Below, one piece after another: positions 1 to 64,000 of a stretch of 64,000 nt of DNA (position 1 is its first letter; every line of letters begins with the position of its first letter). This stretch comes from Paralichthys olivaceus (Eukaryota; Chordata; Actinopteri; Pleuronectiformes; Paralichthyidae). Location of the stretch: NCBI RefSeq assembly GCF_024713975.1, contig NC_091096.1, positions 18,946,458 through 19,010,457 on the forward strand, written 5' to 3'. Below the pieces are notes generated by a model. That model worked only from the letters and a program-made list of their open reading frames with translations, made no database searches and was not told the DNA's origin. Position numbers and translations under genes: made by a program.

Positions 1-2047
1 TGAGCCACACACAAACATCTTCAGGCAGGATTCATTAGACTGGCGCTAAGTTTGGGGGTGGCGGTGGGGGGGTGTCACTCCATTTCCTGTTTTTACCTCC
101 CAGCTAAGCGGTGACAAGGGCCGGCATGTGCCAACACCCTTAATGACTCAAAACCTTTGAGCTGGCACTCACACAATCATTGATTCTCTATCATACCCAG
201 AGTGGAAGTGGTGCAGACCACACAGCCCTGCGTCTGCACATGTGTATTATAGCAACAACATCATCTCATCATCATGAGCGGTGACCAGAAATGAGGCCGA
301 TGACCGTGAGTAGCTATGAACACAATGGTTTATTAAGAGCCTGCTAACACAGAGGACATCCTCCCCATATGGCTGAGGGAGACTGGCTCTAATCTGCTCC
401 CACTGTTTATAAAATAAACAGGCCCCTGAACGCTAACCGACGGGCTGCCCAGTCCCCCCCACTCCTGCCCCCTCTTCATTGCATCTGGCTGACCTTTGAC
501 CTGGGCCGTTTGAACTGCACTTCCTGTCCAGTGCAATGTGAATATGGCACACTGGCAAAATCTGCACTGTAGGCATTTTTCTTGCAGCGGAAGAGGGGAT
601 TACCAACAGATCCCCATGGAGGTGGCACATGTGGCAGTCGCCATTCACACACACGAGCACATCAGGGTTACAGCTTATAATTTATGTGATAATGAAGAAA
701 AAAAGGTTCAAAACCCAGATGGCTTGCTATGAAAGTACAAATATGTACAGATAAGGCTCCATTCAGTGGTGTAATGTTACTCCTGATTGCAAAATCTGTG
801 CCACTAAAGGGCAACAGCATTACCTTCTCAAAACAAGGCTGTTTTCACACAGACATCCCCACCAGACACCCCCACCCCTCCTCTCCTGGAGCCCCGAGCC
901 TGCTAGGGCCGCTGGTGGTGGAATGAGACGAGATAAGCCCATGGTCGGCCTCCATCAACACATGAGGTTTGCCAAAGTGAGTAGAGTTACAGACAGACAG
1001 GCCCTCCTCTGGGGCTCAGTGGGAGTGGGAGCGGGGCTGGGACGGGGGCTGCTCAGACATGGGAGGCTGCTAATCTGCCCCCAGCCAGCCTGCTGATGCC
1101 CACCATCTGTGTCTGTAACTCATCACCCAACTGGCCAGGAGCCTCGGCAGGCGCACACACATGTAAACAAACACCCGTAGAGAGAGCCATTTAACAGCTT
1201 ATTCTCTACCTGGCTCTGTTAATTACTGATTATCAGTGCCACCCCCCAAAAAAGCAGAGGACAGGGGCCACGCAGCAGAGAGAAGTGAGAGGGGATAGAG
1301 GTAAAAGACCTGTATTTATACAGCGCTTTACAGTACAGTTTTTCGCCACTCACCCATTCACACACACATTCATACACTGCATCTGTGGGCAGCACTGTGA
1401 ATTGTGACCAAGAAACCTCCAGTTGTGTCAAACAAATCTGAAGAATCGCTCCGTCACAGCACAAGACGTTAAAAAACATAGTGACAGCTTTAATTGCCTG
1501 CAGCGGGGAAAAGAAGACGGACTCAAGTCAACAGATCTCAGGTGAAATGTGGCTGCAGCTTAAGCTCCATTTGCTTGACGTGATTTTACAGCCATAATTG
1601 TGCACGCCTCTGGCTCCACTGAGCCAGGGGATGTAGGAGGTCCAGAGGTCAGGAGGATGGGTGCAGGGGGTAGGGGGGTGCGCGATTAAATGAAAAGCCC
1701 AAAAGTCCCCAAGGAACATGACAGCCACACAGGTGTGCAGCACTTACCCCCATGTAACCCCCACACGCCCATCGTTCAGAGCTGAAATGTCCTGTAGGCG
1801 AAGCAGCATGCAGGTGATTAGCAGAATCAATTACTATGCCTCACTTACCTTTTTACCATTCACCCGCATGTTGGAATCTCACTCGACACAGACTGACTTG
1901 TTGTTTTGAGTGAACCCCTAAAACCTGAAACTGGCTGCGGGTTTTTAATATTTTTTAAACATCTGCTTAAAGGACTGTATGAAACATAGTCGGAGGTGGG
2001 AGGGGGGTGTCAGGGTAGGGGGAAGGGTATATTTTATTTCTTTTAGC
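1..2047. other. non-coding stretch, no gene recognised
   Basis: No open frame here has a recognisable protein domain, and the short frames overlap each other on both strands. The sequence is moderately GC-rich with purine and CT tracts and a short SINE-like fragment near 1311-1399. It lies beyond the 3' end of TBC1D10A, so it is either intergenic or an intron or regulatory region of a gene to the left of the window. Absence of a coding exon is a judgement by eye. Confidence 0.5.
1311..1399 (-). repeat. truncated fish SINE-like fragment
   Basis: The stretch reading tatacagcgctttacagta, followed by a CA-rich run and 'catacactgc atctgtgggcagc', matches the body of the two longer copies at 20522-20746 and 51921-52137. 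The tRNA-like head present in those copies is missing, so only the tail end is kept. Orientation is inferred from the longer copies. Confidence 0.55.
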
Positions 2048-2283
2048 TTAAAGATTCCGTGTGTAAGATTTAGGTGAAAGGGATCCATTGGCAGAAATTG
2101 AATATAAAATTATCCTCATGATGTTTTCAATAGTGTGTTTCATCAAAATTGTCTGACTTGTTGTTGAAGGCTACCACAGGTTCTCTTTCATGTTTGAAAG
2201 TGGAGGGTGAGGTGAGGGGTGTTCCGCTGCAACATGATACTTCACTTCTAGATCTCACTAAATTCTACACACTGAACCTTTAA
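2048..2283. mobile_element. MITE with terminal inverted repeats
   Basis: The left end reads ttaaagattccgtgtgtaag and the right end reads cacactgaacctttaa, which is its inverted complement with a few mismatches. The TIRs are about 25 bp and flank roughly 190 bp of non-coding DNA. This is a non-autonomous DNA transposon of a type common in teleosts. No transposase frame is present. The family name was not determined. Confidence 0.7.
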
Positions 2284-5200
2284 GGAAGAGTGGTTTCAAA
2301 GAATCGTTATCTTTTATTTCCATAAACAAAAAGTATATTTCATTTCATTATGTCATCATTTTCTTGTGAGATGTACTATAAAGAAATATCTTCTGTATAA
2401 ATTGGTCATTTTAAAGTGAACCCAGCTCTCAGCCGAGTGGTAATAACTGTTCATTTGGTTTAAAGCTTTTGAGCCAATAATTAAGATTTCAACATATGAA
2501 CACATGTTGGCTGAAATTAGTTAGGGGGGTGTAATTGAGACATTGCAAAACTTTCATACCAAGCCAAACCTAAAATAAATGTATGTTTATGTATGCGATT
2601 AATATAAATCCCTATAGTGTCCATAGTTTTATTTTATCTCACTTTATGGTAATGGGCGGTCATCCTCTACTGTATTAATAATCAGTTTGCTTTGTGTTGT
2701 GCTTCACTGATTTCTTGCACAAAAACAAAAAAAGGAAAATTAGAATTAACGGAAAAATTAAGAGCAATGAACTAAATGTACTGTGTGTTATTGTTGCAGG
2801 GTGCTGCATTGAGGGTCCAGACTAAACCTTGAGCAAGGAAGGTCTTGGTTTTTTTGTGTTTTTTTTTAAGATAAACATGTGGTTGAGCTCCCCCTCCCTG
2901 ACCCGTGATAATTTTCATGTCGTCCTTCAGGCAGGCCGGCCCGTCCACCGGGAGTAGCCCGAATGAGAAGAGTGATGACATTTAAAGTACTTTGCTAAAT
3001 GCACCCAGGAGAAATTTTGGGGTGTTATTCTATGTTAAATGTACCTGCTAAGTATTTGCCTTATATGTAGTCATGTGTAAGACCATGAATGGAGGCAGGA
3101 ATTATACAATGGAAACAACATAGGTGCCAAGACTCCATTTTCCAAGATACACAGAGCCTTGTTATACCCATGATGGAGTAGCTGAGCGATATAGGCACGG
3201 GTCCAGATTTAAAACATTAGCAGGGTTTAGTAACGTAATTTAACAGTCGTCTGTGTTTATGGTGGTCAGAAATATCTCCCAGGAGCCAGAAGATGGAGGA
3301 TATTTACAAAGCTATGTCTGGAAATAGAGCTGTTATGTTTCCATGGAACTGTACTTGCTGCAAAAATAAAGGGCTGGTATAGACAATCCAGTTTAAAGGT
3401 CTGCGTATGGAAAGGAAGACCAAGACCAATAATAGTGACAGATTCTCCTTTGGCGAGAAGTGGGTCCGAAGAGAAAGAACAACACTCAGGTGATTCAATT
3501 ATCCATTCTGACCCTCTCACAGGGATCCCCCTCTTAATGTCTCCCACACAAAGACTAATGTTTTCCCTCAGTGCAATAAATAACCTTTTTTCCCGCTGCC
3601 ACGGAGAGTTCACCTGCACAGACGATCACAATGTCTGCCCTCATATTTGTTACTCCTGCCTTTTAATTTGACCTGAGCCAACCTGTCATGCTCCATCAAA
3701 CGTGGGAATCGGATACCTCAGGAACACAGGCGCCTTTGCTTTGCCTCAACACATTGAGCCTGGGAGCAGAAAGAGAGTCGCCCGTATCACATGAATCAAG
3801 CACTGTGACAGGGGTCCGTTGGGTCCGGGATCACACGGAGGATCACAAGTCTCCCCTTTTACCGCTCGCTCTCCCATCTCTGCTAGCTGGAGACGAGAGA
3901 GAGAGGCGGGATGGCCCTCTAAAGGCGTATATTTCCGTTGATGAAGAGATAAATCAGATCATTTCTGGAGTTAGGAAGGGAGCACAGAGGGAGCCTTCTT
4001 GGTCGTGGCCCTTTGAGATGTAAATGGAACGGTGGCACTGAAAGAGGGCCAGGTGTCCGATGCAAAGAGGGAAAGCGTGACGGTGCATGCATTCCTCAGG
4101 GACCTAGAGCATTAACTGTTGCTGTGCCTCATGTGGGCAAACATCAACAGATCCCGTAATGGTCCATAATGGCCTGGGTGGAATGACATCATGGGTAAGT
4201 ATGATTAATGGCTATTGACAGGTACTCCCTTTACAAGACGATACTGTATGAATCATGTCTACATGCACCTTGCATCCCAATGACAATGTACAATGAATAA
4301 ATTTAGTTATTTTGAGGCAAATGACTGTTTCCACATCACCTGCAACTTGATGCCATCTCATTTGATCACAACTCTGAGCCACTGATGGCCAGAGGTCAAC
4401 AGCTGCAGCTCACGCCTTGCTGGACGATTGGAAACGAGTTAGCGGGCTTACTGAGGTCATCAAGGTAGCAATTTACGATGAACTCTTTAAAGCCTGTGGC
4501 AACAACTTCAAATGGCCCCAACGCCTCAAGGTGGAGAAAAGAGGCACGGGCAGGTCAAACAGCAAATTAAGAACATAGTAGTTAACTGTCATTAGTCTAA
4601 ACGAGGAGAGGCAGCAGGAATTGTCCTTTTTTTCCTCTCTGATCAAGTTGATAAGAAAAGCCTCAGAGGAGAAAGGTCAAATGTGTCATGAATGGATTCA
4701 CACCTACACAGACCACGGACTCCCATTTAATAAGACACTGTACCAGAGTATGAACTGAGATGATAGATTTGATATAAAATAATATACATTGCAGAATTAT
4801 ATTGATGATTGAGAATTCAACATTGTACTAAACTTAGGCTACTATACAGTGGTATCTGAGATTTTATAATCAAAGTTTTCTCTGCCACCTAATGTGGTTT
4901 CCTTCCAGGGTCGGCTCATGGTGATGGTCCTTTGCAAGAGGTTATAATATGCAGTATGTTCAGATTGGACATTACAGTGACACACTAGGCCTGGACATGC
5001 TGGTTAGCTGCTGGTACACACACACACACACACATGCACACACTTACTGATAGGAGGAGCAGTTATGTTATATTAAAGAGGCATATTTATTAATTGTATT
5101 GCAAAATATAATGAATGTAATTGTAATGAATTCAGCACATTATTAAAAGTATGCATTAAAAAATGGAAATGAAAACATTGGGAACCTTTTACCTTTTCTT

Positions 5201-5374
5201 CTGACGTCCACGTTGGGAACCACTGTTTCTCTTCAAAGTGATGACTCTGGTGCACCATCTGTTGGACAACATGAGACATAGCATTTAAAAACGCAGACAA
5301 CATTATGCTACTGCAAATACAATAAAGAAATGCAAAACACAATGGAAATGCTGCAAGTTTGCTTTAAATAAAAC
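2284..5374. other. non-coding stretch
   Basis: Nothing coding is recognised. The longest frames (about 110 aa near 3266-3619 minus and 3688-4023 plus) have no domain-like pattern, overlap other frames and show no splice context. A dinucleotide repeat lies at 5016-5034. The stretch may hold regulatory elements of neighbouring genes, which cannot be told without alignment. Confidence 0.45.
5016..5034. repeat. (AC)n microsatellite
   Basis: A run of about nine AC units, followed by tgcacacac to 5043. Confidence 0.9.
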
Positions 5375-7234
5375 TTTATTTGTAAAAGTTAAACTCACGA
5401 TGATGCGGACTGCATCATGGTTGTCAAACGTCTTTTGTCACCCCAATGTCAAGGATAAAATTCTGGAAAGGTCTTTTCAGAGGCAGGAGTCCCCCCTTTA
5501 TTTCAAATGAACAAACATTTTCCCCTCTAGTGTTACAAATAAAGATGTAAAATATATTGTCTGAGACTGCAATTGATTTAGAGTTTCTCTTAAAATATGG
5601 CATCAAATGTTGAAAAATAGATTTCATTACAAAACAAATTATTTTACATGTCATATCTACAGAAAAGCATTAAATTAAAATAGAACATATGTAAAGTGAG
5701 AAATACAAGCAACTAAAAACTATTGCATATAGACAAGTGACTGCTTGAACATGTGTTATTCTTTTAAACCACATTGGTTTGTTTATAACTGACCTATACA
5801 TGCATTTTTTAAAGTAGAATTTTATTTATTAAGTATACACACAGACACATCCCACATATGTACTTGTGCTTCTCAGATCTCCCTTTCTCATTTCTCATTG
5901 TGATGAAAGTAACAAAACAAAAGAGCCTATAAACCCCTGCGTTTCTCCCCATTTCCCAAAGAAATTAGTCAGGCTGTCATGCAAGAAATGCTACAAAGAC
6001 CCCAGTAAATCTTGAAATCTCCAAATGATCTCTCGTCTGTGCTAATGGAATAAGTCTGGTCACAGGAAGCGGTCGGAGATCTTCATTTGCTTTGGAAATT
6101 CTAGCAATAATATATTAAAAAAAGAAATAAACCCAATAAACATGAAGATCTGCTTGGCCCAAAAATGGATAGTTGAGCTATGTCAACTGAATGGTCAGAA
6201 CAAATCTGCACCAACACTGCCCCGGCTGTGACAGGAAACACACAGACACATACACTACACAGATTTAAATTTGGCAAGTTTTTAGACGATTGGCTTTTAA
6301 CAAGGCAGACGTGTGACACTATGAGGAATGTGTTCTCCTCTGTGCTGCCCAGGCAACATGAATTACTGTAGATTTAAAGTGGCTAGATGTGCCTGGCACA
6401 CTGATATACAGAGATTAACTGTGTCTATTTAACAGACTGAAAAACATGAGAGCACAACTTAATGTTTACACTGTTCTTTAAATAATTGTGCTTTGTAAAA
6501 GAAGACTTGCACGAACTCAATGTAGGGAGAAGTCATGAATTGAAGATGATCATTTTCAGCTGAAAATTGAAAATATATAAAACATGAAATGTAAGTTGGG
6601 AAAGTCTTTCCCTAATGGAAAAGAAAAAAATTCAACATCAATCTCATATCTCCCAAACTGAGTGAATCCTAAAAGGAAGCCCATCCCTGCTGTGATGAGT
6701 TCTACTGACAGGTAAGAAGAAACCTTTTCAACACTGCCCTCTACTGTACAAAGGCCCTCATGAAATACAATGGCTAAAGTAGTTAGACAGTTACAAAAGG
6801 AAGTGGAGATTTCACGTCCAAATTTATACACAGTCTATGACTACTGAAGTTGAAATTAATTATTGTGTTAAATTTGAATTTGAAATGAAACCACACCTTT
6901 CTGAGGAAATGACTTTGCTCCCAAAAACACAGTAACATGTCTCCCTTGTAAACAGGACATTTAGATCTGAAGAAAATTAACAGGAGATAACAACAGCTTC
7001 ATGTGGAGAAATGGCATCAAAGCAGTTTTACATTTAGCAACTCTGTTTATGTAACAGCAATAATATCAAAGGCATAACGGTTTCTGCAATGAAAGAATGA
7101 ATAAAAAACAGTCTAACACTAGAAAAATTGTGATAGTGATGCTGGGTAGTCAGAGACCCTGACAAAGCCAGCTGGTTGTTGGCTGATGAGTGCTGGTGTT
7201 TCATTCACACACACACACTATGACAGACATGGAG
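5375..7234 (-). other. tbc1d10a: probable 3' UTR of TBC1D10A
   Basis: This follows the TBC1D10A stop codon on the minus strand and is AT-rich with no coding pattern. An AATAAA signal on the minus strand (TTTATT on plus at 5375-5380) would give a 3' UTR of about 1.9 kb. Other AATAAA matches near 5503 and 5821 would give shorter forms. The cleavage site is inferred, not shown. Confidence 0.35.
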
Positions 7235-10200
7235 CTACAGGTATGTGTCCTGGTCTGTGCTGCTAAGGCTTTGTGTGGATCGCTGAAGAAGAGATTCTTT
7301 GGCAGGAGGGAGGTCTGTAGGAGACGCTTGCTGCTGGTGAGTTGAGTTTGTTTCAGTTTGTGGCACAGCCTCGGCTGTCTCCACCCCCGGAGGTGGGGCA
7401 GGTGGCTCGGTGGGTGGAGGTGGAGGCGCAGGGTCGGTTGAAAGAGGGTAAGGGTTGGGGATCTCCATAATGGGTGGGGATTTCTTCATGCTCCTCTTCT
7501 TCTTGCTCTTCTTCTCTTCCTTGCCTTTCTTCAGCTGCGGGGTGGGCTGAGGCACTTCCAGTACAATGGTGGGGTTCTGCTGCAGGTCCTGGCGCCTGGG
7601 CGGCTCTGCCAACATGACGAGCCGTGCGCCATGCATCCTGGGAGGCGGTTTGAAGTTAAGCTCTCCGCGGTTCTTCCTCCAGCGCTTCAGCTGGGTGTGA
7701 TGCTCTCTTTCCACGTCTCGTGCGGTCACTGGCACCTCCAGAATCTGCAACAGGAAGAAACACGTCACCAGGTCACAGCTGGAGTCATATACAGCAGATC
7801 ATAGTCAGGGAAATATGAAGCAACAAGAGCAGCCCTTGCTGGAAAATATGTTCCTTCCATGTTTGACCATTGTGCTAAAATGTGAACTTTGTCAGTAAAT
7901 GCCAAAGGGCCATGGGGCCGCTGTGGATACACCAACACTCACTGTCGAGACAGCCTCATGTATAAGAGGGGGTATTGTTAACATGGACAGACACTCACAC
8001 AAGACTCACATACAGGAACCAGACACTGTCCAGCCAGCACTCTAGTCAATTTGTCTCTGTGCCACTTTAAATCACTCCCTCAGACTCTGCTGTTCCCTTG
8101 GCTACATTTGTGGACACTCTGTGTTCTCTGTTTATTCCATCCCCAATGACACAACCTCAACCTCACACTACACCATTAAAGGATTTTGCCAGTGTAATAC
8201 AACTTTTAGCAACAACAACACAAAGCACATAATCCATATTCTCTCCTTAAGGTAGATTTAGCCTGTTTATAAATATCCATCTAAAATCTGAATGAAAAAT
8301 ATACTTAACATATTACAACTTAAACATGTGAAAAAGCAGTTTAGGGTTATATAAACAATATTCACTGTTACTTGACGTCACAGTAGTACTAGCATCAGCT
8401 TCATCAGCCGTAACTCCTCCCTCCCTCCATGTTCTCAGCAAGCTGTTGCCTATACAATCTATGGGTGTTGTGAAGCCCAGAGAAAGGGGCCTCTGAACAT
8501 CACCAGAGGCATAACTACATGAAGATACTCTGTGTATGAGAGCCAACAAAAAACAATCGTGAAGATTGATGAAATGGATCGGTTGCTTCCCATTCACAGG
8601 TTGTTAGACTGGCTCAGTGTCTGAGCATCTCTAGATATAGGTAGCCATATTTTTATATGACCCAGCCCTTGTGTGATATAAACCATTTTATTTTACTAAT
8701 AATGCCTGTAACTGATGGAGAATTTCAGTCACAATTAAGCAGGGTGCAAGCTTGCCTCAAAAGCCTTGAAACACATGGATTCTTGTTAAAGGATTGTTTC
8801 TGTGGTGACATGTTGCTGCTCTTTTGCTCTTACCTCTCGGACCAGGTAACCCTCCTGCATGTATCGAGGCTCGATGGCCCTGAGAAGCTCCATGGTCTCA
8901 TACTGGCCCTGACAGGCCTTCAGCTTCTCCCGGGTCCCCAGCATGCACTTAAGCAGCACCAAACCCACACGGAAGATTATCTTCACTCCTGAGAAAAGGA
9001 GATAGAGCCAGGTGAGATTCAGTGTGAAGAAGTCCTGAAGTAATGCTTGTCTACAACACGGAAAGTGTATCACTGAAGGTGTAGCACTCCAAGTTATTGT
9101 TTACCATCACAGAGGAACATGTCCCAGACACGCAGCACAGAAGCCCAAGGCAGCGTTCTGGAGAAGGCACACATAAACCACTCAGTCATGTAGAGGATGG
9201 GGTCAATCTTGTGTTTTTCCAGATGGCGGAAGGCCAGTGGGGAGACACGTCGCAGCAAAGCGAACAGGATCTCTCCATCTAACTGTATAGCTTCCTGGAA
9301 GAGACACAGGTAGGAAAGCATTGAAAGAGGAAACAAAAACTTTTGTACTTTGCATTGTTAGGTCAGAAACTTGATACACACGTGGATGTTAGTCCATTAA
9401 AAAAAAAGTACTAATGCATGTTGCTCTACTTGTAAATCATTTCACACTCACTGCATGACAACCCAGATTTCCTAACATCTTTTGTAGCTTCATGCTTTAC
9501 TTTCATTCCAGAATTCTTGATTCCACTTAAAAAGAATTATATCAGATCATCCAGCGCGGAGGCATACTAGACAGTAACCACACAACAAAAGTAATTACAC
9601 GACATAGTTCATTCATGTAGCTGGGCAAATAAGTAACTCAAAGTAAAATTATGGTCTGACAACGCCTCCCTGGTTTTATCAGTAGCTTATAACCACAGAA
9701 TTCCTACGTCTGCAATAACAAAACTGCATTCCAGTTCGAGCAAGTCAGCTCAGCAAGTCAGTGTGGATTAAAGCTCTTGTAACAGCAGTGTCACATGAAG
9801 TCATATTTTCTCATGGTGAGCTCATCTTAATGCTTGTTTGTATTTCATTCTCACCAGGCCAGGGCTGTAGTAGCCAGGAAGATACTTCTCACAAATTTGG
9901 ACCAGCCCCCAGAAGGCATCCTGTGGAGACAAACACAGATGATGTCACGTAACTCCAGAAAGTTTTAGTCCCATAATAAAACTTTCTGACGTAGAGAAAA
10001 TTCAAATTTGACACAGCAGCACAAGAGTAGCAACGCAAAATATAAGGGAAGAAATAAAATAAATAAAATAAAATCATATTATTAGATAATATTATTAGAC
10101 ATTAATATATTAGACTCTAACTTCGTGCAGCAGAATTTGTCGTACTACTGCTAGCTACCACATGCTCCCACCATGGTCCATGACAATGTTACCGTCCTTA

Positions 10201-13200
10201 CTGAAAGTTAGACCTCACAGTTTCAGTTGCAGTTCTTTCTATCTCATGAGATCTTGTCTTTCACTCTTTAGTCTCTGTAACACCCGTCAGTGACCATCGT
10301 GTGCGTGCATCTGCATCCCAATTACAGTCATAGATCAATTCTGTGGGCAACAGTGTAAATTCTATACCCAATAGCAGTATAAAATAAAATGTAGGCTTTT
10401 TATACACGTGCAATATAAAAGATTAAGTGCAATTTGTCCCAAATCTATTGGAATATACAATACAGCATCAAACAATGAGTGATTCATTATGTGGGTTTGT
10501 GGAGTGACAGCGATACTGAAGCTAGTTTTATTTGAATACACAGCTTATCACTGCGAATCAGAACATTTACATAAACAGCTGTCAAGCCACTGTGGCTGCT
10601 TGATCCATTATTCAGTCTTTGGAGCCGCTCCAGGATTTATCTCCTGATGACATCATCTCTACCGTCTACCGCTGTTCAGTTTAAAAATAGACTTCTTCAA
10701 GGTCACAAATAAAAGTTAGCGGTATTCATGTGATTTCTAGTTTAAAGAGCAAAATATAACAAACCTTCAGATCTTAGTTTTTAACACAGGCAACTAATCA
10801 TTCCCCAGTAATGCGCAGTATGGAGACAGAATGTTTACACCAAAGGAGATACTTTATATGGTGTCTGTGGTGGAGTGAAAGTATACAGTACCTCAGCAGG
10901 CATGTGCATGAGCAACACAGCGGCTATGGGAGCCTGAGCCTGGCAGTATCCCTCCTCTGGCCTGTAGAGAGTGTAGGCCTTAAGAACACGAAACAGATCC
11001 TGCTGTCTGTGAAGAATCAACATACAGATAAGACAAATTAAGACAAATGAAATGCCAAACAAATCAAACATCACGTCTCACAACTTACCCGTGTCCTCCC
11101 CGTGACACAAACATCTCATGAAAAGGAAACTGTCGATGGAGATCTTTCTCAATCACATCAATCCATTTGGGATCCCCTGGCTGGCTATCCAGCTCCTGGC
11201 CAAACACATGGAGGAGACTTTATTACACAGTAAAAGCACTGTGGCCCTTCAAACTACAATTCAGAAAGTAGTTATTCCATAAGAATCAGTGATCACAGGA
11301 TAACTTCTAGCATAAAAATAACTCCATTTAATTATCCTACAAAGTTAAAATGTTTTATTATTAGCTATTAAAAAAAACTCCAGTGCTGTGCACAAAAATC
11401 TAATCTGGGATCTCAACAGAGGAAGTAACTATGGAGGACAGTCACTGTTTCAGTAACAAATTCAAATGAAATGTAACACTAAACAAGGGTACAAAATAGA
11501 GCTGTAAGGAGGAAATGAAAGAAGAAGCTCTCTGACCTGAAACTTCCCTTGGTTCTGCTCTTTCTTCACCTTCCCCCCAGACAGGTAGAGCCATGCACGG
11601 CCTCGGAGGGAAGGAGGGATTCCTTTCTGGCACCGCAGCCTCACCTGAGCCACAGAGGCAAAAAGGTTCATAAAATAAAGCAACATACAAAGGGAACAAG
11701 TGTGACATAGACTTGTCACAGACAAAAAAGTTGCTGTGATAACTAGTATGTATGACATGGTGCTGGTTTTTCTTCTTGAATTCATTCAAAATGTAGCTAT
11801 CTGCTCAAAACAGCTCAAAGCAAATTTGTGTCATATTCAGTAACAACTACTTCAAAGTTATTGTGCACTACGTTATTGTGCACAAGACATTTGCTTTAGA
11901 TTTCTGTCAGTACATAAAAAGTCTAAATGAAACAGAATTATAGTGTCCTGAATGAACCCAAAACATCCTGTATGCATTAATAGTGCACAGAGATATATCC
12001 ACTTAACATCAACTAAAAAAACATAAAGCAAAAACATATGTGATGTGTCCAAGCAGAGACACAACTATAATCTGTTATACATAGTCACAAGCTACTGTTT
12101 ATGCAACAGATTGATTACACTGAAATATGGTCAATCTTGTTTGCTTTTCTGATATGAAGCTGGCACACTTCCCCAAGGAGAGTTCAATTTCTCCTGTAAA
12201 GTTTGTGTAAAACAAAACAAATACACACACAATAAGGGATTAGAAACTCTGACCTTCAGTGCAAGACTTTTTGAGCATATCGGCAAAACAGAGAAGTGGA
12301 AACAACTTTTGGATTTTCAGTCTGAGGAGTTGACTTGCACAGCTATAGTATAAACTCACAAGAACTTTATTACAGCAGCTTCAGGAAGTCTATACAGCCC
12401 CACCCTGAATTTGAGACAGTCAATCTGTCACACGGTACACAGGGAGATAAAGGGATGGGTCGTGTCCTGCCCTGCTGCTGATTCATGGAAAAGAGTTGAG
12501 GCTGCATCTTTGAGCTGAATCACTAAGAGCGTTTCAGCTGAGAACCAGCTAGACAAGTGAAGCTGCAAACAATGTGTCTGCAAAATTATTATCCTTGTGC
12601 AATCCAATGCTTAGGCAATGTAATTTACCTAGCCTGATCCTGCTGTGTACAAAACCCTGCAGGATTAAAAAAAACAGCTGCGTGGAATGTGAAAATGGTG
12701 GCAGAGATCAGACACTAGATTTATAAAACCTATTCAGATTTGGACAATCAAAACAAGCCACCTGACAGTTTGTGTTAATGAGTTAACACTTGGTGCTGAC
12801 CTTGTCAAATCTCTTGATCATCCACTTGTCCCAATGGTTGAGCATGTCCAGCCACTTCACCTCCCTTTGCCTGAGCACCTCTGGAGGCACATCCTGAGCT
12901 CTGGAGACACAACAGAGAAGAGAATCACATTTTGAATTCTTTAAAACAATATGCAACCTAAGGAACTTTCCTATTTGGGAAGTAAGCACTGCCAAGTAAA
13001 AGAAACTTGTATTTTTTTAATAAGGTCAGTTGGGAATAAACCTCAAAATAATAAGATGGTGGCTCTTGTAGGTTGAGTGTTTGTAACAAACACAAGAGAG
13101 ACAACATCCTCAGAAAGGAAATCTGTGTGTGGCCATCACTCATGCGCAGTCAGTAAACTGTACACTCCTTCGAACATAACAACTGCTAGACTAGCTTTGA

Positions 13201-14465
13201 AGAGACTATAGAAGACAAAAACTCATATGTAACCCGTTAAATGGCAAAGTGTGTTCAACCTCAAAGAGCTGCAGTCAGGGTCTGTCCGCCTTGTGATGTA
13301 ATTTAACTGCAAGTCATTTACAGCCAAGAACAAGTAAGGACTTCACATTGTATTCTCCAGCAGGAAAAGAAAATGTGGGCAAGTATAACCTGCACTATGA
13401 ATGAGGGCTGATGCTTTATGAAGCTATGTAATCATCTCATCAGCACAAGGCTGTAATTGTAGGCTTCAATTGTCTTCAAAGAGTGTTTAAACTTCAGAAA
13501 GCCCTCCTCCTTTCTATGAAGAAAAAATGTCTATATGTTTGTGGATCAGTGCAATGAGATGTTAAACTCTCACTCCGGCTTCTAGTGACTCTTAACCGGG
13601 ATGAGTTACCTTCACTGCTAAATACTAAGAGTTAAACTCTGGGTTTGTGACTACCTATAACACTGAGAGCCAAAAGAGGCCCTGGAGTAACAGGGCACCA
13701 GAGCTGTGGCTCCAAGTCTGCCAAAAACTCCAAAAAACAGCGGGCTCCCAGACAGACAGCCAGAGCTTGGCACAACTTTCTCTCACTCCCACCACTATTT
13801 TAGCTCTGTAATGTAGGCTTTAGTCTCCCACTGAAAAGGGAAGAAAGGGAGGCCTTCTTAGAAGAGGAAAAAAGACTGCAACATGCCTCAAGGATATGAA
13901 TGAATCCATTCAAATGAAAAAGAAAAGCTCCACAAAAACGTTGTGTGATAAATACGATCTACACAAGAAAACAACACATATAAGAGAGAATGAGGAAGAA
14001 TGATGCTCCGTGTTATTATGAATCCAGCTCATGTTTTCATATGAGCCATGTTGACAGACCAACAGTGGGCATATGTAAAAACACACAGTGCCACGCAGCT
14101 GGCCAGGATCTCTGTTGTACACAAGCACCAAGACAACAACACAACTTCTAATACGTCTTCATAACTACCAGGTTCAACCCCTGATCTCCACTGGATTACT
14201 GGATCGCCACCTACATTCAAGTTGGCCCCGACTGCACAGTTGAAATCAATGGGTGTAAATCACAAAAGTTAAAGGAAACTTACGACGCCTGTGAGTGCTG
14301 CTGCGCCCCGCCAATGAATCCATATTTATCGGTCTGCCTGTCGCTGGTGAAGCCGTTGATCTCCGAGTCGGATCCCAGCGAGCTCTCGTCGTCTATGTGG
14401 CTGCTGCTGATGGTCCGGATGCTCGTAGTGTCCACCGACTGTCGGCCGTTTTCTATTTTGGCCAT
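7235..14465 (-). CDS. tbc1d10a: TBC1 domain family member 10A (EPI64), Rab GTPase-activating protein
   Basis: Nine coding exons on the minus strand: 14465-14284, 12900-12801, 11644-11537, 11195-11089, 11006-10892, 9920-9855, 9294-9105, 8988-8834 and 7744-7235. All introns are GT-AG and phases join without a break to give about 510 aa; human TBC1D10A is of nearly the same length. The TBC domain spans roughly residues 100-315. The arginine-finger motif IEKDLHR (Arg ~151) and the glutamine-finger motif GYCQ (Gln ~188) are both intact, so catalysis should work. The C-terminal exon is Pro/Lys-rich and ends DTYL, the PDZ-binding tail by which the mammalian protein binds EBP50 (NHERF1) in microvilli. 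Family knowledge: it accelerates GTP hydrolysis on Rab27A and Rab35 in exocytosis and endosome recycling. Paralogues TBC1D10B/C are less likely because of the SF3A1 neighbour and the tail. Confidence 0.95.
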
Positions 14466-15219
14466 GGTAGCAGGAGTGCTAGCTGCTGGCTAGCCAGGAT
14501 AGCTAACGCCAGCGAGCTTGTTGACAGCCCTAAGTCAAAAGTGCTCCTCCGCATATGTTGTCGGATCAAATAGCATCGACGTCATGATTTCTTGACTTGA
14601 CTTTTACAACTATTTTCTCAGTAAATGTTGCCGAACGTCACGACACAGCTGTCAGACAACTTTAAACAGGTTTAGCATTAGCTAGCAACGCTGACGCGAT
14701 TGCTTTAACAGATTTTACATTAGCTAGCCACTGAATAGTTAGCCTAAACTCCCAAAAGATTCCTGCACTGGCTCTACCTTCATCAAACTCATGCTAGGTT
14801 ACTCACTTGTTTGTCACAGTTAGCCATTAATGACCTGTGTTAGCAGGTTAGCAAGTTTGTAACTCGCTCAGCGGCGGCTCGTTGTCCTGTCATCACGCCT
14901 GTCTGCCGCTCCTGGACGAGTCACAGACCCAGTGTCGTCCTGGGCTGTTCCAGCGACTTCATGTTATATCCAGCCCTTGTGGTCGTCATGGGAATTACCT
15001 TCAATGTCTCGTAAAAAAAGCAAAGCAACTTGCACCGTGTCTCAACAATTCACATTTCTAATGAATCACCTATTTATTCTACACTAGTTTTCTCCTGCTA
15101 TCCCTGGGCTTTAGTATATTTGGTACTGGCCATCAGAGCATGTGTCCTGTATTAGTTGATACATTTTTTAATATAAAACATCATGAAACACCAAAAGCAG
15201 AACAGTATTTTTCGATTCC
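14466..15219. promoter_or_regulatory. TBC1D10A 5' UTR/promoter region and TBC1D10A-SF3A1 spacer
   Basis: This lies between the TBC1D10A start codon (minus) and the end of the SF3A1 3' UTR. It contains a CpG-bearing GC-rich part (about 14865-14960) suited to a broad promoter for TBC1D10A, while the right part is AT-rich spacer. No TATA box could be assigned with confidence. The transcription start is not located. Confidence 0.4.
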
Positions 15220-15483
15220 TTTATTTAAATGGGTTACAATATGACTCAACAGTCACCAAATTTATATCCTCATGAACAAATCAAAGTTTAACTAACAGTG
15301 TGAGGTCATACCTGCAAGGCAGTGTATAACTTTTAGCATTCAGAGATAAAATATAAGGACAATGTGCTCTCCCTACAGATGAGTATGAGGGGTGTAGTAT
15401 TCTGATACAACTTCCATTCAACAAAAATGACTGGACAGGGTGAAAAAACATCGATAAGTAAAATCTTCTGCTTGCTGCGTGGC
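15220..15483 (-). other. sf3a1: SF3A1 3' UTR with polyadenylation signal
   Basis: A minus-strand AATAAA (TTTATT at 15220-15225) lies about 260 bp after the SF3A1 stop codon, giving a short 3' UTR typical of a housekeeping gene. Confidence 0.6.
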
Positions 15484-18400
15484 TCACTTCTTTCTGCCTC
15501 CTCTCTCTTTCAGTGCCAAGTGAATGATGGAGCCGTTGTTCATGTTGTAATAAGCTAGAGAGTTGGAATCCTTGATGAAAATGCCCTGAAAGTGAACAAA
15601 AAAATACACATTATTGTTTGTTTACTTCTTAAGATAATGAAATCCTATGCAGATAGGGCATCACAAGTTCAAATAAGGTCAAAAAGTAAGTTTACCTCGT
15701 ATTGTAACTTCTGTTTTCCTGCGGCCATGCCTGTCGCTTCATGGATTTTGACTTTAATAACAGACACCTGCAGAGACATTGCATTCACACATTTGTAATA
15801 ATGCAGTATGTGCACTGACATAAAAAGAGAGAGATAATCAGTCAACATTTACATACCTGGTCTGTGAGCGGGACAGTGAAATTCAGCACTTGGCCGTTTA
15901 GCTTCCATTCAGTCTTGTCCTGCATGTTGGGGACTTGTACTTTAACTGCCACAGGACCCTGAGAGGAAAAACAATCTAGTTCAGAAAGATATGACAAACC
16001 CAATCGACAGTTTGACCTTATTTATTACAGCCAAAGCTTCACTAACTAAAGAGGTTGGTATACTGATGAAAGTGAAAAAATAAATTATAATTCATCACAA
16101 ATATATAGGCTGGAACATTGCTCTAATCAAACCTTATTTCTGCGAAGGAACTCCTCCTCTGGAATAAGGTTGTCCTCAGTCTTCATCTTTTTGCTGATTG
16201 GTTCGTCCTCATGAGGTGGGGGTGGGTGGGAAGGTGGAGCAGGAGCAGAGCTGGGTGGTTGTGGTACTGGAGGAGCTGGGACAAACGCTGGAAGAAGAGG
16301 AATTTAAAAATGTTAAATAAGGGGGCCTACATCAAAATTAAAGTATTAATGTCATGGTGCATATTTATTTTAAATGCCAATGACAGGTGTCAAGAAAATC
16401 TTCAACTTACCAGTTGGAACAACCATTGGGGGTGGTCTTGGGGCCATGATGTGCTGTGCTGATGGCGGCATGGGGACCATATTGATGCGGGGAGCAGAAA
16501 TCATGGGAGGCATTGGTGCTAAGACCTGTCCAGGTGTAAGGCGCACCACAGGAGCCATAGGTGGTCTTGGAATAACAGGTACAGCAGACAGGAGGGTGGT
16601 GCGCACTGGAGGGGCCATCTGTTAAAAAAATACATTAGTGGAATATAAGTATGTTTGTATAAGAAAAATCAACAAAGAATAAAATATTTTTTCTAAAGAT
16701 AGTAACACACAGAGGAGGGTGGGCGAGGCACAATGGTGATAGGAGGACCGGGCTTCTGTAGATTGGCTGCAGACGAGGGGATGGAAGGCTGGTGATGAAT
16801 GTCACTCGGCTTGCTTGGGCCAATTTTCTCCTTGGTATCGTCCTCTCCCACTAGTCCTTTAGCCTTGTGAATGGCTTCGATCTGCTCCTGTAGGGTGATG
16901 TTGGCCTGTGCTGCTTGCTGGGTACGAGCCATGCTTCCTGAGTGGCCATCCCAGGTAACCTGGTGGGGGAGGGAAAGCAAAGATGTTACGGACACCAAAA
17001 CACAAAACAATTATGAAAACAAACCATTATCACAACTGTACTAACTCAACTACATTCATCTTTGGAAATTTCATTCACTCAAAACTGTGCAATTTGAAAA
17101 AATTACTGTTCTCACCTTCTCTTCTGGCTTCTGGATTTCTTCTTCACCAATCTTTTTACCGATGGCCGTCTCTTCCACACCGAAGATGTCGGTACGCCTC
17201 TCGGCCAACTGTTTCAAGCTGCTCTCGATGTCCAGACCAGGAGCATAGACTTCATCCTCAATCTGCCTCTCTTTGATAATGCGGTCTCTTTGCTCCAGCC
17301 AGCGCGGATCCAGCAGACCAATACGCATGTGCTCTTGCATCTTACTTGCTGGGATCTTCTCACCAGTAATTGGTGAGATGAGGTACGCATCAGGAGCTGC
17401 AATTGAGGGCTGAGGCTTGGAAGCTGGGAGGAAAAGATACCATTGGATGAGCACACATTGTAAATAGCCTATTATTCTGATGATGTTAACTTATGTAAGG
17501 AAGGACAACTTACCTTTCGGGTCATAGTCTTTGCGAATGATGACCTGATCTGGAGTTGGGGGCAGCGGGGGTGGCATAGGGTTGTCTGGTGGCAGTGGAG
17601 CCTTCATGCCATCGTCATCGTCATCAGATCCCTGAAGAAACCAGGAGGAGAATTGTGATATGTTGTTTCCAGCACTTTCATTGTGTTATATATTTTCAAG
17701 CAAAGCATCAGTAAATACAAGTTATAAAAATTCCTATTAATTTACATCCACCAATTACTGCAACATCTTCATTAGTTCTCACCTCATCCATATCCTGTAC
17801 TTGTGTGTCTTGATCGGGTTGTGAGGGCTGGCCACTGTCCCGAGCCTCCCGTTCATCGTCATCATCCTCACTCTCAACCTCCATCTCCACCTCCTCACTC
17901 TCTCCATACTTCTCGTAGCGCTCTTGGATTAGGATGCGGGCACCAAGCTCCTCTGGTGTGGTGGGTGGGGGGAAGTGGCCTGGGGAAAAAAAAGAGATAA
18001 CAATAAAGATATTTTATTAAAGCTACAATTAGAGGCTTGCACATTTAAAGGTGATGACCTTTGTGGTAATATTACCTTGTTCGTTGGGCTGAAAATCTAC
18101 AGTTTCAACCACTACAAAGTCATGCCAGTCAATTTGGGCATATGCCACTCGTTCTTTCTCCCTTTCCTCCTCCTCTTTCTTTCTCTCACGCTCCTGGAAT
18201 TTTGCCCACTCAACACGGTACCTCACCTGATGGTTGAGGATTATAACAGTTTATTAATATGGGTATCATGTTATTAGATTCTTACTCAAAGAGACAGTGA
18301 CAGTTAAAAAGGGATTACCTGGTCCATAACCTCTCTTGGATTCTCAGCCTCTTTCTTCATCTTGATCAGTAAGCCTTTAGGAGGGATCAGTATCTAAAGG

Positions 18401-19802
18401 TTCATAGACAACAAAGATACAGTTTAGAATCACCACACAAATGATGGGTAGCAACAGTATCAGAGAGGCACAATTTGTCAAGTCACCTTAGTGTACTGTT
18501 CAACCAGTTTGGTGAAGTAGTTGAAAAGGCTGTGCTGTGGCCGCAGAAAGTCAAACTGGTAGTTCCTCTGTTCTTTCTGCATGAGCTGAGTAAGAAACTG
18601 GCGGCCATTGCGAGCCACAAACTGGGCAGTGAGCTTGACAACATCCAGGTCAAATGCTGAGATTGATGGAGGATCTGCGATGAACTCAAACTCAGGAGGT
18701 GGTTCTTTAGGAACCACTGCCTCCTGAATCACCTGAACCTGTTGACCAACACAAAATGTAAGTCATTGTGATGAAATTCTATCAGCTAAGACAAATGGAG
18801 AAAAAATAAAATAAAAGTAACTGCGGACAGAAATGATATGTCTTACCTTTTGAGGAAGCTGCTGGGACTGCAGCATGGCCTGCATAACCTTAGGTACTGC
18901 TGCAGAGGGTTCCTGTGCTTTTCCCTCCTTAAATTCATTGACCTTGTGACGGTAGTAAGCATGGTAGGGGTCATTGGGATTGAGAAAATTAAATTTGGGA
19001 TTGTTGATCTCATTTTGTCGGATTCTTGCTTCAAACTCAGGCCCATTCCTGTGAGATGACAATAAATAGCTCATAAATCATAGACATAAAATCCTGTTAG
19101 AATATTTTACAGTTGACATGTGGAGAAACCAACCTTGCGACAAAACTGGCTGTCTTGTCAACTATGTTTCGGACCTCAGGAGGTGGATATATGATACCAA
19201 CGATCGGTTTGGTCGCTGGGGTTTCTTCTACTGGTGCATCATTCTGTTGGTAAAATTACAATGCAAGACTTAAATATCCTGTTAAAATCTGCTGTATAAG
19301 TCTTCTGTGGGAGTTGCTGTCAACTTATAACAGAGAAATGATCTGTTTACAATCAGGTCAGTGAATTAACCTAAGTAAGAAATATAACAATAAGAAATCC
19401 GTCCTCCTAATTTTACCAAACATTGGGTTTCAGTACTTTCCGTAAACAACTCAATCACAATTTGAGGGTTTGCGTCTCAAAAGCTATCTGAACATATGTA
19501 TAAGTATTGAGCTATAAGGCTAAGTTGACACTTGTTAGCTTGTTGCTAGCTCAACAAGCTAACATTTACGTCTTGACGAATTGATGGACAATACATGTTT
19601 ACTGCTCCGGTGTAGGATACAGTTGGTGTTAAATGATATGGTGTTAGATTCATAGCGGGAATGAAAGCGTTAGTTACTGTTCGTTAATTTCACCACAGAA
19701 GCGGTGTGTTAGCTACATTGCTAACATGAGCTAACCGAGTGGTTTCGTCGTTACCTTATTGTTGGACTCCGGCTGAATGATTTGAACAGGCCCGGGCGGC
19801 AT
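15484..19802 (-). CDS. sf3a1: Splicing factor 3A subunit 1 (SF3a120)
   Basis: Fifteen coding exons on minus: 19802-19755, 19243-19134, 19048-18847, 18738-18487, 18393-18319, 18226-18076, 17979-17783, 17631-17514, 17423-17116, 16959-16711, 16618-16411, 16287-16133, 15958-15857, 15767-15696 and 15585-15484. They splice in phase to about 782 aa, against about 793 in human. Visible domains are SURP1 (about residues 44-90), SURP2 (about 150-200, NGRQFLTQLMQKEQRNYQF), an acidic and Glu/Arg-rich middle, a Pro-rich stretch (about 550-640) and a C-terminal ubiquitin-like domain (about 692-782) ending GGRKK. Known role: with SF3A2 and SF3A3 it forms SF3a, which matures the 17S U2 snRNP. SURP2 contacts SF3A3 and the ubiquitin-like tail contacts U1 snRNA stem-loop 4. 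The donor of exon 10 (GTGTGT) is weak. The start is chosen from the MPPGPVQ beginning, matching the vertebrate N-terminus. The gene shares its promoter with CCDC157. Confidence 0.97.
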
Positions 19803-23432
<3,630 letters not shown>

Positions 23433-23549
23433 CAGAGGGAGGGAACCAAACATACTGTACATGTCTGGAATGTAGATGATGCTCCGGTGCTCAGTCAAAT
23501 GGAGAAGAGTCAAAATACACAACCGTCTCCAAATGTATTGTATTTGTTA

Positions 23550-23555
23550 AATAAA
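23550..23555 (+). other. ccdc157: CCDC157 polyadenylation signal
   Basis: AATAAA lies 118 bp after the CCDC157 stop codon, followed by more A-rich sequence. It fits a short 3' UTR. Confidence 0.65.
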
Positions 23556-24134
23556 AATAAAAATACCTGCGGATAAACTCAAGTCTTGCTACAAAAACAA
23601 TAATTGAAACAAATGTTTCGAAACGATTTTTGAACAGTTTTTGTTTGCTTCCCAAAAGTCATAAAAGTGAAGAAAGACACAGATTGAAGTTTTTATGTGT
23701 TTTATACGTGATGCAGCAGCTGTGCTTCAGCCAACACAAAATGTTCCCATCATCATTTGTTTGGGTTGATAATCTCTCCAACAAAGAGGGTGTCTATGTG
23801 CTACCTGTGGTCAGGTGATTGCAGTTATTGCAATTAGCCTCTATAATAAAACAATATGGATAAAATAACAAAACAATTATCCAGCCAAACTCTGTGCAGA
23901 TTATAAAAGTTATCTGGAGCAATCCAACATTTACACTGTAATAATATATAATAAGTAGTATTTAAAACTATCTTAAAGGACTTAACCAGAAAAAAAACAA
24001 ATATTAGATTTTAGAGTCTCCTGAAGTCAAATTCAAAGCTTAGAGAGAGGATTTAAAGGAGAATATGTTTAATATATTGAATGCTGCAAGAAAGCTTAAA
24101 CATGAACAGTAAATACTGTTGTTTATGTTCAACA

Positions 24135-24733
24135 TAATTCTCCTTTGTTGTAATGACAACAAAAAATGATTAAAGGAGTTTTAAACTTTTTAATCAGAGC
24201 AATTTGTGACTCTGACCATTTCACTAGTGGACCGCAGAGAGAGACGCCTGGAGAGAAAATCTACATTTTCAGTCTAAAATACTGACTTTCTTTAACGTCA
24301 ATTATTGATATTATTAGTCATCAGCCAACTGATTCACCAGTGAACCTAACAGGTAATACTCACATTGACATTTTTTGATGCAGTTATCTGTAAACACACG
24401 CTTCTGTGGACTGATTGTTAATAAAACAAAATAAATATTATGTATATTATACTATGATATGTGTATATGATGTACATATATATCAATAAATGATAATATT
24501 TGATCAATAATATGCATCTATCAGCATGTTATATGTATTTATCAGAATGTAAGCTAGTTGCATGCTGAGGTAAAAATAGTTATTATCATTTATCTTGTCA
24601 TGTAAATGAAGATCATTGAAATGTAGAGGATTTCCTTCTGGATTGTAGTGAAGTAGTAGATATAGTTTACACTTGGTGTTTTTATCTCTGATGCTTTACA
24701 CTTTAAAAGTGTCTCAAACCCAGTTTCTCATCA
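24135..24733 (+). other. spacer and possible 5' non-coding exon of locus X
   Basis: No coding frame. A possible non-coding first exon ends at 24352, where aacctaacag/gtaatactc makes a good donor. The rest is AT-rich. The part from about 24480 matches the spacer before the later copies of the locus X first exon. Confidence 0.35.
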
Positions 24734-27700
24734 ATGTCACAGAGCAAAACAGAGCAAATGGACGGCTACACACCTAAGAATATTATGGAGATGGAGATGG
24801 ACGACAAGGAGTTGTTGGACAGGATCTGGGCAGTGGTCCACAAAGTGTCAGAGGACACAAATACCCGTCCACTTCCTCAAGATGTCCCTGCTCAGGAATG
24901 GCATTACTTGTTTAGCTGGATTGGTTCTGATGAGGGCACCCCCCCTATAGCATCACATCTCAGCTTGGAGCAGCATCCTACTGAACCCCATGCTGAACTG
25001 AACGACCAGCAGCAAAGTGTCCTGCAGTCAGGCCCACAGTTCAGCCACGCAGGGCCTCACAACCAGACACAGGTAAGGTACTAACTACAGGTTAGAGAGA
25101 GATTCAGAGGAACTTTATCAATACCTGTATCAAGAAAGATACTTATTAATGGAGGAGGGGGTAATTCATGAGTACTCAGAGTAGTGAACCTGACTGAGTA
25201 TAGAGACTTATTATAATGGCCCAGTAAAGTATATGAGTTGCTTATGGACGAGGCAGTGATATGATCCTGTCAAAAAACTATAGAATAGATTTTTCTATTT
25301 GTAATTGAAAGAACATAGTTACAAAGAAATCTGTGTAATGTTGACAGTGGATGTATAGTATATAGTATATGGAAGCATATTTAGTGTCCATATCTCCATT
25401 TATCTCACTGGCTGATGGTTAATACAGAAGCAAAATCACAGTGAAAAAGTATCACAACCAAATAGCTTCTAATTAAAAGTATTAGATTCTTGTATAGTTT
25501 TATTTCATAATACATGATAATATTGGATCGTTCATTTGTATTTATCAGCATGTAAGCTTGTTGCAGTGTCTCAAACCCAGTTTCTCATCAATGTCACAGA
25601 GCAACACTGAATTGGACGGCTAAACACCTGAGAATATTATGGACCTGAGGGCAGAATTTGACCCTACTTTGGAGGAGATGGACGACAAGGAGTTGTTGGA
25701 CAGGATCTGGGCAGCGGTCCACAAACTGTCAGAGGACACAAATAACCGTCCACTTCCTCAGGAATGGCATGACTTGTTTAGCTGGATTGGTTCTGATGAG
25801 GGCACCCCCCCCCTATAGCATCACATCTCAGCTTGGAGCAGCGTCCTCCTGAACCCCATGCTGAACTGAACGACCAGCAGCAAAGTGTCCTGCAGTCAGG
25901 CCCAGAGTTCAGCCAGGCAGGGCCTCACAACCAGACACAGGTAAGGTACTAACTATAGGTTAGAGAGACATTCAGAGGAGCTTTATCAATACCTGTATCA
26001 AGAAAGATACTTATTAATGGAGGAGGGGGTAATTCATGAGTACTCAGAGTAGTGAACCTGACTGAGTATAGAGACTTATTATAATGGCCCAGTAAAGTAT
26101 ATGAGTTGCTTATGGACGAGGCAGTGATATGATCCTGTAAGAAAACTATAGAAGAGATTTTTTTATTTGTATTTGAAAGAACATAGTTACAAAGAAATCA
26201 TGTTGACAGGGGATGTAAATCATAGTAAGAGTCCATATCTCCATTTAGCTCATTGGCTGATGGTTAATACAGAAGCAAAACCACAGTGAAAAAGTATCAC
26301 AACAAAACAGCTTCTACTTAAATGTATTAGATTCTTGTATAGTTTTATTTCATAATACATGATAATATTGGATCATTGATTTGTATTTATCAGCATGTAA
26401 GCTTGTTGCAGTGTCTCAAACCCAGTTTCTCATCAATGTCACAGAGCAACACAGAGCAAATGGACAGCTACACACCTGAGAATATTATGGACCTGAGAGC
26501 AGAATTTGACTCTACTTTGGAGGAGATGGACAACAAGGAGTTGTTGGACAGGATCTGGGCAGCGGTCCACAAAGTGTCAGAGGACACAAATAATCGTCCA
26601 CTTCCTCAAGATGTCCCTGCTCAGGAATGGCATGACTTGTTTAGCTGGAGTGGTTCTGATGAGGGCACCCCCCCTATAGCATCACATCTCAGTTTGGAGC
26701 AGCATCCTACTGAACCCCATGGTGAACTGGCTGCTGCCATTAACCACCAGCAGCAAAGTGTCCTGCAGTCAGGCCCAGAGTTCAGCCACGCAGGGCCTCA
26801 CAACCAGACACAGAGGAACTTTATCAATACCTGTATCAAGAAAGATACTTATTAATGGAGGAGGGGGTAATTCATGAGTACTCAGAGTAGTGAACCTGAC
26901 TGAGTATAGAGACGTTTACTTTGGTAGAAACCTCCTGTTTGGCACGAAGAAATTCTTCATTCATTAAATTGTAAAAACTGTGCATGATTGATTTCTTCTG
27001 TGGTTGATTAAAGAATCAGTGGTGTCAGTGATAGTGCTGTGCTTTAGTCTTAGAGGGCAGGAGTTCTGGGAAACACCACAGAGCAACTACAGGTTACAGA
27101 TATTATTCATCTTTGGTTCATCATGTTCAGGAGGTCAATATTAAGATCAGGACAGAGATTACACAAGGCTGGGTTAGGTATAAATATGTGTGGTGGTGGT
27201 TCTAACTCTCTGACACCAAGGGGACAGATGACACAGAGGATGCAGGTTGTCTTATCTCTAATTTTGTGTCTGTTCTTGTCTCCAGTTCAACAATGTGCCA
27301 GCAGTGAAGCTGACGAAACACCTGGAGGTGAGGCTGGCTCCTATTGGATTATTGTAAGTATCACACACATTAATGCAAACACACCTCTGAGCTACTGTTT
27401 GTATCTGTCTTCTAATGTGTATGATTGTGTTTATGTAGCCATGGAAAGGTGATTTACGGGGCTCCAGGAGACAGAGTTCCTTCTCCTATGAACCACCGCC
27501 ACTCACAGTAAGTCTGTCTGACTAGTTCACAGTCACTTGTCTGTCATGAATTTATATTTATTTGAATGAGATGCTTTCATGTTCTTTTCTTTCCTCACAG
27601 TTTTACACATTGGTAATTCATGCTTTCTGTGTCTTTCATGTTTTTCCACAGAAAGAGAAAACGTGAGAGCCAGCAGGAGGATGAGATGCCTTATTCCAAG

Positions 27701-28346
27701 CTCTCAAAGACAGAACAGACACTAAGCGCTGTTGCTGAGCCAGAAACTCCTGACTGTGGAGCCCTTCACCCCAAATTTGAAAAGAAGGTATGTGTCTTTG
27801 CTCTGTAGGTTTGAGACTCTCAGTGTCACACAAACCTCATCCAGCTGTGTCTATGACCACACTTCTAAAACCTTTCTCTAACTATAATTCTTGACATCAT
27901 GACACATCTATATATCCAGATTTAACTTGTGTTCAACAATGTGCCAACAGTGAAGCTGACGAAACACCTGGAGGTGAGGCTGGCTCCTGTTGGATTATTG
28001 TAAGTATCACACACATTAATGCAAACAAACCTCTGATCCTGTGTTTGTATCTGTCTTCTAATATGTCTGATTGTGTTTATGTAGCCAAGGAAAGGTGATT
28101 TACGGGGCTCCAGGAGACAGAGTTCCTTCTCCCTGTCCAGACACAGGAGGCTCTGGAAAAGATTGCAGCTGACACTGTCGCTGCAGTCGAGACACAGGGG
28201 GCTCAGGAGAAGATGGCAATGGAATTGAATGCTCCAAGAAACAGCTCTCTGTCAGCTCTCCTGCTTTCTTCTACGGATTATCCAATGCATCTAGTTGAGG
28301 ACAATTTTCTTCTCCAAAATTCAGTTAAAATAAAAAATTATATATA
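24734..28346 (+). CDS. Locus X: unrecognised multi-exon gene candidate
   Basis: I do not recognise this protein. A consistent model runs: first coding exon 24734-25072 (113 codons, phase 0, donor cag/gtaagg), exon A 27286-27353, exon B 27439-27507 and exon C 27652-27787. All have GT-AG borders and phases that join without a stop. The first exon is acidic with Gln/His/Pro-rich parts (DKELLDRIW, VPAQEW). A and B give LTKHLEVRLAPIGLL and HGKVIYGAPGDRVPSP. C is basic then acidic (KRKRESQQEDEMPYSKLSK), suggesting a nuclear signal. After C, a diverged A'-B' block (27932-28346) ends with AATAAA at 28329-28334 and may be the last exon, but its A' acceptor looks destroyed. Copy 3 (26436) could replace exon 1 if it had a donor. 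The gene could be a young lineage-specific gene or a decaying duplicate. Exon borders are seen; transcription is inferred. Confidence 0.45.
25591..25940 (+). pseudogene. Locus X first exon, copy 2 (disabled)
   Basis: It is homologous to the first exon at 24734-25072 and keeps the cag/gtaagg donor. It carries a premature TAA 11 codons in (where the other copies have TAC), a 15 bp in-frame loss around the VPAQ segment, and a C-run of nine bases instead of seven that shifts the frame before the ASHLSLEQ part. It cannot encode the full block. Confidence 0.8.
26436..26855 (+). CDS. Locus X first exon, copy 3 (open but without donor)
   Basis: This copy is fully open and the longest of the three. 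It keeps the DLRAEFDSTLEEMD segment missing from copy 1 and an extra AAI near the end. The splice donor and about 33 bp that follow it in copies 1 and 2 are deleted, so the frame reads on through former intron sequence for 14 residues (RNFINTCIKKDTY at the end) to a stop. It could be a single-exon form of about 139 aa from the internal ATG, or a non-functional copy. Confidence 0.4.
   Translation: MSQSNTEQMDSYTPENIMDLRAEFDSTLEEMDNKELLDRIWAAVHKVSEDTNNRPLPQDVPAQEWHDLFSWSGSDEGTPPIASHLSLEQHPTEPHGELAAAINHQQQSVLQSGPEFSHAGPHNQTQRNFINTCIKKDTY
27932..28346 (+). repeat. Partial repeat of locus X exons A and B with a distinct tail
   Basis: 27932-27999 repeats exon A with a few changes and keeps the donor attgtaagt, but the tccag acceptor is moved upstream by an insertion. 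28085 onward repeats exon B up to 'gttccttctcc', then changes to new sequence. In the exon B frame the tail reads DTGGSGKDCS and stops. In another frame it is open for about 70 codons (TQEALEKIAADTVAAVETQG) to a stop at about 28346, next to AATAAA. Confidence 0.6.
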
Positions 28347-28504
28347 AAAATGGTAATTCAAGCTCCTAAAGTTTGTTACATTCTCCTATTTGTTTTAACC
28401 ATAATTTGATTCCATCTCCATCTGATCAGGCCGGAAGGACTATTTACTGGAAGGACAGGGGACTGTCTACTATTGCAGACTCATTTTGCATCCTATATAG
28501 AGCT

Positions 28505-28830
28505 AAAAGACACCTTCTCCCTACTTCATGCTCACTTTTTCCGTTACTTCGTTCTAAGTAAGACATTCTGTTATTAATAACATATATAATATATGGTCTG
28601 GCTATGTCAGACCATAGCCCAATTCCCCTGTCTCTAACTCTGGAAATGAAAGTAAGGAAAAGGCTATGGAAATTAAATTCAAACATACCTAATGACCCTA
28701 AAATAAGTGAGACACTGAATGGGGACATCAACAATTATCTAGTCTTAAATGATACAGGGGTCTTGCTGGTCATTCTTTGGGACACATTGAAAGCAGTAAT
28801 GAGAGGGAAATTATGGCCCTGACAGAGGTA
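28505..28830 (+). mobile_element. LINE-1-clade ORF2 fragment (endonuclease end to linker)
   Basis: The plus-strand frame with SDHSPIPLSLTLEMK, then RLWKLNSN and VILWDTLKAVMRGK, matches the region after the AP endonuclease domain in L1 ORF2: the SDH catalytic motif and the LWDT.KA..RG linker. An upstream piece in another frame fits the preceding endonuclease segment. The fragment is short and frameshifted, so it is a dead relic. Confidence 0.7.
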
Positions 28831-28856
28831 TGTGCTTTACTGAGGTTAGTATTTTA
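28805..28856 (+). repeat. end fragment of a dispersed fish repeat
   Basis: The string 'ggccctgacagaggtatgtg ctttactgag' matches, as I remember it, the terminal part of a dispersed teleost repeat. The internal part of the same family appears at 63225-63500 and, inverted, at 36190-36245. The family name was not assigned. Confidence 0.4.
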
Positions 28857-29287
28857 TTTGTAAAATCTTTTATTTTTTCTTAAAATATTCAAATTAAAAC
28901 ATAAAACAGAGCTTTATAGAATCTATCAGTTATTTGTGCATGATCCAGCACAACTTCTAAGAGAATCCCACCCCCTGTGCATACATTATCAATTACTTGA
29001 AACATTGAACGTTGACCTACGAAATTGAACACTAAATAAAAAGGATGAGGGTGAGGTATCCAGAGTGTCATTGAGCCACCCAAGACCATTATGTTGCTCT
29101 TGCAGCCTCTCATATGTCGACTGCAGCAGCCTCGCATCTTCTTGATCCGGACCCTTCTTCCAAACACTACGAACGATTCTCCTCTCCTCACCCCATGAGC
29201 GCCCCCTGTGAGGACGACTGTGGTAGGAGTGTGGACCAGTGGGTCTTTTAAGTGATCGCTGCCGATGACGGGCTCTCCATCTCCTCT

Positions 29288-29808
29288 TTAGTCGCATCCA
29301 TTTTTTTCGCCTAAATATGGATTTATCCTCCTCAGATGTTCGCTGAATGAGCGGCTGTAGATGAGGACATCTTCCAAATACACTAGGCAGGTTTTCCATG
29401 GGAGGCCACGAAGTACCATTTCCATCAAGCGTTGGCTTGTGGCTGGAGCGTTGGTAAGACCCATTGGCATAACATTGAAGTGATAAAGTCCACTGCCTGT
29501 TGTGAATGCTGTTTTTTCACGATCTTTCTCATCCAGCTCAACTTGCCAATAACCATGTTGCAGGTCCATTGTGGAGAACCAGGCAGAGCCTGACAAAGCA
29601 TCCAGTGCGTCGTCGACTCTTGGAAGAGGGTGGAAATCTTTGTCACCACATTGAGTTTTCTGTAGTCCAGACAGAAACGCCATATGCCATTTTTCTTGCG
29701 CACCAAAACAACTGGTGCAGCCCAGGGACTATAGCTTTCTTCAATGACATCTGCCTTTAACAGTTTTTCAACTTCAGTCTGTATTTCAGCTCTCTGTTCT
29801 GGTGTCAC
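29288..29808 (-). pseudogene. Reverse transcriptase relic of the Ty3/gypsy element
   Basis: Two overlapping frames carry the fingers/palm motifs: [37 protein letters not shown], then [13 protein letters not shown] and VYLEDVLIYS. The catalytic YxDD box appears as YLED, so a key residue is changed. The frame shifts between FCLDYRKLN and the next block, and the palm is cut off shortly after the YLED box at about 29330. Confidence 0.85.
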
Positions 29809-30331
29809 TCTGTAGGCTCTCTGTTTAATTGGAGTGGCATCACCAGTGTGGATTCGATGCTTGATGATGCTTGTGCGACCTCTGTCCTCTGAGTGTTTGG
29901 TGAATACTGCTGAGTATTTCTGAAGCAGTGATTTCAGAGACTGAACTTAGGAAGGTGACAGGTTACTTTAATTTATCTGTACAGGTGGAGCTATATCATG
30001 TACAGGTGAGGCTGCACAACATGTCTCTTCAGCTGATATGATGTCAACAGATGAAGCAGAATGAAACTCACCAAGGTGTTGTCCAGAATGCAGCTCAATG
30101 TCATCTCTGGAGGGATTTAAGACTCTAATAATAGTTGTGCCATTTTGAACCTCACTGAGAGAATATGCCACAACAATGTCACAGGATGGGTTGGGCATGA
30201 GAACACCACAGTAGTCAGTTGGCATGGGGGAAGCAGGTGTAGCTGCTGACACACAGGCTGTGATGAGGGTTTCACTCATAGCTGGAATCTTAGTGGGCGC
30301 TAGTACAGACACATTACAGCAGGCGGCCACT

Positions 30332-30544
30332 TCATGTCCTTTGGGCAAGAGAGGAATTTTTTGTGTCCCAAAGTTGCAACACTTTGTTTTTGATGTCAAG
30401 GAGGGCATGGTGTTTCTGCAGAAAATCAAAACCAAGAATGACTGGCTGGTAAGCACCTCTGAGAACTTCAACGTCCTGTTGCCATACCTGCTTTCCAAGT
30501 CTGATTCCAATCATTAACTTGCCTAAGATGTCCAGGCCCACCAT
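30332..30544 (-). pseudogene. Aspartic protease-like region of the Ty3/gypsy element
   Basis: The minus-strand frame contains a pattern like PVILGFDFLQKHHALLDIKN, the C-terminal half typical of gypsy-type proteases. The N-terminal DTG/DSG motif region near 30640 is split by an in-frame stop. It is a fragment without full activity. Confidence 0.65.
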
Positions 30545-30799
30545 TGATTGAGCGAGCTGGCAGAGAGGAGGGTGTCATGGGGCGCTTCTTTAACGCTGGG
30601 TGAGAATTTCGAAAATCTTCGCTTACAATGGAGACAAAAGAACCAGAGTCAATTCAAGTGCACACTTCAATGCCTTCAACAATAGCTAAGATGGTAGAAG
30701 AAACAGAGTCATCAAGTTGTGAGTCATTATCAGGCATTAACTTTGGGGAATCATTCGGGGGTTGTGAAACAGTAGGTGATGTTTGCCCCTCAACAGGAG

Positions 30800-31991
30800 C
30801 TAATGGAAGTTTCCCTGTTGGTTGGAACCAGAGTGTGGATGTCTTTCAGGAGACTGGAAGCAAACACTGCCTCTAGTGTGTGGACTTCCATCGTTGTTTT
30901 TCTGTAGAGCAGGACTAGGACTGCGTCGGTATCTGTTTCTGTCATCATCCTCATGGCGACCATAACTGAAGTACTGATTGGATTGGCGTGATGGAGAGTA
31001 GTGCCGGTCACGTTTGTCATTGTCGTGCCACTCACAGTTTCTCTGATGAACAGGGGAAGGAGGACGACGTTCATAGCAGGAATCTGGATCACGACCATAA
31101 TACTGCTCAGGTGAGTAATAGTCTCTGCACTGTCTGTTATGGTAGGGTTGTGGAGAGACACTGCATGCACTGTATCGAGCCTCGTTGGAGGAAAATATGT
31201 CAGGCCTGGAGTTCACACGCTGAGCTGGGTAACCGCATTTCTCTCGTAATTGCTGTACTTCACTCTTTAAGCTGTCGACGGTAAGAGTCAGCTGCTCAAC
31301 TGCATGTAGAAGCTTGTCATCAGGAGGTCTAGGACGAACCATAGCTACGTGTTCTGAAGGTTGAGTGTGTGGCGACATGCTCTCTCACAGCGGCTGGCGA
31401 TATGCACGACATCTACCAGATCCTCAGCACCCATCTCATGGATTTTTGACTGTAAGTTCAGGTCTAAGCCAGCAACAAGCAGCGACATTTGTCAGCCTCT
31501 AGTGCATTGTGGTCGTAGTTGGGAAAAGCTTCAAGTACAAGACGTATGATGTCTGCACTGTACACATCCAAACTCTCACCTGGTTTACGAGGTCGAGCAT
31601 TCACATGAGTCTGGAAGAATGATAGGGAGTACTTTGGTCCAAAACCATCTCTGAGTTTCTCCTTCCCTGAATCATAGTCCCTCTGGGTTGAAGCAGGAAG
31701 ACTGTCTCAATACAGAAACGCAGCATCTGCTAGGCGAGTAGGGAGGACGGAGGCCATCACTGGAGACAAATCTGCATCAGTTGAACTCATAGCCTGCACT
31801 GCCACTTAAAAGCATTGAGACCAACTTGTGAAAGATTCAGTCCCATCACCTTTAAAAGCAGGTGGAAGATCAATTTTCAGGGAACTGGAGACAGAATGTG
31901 TGGCTAGAGAGGCAGCACCTGGCCTTATAGCATCCAGTCGGCGTTGAGAGGGAGAAGACTGCAGCCCAGCTTTACTTTCATCATCCGACAT
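30800..31991 (-). pseudogene. Gag-like region of the Ty3/gypsy element
   Basis: It begins with MSDDESKAGLQ at 31991 and continues as a gag-like frame containing LPPAFKGDG and FTSWSQ, broken by a stop near 31806. A later frame (31378-30800) has a short coiled-coil part (VEQLTLTVDSLKSEVQQLRE) followed by an Arg/Ser/Tyr-rich, probably nucleic-acid-binding stretch. No clear CCHC knuckle was seen. Confidence 0.6.
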
Positions 31992-32207
31992 GGTGACAAA
32001 ATGTCCAGTTCAAAAATCACGGAAAGTAGATAATTTTTTTTACTGCAAAAGTCCTCAGTATCTCCAAACTAGTTTTCAGTTAATCCGCTGCCCACCATGA
32101 GTGTAAAAAAATCCAGATGGCACAAAAGTGACTACATCCACAGTTTAGGGGAATAAAACTTACCAAATGCGCGAAAACCACCAAAATAACACCACGCTGC
32201 CATCAAA

Positions 32208-32428
32208 TGTAATGTGAGGGTTCGGTGTGTGGTGGTTGGATCACTCTGTATAAGAAGAAGCGGCAGGATGGAGACGGATAACTTTCTCAAGCAGCACTTT
32301 ACTCTATTCCAGACTTCACGACATTCTTCACTTCCTGGTTCGCACTACTCACGTGACTGACCTAACCAATCAGAATCTAGGACTTCAATTAAGGTAAACT
32401 TGAGGGAATCAGAAATGCAGATTCAACA
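32208..32428 (-). repeat. 5' LTR of the Ty3/gypsy element
   Basis: On the minus strand the 221 bp begins TGTTGAATCTGC and ends CTCACATTACA, so it has TG...CA ends. It lies directly before the internal region. The next bases, TTTGATGGCAGCGTGGTG, would be the primer-binding site, but I could not assign a tRNA. No second LTR was found in the window. Confidence 0.5.
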
Positions 32429-33142
32429 GACTATCTTAACTGTCTGCAGATGCACTTGTAAATATTTAAACATGTAAATATATAATATAATAAATGTGTA
32501 ACATAAATATGTAAATAGTTAACTGATGTAAATTATAACATTATAAATGCATTTTTAGTAAATTAATATAATATAAATTATATCAACTTCTGAGCCTTAC
32601 AGCTGTCAAATATAAATACACTTAACCTTACAAAGACACCAGTTCAGCATTGATATATGCATTAGGATATATACCAAATAGATAATAGAAATATATAAAA
32701 ACAAATAATTTACCAAAATAAAATTTAAATCGCATTTATAAAAATACTAAATATATATATACATACAGATAAACATGCATTTATACTTCTGACCAAATAT
32801 ATTTATTCAAATATTTTAATGTCCTACTTTACTTATTGGCGAGTAGGTTTTAATAATGTGACTTTACTTTTACTTTGGTTAATATAAAGTACTCTGTTAC
32901 ATTTCATTACTGGGTGAATAAGGAGTATTTCAATGGGCAGAGAAGAGACGGGGACTTTGATACTGATTATAAAGGCTCAGCATAGTGTCTGACTTGCTTA
33001 TGGATGAGGCAGTGATACGATCCTGGATGAAAACTATTATAACTAACAGGTTGTGGTTCTAACTCTCTGACACCAAGGGGACAGATGACACAGAGGATGC
33101 AGTTTGTCTTATCTCTAATTTTGTGTCTGTTCTTGTCTCCAG
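32429..33142. other. AT-rich spacer with remnant of a locus X intron
   Basis: 32440-32850 is AT-rich low-complexity DNA without genes. From about 32993 the sequence (cttatggatgaggcagtgat) matches the spacer found after the locus X first exons at 25240 and 26108. From about 33053 it matches the stretch before exon A at 27197. A first exon is not present, so about 1-2 kb was lost in this copy. Confidence 0.6.
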
Positions 33143-33715
33143 TTCAACAATGTGCCAGCAGTGACGAAACACCTGGAGGTGAGGCTGGCTCCTATTGGAT
33201 TATTGTAAGTATCACACACATTAATGTAAACACACACAAACACACCTCTGAGCCTCTGTTTGCATCTGTCTTCTAATGTGTCTGATTGTGTTTATGTAGC
33301 CATGGAAAGGTGATTTACGGCGCTCCAGGAGACAGAGTTCCTTCTCCTATGAACCATTGCCACTCACAGTAAGTCTGTCTGACTAGTTCACAGTCACCTT
33401 GTCTGTCATGAATTTATATTTATTTGATTGAGATGCTTTCATGTTCTTTTCTTTCCTCACAGTTTTACACATTGGTAATTCATGCTTTCTGTGTCTTTCA
33501 TGTTTTTCCACAGAAAGAGAAAACGTGAGAGCCAGCAGGAGGATGAGATGCCTTATTCCAAGCTCTCAAAGAAGGAACAGGCACTCAACGCTGTTTCTGA
33601 GCTTGAAACTCCTGACTGTGGAGGGGCATTTTTTGGGCCTAAATATGGATTTATCCTCACCCAAAAGGCAGAGCATATTCTCCAGTCCCTGCAAAGGCTT
33701 TGTTTTCACACGTGA
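33143..33715 (+). pseudogene. Locus X second copy: exons A, B and C without a first exon
   Basis: Exons A (33143-33204), B (33300-33368) and C (33514-33715) keep all splice sites and phases of the first copy. Exon A has a 6 bp in-frame deletion (KL lost from VKLT). Exon C differs by several substitutions and has a different tail: after PETPDCG-like sequence it reads GGAFFGPKYGFILTQK and stops after 66 codons. No first exon precedes it in the window, so it is either a 5'-truncated pseudogene or uses an unseen start. The open frame and in-frame deletion leave open that it once coded. Confidence 0.6.
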
Positions 33716-33965
33716 ACCGGTCCATGCACCCCTCCCGCCAGCCACGTCAGATGAAGATTCAGAGAGACTGCATGGAGAGGACACTGTAATGGGGCTGGGG
33801 CTGTGACGTGGCCACCATTTGTGTTTTCCTCCTGTGGACGACTGCTATTCATGGTAGGACAGTGTCTCTTCCTGGAGTCTTTGGAGCTTTTATATATTGA
33901 TTGTTGGACAGAGCTGGAATTAGTGAGACTGTGGCTTAATTGTTAATTCCTTCTTTGTTCCACAG

Positions 33966-34002
33966 GTACAGCAGCAGTGCAGCATGGCTGATCTCCAATT
34001 GG
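33966..34002 (+). pseudogene. Copy of the last CCDC157 coding exon
   Basis: The 37 bp match the final CCDC157 exon with substitutions; the sequence diverges just where the parent has its stop. It lies 10.5 kb from the gene behind a broken locus X copy and no other CCDC157 exon is nearby, so it is a stranded fragment. Confidence 0.75.
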
Positions 34003-34317
34003 GACATAATGTTGCAACCTTACTCATACTATTTCCAATAATGTGACGGACCATCCAGAGATGAATAAGCAGTTGGTCACACATAGCACATTATATTTTA
34101 ATTTTGGCTGATGTGTTACTTTTTTAATCCATTTAAAACAACCTGTTTATAACCAATTTTCATTGTCAATGTTCAAATGCTAACCTTATGAGTGAATAAC
34201 CAACGTGGACAACTCATGATGCCAGATACTACAGAGAAAGCCTCACTTATATGATACATCAGAAAAAGAGGTTTAGAATGGTTGGTTTATTTCTCCATCC
34301 AATATCTATATTGCTAA

Positions 34318-34550
34318 TCCTTGAGGGTTGCCATTCCCAGTTGACATTAGAGGCAGGGTACATCTTGAACAGTTTGCCAGCAGGGTAACAAACAATAAGT
34401 GTCTCCAATTAACCTCTACTCTCCATGTCTCCCACACAGACATCAGGAGGACATGTTGCCTCCACACAGAATGGCCAAGGCCAAACTGGGATTAGAACTA
34501 GGAACATTTCTGCTGTCACAGTGCTAACCGCTGCTTGACCGTGCTGCCCG
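34318..34550 (-). mobile_element. tRNA-headed dispersed repeat inserted in the duplication
   Basis: On the minus strand it opens with cgggcagcacggtcaagcag, 'cggttagcactgtgacagca' and a box B-like 'gttctaatcccag'. It then has the body 'ctgtgtggaggcaacatgtc' and ends with 'taccctgcctctaatgtcaa'. This is the widespread vertebrate 'GGCACGGTGG' type repeat. It is absent from the parent copy at 23.4 kb, so it inserted after the duplication or was lost there. Confidence 0.6.
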
Positions 34551-35254
34551 CTGAGTTACATATGTAAAGACAAATATATTGCTGTTCTACTGAATGTGAT
34601 AAGGGATTGTAAAAATGCTCTGGTGCTCAGTCAAATGGAGAAGAGTCAAAATACACAACCGTCTCCAAATGTATTGTATTTGTTAAATAAAAAATAAAAA
34701 TAACTGTGGATAAACTCATGTCCTGGTATTGTCTTGCTTCAAAAACAATTATTGAAAAAAACAGTTTTTGTTTGCTTTCCAAAAGTCATAAAAGTGAAGA
34801 AAGACACAGATTGAAGTTTTTATGTGTTTTATACGTGATGCAGCAGCTGTGCTTGAGCGACACAAAATGTTCCCATCATCATTTGTTTGGGTTGATAATC
34901 TCTCCAACAAAGAGGGTGTCTATGTGCTACCTGTGGTCAGGTGATTGCAGTTATTACAATTAGCCTCTATAATAAAACCATATGGATAAAATAACAATTA
35001 TCCAACCAAACTCTGTGCAGTTTATAAAAGTTATCTGGAGCAATCCAACATTTACACTGTAATAATATATAATAAGTAGTATTTAAAACTATCTTAAAGG
35101 ACTTAACCAGAAAAAAACAAATATTAGATTTTCGAGTCTCCTGAAGTCAAATTCAAAGCTTAGAGAGAGGATGTAAAGGAGAATATATTTAATATATTGA
35201 ATGCGGCAAGAAAGCTTAAACATGAACAGTAAATACTGTTGTTTATGTTCAACA

Positions 35255-36535
35255 AGTTTAATTGCAGAATATTACTAATATTATATCTAATAATATTACT
35301 CCATATTATATCATAATTCATAGATGTAGATGAGAAAAATGTTATGCCAAAACATATTTACTATTCATATTTATATTTATATCAAAGTCCAAGGCTTTTT
35401 TTGTAATTCTTTCAATAAAGTTGCTGTATGTTTGCATTTTCTCAGTAGATTTTGTGCAGTGTTTTTTTCCCAGTAAAATGAACAAAATGAGTAGGAGCAG
35501 AGAGCAGAATTCACTACGCCTAATTATTGCAACTAAACATAGGTTTACTTTGTAGTTTAGAGGATAGGTTGGTTTGTGTTTGAGAACAATCTTTTTCAAT
35601 TTTGTGTTAAGATTATTGTTGCTTTTGAAGTTTTATTTATTATAATACCAACACAATAATTCACAGGATTATTGTCATGTGCAAAAATCATAGACACATT
35701 ATTAGCAGTTTTGAAAGTTTTTACTTCCTGTGTGTGAGGGAATACATAAATTGATACATACGTAAGTCAGAGATGTGCTACTATATTTACTTATTTGTTT
35801 AAAAGTGTTTTGTAAATAAATAATTATAATAAGTGCCCTTTTGCTCACTTGAGTCCCTTCCTCCCAAAATGTCTGCGCACGTCCCTGCTCTCCATCCAAA
35901 CAAGCAGTCTTGTGTCCTGCCTCTCACCTTTCACAAGAATGAGCTGTGAGTGAACTGTAAACTCCACCAGAGAGCGCTGTTGTGACCAGGAATTTATGAC
36001 TCGAAACCTTGCCTTGTATTTTTTCAAATGGTTTGAACAAAGATATAAAACCACATTTAAACTAACTAGATCAGTTTTTTTTATCGTGCACCAAATTCCA
36101 CACACTCATAAATATTGGTCTTAATATGTCGGGTTTTTCTCATGTACATCTATGTATTATTCTCTGAGGAATCAACGAAGCTCACAATGTTGAAGAAAAA
36201 AAACTCTGGATATGCCCCCTGATCTGCACCAAAATTCAGGTTCTTTTCTTGGTAATATGTTTTTGCTTACAAACAAACAAACCAACCAATAAACATACAT
36301 ATGTGAAATATTCAATATTTTTCATTTTTAGTTTTAGCTTTCCTTTCCTTCTTTTTGGGAATTGTATGTTACACCACCTCAAGACTAATGTGATTATGAT
36401 ATTCTCTGATGCTATTTAGAAATAATGTTTATAATAATAGGGATACTTTTTAAAACTTGAGATGCGATTCTTTGAAAAGACACGCCAAACAGATATCTCC
36501 ACAATTCAGATTTTTGTAAATGCTGCTTCAAAACA
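35255..36535. other. AT-rich intergenic DNA
   Basis: No coding exon is recognised. Around 36190-36245 lies a minus-strand fragment (ggatatgccccctgatctgc accaaaatt) of the dispersed repeat seen at 63225-63500. Confidence 0.5.
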
Positions 36536-38444
36536 TTTATTTTTAATTGATGACACGGTCGTTGCATTTTATACCGACGTACACAATAACAGAAAAAGAT
36601 CTGAGACCTCAATGTGCAAGTACAGAATACAATACTATTCCGAATAAGAAAAGAACTGGATTATTTGTAATTGTGCTACCTGGCACAAAAAAAGACAAAA
36701 GAAAGAGGTGAGAGAACGTTCAGCTAAAAAAAGCACCACAGTATTCATGTTTTCCACCAGCTCCAACATCAAAAGCATAACTGTGACACAAATTTACCAG
36801 GAAATGGTGTGCAAAATTTTACAAAATTCCTTTTGTAACTATGCCAAAATGTCTCCTACTGTACATCTGTGTCCATGTTTGTGTTTTGTTTTAATAATTA
36901 GAAAGTGTGAAGTCCTGTATAAGAGTTTGTATGCAACAGACAAATAAATATCACAGACTACTTTAGCTTTGGAAGCCTTTCTGCATTGATTACAACATGT
37001 TTAAGGCCATTGGTTTCTTATGTAACACATGCAAATACAAACTGAAATGAAAACAAAACAGGAGAAACAGAAAAAAGATTCATGATTTTGATTTAAAAAA
37101 TAATGCCCTGTGTTCATTTATTGACAGTGTGTAGGCTGTGGGAATGTTATTGGTGTAAAATGAAAGTGTTCTCACATGTGTGTCTTTCTCTGATCTGGGT
37201 CAAGTTGCAGACTGGCGACAGGGACTGCTGCAAATCTGCTGGGATTACAGGGGCCCATCTCAGATCTAATATAACCAGTGTCTGCCAATAATTGTACCCT
37301 GTGTGTGTGAAGAGTCCCAATCAGTAGGCATGTGCTTGACTCACATATCCAATAATCTAACTATCTCAGGAAATCAATCACATAGCATATAATAAAATAT
37401 AACACTATAATAAACTCTGTAATCGATGTGCTTTGATATATCATAATCTCATGCCAACAGGGAGAGAGGGAGAAGGATTGCTGTCTAAAGGTGTGTGAGA
37501 AAAACCTTCACAAAATCAGTGACACAAGAAGGAACAGGGTCATGGGATGAGATTTAGATTAAGTGAAGCACTAAAATGTTGCTCAGCCAATTAAAGGGTG
37601 AACACATTACTTATAGAGACTAAACATGGTATGCAAAAAATATGTAGGGCTTATCCATGTAGCACAGACACAAAACTAATGAGATCTGTATGAGAGCAAA
37701 ACAACTGATAGTAATTATAGAAAAGTAAAAACGTAGAATATATTCAGATATTGGATTAAATAATATGTCAGAAACCACTAAAGGTAGGGCAGTCGATAAA
37801 CAGAGCCTCAAGTTTCTCTTGGGGCTTCGAGGAGAAGTAAGAGTTTGAGAAAAAGGCATAAATCCACAAAAGTCTGCATTCCTCTGCTTGACTTAAAAAA
37901 ACATGCAACAAATGGATCCTTAGGATACTCGAGAGGGTTTCCTCAAAACTGCAAAGGTGTGTCTTCTTAACGAGTTATATTTTGAGCGAATGTTGATTTT
38001 CCAGCTCCAGATTCATTTTAGAATAAAAAAATATTCACTGGGTACCTAAAAGAACAGTTTGTCACAAGGAAAGCTTAATATATAACCTGGAGCAAGCACA
38101 TGGAGGCCGACAAACTGGCAAAGTTGAGAGTAAAGAGCTGGACTAAGAGGACGTAACATAAATTTGATGCAAGAAGTTCACGGGACCGTAATAAAGCTCT
38201 CTACTGTACATTCAAATGTTACAAGGTATATAAATTACGCTTAGCAACCAGAACCAGACAGAGAACGTGCGTCCTATCCCGTGGTGTGCTTACATTTGCA
38301 GAGCAACGGGTACAGACTGTGGCGGGCCAGTCATAGACTAAAGGAAATGAGATACAGAAATTACACTAGTAATAGTACAGCGTTTGAGTGGGAGACATCA
38401 TATAATACCAGGCAGTTGTCACGACGACTATATTTGGTCACACA
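36536..38444 (-). other. slc7a4: probable 3' UTR of SLC7A4
   Basis: It follows the SLC7A4 stop codon on the minus strand, is AT-rich and lacks coding patterns. A minus-strand AATAAA (TTTATT at 36536-36541) would end a 3' UTR of about 1.9 kb. The true end was not proven. Confidence 0.4.
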
Positions 38445-41400
38445 TCATCTCTTGTCTGCGTACTCCTCTGCGGTCGAGGCGGCGTTGATGTGGTGCGCCG
38501 GGGTGTCCACCTGACCTTCAGGCTGGACAGGTTGCACGGTTTCCACCAGGCTGCCGCTGGGGAGCACCACGTAGCGGGCGGCCATGTCTTTGGGCTGCAG
38601 CTCCCGCCTGCCCTCCTTACTGTGCCAGATCCCATAGCCGAAATACACTAAGAGACCTGGGAACAGAGACACATGTAACTGTGATGACTCAAACACAAGA
38701 GCACCTCAGAGGGAGTTTGATCTTGTGTTATTCCAGTTGAGGGAATCACTGTTTACATATTTTATTTTTTTAATTGGCAAACTATATGTATTGTTTTCAT
38801 CTATACAACTTTTTTTCCTTTCCCAATAGATCCTGAACTTTGCTCACTGGGCAATCTCTCAAATGGGACATTTTCAACTAGTTCCCAAGTTAAATTCACA
38901 GACACCGCTTTATATGCTTAACTAATTTGATTCCCCTCTCCTCATTGATGGATGATGTTTTTTTTAAATTAGCATTTGTCTTGCCTTGCAGTGCAGTGCA
39001 GTGCCTTGACAAGATTATGTATAGTCTCAGGAAACAATATCACAAGCCTTGCCTTGAGTTTAAAAACGTCTCAGGTTAGCAACTCAGCCTATTTAAATTA
39101 TATAAAACTGTGTTAGCGCAGTCTAATGCTGTGTGTTTTAATATATCCACCCAATTTTATCATCGAATTCAATTCAATTTGACTTTTGTTGCTGTTTTTA
39201 TTGATAAGGATTTTGTTTCACCCCAAATTGAGTTTATAAGGAAAGGGTAGGGGTTTGAGAATAATGCTCAGTGTTCTGTATAGTTGTTGAATAAAATAGA
39301 ATAGATAATTTTTTTAAAACATCAAGTGAACTTCTGACATATCTGAGATAACTAAACATCTAAACCAGTTTACAGCCATGCACTGGTGTAATATTTATTA
39401 TGCTTTCGATTGAGGGACTCCCATGCTTTTTTTCTGCAATGGCCACTATGGAAAGGTTAGTGTGAAAGATTGTAATATAGTTCAAATGTAATATTCCCCA
39501 TGAGGTTGCATCTTGTTAACCTGCTGCAGTCTGACAGTTGGTTTTAAATGGTTTACTGGTTCAGCGAAGCCTTAAGCTAATGTAGCTAATCAGGCGTCCC
39601 CAGTGATTTCCTCTCTCTGACAGGGCTTTAAAGCTGTTCAACCACCATCTGCATTCTCAGAGGTTTGCTGACAAATGGGTTTATGTACTTAGGAACATGT
39701 TGACTTGCATGATGTCACACATGTGCATTGCATTCACAAGCAACAGGAGGCAGGTGCTTTCTAACAATATATTCACACTACTTACGGACATAACAAGCCA
39801 CACATCACATGTGCATGATTGATTTGTCTTTACATAACCACAATTACCCTCACAACATGCTGTTTAGTGGTTGCATATACATTTTTAATACCTGATGTCT
39901 GCAGTTAACCATTTATTTGGTTTTTTAAATCAAACTATTAATGTTTGTGGTAAAGCTGGGTTAGGTTTTTGGTCCATTGTGTTTTCTGCATAAATCCAGT
40001 TCCTGCTTACCTATGGCAATCCACACAGTGAAGCGAACCCATGTTAGGGGGCTGAGCTTCATCATGAGGAACACATTGATGAGGATACTGGCACCTGGGG
40101 TCAATGGAACCAGAGGTACCTACACAACAATAAAACGGCAGTCATTCTCCAATCATACAAATGACTTAAAATAAATGACATTAACTGTTGTTTCATTTAA
40201 CTGTTGCTGCCATGGGTAGTGTAATGGGCAGTGACAGACTCAACCATCATATTACACTTTATCTAAAACACTAAAATCCATAAAGAGGCTCACCTGGAAT
40301 GTTTTGCTGTTGGTCTGTGGTTCATGAATCCATATAAGCGCCAGGCTGAGGACGTAAGCAATGCTAAAAATCACCAGCAGCGTTGCGAAGCTCCAGACAG
40401 GAAGGTGCAGCTGCTTGGTACCAAACTCAAGCACAGAGCAGAGGGATACTGAGCTCACTATCAGAGTCAGCACACAAAAGGCCACCACCTCGCCCGGCTC
40501 AGAGTCCCCTAGCAGCCTGCCTAGGTATGGCTCCCAGCAGGCCTTCAGCTGTCCCACCCCTCGCCGCTCTCTTGTCTTCTGCCTTTCCACCAGCTGGAGT
40601 TTATCAGAGAAGGACTCGTACTGCTTCAGCTCCCCGCTGTCCTCCGTTATGGTCTGGGACTCTGAAGGGGCAGGGGAAGGCTCGGCATTGGGGTTGGGAG
40701 ATGTGGAAGCGGTCCCCTTGGAGCTGCTTTTCTCAGGCTGGAAACGTAGCACAATGACGCTCGCTGCCACAAAGGTGTACGCCAGCAGTGTGCCGATGGA
40801 AAGGAACTGAACCAGGGCCTCCAGGTCAAAGATGAGAGCCATGATGGCCATGAGGATTCCAAACACCAATATAGCATTGACAGGGACTTTGGTGATGGGA
40901 TTGACACGCGCAAAAATGGAAAAGAACAATCCATCCTCTGCCATGGCATACACGATCCGAGGGAGGGAGAAGAGATTACAGAGCAGCACAGTGTTCATGG
41001 CTAGAAATGGAAACAGAGACTCCTGATTAGAACATAACACAAAATATAACACAGTGCAGATAAACAACATTTACAAACAGCCATTCAAAGCAACACTATG
41101 TGTTCTTTTTAACCTAAAAATAGAAGCTTGAAACTGAGTTTGATGATACACTATCTTGAAATAGGGAGAATGGTGCTGCTTTCATTCCCATTCCTCAGAG
41201 CCTGTTCTTGCTCCATGTTACTTTGGTGAGCAGGAAGTGTGGAACTGACTGATTGTTGTAGCAGTGCCACAATCAGAGTCAGGGCACGGTCACAAATGCG
41301 TGAATAGAGCAGTAGTTAACCTTTGCCGAGGGGGAATAAAACTTTTGCTTCCAGTTGCAAGACTGCATTGCAGCTGAGTTTCACGTAGAGTTCAACTGCA

Positions 41401-42752
41401 TTAAACTTTGACCCGTGATACTCGCTTTACATATGTTTATGTGTGACTGTGTCGTAATACCAGACTGTAGATCAGGTAAAAAGACTTTAGGATCCATCTC
41501 TAATATCCAGTGAGGTAACATAGTTCAAAGCGTTCAAAACAGAGTTTGGCAAATTTGTTACAGCAGCAGCTTTTGTGGTTCAGGAAGCTGGGGATCATGG
41601 GTAATATTTACCCCTCAGTTTAAGTCTACATGAAAATCACTCAATCACTTGTACATGGAGCCCAACAGAATAAATCACCACATGTGGCTGCAGGGGCTGC
41701 TGTTGTTGCTCATTAAAAGTTGCATAGTGTTGCTTTAAATTGCACTTCTCAGTTAATGGTCTACACTCACCACAGATAGAACCTATTGCCACAATTACTC
41801 CAGCCCAACTGTAACCACGGCGGAAGAAAGCATCGGCCAGAGCAGAGTTGGGGTCCAGCGTATGCCAGGGTACCATTAGTGTGAGCACTGTGGAAACCAG
41901 GATGTAGGCCGTCGCTGCCAGTGCAAGGGAGATGGCAGTGGCAATGGGAACAGCTTTCTGTGGATTCTTTGCCTCTTCACTTGAGGATGCAATTACATCA
42001 AATCCCACAAATGCATAGAAGCACGTGGCTGAGCCTGCAAGTATTCCAGACAACCCGAAAGGTGCGAAGCCTCCTTCTTTCTGGCTCCAGTTGGCTGGTT
42101 CAGCCAGAACAAAACCGAACACCAGTATGAAAATGATGACAGCCATACTAATGGTGGAGAAGATGTGATTGAGGTAAGAGGACACTTGAACTCCAAAGGA
42201 AATGAAGAATGAGGCAACGACTAGGATCCCTGCTGCGAGTAGGTCAGGGTAATGGGCAAGGATGGGCACGTTCCACTGCATAATGTGTGTCTCTGTGAAG
42301 TTCTGGATGGCATGATTAAAAATGGAGTCCAGATAGCCACTCCAGGCACGTGCCACAGCAGCACCACCAATCATGTTCTCCAGAATCACATTCCAACCAA
42401 TGAGAAAGGCCCAGATCTCTCCCACGGAAACGTAGGTAAACATGTAGGCGGATCCTGTTTTGGGAATGCGTGCTCCAAACTCTGCATAACAAAAGGCAGC
42501 CAATAAAGAAGCAAAACCTGCAAAAATGAAGGATATGATGACAGCAGGTCCGACCATGTCTTTAGCCACTGTCCCTGTCAGGACATAAAGGCCAGAGCCC
42601 ACCATGCCACCAACACCCAGCAGAGTCAGGTCCAGGGTGGAGAGGCAGCGTTTCAGCGACGTGGCCATCATGTCATCATCCAGTGTCTTGAGTCGGTTCA
42701 GTCTCTGACAGAGGCGCACCGCTGGTGCACAGCCTGTTGGACAAGTTGCCAT
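38445..42752 (-). CDS. slc7a4: Cationic amino acid transporter 4 (SLC7A4)
   Basis: Four coding exons on minus: 42752-41771, 41000-40294, 40119-40011 and 38656-38445. GT-AG introns join in phase to about 669 aa, against about 635 in human. It is a multi-pass APC-superfamily protein. The first helix motif GVGGMVGSGLYVLTG, the GWNVILEN segment and the YAFVGFDVIASSSEEAKNPQ motif are all typical of the CAT subfamily (14 membrane helices expected). The large variable loop in exon 2 (Ser/Pro/Glu-rich) and the C-terminal FGYGIWHSKE point to SLC7A4 rather than SLC7A1-3. Family knowledge: mammalian CAT-4 sits at the plasma membrane, but classical arginine transport has not been shown, so the substrate is uncertain. 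The ATG is in a second exon whose acceptor ends at 42835; a separate non-coding first exon lies near 44.3-44.6 kb. Confidence 0.95.
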
Positions 42753-42834
42753 AGCTACAGAGTGAGACAGGCCAGCAGGGCAGTATGGTGTTATACCAGT
42801 GAAACTGGATCCATTACCCGTCTATAAGGATGAC

Positions 42835-44320
42835 CTGGAAGACACAGCACAAGCATATTTGTAATCAGAACAGGACAAGCCACTGCAGAATTATGTGGTC
42901 TGACTTTTTTGGATGATGGTTCAGCTTAAGGCTTTAGCTGTATAGCTTGACATGTTGTTGTAAGTCTGCAGGACTCAAAACATTATATTCAGATCTGCTA
43001 ATGGACACGTACTGTAGGCCTAAGTGAAGAGCTGTCCCACGCCACTTTGCCGACAGAACTCTTTTCCAAGCTCAGCAACTATATTTATGGAAAGTACTGA
43101 TCAATAAATGTACAATGACAACAATATACAACAGTCTTATTAATAATAACAGCAGCAATGAGGGCAGCTCGGATTAATAATGGTAATAACAATCATAATC
43201 ATAACAGTTTACTTTACAATTACAATACTTTCTTTTGTGTCTGAGTTTAGAATAGGAATATATAGGTGGTTAATTATTAATAACAATATTAATAATTCAA
43301 TAATAATTTCATATTAATCAGGCTACAAGACTACTGTGCTGGACAATATATCTATGCTAGCCGTGGATGAGGTGATGACTTTTTTCTATTATGGTTCTAA
43401 TATTATTTGTAAGGAAGTTCATGAAGTCATTACTTCAGAGTTGAGGGAATAGAAAGCTCAATACGCTCTATAAATAAATGATTTGTTTCATTTGAAACAG
43501 AAATATTACATTTCCGGTTGTAATAGGGTTATAACAGTAACACCTGCTTTCCAATGAGTTATAGAAACAGGGTCTTTACAAGCAGAATGTCCGATTAAAT
43601 AAAAGTAAAGTAAAGTAAATATCAAACCAACGTGTCAGTCTTTTTCTGATGTGGTATATTTGACAGTTTTCGAATTTGCGTTTCTGTTTTATCTAACGAG
43701 GCCTGAGTGTGTGCCGCATGGAAGCTTAACATCACAGTGAAGGGACAGACCACGTCATCTAAAAGGCATCGCTGGTGTGTAACGTGAGATCTTGTAATGT
43801 AGCAACGATAGATCATGGAGATACATGCCCTTATTTATTAGATTTGTTTAACTTCACACAACATGTTTAGTCTTTTCATCAGAAATATCCTCCTGGTTCG
43901 GGTGGAGCTACATCAGATCCCAGCCCTCGGTAGATAGACAGACGGGCATATGGCGACAGCAGGATGCCTCCGTTTTAATTACGTAAGGCTTTATTTCCCT
44001 TTAGAAATAAACCCGGTGCCTCAAAACACACGACTCGTAGACACTGAAACATCGACGTCCACTACACATGTCCACACATGTAACCGCGGGGAGACCAACA
44101 CTGCAGCAAGCGTCGTTTAATGGAAAATGAATATTTTATAAGAAGTGAGGATCATTAGACTTCCTCTCTCCTGCGTGTAGCCTGCCAGGGAGCGACGTCG
44201 CACTTTACGATCGTGAGGGGAGTGGGATTATTTGACGGGATCCGCGATATATTCACACACAAAGAGAGAGAGAGGGATGAGAGATCAGCAGTAACATGGG
44301 AGATATGAAGAGGGTTTTAC
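42835..44320 (-). other. slc7a4: SLC7A4 first intron (5' UTR intron)
   Basis: On the minus strand the acceptor ttccag/gtcatcc ends at 42835 and the donor ccactgag/gtaaaacc lies at 44320. The interior is AT-rich with no recognised gene, followed by a GC-richer part near 44000-44300 that may belong to the promoter side. Confidence 0.55.
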
Positions 44321-44590
44321 CTCAGTGGTTCAGGATCATCTGCTGCAGGTCCGCTGCTGCCGCTGCTGCTGCTGCTGCTGGAAGTTGCTGGGGCGCATCG
44401 TCTGGTGATGATGGAGCAGAAGGTGCGCGAGAATAAAGCCAGCACGCTTCTTAAAGGCGCAGTCACCTCTGTGCCACTGACGGGGCTTCCCCACTGCAGC
44501 CCACCCATAGACTGAGTAATAGATCCCACCCTTTTTACACAGGGAGGGATTATCCACAGCAGATGGGCCCACTGGAGGTCCTCGGGCCTC
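44321..44590 (-). other. slc7a4: SLC7A4 non-coding first exon with CAG repeat, and promoter
   Basis: The minus-strand sequence before the donor at 44320 is GC-rich and contains six to seven CAG units on the transcribed strand (CTG run at about 44361-44381). It has no upstream ATG in good context that continues into the coding exon, so it is treated as 5' UTR. The right border is approximate. Confidence 0.5.
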
Positions 44591-44664
44591 ACTGTGCATA
44601 AAATATATTTAATGTAAAAGTGAAAACGTTTGAGAATCAGAATTATATAAGAGAATTAAGCACC

Positions 44665-45248
44665 TTAAAGGGATAGTTCACCCATAGTTAAAAAATGAAA
44701 ATCCACTCATTATCTAGTCACCACTATGCAGATGAAGTGGTGGGTGAAGTGTTTGAGTCCATAAAACATTTCAGGAGTTTCAGGGGAAAAGAGTGTTGCA
44801 GCCAAATCCAATACAATTCAAGTAAATGGTGACCACAAAAAAAGCCTCCTGTGATGTCACCCAAGTGTCCAGGAGCCCGACATTCAAATTCAACTCGAAT
44901 CAAGGTCATTTGCACCATGTTTTTGGCCTAAATGTCAGTGATCCACACATAAATGCAGCTCCAGAGGATGATAACAGCGGACGTTTAGGCCAAGAACATT
45001 ACAGACACTAGGATGACACCACAGGAGCAGTATGGGGGCATTTAATGTTCTTTGTTTCTGGGGTCTTTTTTACGTTTGAAGATTAGGTCACTATTTACTT
45101 CAATTGTATTGGTTTTGGTTTCAATGCGGTTTACCCCTGAAACTCCTAAATTGTTTTGTGAACTCAAACACTTGACCCACCCCTCCATTGTCACAGTGGT
45201 GAGTATATAGATCAGTGGATTTTCATTTTTGGGTGAACTATCCCTTAA
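44665..45248. mobile_element. Long-TIR MITE / non-autonomous DNA transposon
   Basis: The ends are ttaaagggatagttcaccc (left) and gggtgaactatcccttaa (right). The inverted similarity extends about 110 bp inward, through 'aaaatgaaaatccact' and 'gtgtttgagt...ttcaggggt' on both sides. There is no transposase. The motif is one of the commonest teleost TIR families. The duplicated target is probably TTAA or TAA. Confidence 0.85.
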
Positions 45249-45769
45249 ATATGAAAGCAACATGTTTGAGAATCATAATTTTATAACATATGCAAGAAGC
45301 TTAAGTGAGAAACATTACTGTATATTTAAACAGTTCACATGACCAGTTGCTGTCATAAGAACAAAATCAAACAGTGCTAACTCAACACAGAGCAGGTTCA
45401 AGTGCCAACAGGAAAACAAATGTCATTATGTGTGCATGAGAAAAAGAGCAATCATCCTCCATCACCTGCAGTTTATGCACCAGGGGGCAGATATTAAAAC
45501 CCTGTCAGCTGAGGCAGAGTAAATCACACTGTGGTCAGGTGTCTGGTCATGGGGCTTTATATGTGATCAAAAATTAACTTACAGTTTGCAAAGAAGATGG
45601 ATGTGATCGCAGAAGTGCTGTTGGACCTGGTCAGAGGACTACCGGTAGCAGTTTGGACCACTAACAGTACTTCCCAAATAAGTCATGAAAAAGATCAGTG
45701 TCAACAGAACTCAATTCAATGAAAATGATTCAAATATTCTGATGTTTCAAGAAACTACAAAAACATTTG
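45249..45769. other. intergenic, no gene seen
   Basis: AT-rich sequence between the MITE and the DGCR6 3' end without recognised elements. Confidence 0.5.
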
Positions 45770-46565
45770 TTTATTAAAGCTGACATTTGTGTAATAGAAA
45801 ATCAGTAGACATATTCTAAATATCAATGCAGTTATATAGAGGATAGCTCAACACCTGACGTGAACCCATATCTGTCTGTTCGGAGCAGAGACAGAACACT
45901 GGAACAGAAACATGTCCCCCTATTTCTATTTTAGATATTTGAGTTGAACATTGAGGTGAGGTGAGTCACAGCTGGTCCACTTTTCAAATGTACAGCAGCT
46001 GATTTAAATAAACATCAGGTTTTCACACAACCTGCCAAAACGACTTTAGGAATCGCAAAAACGCAATAAAAAATTTGAGCAGGTACAAATTTCGGCTTCA
46101 TATTTAATGTTCGTACACACTTGCTGCTCAAAATTAGATCTCTGTTCACACCAAAAGGAATTAAACTTTCCTTTTCACCTCAAACATCACTGACTGCTCC
46201 AAAGGCACCAAGAGGCACTTAAAAAATAATCTTATTTCAGGAAGGTCACAGCCTTATTTCCACTTACAGCCATGTCTGGTCCTCTCTTCATGTCCTTTAA
46301 TGTGTCTTTAAAGGATTTGAAGCAAAACAAATCCATTAAACATCTTACTTGAACACTTTAGAATCAGCCTTCTCCAACCGGCTTATGATGGTGATGACAA
46401 TAACACTCGGGAAAACATGTGTTCAACATTCTCTGAACTTGCTGCTTCTTAAAAACAGCAATGTAAGTAACATGTTGACTGAGACACGGTGAATCTCACA
46501 GTAAATGGATTGTGAGTATATGCCGTTGGTTTTTATGCTACAATGAGGATTCTTTGTAATCTTCC
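45770..46565 (-). other. dgcr6: DGCR6 3' UTR with polyadenylation signal
   Basis: The minus-strand AATAAA (TTTATT at 45770-45775) lies about 790 bp after the DGCR6 stop codon. No coding features are in between. Confidence 0.5.
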
Positions 46566-47721
46566 TCATATTAATCCAGATTGTGACTCCTTCTGTTGAA
46601 GCTTGAGGATCAGTTCAAGTAGGTTCATCTGCATTGTCAGCTCCTGAAACACACAAGAGCAGGAGGTGAGGACATACATCGCCATGTGCTGGACATTTAT
46701 CTGTATGAAAAAGTGCATGTTTGTATCCCACCCCACTATTCATGGCATAACTATGGATTTCAACTTCAGTAAGTGGACAGTCAAAGATGGTAACCTGAGG
46801 ATTAGTGGTGATGTAAAACCCAGGGACTCCCGCCTTCTCCAGGGTGTTCTGCTGGTCTATCACTTTCTGATCCATTTCAGCTACAATCTTCTTATCCATC
46901 ATTTTTTGTTCCTCTCGCACACGTATGTCCAGAGCCTGATGATAAATGATGTTAGTAGACTAATCAACATGTAGACATATGACAATAACCAGCCCTTTTT
47001 GCAAACATTGACATAGGGATTTCACTGCCTCACCTCTACTTCTGATTGTTGGTTTGATTTGAGAAGCCCAAGGTTATGAGACTTGCAGGACTGCAGAGCG
47101 TCTTTGTGTTTTCGTAAAAGCTCTTGTTTGAGTGCTGCACACACAAAAAATAACCAGTCAAGCATCACAATAACATCTGCAGTTACCAACCTCAACAAAA
47201 AGGGCCCGTTCTATGAAGCAGGTTTGCTACTCTGCATAGTGTTTTTCAGAGGAACTCCTGATTTTACTCATGTATTACCCAGGTAACAGGCCCATAACAG
47301 GCTTCCCCTTGTGAACAGACCAGATCAGTCACTGCATGTTCTCTGTGACGCACTGACCTTGGTGTTCCCCGTGCAGCTTCTGCCTCTGGTTGTACAGATT
47401 CTTCTCAGTCAGATGCTGAATATCCAGGAGCCCCTGCACGATCTCATACACCGTCCCATCTATGAGCGCCAGAGCCAGGTCACTCAGCGTGTTGTAGGAC
47501 AGGCGCTGCTGGAAGGAGCTAACAAAGGAGAATAACAACAATGGCCAGTCAATAAATCATTCACACAGATAAACCTGAGACGCTGTGATCACTTCTCTGA
47601 GGGGAAGGCAGCATTACCTGGGTAAATCTTTCACTAAGGTTTGCAGCTCTGACAACAGGTAGTAATGTCTTTCCTGTTGCTTGGTTGAATCCCCACCAGT
47701 GACCCCGGGATAACCATCCAT
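46566..47721 (-). CDS. dgcr6: DGCR6 (DiGeorge critical region 6) homologue
   Basis: Five exons on minus: 47721-47618, 47518-47358, 47134-47034, 46935-46795 and 46643-46566. They splice in phase to about 194 aa, against about 220 in human; the Gly/Pro-rich mammalian tail is missing and the protein ends soon after [10 protein letters not shown]. Hallmark blocks are [54 protein letters not shown] and [15 protein letters not shown]. It is mostly helical and probably coiled coil. Family knowledge: DGCR6 is named for the 22q11 deletion region, shows faint similarity to Drosophila gonadal protein and laminin coiled coil, and binds the GABA-B receptor B1 subunit; its biochemical role is unclear. It is divergent from RASAL1 with 876 bp between the start codons. 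The donor after exon 4 (GTTACC) is atypical beyond the GT. Confidence 0.94.
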
Positions 47722-48280
47722 CTCCTTCACTGGAAGAATGAGAGCAAAACAAGAGGCTGCTGTTCAACACATCCAGCTAGCTAACCAAGCTAACAGCAGT
47801 TTGGGCTAATTTCACTGCTTTCACAGTGTAAAGGTCCCGGAAACAAGACAATGTGATGTCTTTAGGAGACTAGCCTGCATATAATGATGTCCGCCTGCTA
47901 TGAAAAGTTAAGATAGGTTCCATAAAGAACACGAGAGGTGGAAAAAAGCTTGATTTAGCTGTGCTGTTCTGACGTTTTGTTTATCAGCTAACATGCACTT
48001 CAGTGAGGACCCCGGGGAGGTGGCTGCCAAGATGCCTGTATGTAAATGCACCTGCAGTAGCTCAATATGCTCACTGGGTGGCGCGTTTAGACAAAGAAGG
48101 GGCGCTCCTGAATGTAATTGTCAGGTGTGACCCAGCATACTTACGACTGTCACAAATTCTGTGGAAGACGCACTGACGTCAGGTAGAAACAGATGGTGAA
48201 CGGTGTCAGGTTTTAAAACAGAGGGCAGTTTATTCATGTTGACATTTACTTGTATGATGGTCCATTCAATCAAAGCGCAG

Positions 48281-48306
48281 TGTGTGTGTGTCTGTGTGTG
48301 TGTGTG
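48281..48306. repeat. (TG)n microsatellite
   Basis: About 13 TG units with one interrupting c, in the DGCR6/RASAL1 spacer. Confidence 0.9.
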
Positions 48307-48340
48307 CTCCACAGTATCCCACCTGCTCCTGTGACTGGGC

Positions 48341-48421
48341 TGGATCCGGTTCTGGATCAGGTTCTGGATCTGGATCTGATCTGGATCTGATCTGCATCTG
48401 ATCTGGATCAGGATCTGGATG
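48341..48421. repeat. GGATCT/GATCTG short tandem repeat
   Basis: Roughly 80 bp built from imperfect units of tctggatctgatctggat type, about 12 bp and 6 bp sub-periods, close upstream of the RASAL1 start codon. Confidence 0.85.
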
Positions 48422-48596
48422 TGGACGCGCGCCTGTGCTGCGCGCTGCTGGAGAGAGAGCCGTGCGCCGTCACGCGCTGAAGGTGCCATGAAGCGAAGGA
48501 AACTGAGTTGCAGCGGAGGAGGAGAGCGCTGCTTCTAAGAGCCCGCACATGGGAACATCGGAGGAACATCGGATTATTACCGCACTCGACTCTAAA

Positions 48597-51500
48597 ATGG
48601 CCCAAAACACATCTCTTTATTTCCGTATTGTCGAGGGCAGGAACCTCCCCGCCAAAGACGTGTAAGTATTACTCTGAGAGGCATGTGGCTCTGTGCTCAA
48701 GTCTCAACTCGCAGGATGGAGACTACACAGCCACAACATTGTTCAGAAGCTTCTTGTCAGATTACATGGGGGAAAAAAGTCCTATTTACATCTAAAAGGT
48801 TTTTTCCTGCTGTGCTACCCTGTCTCGTGTAATTATCTTGAAGAAATGTGATAGTCAAGTGTTTAAATTTAAGAGGAGGTTCATTTTACCATCAGACAAA
48901 CTGCTTATTATGGTATGTCTCATGATGTCCCTTGTTTTTCCTGTCATCTTCAGCTCTGGAACCAGTGATCCATACTGTATTGTAAAAGTTGACAATGAAG
49001 TAGTAGCCAGGTGAGTCCTGTTGTGTTCTAAATGAAGATCTGCACATATTTGTTCATGAAAGTATATTGTTTTATGTGGAGCTGCATCTGCAGGGTCTAA
49101 TCTAAACACTCAGAACTGAATATTCATCATCACAGTTTATATTTGCATTAGCTCAGTTTTTCTGGCTGTGCTTGCGCTATACTCTGTAATCCAGGGTGGA
49201 GGGTATGTGACCATGTTGGTGGTGCCCACAGCGTGGCCTCTCCAATGCAGAGAACCTGATACTGGTCTGGCCTTTAAAACTCCCTCAGGTAACCATGGAG
49301 AGGGTGCATCTATTATTGCAGGGTGCTCCCTGTGTATAGGCAAAGAGAATGCTGCAGAATACACCAGTTCAGATGAGTTCTCCATATGAGAGCAAAAGTT
49401 CAGATGATGTCATTCTCCTCCTCTCCATTCACTCTCCAAATAACACATATTTTCAGGGGCATCACAGCATTCCAGATTTAACTATGGAGGAAATGTGTAG
49501 TTGTTTTTAACACAAACAGAGAAAACTCAGTGGCAATTGTTCCATCTACGCTGAGGGAAAACCACACAATGATTTACCACAGAGAGTCACACTATTATCT
49601 TGTACTTGTGGTGTCACTGGACATCTGACTCTTCGAGTGTGATGTTCACGGATGATGTGGCTGATTGTGGAGGGAGATAACGGACACAATCATAGGGCTC
49701 TACAGTGCTGCAGTGTCCTTGGACATTACAATACATGAGTGCTATTAATAAGCAACTAAAACATAACTGTAGCAATGCCTTAAAGGAAAAACATACTTGT
49801 TCCTGTATATAATGCGTAGATGTTTTCTTTTAGCCACAAAACTAGTAAGAGTTAAATCCGGAACTAATGAATAAGTACCTTTTTTAATATTTGTTACAAT
49901 TAAAAAGGTATCGAGGTTCAACACTGTCTTCATATAATTCTTCCTGGCTTTAACAGAACCTTTAAGAATTTGTATAAACTGAAAAATGTAGGAAATTTAC
50001 CATTACCTCATATCGTGAAGGAATAATAATTCTAAAAAGACACTAAATCAACATTGTTCATTAAAAAGTCTGACTGCTTCAGGTACAAAAGATGCTCTGA
50101 ACTTCTCAGTGGAACATGTTAGTAACATGTTGTCATGCTTGATTATTCATTATATCATTGTGTACAGCAGTATGTCACTATGATGTGAGCTGATCCATAC
50201 ATGAGGAATTGTTCAATTTTAAAAGAGCTTAGAGAAAAGTTTTTATAAAAAATAGTATTATCATATGTAGCAGATCTATGTTTTCTCCTTCTTTTCTATT
50301 CCATCAAACATCTTATGATGCCTTGGAGGGACCCTGGATCCTAGTTGTTTTAAAAGCATGTGATCTGTCCACCCTCGGGTATGTGAGCTTGTACCGCTGC
50401 CACTTTTACAGTGACTCCTGCCTGTTCTGGTTTCTGTGGGTGCATACATTCATGTAATGTCTTCCGGTATAAGGTCTGTTAAGCACGTATAACCCCCCCC
50501 CCCTCTTTCAGGACGGCCACAGTGTGGAAGAACCTTAATCCTTTCTGGGGTGAAGAGTATACACTGCACCTCCCGATGGGTTTCCATTCACTTTCCTTCC
50601 ATGTCATGGATGAGGACACCATTGGGTAACTGTCATTTAAAGCTATTCCATATTCAGCCTCTTTACTGACGGAGCCTCTCAGTGGATTTATAGTCCTCTA
50701 AACCACTGTTTTCTTAACTCGCCCCAGGAACTAATATGACCTCACAAACAGTTTAAATGTTCTGAGAACGTAACTGCAAACTTTGAATAAACAAACATCA
50801 TCAGACAGATGGTCGCCTCCATTGAGTGATTAAAGGTTCTTTTTTTTTCTCGTGTTGTCTGGTGACCACCGGTTCTCTAATCAGTCCGTCCTCAAATTCA
50901 CCTCATTTAAGTGTTGCAGCAACTGCAGCATCAATAGCTCCTCTCTGATAATCTCCTCTTTTATCTCTCTCTACAGGCACGATGATGTTATTGGAAAGAT
51001 TACACTGAATAAAGACGCCATCAGGTCTCAAGCTAAAGGTATAACTAAACAAATCTGGGTGCACGACCGCAGCTCAGAGGTTAAACTCACATGGATTTCC
51101 ACGCCTGAGTCATAGTTCCAAGTGATTGAGGAGACATGCCCTCTTGTTTTTAGATGGGGACTCTGGGAATGTCCCCTGATGTAGTCTCACACATTTAATT
51201 TGATTAGCGCACATTTATCAGGCACTTAAGAGTTTGTTTCGGTCGTGCAGACTCTAACTTGGAGGCGGTGAAGTCAGCGTTCCCACTGATACGTTTGTTA
51301 TTAGAATGGCTCTCCTGGTACTCGTCTGTATAGACGCTGGTATTTTTCATTGCGCATCATAAACCATTTGTTTGTGTGGAACATCACTGTGCTGTAAAAT
51401 GATTATAACAACCAAATCATTTTAAATGACCTGGAGCCTTTTTAATCTTTTACAGGACCTTTCACATTTTAGAAACTCAGTGTTCATGTCAGCACGATCT

Positions 51501-54500
51501 CCAGCCCTTCCTGCATTGTCTCGCTTAGACAGAACATTTAAAATATGGTGTGGTCTAATGCTGTTGTGTAGTTTTATTAAATTGCTCAATGTGTTCATCA
51601 GGGTGTGTTTGCTGCATACTGATGCCTCTGTAGAAAGCCACCTGGCATGGCCTCGTGTGATTAATGGCCACAGGGTGGAACTGAGTCAGTTACTCCCTCG
51701 CACCAATCTTCTCGCAGTCTGGCCTTGATGTACCCTTGCACAGAGCGCAACAGAGAATGTGGATGTGACATGACTGAAATATAAACATTATCAGATGGGG
51801 ACTGAGCATGTTTCATCTTGTCTTGTACTTTATAGATTTTAAAGCATTTTATACCTTTATGCACAAAATTTGCCATTTAGAAAATGTTTACTGATTGATT
51901 TTGACCATAACAAGTTAGAAAGCAGCTTTTCTAGTCTCGATGACCACTCAAAGTACTTTACAGTGCCTTTCAGCCATTCACACACACATTCGTACAGTGC
52001 ATCTATGTGCAACTCTTCCTCTATCACACATCACTCACTCACTGCCCACGCAGCCGTCAGGGGTTCAGTATCTTGCCCAAGGATCGGTCCACCGACCTTC
52101 TTGTTAGAGGACAACTCGCTCTACTCCCTAGCCACCCAATAGTAAAAAAAAAGCATTTACCTTTTATCAGCACAAATCCTAAAAATGTTAAGTTTAATAT
52201 TGAATAAAACAAAGGCATGCAAATCCTCACAACTGAGAAGATGGGACTAGGGAGTTTTTAATTTAATATAAAACAATGAATCTGAATGGATGCAGATTAT
52301 TCTTAATTTACCAGGAGATTAACTAAATACTTTGACATTATTAATGAGAAGGTCAATTCATCAGTTTCTCTATTGACTCAAAACATCTGCTTTTAGTATT
52401 TATTGAGCATTGCTGTTTAAACGACTGGTATCTTTCCGTGTGGTCTGGTCAGGGCTGGATAACTGGCTGAACCTGACGAGGGTCGACCCTGATGAAGAAG
52501 TCCAGGGAGAGATCCATCTGAGTGTGGAGCTGCTGAAAGATACAGAGAAGATCAGCCTGCGGTGTCAAATCATTGAAGCCAGGTAAAATAACTGTTTCAA
52601 ATCCTGACAGCTGAGAAAATGAGAGCACAGTGAGCAGCCAGCATGTGACCATCTTATTATCATGATCTTATTATCCTCTTTATATGTAGATTGAATATGA
52701 TGAAAGCCGACATAAGTTAAGTTTCTGTAGCTTAGTCCTTCCTGGGCTGTCACTATTTCTGAGCTGAAATCTTTACACCATCACCCTGCAGGCCTCCACA
52801 CTCTGCCCCTGAGTCACGTCGCCATATCACACCACTCACTGTCCCATCTGTGCGTCCCAGGCTACAATCTCTCGCTCCCAGGCAGGGCACTAATGAGCAT
52901 GTCACTCAGAACTTGACACTGAGTTATTCAAACATGACCTGACAAATGTGGATTGAGTTTGAAAGAATAAGGTTGAGTTTGTCCTCGCTGACAGTTTGAA
53001 GAGTTTGTTGAGTGTTTTCAGTGAGTAGATCGGTTCTGTTTTCATTCTGTGTCGTGATAACCATAGAGACTTGGCTCCAAGAGACATCACCGGGACCTCT
53101 GATCCATTCGCAAGAGTTATTTTCAACAACCACAGCGCAGAGACCTCGGTGAGCACCATGTTATCATATTGCCATATGCATAAGTGAGCTGAGCTCAATT
53201 GGTAATCAATCAAATTGAATTTCTATGGCCCATATGCACAATTAACAATAACACTTAACAAGGTGCAACATCTTCTATGGTGCCTTTAACCTTGGACAAT
53301 AGTGGGGTGACAAAGGTTTGTTTTTTAGATTATCAAGAAAACTCGTTTCCCTCACTGGGGAGAGACACTGGAGCTGCAGGTGGATCCCGAGGAGCTGAGT
53401 GTGGAAGGAAACGTCACTGTGGAGGTCTGGGACTGGGACATGGTGGGCAAGAATGACTTTCTTGGAAAGGTGAGGATGCTGTAGTTAAAATAATAATGCT
53501 GTTTTTCTATTGATTTAAATACATGGTTGGTTAAAAATGTTTTGTCTATGTGTAGAGAATTTTTCAACACTAAATTCCTTAATAAGTGATTGTTCCTGCC
53601 TGATATCATATCCTTGTTTGCTCTTTGTGTCCGCAGGTGGAAATTCCTTTTCCTTGTTTGCACAAGGCACCTCTGTTAGATGGCTGGTTCCGTTTACTAC
53701 CCTTGGGAAACAATGAGGTTGATGCAGGGTGAGGATTATGGGTGTGTCTATTTGGATAATGTAGTGAGTAGTAGTTTGTATGCTTGTATGTTATAACTGA
53801 GGAAGGCATTTTGCTGTTGGAAACCTCTCAAGACTCAAAGTGAGCAGCAATTACTGGGTCTTTTTAAATGCAGCCAAGGAAACTATTGTTCCCCCTGCAT
53901 GCGTTTGCAGGTGCATAGCCAGGTCTCTGACAGCGTCTGTTCCTTGAGATAATTTTAGACCAAACAAAGCTGAGTGAACTGCGAAACGGATGACATAAAA
54001 GTAAAGTGAATCTCGGAGACTCACAGTTAAAGGGGTTGCACACCGCTGAGTAGAAATTGGTAACTACCCAAGTAATTACAAAACCTATTTGCTCTGGAAC
54101 TATATGTTACAACTCATTGGTTTGGGGAAGCAGTGTGAACGTTTGATGCACCATAAGGAGACACTATCACTGTGTTTAGAGATGTTAGAAAAAGGCTTTT
54201 AAATGTATCATATCAGCACCTTGCTTTTTTATTTACAGATTTCCGCAAATAACTAATTTTGCACAAAACCATGTACGACAAAGCCAGTAGCTTGTGTTTT
54301 TTCAAAAAGTCCCTAAAGCTTTTCACATCGTTCCCAGGATTCCTTTAATGGAGGTTCATCATGATCATGTCTCCCTCTGTTCTCTCTGAGATTCTTTTTC
54401 CTTTTCTTTTCCTTTGTCACAGTGGTAAGCTGGGAGCACTGCGTCTGAAGGTGCGTCTGGTGGAGGATCGGATTCTGCCATCTGTGTACTACCAGCCTCT

Positions 54501-57500
54501 CATTGACCTCCTGGTTGAGTCAGTCATCTCGCCCACAGAGGTGAGCATCACGACTCCTCCTCAGCACTGATACTCATGTGCTCAGCTGCTCACACTACAA
54601 GATTAGAAAATAATGGCATATCAAACACTGTGGGATGTTGTTGATATTATTGCTCCAGGGACAGCGACGCACCACCTCACATCTCTCGTGTGACCTCATG
54701 GTGAAGCAGATAAACAAAATGGAGGGTGGTGTGGAGCGACAACTTGCTCTTATGTCAATAAACAAAAGCAAAAGGTTAAATTAGTCTGGATGAGAAAATG
54801 GTTGCAGTAAAATCTTCATCAGACATTCTGGGCTGAACATCGCTACAGACCAAGGTTCCAGATCAAATTTCTCATCCAATTCTCGAGGGGGGCAGAATCA
54901 GAATTAAATTGGCCCAAATTCCTGTAGTCTGAGCCCAGTTTTCATTTCAATCCATCTGCCTCATTTATCCTCTCGTGTCCTTCCAATGCCGTTCACATTC
55001 TCTGCCCATAACCTGAGTCGTCCTCTCACCAGGTGGAGGATAGCAGCGCTCTGACCATGCTGGAGGATGTAACCACGGTTGAGAGCCGTCAAGATGTGGC
55101 AATGACCCTGGTGAAGATCTACCTGGGCCAGGGCCTTGTGGTGCCTTTCCTGGATTACCTGAACACTCGGGAGGTCAACCACACCAGTAAGATTAGAGAC
55201 AGCATGTCGTCAATAACAGATACTCATAATTTCAAGGCTGTATTGTGTTTATTAAGTGCAATGTTCAGATAGAGATATAAGATAATCCTTTATTTGTCCC
55301 ACAGTGGGGACATTTTTACAGCAGCAAGAGGACAATCAAAATCAAAGTGGAATAAAAACAAATATATTAAATTGTAAATTAAATATATGTACCATGTGGA
55401 CATATGTCCAGGGGGTTGGACTGTTTGTCCATCAGAGAAGACAGCTTCGCCAGCATCCTCCTCTGTCCCACCACCTCCACTGGGTCAAGTGGGTATCACA
55501 GGACCGAGCTAGACCCTTCTAATCAGTCTATCCACTCTCTTCCTGTCAGCAGTTGCAATCTGCTGCCCCAGCATACTATTCCAAAGAAAACTACCAAGTA
55601 GCGCCCCCTGCACTCCAAAAGACCTAAATCTCCTGAACAGATAGAGTCTGCCCTTCTCATAGAGTGCACTGGCATGATCAGTCCAGTCCAGTTTGTTGTT
55701 CAGGTGAACACATAAGTACTTATAAGAAGTCAGTTGTAGAGGAGGTCCCCGTACTACAGACAGTTGTGTCCAACACACAATCCCAGGTCCTCACATACTG
55801 GGGTCTGTGGGTCAGGTAGTCCAATATCCAGAATGTGAGGGGAAGGTCCACTCCAGCAAACTCCAGTTTGTCTCTCAGAAGAATTTTTGTTTAATTTTTG
55901 GACCATTGTGATCACACAATACACAGTGTGCATCAGCTCTACATTTATCACTATTTGTCACTATTTGCATTAATGGAGCGAACCCTGCGAGCTAGTTCAG
56001 GCAGCCAACTCGAGCTGTGCTGCTCCCATCATGTGACACACATCATGTGACATACCTCATTCTCCACAATCATCTATTGTATGCACCCACCTTATTAGGC
56101 AGCCTATTTAAGCAGAGAGAAATTTCCCTTAAACCCCTCTGCTCGCACTGCTGCTGCAGTATTGCTACCAGTTGCTTCAGCCCCTCCACCACCCCAACAT
56201 CCACCTGTAAGCTCCGGGGGGGGTTACAAGTATTTGCTCGTCACTCCCATCATATCTATGTAATCATATCGGGGGAGTGATTGAGTCGGAGCCTAGACGC
56301 CAAACACAAACTATGTTCTACTACCGCAATAAATGGTTGAAGGTGAGTTGTCTGACTGAAGTCAGATTTTGGGACCTGCCATTTTCCTGCAATTGCTTCT
56401 CACTCCAGAGACCCTCTGAGAGCTGCTGCTATTTATCTCTGAACTGACATTGAGTTCTCTGAGCACTACAGTCATGGTGCGTGTACGTGGGCGTTTAAAA
56501 CCTACCCGCACCATATTTGCCTCAACAATGCCAATTACTTACTCAGCCCACAGCCTTTTTTCATGGCTCCTCTGTGGTCTGGATTAGTCATGTTATTGCC
56601 TCCGCACCACATTCCAACGATAATTCACACAGAGTTGTGCTCTGGTCTTTGGGTTGTGTTGGTGTAGTTTGAGATAATAAGCATAGTGCCTAAGTTTCCA
56701 TAGCAACTCCACATGATCCTGAGAGTAAGTGCTTGATCAAGAATAGATGCCGTTGGCAGCCAGACATTAAAGTTGGGCACAGGGGTAAAGGAAAGGAAAC
56801 TGCTCTCCCAGGTTCTCATGTATGTCACCGAAAATATTTCACCCAATAACCTCAGTCCCTGTCATTATGAATATTTCAGTGTGGCCACCTTGAAGGATTT
56901 AAATGTTGTGTCAGCAAGGTCACTCTGTCCTCATTTGTCACACTGAGAGTTCTGCGCTTCTAAAGCAGATCTGCTCTCAGTTGATAAACATGTCACACAT
57001 GCCAGAAGCCTGAAGTGACATCAGAAACACACAAAGGATCCACACTTCTTATTAATAGCTGCCAATGAATTTAATGAATGCATCTATCTAAGAGATTTTC
57101 ATCGAGCTTGATTATATTTCTGTTGAGAGCGTCTGTGAAAGCGGCTTCATTACATTCGCTGGAGGATATTAATGAGGGAGGAAATGATCAGATCCATGCT
57201 TCTCTAAAAGCTTAGCTGCTGCCTCTCTGTCATAATTTAATGTAAATAAATGTATTTCAGGTTAAATTGTGTTGTTATTTACTATAAAATGAATCAGTCT
57301 CTTTTCTCTTTTGCTCTTACAGCTGATCCAAACACTTTGTTTCGCTCCAACTCACTCTCCTCCAAGGCTATGGAGCAGTTCATGAAGGTGCGATGATGTA
57401 ACTGTTGCTTTATGTTGTGAGGAACTATAAGAATTAGATTTTTTTAGAACTTTTTTCACATAACATAAATGCAAAATACATACATGAAGGGTTACAATTA

Positions 57501-60500
57501 TGTGTGGTACAAAACCTAAATATAACAAAAAAATGAATACAAAATATACAAAGTACAGGTTATATATTAGTATAAAAGGGAAAATTGGACACATCACTAG
57601 TAAGATATATATCTGGTAATATATGATATAACAGATTATTTATTTTCCATAAATACAGATCAATAAAATTATCTAAAAGAGCTCTTTTTTTGCAAATCAA
57701 ATGTTTAAACAGCAAAGCATTTCTAATTGTCTCCATGGACAATGAGACAGAGTCATGAGACATGAGTTAGCAGCTACAATTTAAAAAAAGTTGTGCACAA
57801 GTGAAACGTGACATTTTCATTGTTGCTGTTGTATTACTTTGTCTTTATCTTCCTGTACATTCTCTATTGTTGTTAAATGTACACTGTCTCATGCACCCTT
57901 GCTGCTTCACACTGTACCTTGTTTATTCTTACGCAGGTTCACACATTTAGAAAATGTATGCAAATGTGATGTTCTCAGCGTATGGTATTGTTTTGCTGTC
58001 AGGCTGTTGGCATGCTGTATCTGCACGAGGTGCTGAAGCCCATCATTAATCGCATCTTCGATGAGAAGAAATACATCGAGCTGGACCCGTGTAAGATCGA
58101 CCTGAACCGCACGAGGTAAAAACCTAAAACACATCTTCCTGCCGCTCACAACACCCTGATCAGTCATATCCTGAACTAAAATAGTCCCTCTTTGCTTCAC
58201 ACCCGCTTGTCTAAAGACACAAACTGGGATTGTGGGTCGTAGGCTCATCTGTGTAGTTCACAATCTCTGCGTTGAAATGGTCAAATGGATACACGGTCAC
58301 AGGTGGCCGCCCACTTCATTTACACCTCGCCCCTGAGAGGAAGACTGTGAGAAAATGAAAAAAAAAGGAATGCGAAAAAGGGGGGGAGGCTGTTGCTTGG
58401 CAACTGCCATGAGCCCCCTGAGATGTCTATCTCTGACATGGAGGGAGATCCAGGAGCGAACGTCCTCTACATCTGCAGTAGATCAGTCTGTCTTCAATGT
58501 ATCAGCTGTCCCGTGTCTTCATAGCTCTCAGGACATCGTCAGTTCAACTCTCAAAATCTGTATTCAGCTGTCCAATCTATGAAATTACTCTGACCATAGA
58601 CTGTATATAAAAAGGCTCTTACATGCAATTACATCGTCAGTTATATTGTTATATGTAAATGTCCGTATATTTCATCAGTATGCTTAATTGAGTATGGTCC
58701 TTTTTACGATTCAACAAAATCTCTATACAAATGGTACTTTGTCTACTTCTGACAGAGGGACAATAAATCCTCTCATCTTTCTGTGTCTCCAAAGACGGAT
58801 TTCATTTAAGGGGGCAGTGTCGGAGGCAGAGGTGCGGGACAGCAGTGTGGAGATGCTGCAGAGTTACTTAACCAGCATCATTGAATCTATTGTGGGCTCA
58901 GTCGATCAGTGTCCTCCGGTCATGAGAGTGGCCTTCAAACAACTGCACAAGAGAGTAGAGGAGCAATTTGCTGAACCTGAGAACGAGGTCAGTCTGGAGC
59001 AAAATATTTTGAGAATAAAAGCTGGAAACACCTTTAAAGCCTGTCATTGTATTTTTGATATATTTTACACTCCCTTCACATGTTTCATATTCAGCTACCA
59101 CTCTATACTCTGCACTCTTATACTGAGTGACAGTGCTCAGGTTTTTAAACTTCTCCCATCAAATTCACTTGACTTTTACAGGACGTGAAGTATCTGGCCA
59201 TCAGTGGATTCTTCTTCCTGCGTTTTTTTGCTCCTGCCATCCTCACGCCTAAACTGTTCCAGCTGAGAGACCAGCACGCGGACACGCGCACGAGCAGAAC
59301 CCTGTTACTACTCGCCAAGGTACGATGCACAACACAGACGTGCGCACAGACGCCGCTTTGAATAATTAATTCATGTCCAGACATCACACTTAAGTGCAGA
59401 AGAAACAAACAGCGAAAGAGGTGGATGCGCAGGAGGCGAGGCGAGTAATTTCTAACAACAGGAAGCAGAAAGACAAAACAAGCATTTAAACAATGCGTAA
59501 AGACAAAAGCAAATTATAACTATTGAATATCACATGCAGCACACTTTACAGTGGATAACTTTAACCTTTGAACGATACCTTCACATGTAATTCGCTCGAA
59601 CATCCTGTCTCAACTGGAAATAGATCAAACAGGCAGGCACAGAAAAAATAATTGTCGCACTGGTAATAAAAGCCTCGTTTCTAACTAAGCTCACTATACT
59701 GTTGAATGGTCGTGATCACCAACACTCATACATAAACAACATAAACACCCTCAATAGCATTAGAAACAGAGAGGTCACGTATTAAAAGTGAAACGTCGCT
59801 TGCTGCTGTCCGTGGTGCTGAAGTGCTGTTGCCATGGGTCCTCCACGGAGAAAGGGAACAAGCTATTTTTACCTTTGTGCACGCTGCGACCAGACTGCGG
59901 TTCAAAGCCCGAGCATCAGAGAGGGGCTGCAGAGTGGGACTTCCTCCTCACCCTAGGCCAGGTGTGGGCCGGACAAAGGGCCTCACAGCATGCTTGGCCA
60001 CAGGAACCCTTTTGATCTCTGACTTTGAGATGTGCAGTCACTCACAGCGAGCACTGTAAGTTCATGTGCTGAAGATGTGGGCATTGAGTGGATGTTTATG
60101 TGTGTCTGTGCTCACCAGGCGTTGCAAAGTGTCGGGAACCTGGGCCTTCAGCTGGGTCATGGAAAGGAGCAGTGGATGGCTCCTCTTCATCCCATCATCC
60201 TTCGCAGCGTGGCGTCTGTGAAAGACTTCCTCGACAAGTTAATCGACATAGACCATGACATTGGTAAGACTGTGAGCTGTGAGCTGGAAGGGAAAGTTCA
60301 GAAGTCACGCTGTCAATTAATTAAATGTTGTTAATCAGCCACGGGCCGGCTGCCAGCAACCCCGAGCCGTAATATAAGGATTCAGTGAAACAATACCGTG
60401 GCCCCTTGGTGAAATATTCATAAGTTGTTGGAAGTGTAGAAAAGAGATGTGATGGTTAATGAGTTGGTGGGGAGCTGGAGCGAGAGGCCTCAGGCACCTT

Positions 60501-63500
60501 TACACGCCACACTGGTTACCCAACATGTCTGGGCTGCTTTCTCACCGTCATGTGTCAGTGAGGCTCTTGTTGTGAAACATCTTCCCCCTCTGACATATCG
60601 TGTTTCGCCTCCTTCTGTACATCACACCCACTCTTTTCTCTTAAAGGCCAGTTTGACATTTACTGCTCTTCTGGAGGATTTGGAGGACAGGAGTGGGTGC
60701 TTGTTCTTTCAATCCTTCATGTGCTGATGGACAGAGGTGTCGTCAATCACAAAGCGCTGTTAATTACGAGTGTACTGAAGTTTAACAATTGAATGTAGCC
60801 TGTATGTTTATTGTCACAGCACCACCTTGTGTCTGTGTGGATGAACATTCCATTATATATGCATCACAAACTCTCTCCTTCTACCTGTAGTGTCGGAGGT
60901 GCCTCAGAGGGCCGTGTTCATGCCTTCTGTCACAGTCAAAGAGGGATTCCTCCACAAACACAAGACAGAGGGGCCCCAGCTGTTGTCCCGCTTTGCCTTC
61001 AAGAAACGCTACTTCTGGTTGACCAGTGAGACGCTGTCCTATGCCAAGACCCCTGAGTGGCAGGTTGGTACTAGTATAATAAGCCAGAACCGACACAAAA
61101 TGTTTACCGCCTTTAGAAAATGATTTCAATGAATGAAAACAAAATGAATTAAAGGTAGGGTTGGTCATTTGTTTCTGAAACACGTCTTTAATCGTATTTG
61201 TTGAAATCCTCTTCACGCCCCAATAGCCATCCATAAAATGACAAATAGAGGAGATAAAAAGCCAGTGTCTGTGGCCCTCGCAGGATTGTATTAAACACAA
61301 CCAATCATTTCATTCAGACCAAATGATTGACCGACCCGACCACCTGCCTGAACCCTGCCCCTGCTCTCACTGTAAAGGGCTGGAGTCTTCAGCCGGAGAG
61401 ACAAACACTGAAGATCAAGTTCAAGTTTCAGGTTTATTTGTCATAAATAAGTTACCACGGGGTCAACAGTACAATCAAAAGTGAGCTCAGCAATGCAATA
61501 AGAGCAATGTTATAGAGAATATAAGGGAGAAAAAGTTGCTTTAAATAAAGTAAAAGAGCTCAATACAAGAATACATTACGTTAGGTGTATAGCATATATA
61601 TGTATTTATAGGTTATTGCACATTTTTCAGAGGTAAATAAACAAGAGGCAAATAGGCAGAGGATTATTGGACATGAATTGAATCCGAAGCAGATGACAGC
61701 AAGAAGTTAACGTGTGAGCCACAGAAAAAAGGTTTCTAGCTGTTGTCCCTCAGTTCACCTTCACGTGTTTTGGGGGCGTAGCTTTGGCAAGAGGGCTAAT
61801 GGGAGGGGGTGGGGGCGTCGGTTGCATTTTTTCAAGTGCAGCCCACCCGTTTTTTTCCAGGATTACCAAAACAACATTTTATTGATTTGTCCAAATTAAA
61901 CTAGTTATATTAGCACAAATGATACATTTAACTTGAATAAACTTAATTTATTTGAGTGTTAAAAATTGTTTTGTGTGTATATCTTGTGAATATATGATAA
62001 TGTGTTGTTTCGTCTACTTAATTAGCCATTTTAACAGCCAGCAACAGTATTTATTTTTTAATTATATGGCAGATACATGTTTATTTATTTGTCTTTCTCC
62101 CATATACAGGCCAAAAATAGAGAAGTAATCTTTAATCAAGGTCGCGTGAAAGTGACTCATCCATTATTAGAAGCTGATCGGCCTTGTGACGATGAATCAG
62201 TCACTGGCCTTTGAAGGACGTTCATCAACTTGGCTCATAAAAAAGAGGAAACATTTTAGTCATCCCCAGCTCGCTTTAATGTATTTGTGTTGATCTCCTT
62301 GTGAGAACATCATTAGTGTTATTACCATGTGGTGCTGAGCCTTGTGATAATGATCTCCTCTTATTCACCATCCAGAGAGAGAGAGGGAGACGTAGAGGGG
62401 AGCAGGCTCTCTCTATACCTCAGTAAAAAGCTCTCTCTTTGAGCGACTGGAATGAAAGCGAGCGTTAATTGAAGGCTGTGGATATTCATGCTAACATTGC
62501 AAATCAGATTGCAGACAATGTCCTGACCCTTTTCCTCCATGTTGACGAAACGAGCTCCCATTGGAAGTGGCTGATTTACACTTTAAAGCGGCCTCTGCTG
62601 CCGTGCCGATCTCATCTTCACTTCCCTCTGGCCTCACACTGAGCCTCCGGCCCTAATGTGTGCAAACTATTTCAGCATCAGACACTAATTTGCTCTGTGA
62701 TCAAACCATACACCACTTTTATTTCACTCAGTCCTCCGGCTAAACTGCTCGAGGCACAATCCGTCATTACCAGCCTGTTCATCCTTGAGTTTAATTGGTG
62801 CTGTGGTCTGTGACTCAATCGTTGCAGGTGCGCTCCTCCATCCCCGTGCAGTGCGTGTGTGCCGTGGAGAGGGTGGATGAAAATGCCTTTCAGCAGCAGA
62901 ATGTAATGCAGGTCATCACCCAGGACAACGACGGACAGATGCACACCATGTATATCCAGTGCAAGGTGCATTGGTACTGACAACAGCCAGTCACCAAACA
63001 AGCCCCTGACATTTTTCTGATTGCCACAAAAATTTTGTATTTAAGCACAGAAAAAGCATTTATTGCTTCACCCATTATTTTGGTGACAATTTGTGATCTC
63101 CGATTATATATATGATTAAATGAAAAAGCTAAATAATTAATTGAGATATTTCCTCCTGCTTCACCTCCTTAACCAAGGAGATTTTAGTCTGTGTGTTATT
63201 TTAAAAATATCTTTGTTTGTTAGATTGTCAGCAGGATTACACAAAAACTACATGAATGATTTACATAAAATCTTGTGGAGGGGCATGAGCCAAGTAAGAA
63301 CGCATATAATTTTGGTGCGGATCCGGATCAAGGGGCAGATCCAGGAATTTCTTTTCACTTAGCATTGTGAGATTGTTCTTGATTGCTCAGAGAGGAATTC
63401 ATTGATCTTGATGAAAAAAAGCAGGCAGATATTTACGACTCTTTGCAGTGTGTGGCAGCTCCAAGGGGACTGTTTGGTCTTGGCAGAGAATTGCAGTGTA

Positions 63501-63693
63501 CTGAGTTTAAGGCAGTTATAAACTCCTTGGTAATACTGTTTTGTTTTACCTGAATAGAACGTGAATGAGCTGAACCAGTGGCTGTCAGCGATCAGGAAAG
63601 TCAGCATCTACAATGAGCGCATGCTGCCCTCTTTCCACCCAGGGGCTCATCGCGGTGGCAAGTGGACGTGCTGTCTGCAGGCAGAACGTGCAG
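48597..63693 (+). CDS. rasal1: RAS protein activator-like 1 (RASAL1), C-terminus beyond window
   Basis: Eighteen coding exons: 48597-48661, 48954-49010, 50512-50625, 50977-51038, 52453-52582, 53067-53148, 53329-53469, 53637-53728, 54423-54540, 55033-55186, 57323-57387, 58003-58115, 58795-58987, 59182-59319, 60119-60263, 60891-61063, 62828-62965 and 63558-63693. They join in phase to about 705 aa; human RASAL1 has about 804, so about 100 residues lie to the right. Domains are C2A (about 5-120, with Asp residues in SGTSDPYC and MDEDTIGHDD for calcium), C2B (about 135-255), RasGAP (about 290-600, with the arginine finger in LFRSNSL and [15 protein letters not shown]), PH (about 595-690) and the start of a Btk-type zinc motif (HPGAH...CC). 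Known role: calcium-triggered recruitment to the plasma membrane and GTPase activation on Ras (GAP1 family). TSDPFARV in C2B and [12 protein letters not shown] favour RASAL1 over RASA4. Confidence 0.95.
51921..52137 (-). repeat. tRNA-derived SINE in RASAL1 intron 4
   Basis: It has the same structure as 20522-20746: a tRNA-like head on the minus strand (gggtggctagggagtagagc), the middle block with cttgggcaagatactgaacc and a CA-rich region, ending 'ctagaaaagctgct'. It is internally shortened around the box B region. Confidence 0.7.
55272..55955 (-). mobile_element. 5'-truncated L2/Rex-type LINE 3' end in RASAL1 intron 10
   Basis: Minus-strand frames contain [36 protein letters not shown] and [12 protein letters not shown]. 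This is the C-terminal thumb part of CR1/L2/Rex1-type reverse transcriptases. A 3' tail follows with 'gggacaaataaaggattatc' at about 55276-55300. The frame is broken, so it is a dead 5'-truncated copy. The exact clade was not determined. Confidence 0.75.
55970..56345 (+). repeat. possible solo LTR or SINE-like insertion in RASAL1 intron 10
   Basis: The stretch has a TATA-like cctatttaagcag near 56104, a CT-rich and G-run middle, and 'ccgcaataaatgg' (AATAAA) near 56325, an order seen in LTRs. Its borders and target duplication could not be fixed. It directly follows the LINE fragment. Confidence 0.3.
61153..61420. repeat. dispersed repeat-like stretch in RASAL1 intron 16
   Basis: It begins 'ttaaaggtagggttggtcat', a phrase I recall from repeated fish intronic DNA, and has no coding content. 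Its borders are unclear. Confidence 0.3.
61421..61660 (-). repeat. LINE 3'-UTR-like fragment in RASAL1 intron 16
   Basis: The sequence 'ttcaggtttatttgtcataa' followed by an A/G-rich stretch resembles the common 3' tail of fish L2/Rex-type LINEs (reverse of ...aataaacctgaa). No reverse transcriptase frame is attached. Confidence 0.35.
63225..63500 (+). repeat. dispersed fish repeat in RASAL1 intron 17
   Basis: It contains 'tcagcaggattacacaaaaa', 'ttttggtgcggatccggatc' and 'tcattgatcttgatgaaaaa', phrases of a high-copy teleost repeat. Shorter relatives occur at 28805-28856 and, inverted, at 36190-36245. It has no coding capacity. Confidence 0.6.
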
Positions 63694-64000
63694 GTAATCC
63701 AGTTCTTATCACTCCTGATGATGCACTATCCTACTGTAACGAGTCAATGTGCTATGTAAATATATCAACTCTTTAAGAGTATTTGTTAAAATAGCTCAGA
63801 TTACAATCACAAATATGCTGAATTACACCAAAGATGCCTCCAGAAAGATTATCCCAGAGTCTAAACTGTATTGTGCATCAGCATGTGCTCTTACTTTAGT
63901 CCTGGTCAAACTTGTAGCTGTCGTCAAATAAAGCACAAGTTCCTGGTGATTCATATTTAGTGACTAAACATTCAGGTTGTTGCTGTCTTTGTTGCTTTGG
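63694..64000 (+). other. rasal1: start of RASAL1 intron 18
   Basis: It begins with the donor gcag/gtaatcc at 63693/63694 and continues to the window edge with no further RASAL1 exon recognised. Confidence 0.7.

Follow-up and report, generated by a model that had tools for sequence, protein, structure and literature searches.

An apparently rare open member of a modular, mostly stop-bearing gene family in Paralichthys olivaceus

Does an open multi-exon frame whose product cannot be recognised represent a single undescribed gene? The question is raised by a locus at 24734-28347 (+) in a 64-kb stretch of Paralichthys olivaceus DNA, hereafter the window, for which the original prediction proposed such a gene. 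We examined its exons, its copies in the window and in the 588-Mb genome, and the way these copies have diverged.

Exon structure and protein identity

Reading the frame yielded a full model of five exons (E1+A+B+C+D) with 272 codons, GT-AG borders from E1 to C and no internal stop. Exon E1 (also E1a; 24734..25072, +) has 339 nt, that is, 113 codons in phase 0, is open and acidic, and ends at the donor CAG/GTAAGG. Exons A (27286..27353, +, 68 nt), B (27439..27507, +, 69 nt) and C (27652..27787, +, 136 nt) together form a phase 0-0 module of 273 nt and 91 residues. The borders, lengths and stop-free joining originally described are thus all confirmed, as are the acidic N part and the basic KRKRE stretch, which is encoded by exon C. 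The terminal exon D (28141..28347, +) starts in the right phase and comprises 68 codons and a TAA (28345-28347), with an AATAAA inside it at 28329; it opens with a 51-nt unit that occurs in tandem repeats in some other copies. A putative 5' non-coding exon with promoter flank may occupy about 24195..24353 (+), where a donor-like CAG/GTAATA can be read. In a BLAST comparison of 24134-24733 with 13 loci, this 5' block was present in L009, L040 and L042, split in two in L023 and in part (24560-24733) in L041, and only as short fragments of 26-45 bp at the cluster loci compared, L005, L006, L010, L011, L013, L016 and L018, which represent five distinct copies.

We then asked whether this structure exceeds chance. 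A small gene finder scored the locus at 35.1, compared with a maximum of 13.3 in simulated sequences (n=300) and with 30.8 for the neighbouring CCDC157. Further controls gave 0.0 for the minus strand of the locus, 0.3 for 34000-38400 and 9.0 for the minus strand of 48600-54000; the plus strand of the latter reached 14.1, just over the simulated maximum, and that stretch may hold real exons. The path chosen by the gene finder retained E1, the acceptor of A and exon D, ended A early, at a donor after 27327, and left out B and C. By itself the open run of E1 is unremarkable, with 1.8 runs of at least 125 codons expected per 64 kb. Codon bias supports the frame in E1 and A+B+C, with no such bias in exon D; the background for this score contains the locus itself, the backgrounds of both methods may include some real exons, and single control genes scatter between 0.02 and 0.24 per codon. 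Together, the gene finder and the frame reading show an open multi-exon GT-AG frame beyond chance expectation: the exons are real and gene-like. Coding ancestry of the locus is likely. Good support for a multi-exon coding ancestor comes from the phases and splice sites and, as described below, from the four tandem modules of L009, the mostly in-frame exon indels and the open frames on contigs C24 and C12.

The protein had been called unplaceable, and so it proved in our searches. With the full model as query, Pfam gave no family at E<=10, its filters discarding most weak matches; NCBIfam gave a single match (E=0.11) and nothing at cut-off, and no Rfam family reached its gathering score at the locus. 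None of the pattern matches in viral contigs (0/8) was confirmed as a relative, and a search for terminal inverted repeats of a DNA transposon found short pairs only, of 13-27 nt. For the A-D part, Pfam returned sub-threshold matches only, to latexin (E=0.097) and MAJIN (PF15077, E=0.1). MAJIN was rejected at 13 bits against a gathering cut-off of 27; since latexin is equally weak, the match is at chance level. That E1 might be a diverged USP-type DUSP domain is suggested by a phmmer alignment of its residues 51-74, 24 residues in all, to USP11 (DUSP structure 4mel; E=0.016). Yet the similarity falls to E=0.18 in the sister exon E1c, the matching Tyr occurs only in E1a among the three window copies, Pfam finds no DUSP domain even at the permissive threshold above, and the E1 fold prediction, of low confidence (pLDDT 50), contains short helices only. 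We consider this assignment very improbable.

Copies in the window, nearby and across the genome

The window contains one full and two partial modules, three E1 copies, serpin fragments and a broken retroelement. Of the tandem E1 copies, E1b (25591..25940, +) is dead, with a TAA in frame and a frameshift of 2 nt, and E1c (26436..26813, +) is open over 126 codons, its donor removed by a 35-nt deletion. A partial third module, A3-B3 (27932..28132, +), has no AG acceptor ahead of A3, and its B3 is shortened and fused to the acceptor of D. A second, truncated module (33143..33623, +) consists of A2 (33143-33204), B2 (33300-33368) and C2 (from 33514), without E1, D or the donor of C. The original prediction had exons A-C recurring at 33143-33715 with mostly silent or conservative changes; the recurrence holds for A, B and part of C, and the sequence departs from C at about 33624. 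The in-frame 6-bp deletion it described is indeed present, in A2. Its description of the changes was not confirmed: only 3 of the 8 differing A-C codons are silent, and a P-to-L codon lies just beyond the compared part. On the minus strand, a flank block (23479..24134) carries a fragment of a serpin 3' end (DTLFVGEIINPN, 12 residues, E=0.013; identity assigned via L009 and L039) and is duplicated at 34615..35254, and a 68-bp copy of the CCDC157 last-exon junction lies at 33924..33991 (+, 88% to 23355-23422).

The nearest relative, L009, lies 234 kb away. It has an open E1 followed by four tandem modules, the first three of 273, 273 and 267 nt, open and in phase 0-0. The fourth, of 207 nt, is also open and has lost 60 nt of C; it was read by eye to its own donor, since a fixed exon length had overrun this donor into stops.

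A genome-wide search with exon C gave 131 matches spread over 15 contigs (134/134 candidates scored), of which 123 contain a stop, in 121 cases a single TAG, and 8 are open. In the protein search, 6 open E1 copies were found among the 150 matches scored (150/380 candidates, all E<=3e-10), the open part being residues 1-126 in all but one, where it is 1-121; of the DNA candidates, 40/279 were scored for E1 and 40/292 for A-C. Among 31 A-B-C triplets read, 12 were open, 17 carried a TAG and 2 were the shortened fourth module read too far; some places are counted twice here, as L019-L022 and L036 each overlap either the window or a further locus. All 17 TAG-bearing triplets, when translated, have the TAG at the same site of exon C. 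Such a pattern, many copies with one common disabling change, is that of an amplified pseudogene family.

The dead copies form one cluster per contig, a loose term for C21, with one copy, and C2, with only a few. Most clusters are near a contig end, with C5 and C17, several Mb inside, as exceptions. The cluster copies are embedded in long shared segments; the cluster unit includes LINE endonuclease and reverse-transcriptase frames and, by eye, a frame that we take to be ZBED-like and for which Pfam gave no match. No obvious satellite was seen in the tandem-repeat listing of 11 loci. Besides the window and L009, open copies lie on contigs C24 (at 3346845 and 3370546) and C12 (at 1642152 and 1681140). 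At the C24/C12 loci L040-L042, neither A nor C was found in the stretches examined, and L042 has apparently lost its E1 donor.

The family is an unnamed, modular one numbering over 120 copies, and, judged from these stops, the form that was amplified is dead. The proposal of a single undescribed gene thus survives in part: a multi-exon coding ancestor is supported, but the locus is not a lone gene. With most copies stopped in the same exon, it looks like a rare open family member.

Substitution pattern and exon-intron divergence

We compared copies in unedited MAFFT alignments, with pN and pS as simple proportions. For A-C of the window against L009 module 1, pN/pS was 0.14 (0.00-0.73; 2/212 versus 4/61). 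Between independent open lineages, the modules gave 0.84 (0.34-2.17), not significantly below 1, and E1 gave 1.1-1.8; for E1 of the window and L009 the value was 0.72 (0.27-2.46). A hand count on the branch to E1a, which is partly common with L009, found 8 replacement and 0 silent changes. Substitution thus appears mostly neutral-like, with modules A-C of the window and L009 as the exception. Neutral dN/dS with frame-breaking changes had been named in advance as evidence against the predicted gene; among paralogues it is partly what we see, apart from the constraint-like window and L009 module 1 pair. Indels in multiples of three make up 5/6 in exons versus 2/10 in non-coding DNA (one-sided p=0.024). 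The probability of no stop at the observed differences from the open C24 lineage, without constraint, is 0.02-0.03, an argument weakened because the C24/C12 loci were chosen for being open. Both the indels and the stop probability speak for constraint in the past.

Between lineages, exons differ by 10-16% and introns by 2-5%, about a threefold excess. In the comparison of the window with L010, 73/648 exon and 34/918 intron positions differ (p=1e-8), and with L023, 27/273 and 21/459 (p=0.008). When synonymous sites are pooled (about 16/136), they too are more divergent than introns (p=2.5e-4), and positive selection alone is therefore disfavoured as the cause. CpG decay was rejected as well for window-L010, where the roughly threefold higher exon rate holds at G/C sites and at A/T sites. 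Among interior E1 copies, exons differ by 5.6% on average versus 1.7% over 118 bp of intron. The cluster copies do not show the contrast when compared with one another, nor does the pair of window E1a and L009 once more of the intron is included (16/339 versus 16/462, p=0.37).

Origin and possible roles of the locus

We give a probability of roughly 0.68 to the reading of the locus as an interior member of a modular coding family whose dead form was mass-amplified and of which few open copies are left. The exon structure, the repetition of modules, the copy number and the stops in most copies are shown by the data. The family architecture is E1, then at least one 91-residue A-B-C module, then D. 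Local tandem duplication has shuffled the locus, and a form already bearing the exon-C TAG would have reached a single site or cluster per contig on 15 contigs, apparently by hitchhiking in large segmental duplications, as near-identical long stretches and a spacing of often 30-50 kb suggest. A few open copies remain, those of the window and L009 forming one set and those of C24 and C12 a separate one, their introns apparently homogenised by gene conversion and their exons staying distinct. Low intron divergence could also have some other cause.

The strongest competitor, to which we give a sizeable chance short of even, is that the window locus is a relic and that all copies are non-functional, the open ones being merely young. 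The neutral-like pN/pS between lineages, the stops in exon C, the frameshift, lost donors and B3-D fusion of the window array, and the failure to find A or C in the stretches examined at L040-L042 are in line with it; the low pN/pS of the window-L009 modules, the in-frame indel bias, the succession of open modules in L009 and frames still open at 10-16% exon divergence argue against it. It is unlikely, in our view, that the locus is instead a fast-evolving functional gene in which selection keeps exons different and gene conversion homogenises introns, as reported for the primate L/M opsin pair. The exon-intron contrast, synonymous sites included, does match that described for gibbon L/M opsins in the available part of PMC3213168; those genes are known to be functional and under purifying selection, whereas function in the fish family is only putative. 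Moreover, the majority of copies are dead, the 118-bp introns are too short for their tree to reveal conflict with the exon tree, the contrast fails for E1a against L009 and within clusters, and the window and L009 5' flanks differ at 94/510 positions, so that exon divergence may simply reflect true age. A non-coding or transposon-derived repeat with coincidental exons would fit the high copy number on 15 contigs and the LINE and presumed ZBED-like frames of the cluster unit. We disfavour it as improbable, given an exon structure hardly attainable by chance, cluster copies lying within long shared segments, inverted repeats that are short only and a full model without Pfam match.

Under our preferred reading of a modular coding family, the product, if translated, would be small, mostly disordered and, by composition alone, nuclear, with two short helices in the acidic N part, a KRKR basic stretch per module and 17-residue repeats at the C terminus. 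A role as a chromatin- or transcription-associated adaptor is a tentative suggestion, and we put the chance that the window copy still does anything at about even. More speculative, and rather doubtful, is the picture of a fish-specific nuclear repeat protein, grown by tandem multiplication of the three-exon module, with exons pressed apart and introns homogenised between chromosomes, whose dead derivative was spread to a single heterochromatin-like cluster on each chromosome; the gene would then be in genetic conflict with chromosome-cluster DNA or have been domesticated from it. The young, copy-number-variable, lineage-specific genes of stickleback, as presented in the available part of PMC4256280, share recent duplication, fast evolution and a teleost host; they differ from the present family, in which most copies are stopped and lie in one cluster per contig. 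The accessible portions of the literature on the neighbouring genes (ccdc157, slc7a4, sf3a1, dgcr6), orphan teleost genes and teleost subtelomeric segmental duplication did not mention the locus.

An apparent orphan gene thereby becomes a traceable case, with open, decaying and mass-amplified dead forms together in one genome, and with introns more alike than exons within the same modular gene family. Gene prediction at such copies could produce spurious orphan genes, a warning for annotation. The system permits tests of how a dead gene reaches one cluster per chromosome and of whether selection keeps the open copies.

Exon structure and coding signal

The original prediction had placed a phase-consistent exon set at 24734-28346, and we found it there. 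Exons E1 (24734-25072), A (27286-27353), B (27439-27507) and C (27652-27787) all have GT-AG borders and join without a stop over 612 nt. Exon D starts in phase at 28141 and ends at a TAA (28345-28347), giving a full E1+A+B+C+D model of 272 codons.

We scored the region with a gene finder based on simple dynamic programming, with codon weights taken from neighbouring genes and generic assumed splice weights. The locus region reached 35.1 versus a maximum of 13.3 among 300 simulated sequences; the controls gave 0.0 for its minus strand, 30.8 for CCDC157, 0.3 for 34000-38400, and 14.1 (plus) and 9.0 (minus) for 48600-54000, the plus-strand value being a candidate-exon chain slightly over the simulated maximum. 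Unaided, the finder recovered E1, the acceptor of A, and D, chose a shorter A and omitted B and C. Codon log-odds in the stated frame were 0.139 for E1, 0.134 for A+B+C and slightly negative for D, against a background (the locus itself included) with a mean of -0.236 and a 95% point of 0.012; known genes gave 0.02 to 0.24. An open run such as that of E1 is by itself unremarkable, with 1.8 expected per 64 kb.

The predicted product has an acidic E1 (net charge -12) and one KRKR stretch per A-B-C module (273 nt, 91 residues), and we found no strongly hydrophobic stretch in it (maximum 19-residue hydropathy 0.84). A low-confidence structure model of E1 shows helices at 24-41, 53-62 and 72-75. 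As a guess from composition, the product is a putative nuclear adaptor.

Surroundings, tandem copies and modules

The plus-strand gene CCDC157 precedes the locus, and an amino-acid permease and DGCR6 follow it. Pfam assigned a PRP21-like (SF3A1-type) piece, the permease and DGCR6 nearby; we take the neighbours to be CCDC157, SF3A1, SLC7A4 and TBC1D10A. Serpin-end blocks at 23479-24134 and 34615-35254 (serpin on the minus strand, 12 last residues) match at the DNA level L009, the locus most closely related to ours. Larger serpin pieces occur in L009 (9068-9565) and in L039, another fetched locus (267-911), on the minus strand beside the closest relative.

E1 is the first (E1a) of three tandem copies with a period of ~860 bp. 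E1b carries a 2-nt frameshift and an in-frame TAA, and E1c keeps its frame open and has lost its donor. The 35 nt missing from E1c (26813 versus 25073-25107) start with GT, end with AG and contain TACTAAC; because CAG repeats flank them, the sequence makes microhomology deletion likelier than splicing. A partial A-B copy sits immediately ahead of D. The second copy of the three exons predicted at 33 kb does recur as A-B-C (33143-33623), but it is partial and has no donor. Between C and its truncated copy C2 (27711-27742 versus 33573-33604), nine differences fall inside ~31 bp with long identical stretches adjoining, a clustering that suggests conversion with another copy. A 32-bp stretch (94%; 29299-29330 and 33627-33658), perhaps templated filler DNA, is common to a retroelement junction and the C2 divergence point. 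The broken retroelement itself (minus strand, between 29.3 and 31.4 kb) has reverse transcriptase and aspartic protease matches, and by eye a LINE-like fragment (28450-28840, SDHSPIPLSL...) follows soon after D.

L009, 234 kb from the window, has four A-B-C modules behind its E1. Those of 273, 273 and 267 nt are open, with phase 0 at both ends; in the fourth, C is shortened by 60 nt and the frame stays open for 207 nt up to the module's own donor, an end read by eye (a fixed exon length overran the donor into stops). The first part of D is a 51-nt unit; the repeat finder reported it in three loci, L010, L032 and L036, at 2.8 to 3.7 copies. By eye, a CAG closes each unit there; as a potential acceptor, it could let splicing shift D length by 17 residues. 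In L040-L042 we found E1, D and part of B but neither A nor C within the fetched stretch, so E1 would splice to D; the E1 donor of L042 seems lost. L023 (C24:3346845) retains one open module.

Open and disabled copies across the genome

We searched the same genome (588 Mb, 25 contigs). DNA searches scored 40 of 279 candidates for E1 (73 rows) and 40 of 292 for A-C (41 rows). With E1c as protein query, all 150 candidates scored, out of 380, matched at E<=3e-10. Only six of these 150 are stop-free over residues 1-126 or 1-121 (E1a, E1c, L009, C24:3370546, C12:1642152 and C24:3054992); the remaining scored cluster copies are stop-free in part, at most over residues 11-95. Exon C gave 131 matches from 134 candidates, all scored. 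A stop interrupts 123 of the 131, a single TAG in 121 of them; the eight without one comprise two window copies, three L009 copies, and C24:3346845, C12:1681140 and C24:3109006.

Exon C matches spread over 15 contigs, each with one place or cluster, plus the interior places (window and L009 type) on C4, and the spacing between copies is often 30-50 kb. None of the nine fetched cluster copies (L010-L018) keeps the full E1 frame, and these share long stretches at ~92-99% identity. Within a cluster unit on C10, L033 contains an open coiled-coil frame (8858-9898) in which a 126-bp unit recurs 4.8 times (96% match); the frame has a weak, sub-threshold match to Sec20.

Divergence, selection and the nature of the family

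Between the window and L010, 73 of 648 exon positions differ versus 34 of 918 in introns and flanks (p=1e-8), and pooled synonymous sites also exceed introns (p=2.5e-4); neither CpG nor base composition accounts for this. The contrast recurs for E1c versus intron 1 (L010, L013, L015), for the window versus C24:3346845 (p=0.008) and in the mean of four interior E1 copies (exon 5.6% versus intron 1.7%, over 118 bp of intron). Comparing window E1a with L009 (462 bp of intron) gave no such contrast (p=0.37), and neither did comparisons among cluster copies. The 5' flank differs at 94 of 510 positions between the window and L009, so the exon value may reflect true age, with introns homogenised. Gibbon opsins likewise have exons diverging more than introns, ascribed to intron gene conversion in PMC3213168.

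Replacement:silent counts among the window E1 copies were 13:2, 13:2 and 11:5 pairwise (~19:5 by hand parsimony, the neutral share), with 8:1 on the dead branch and 19:7 on the interior branch. The sole pN/pS significantly below 1 was A-C of the window versus L009 module 1, at 0.14 [0.00-0.73] (2/212, 4/61). Others were 0.72 [0.27-2.46] for E1 versus L009, 0.40 [0.14-1.10] for L009 module 1 versus 2, 0.84 [0.34-2.17] for the window versus the open C24 module, and 1.1 to 1.8 for E1 versus C24/C12 copies, with limits including 1. Of the indels, 5 of 6 in exons and 2 of 10 in non-coding DNA were multiples of three (p=0.024). Without constraint, the differences observed would have left the frames free of stops with a probability of 0.02-0.03, a figure weakened by the choice of partners that were open.

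The original prediction of a candidate undescribed, lineage-specific gene stands in part: Pfam, NCBIfam and Rfam searches returned nothing at cut-off, but the locus belongs to a multi-copy, mostly stop-bearing family. We read the locus most readily as part of a modular, coding gene family in which a few copies, the window copy among them, are open, and whose dead form would have been carried along in the mass copying of large segments. Lineage-specific genes of variable copy number are a known kind, as PMC4256280 describes; what is new here is a further such family, unusual in its dead-copy amplification.
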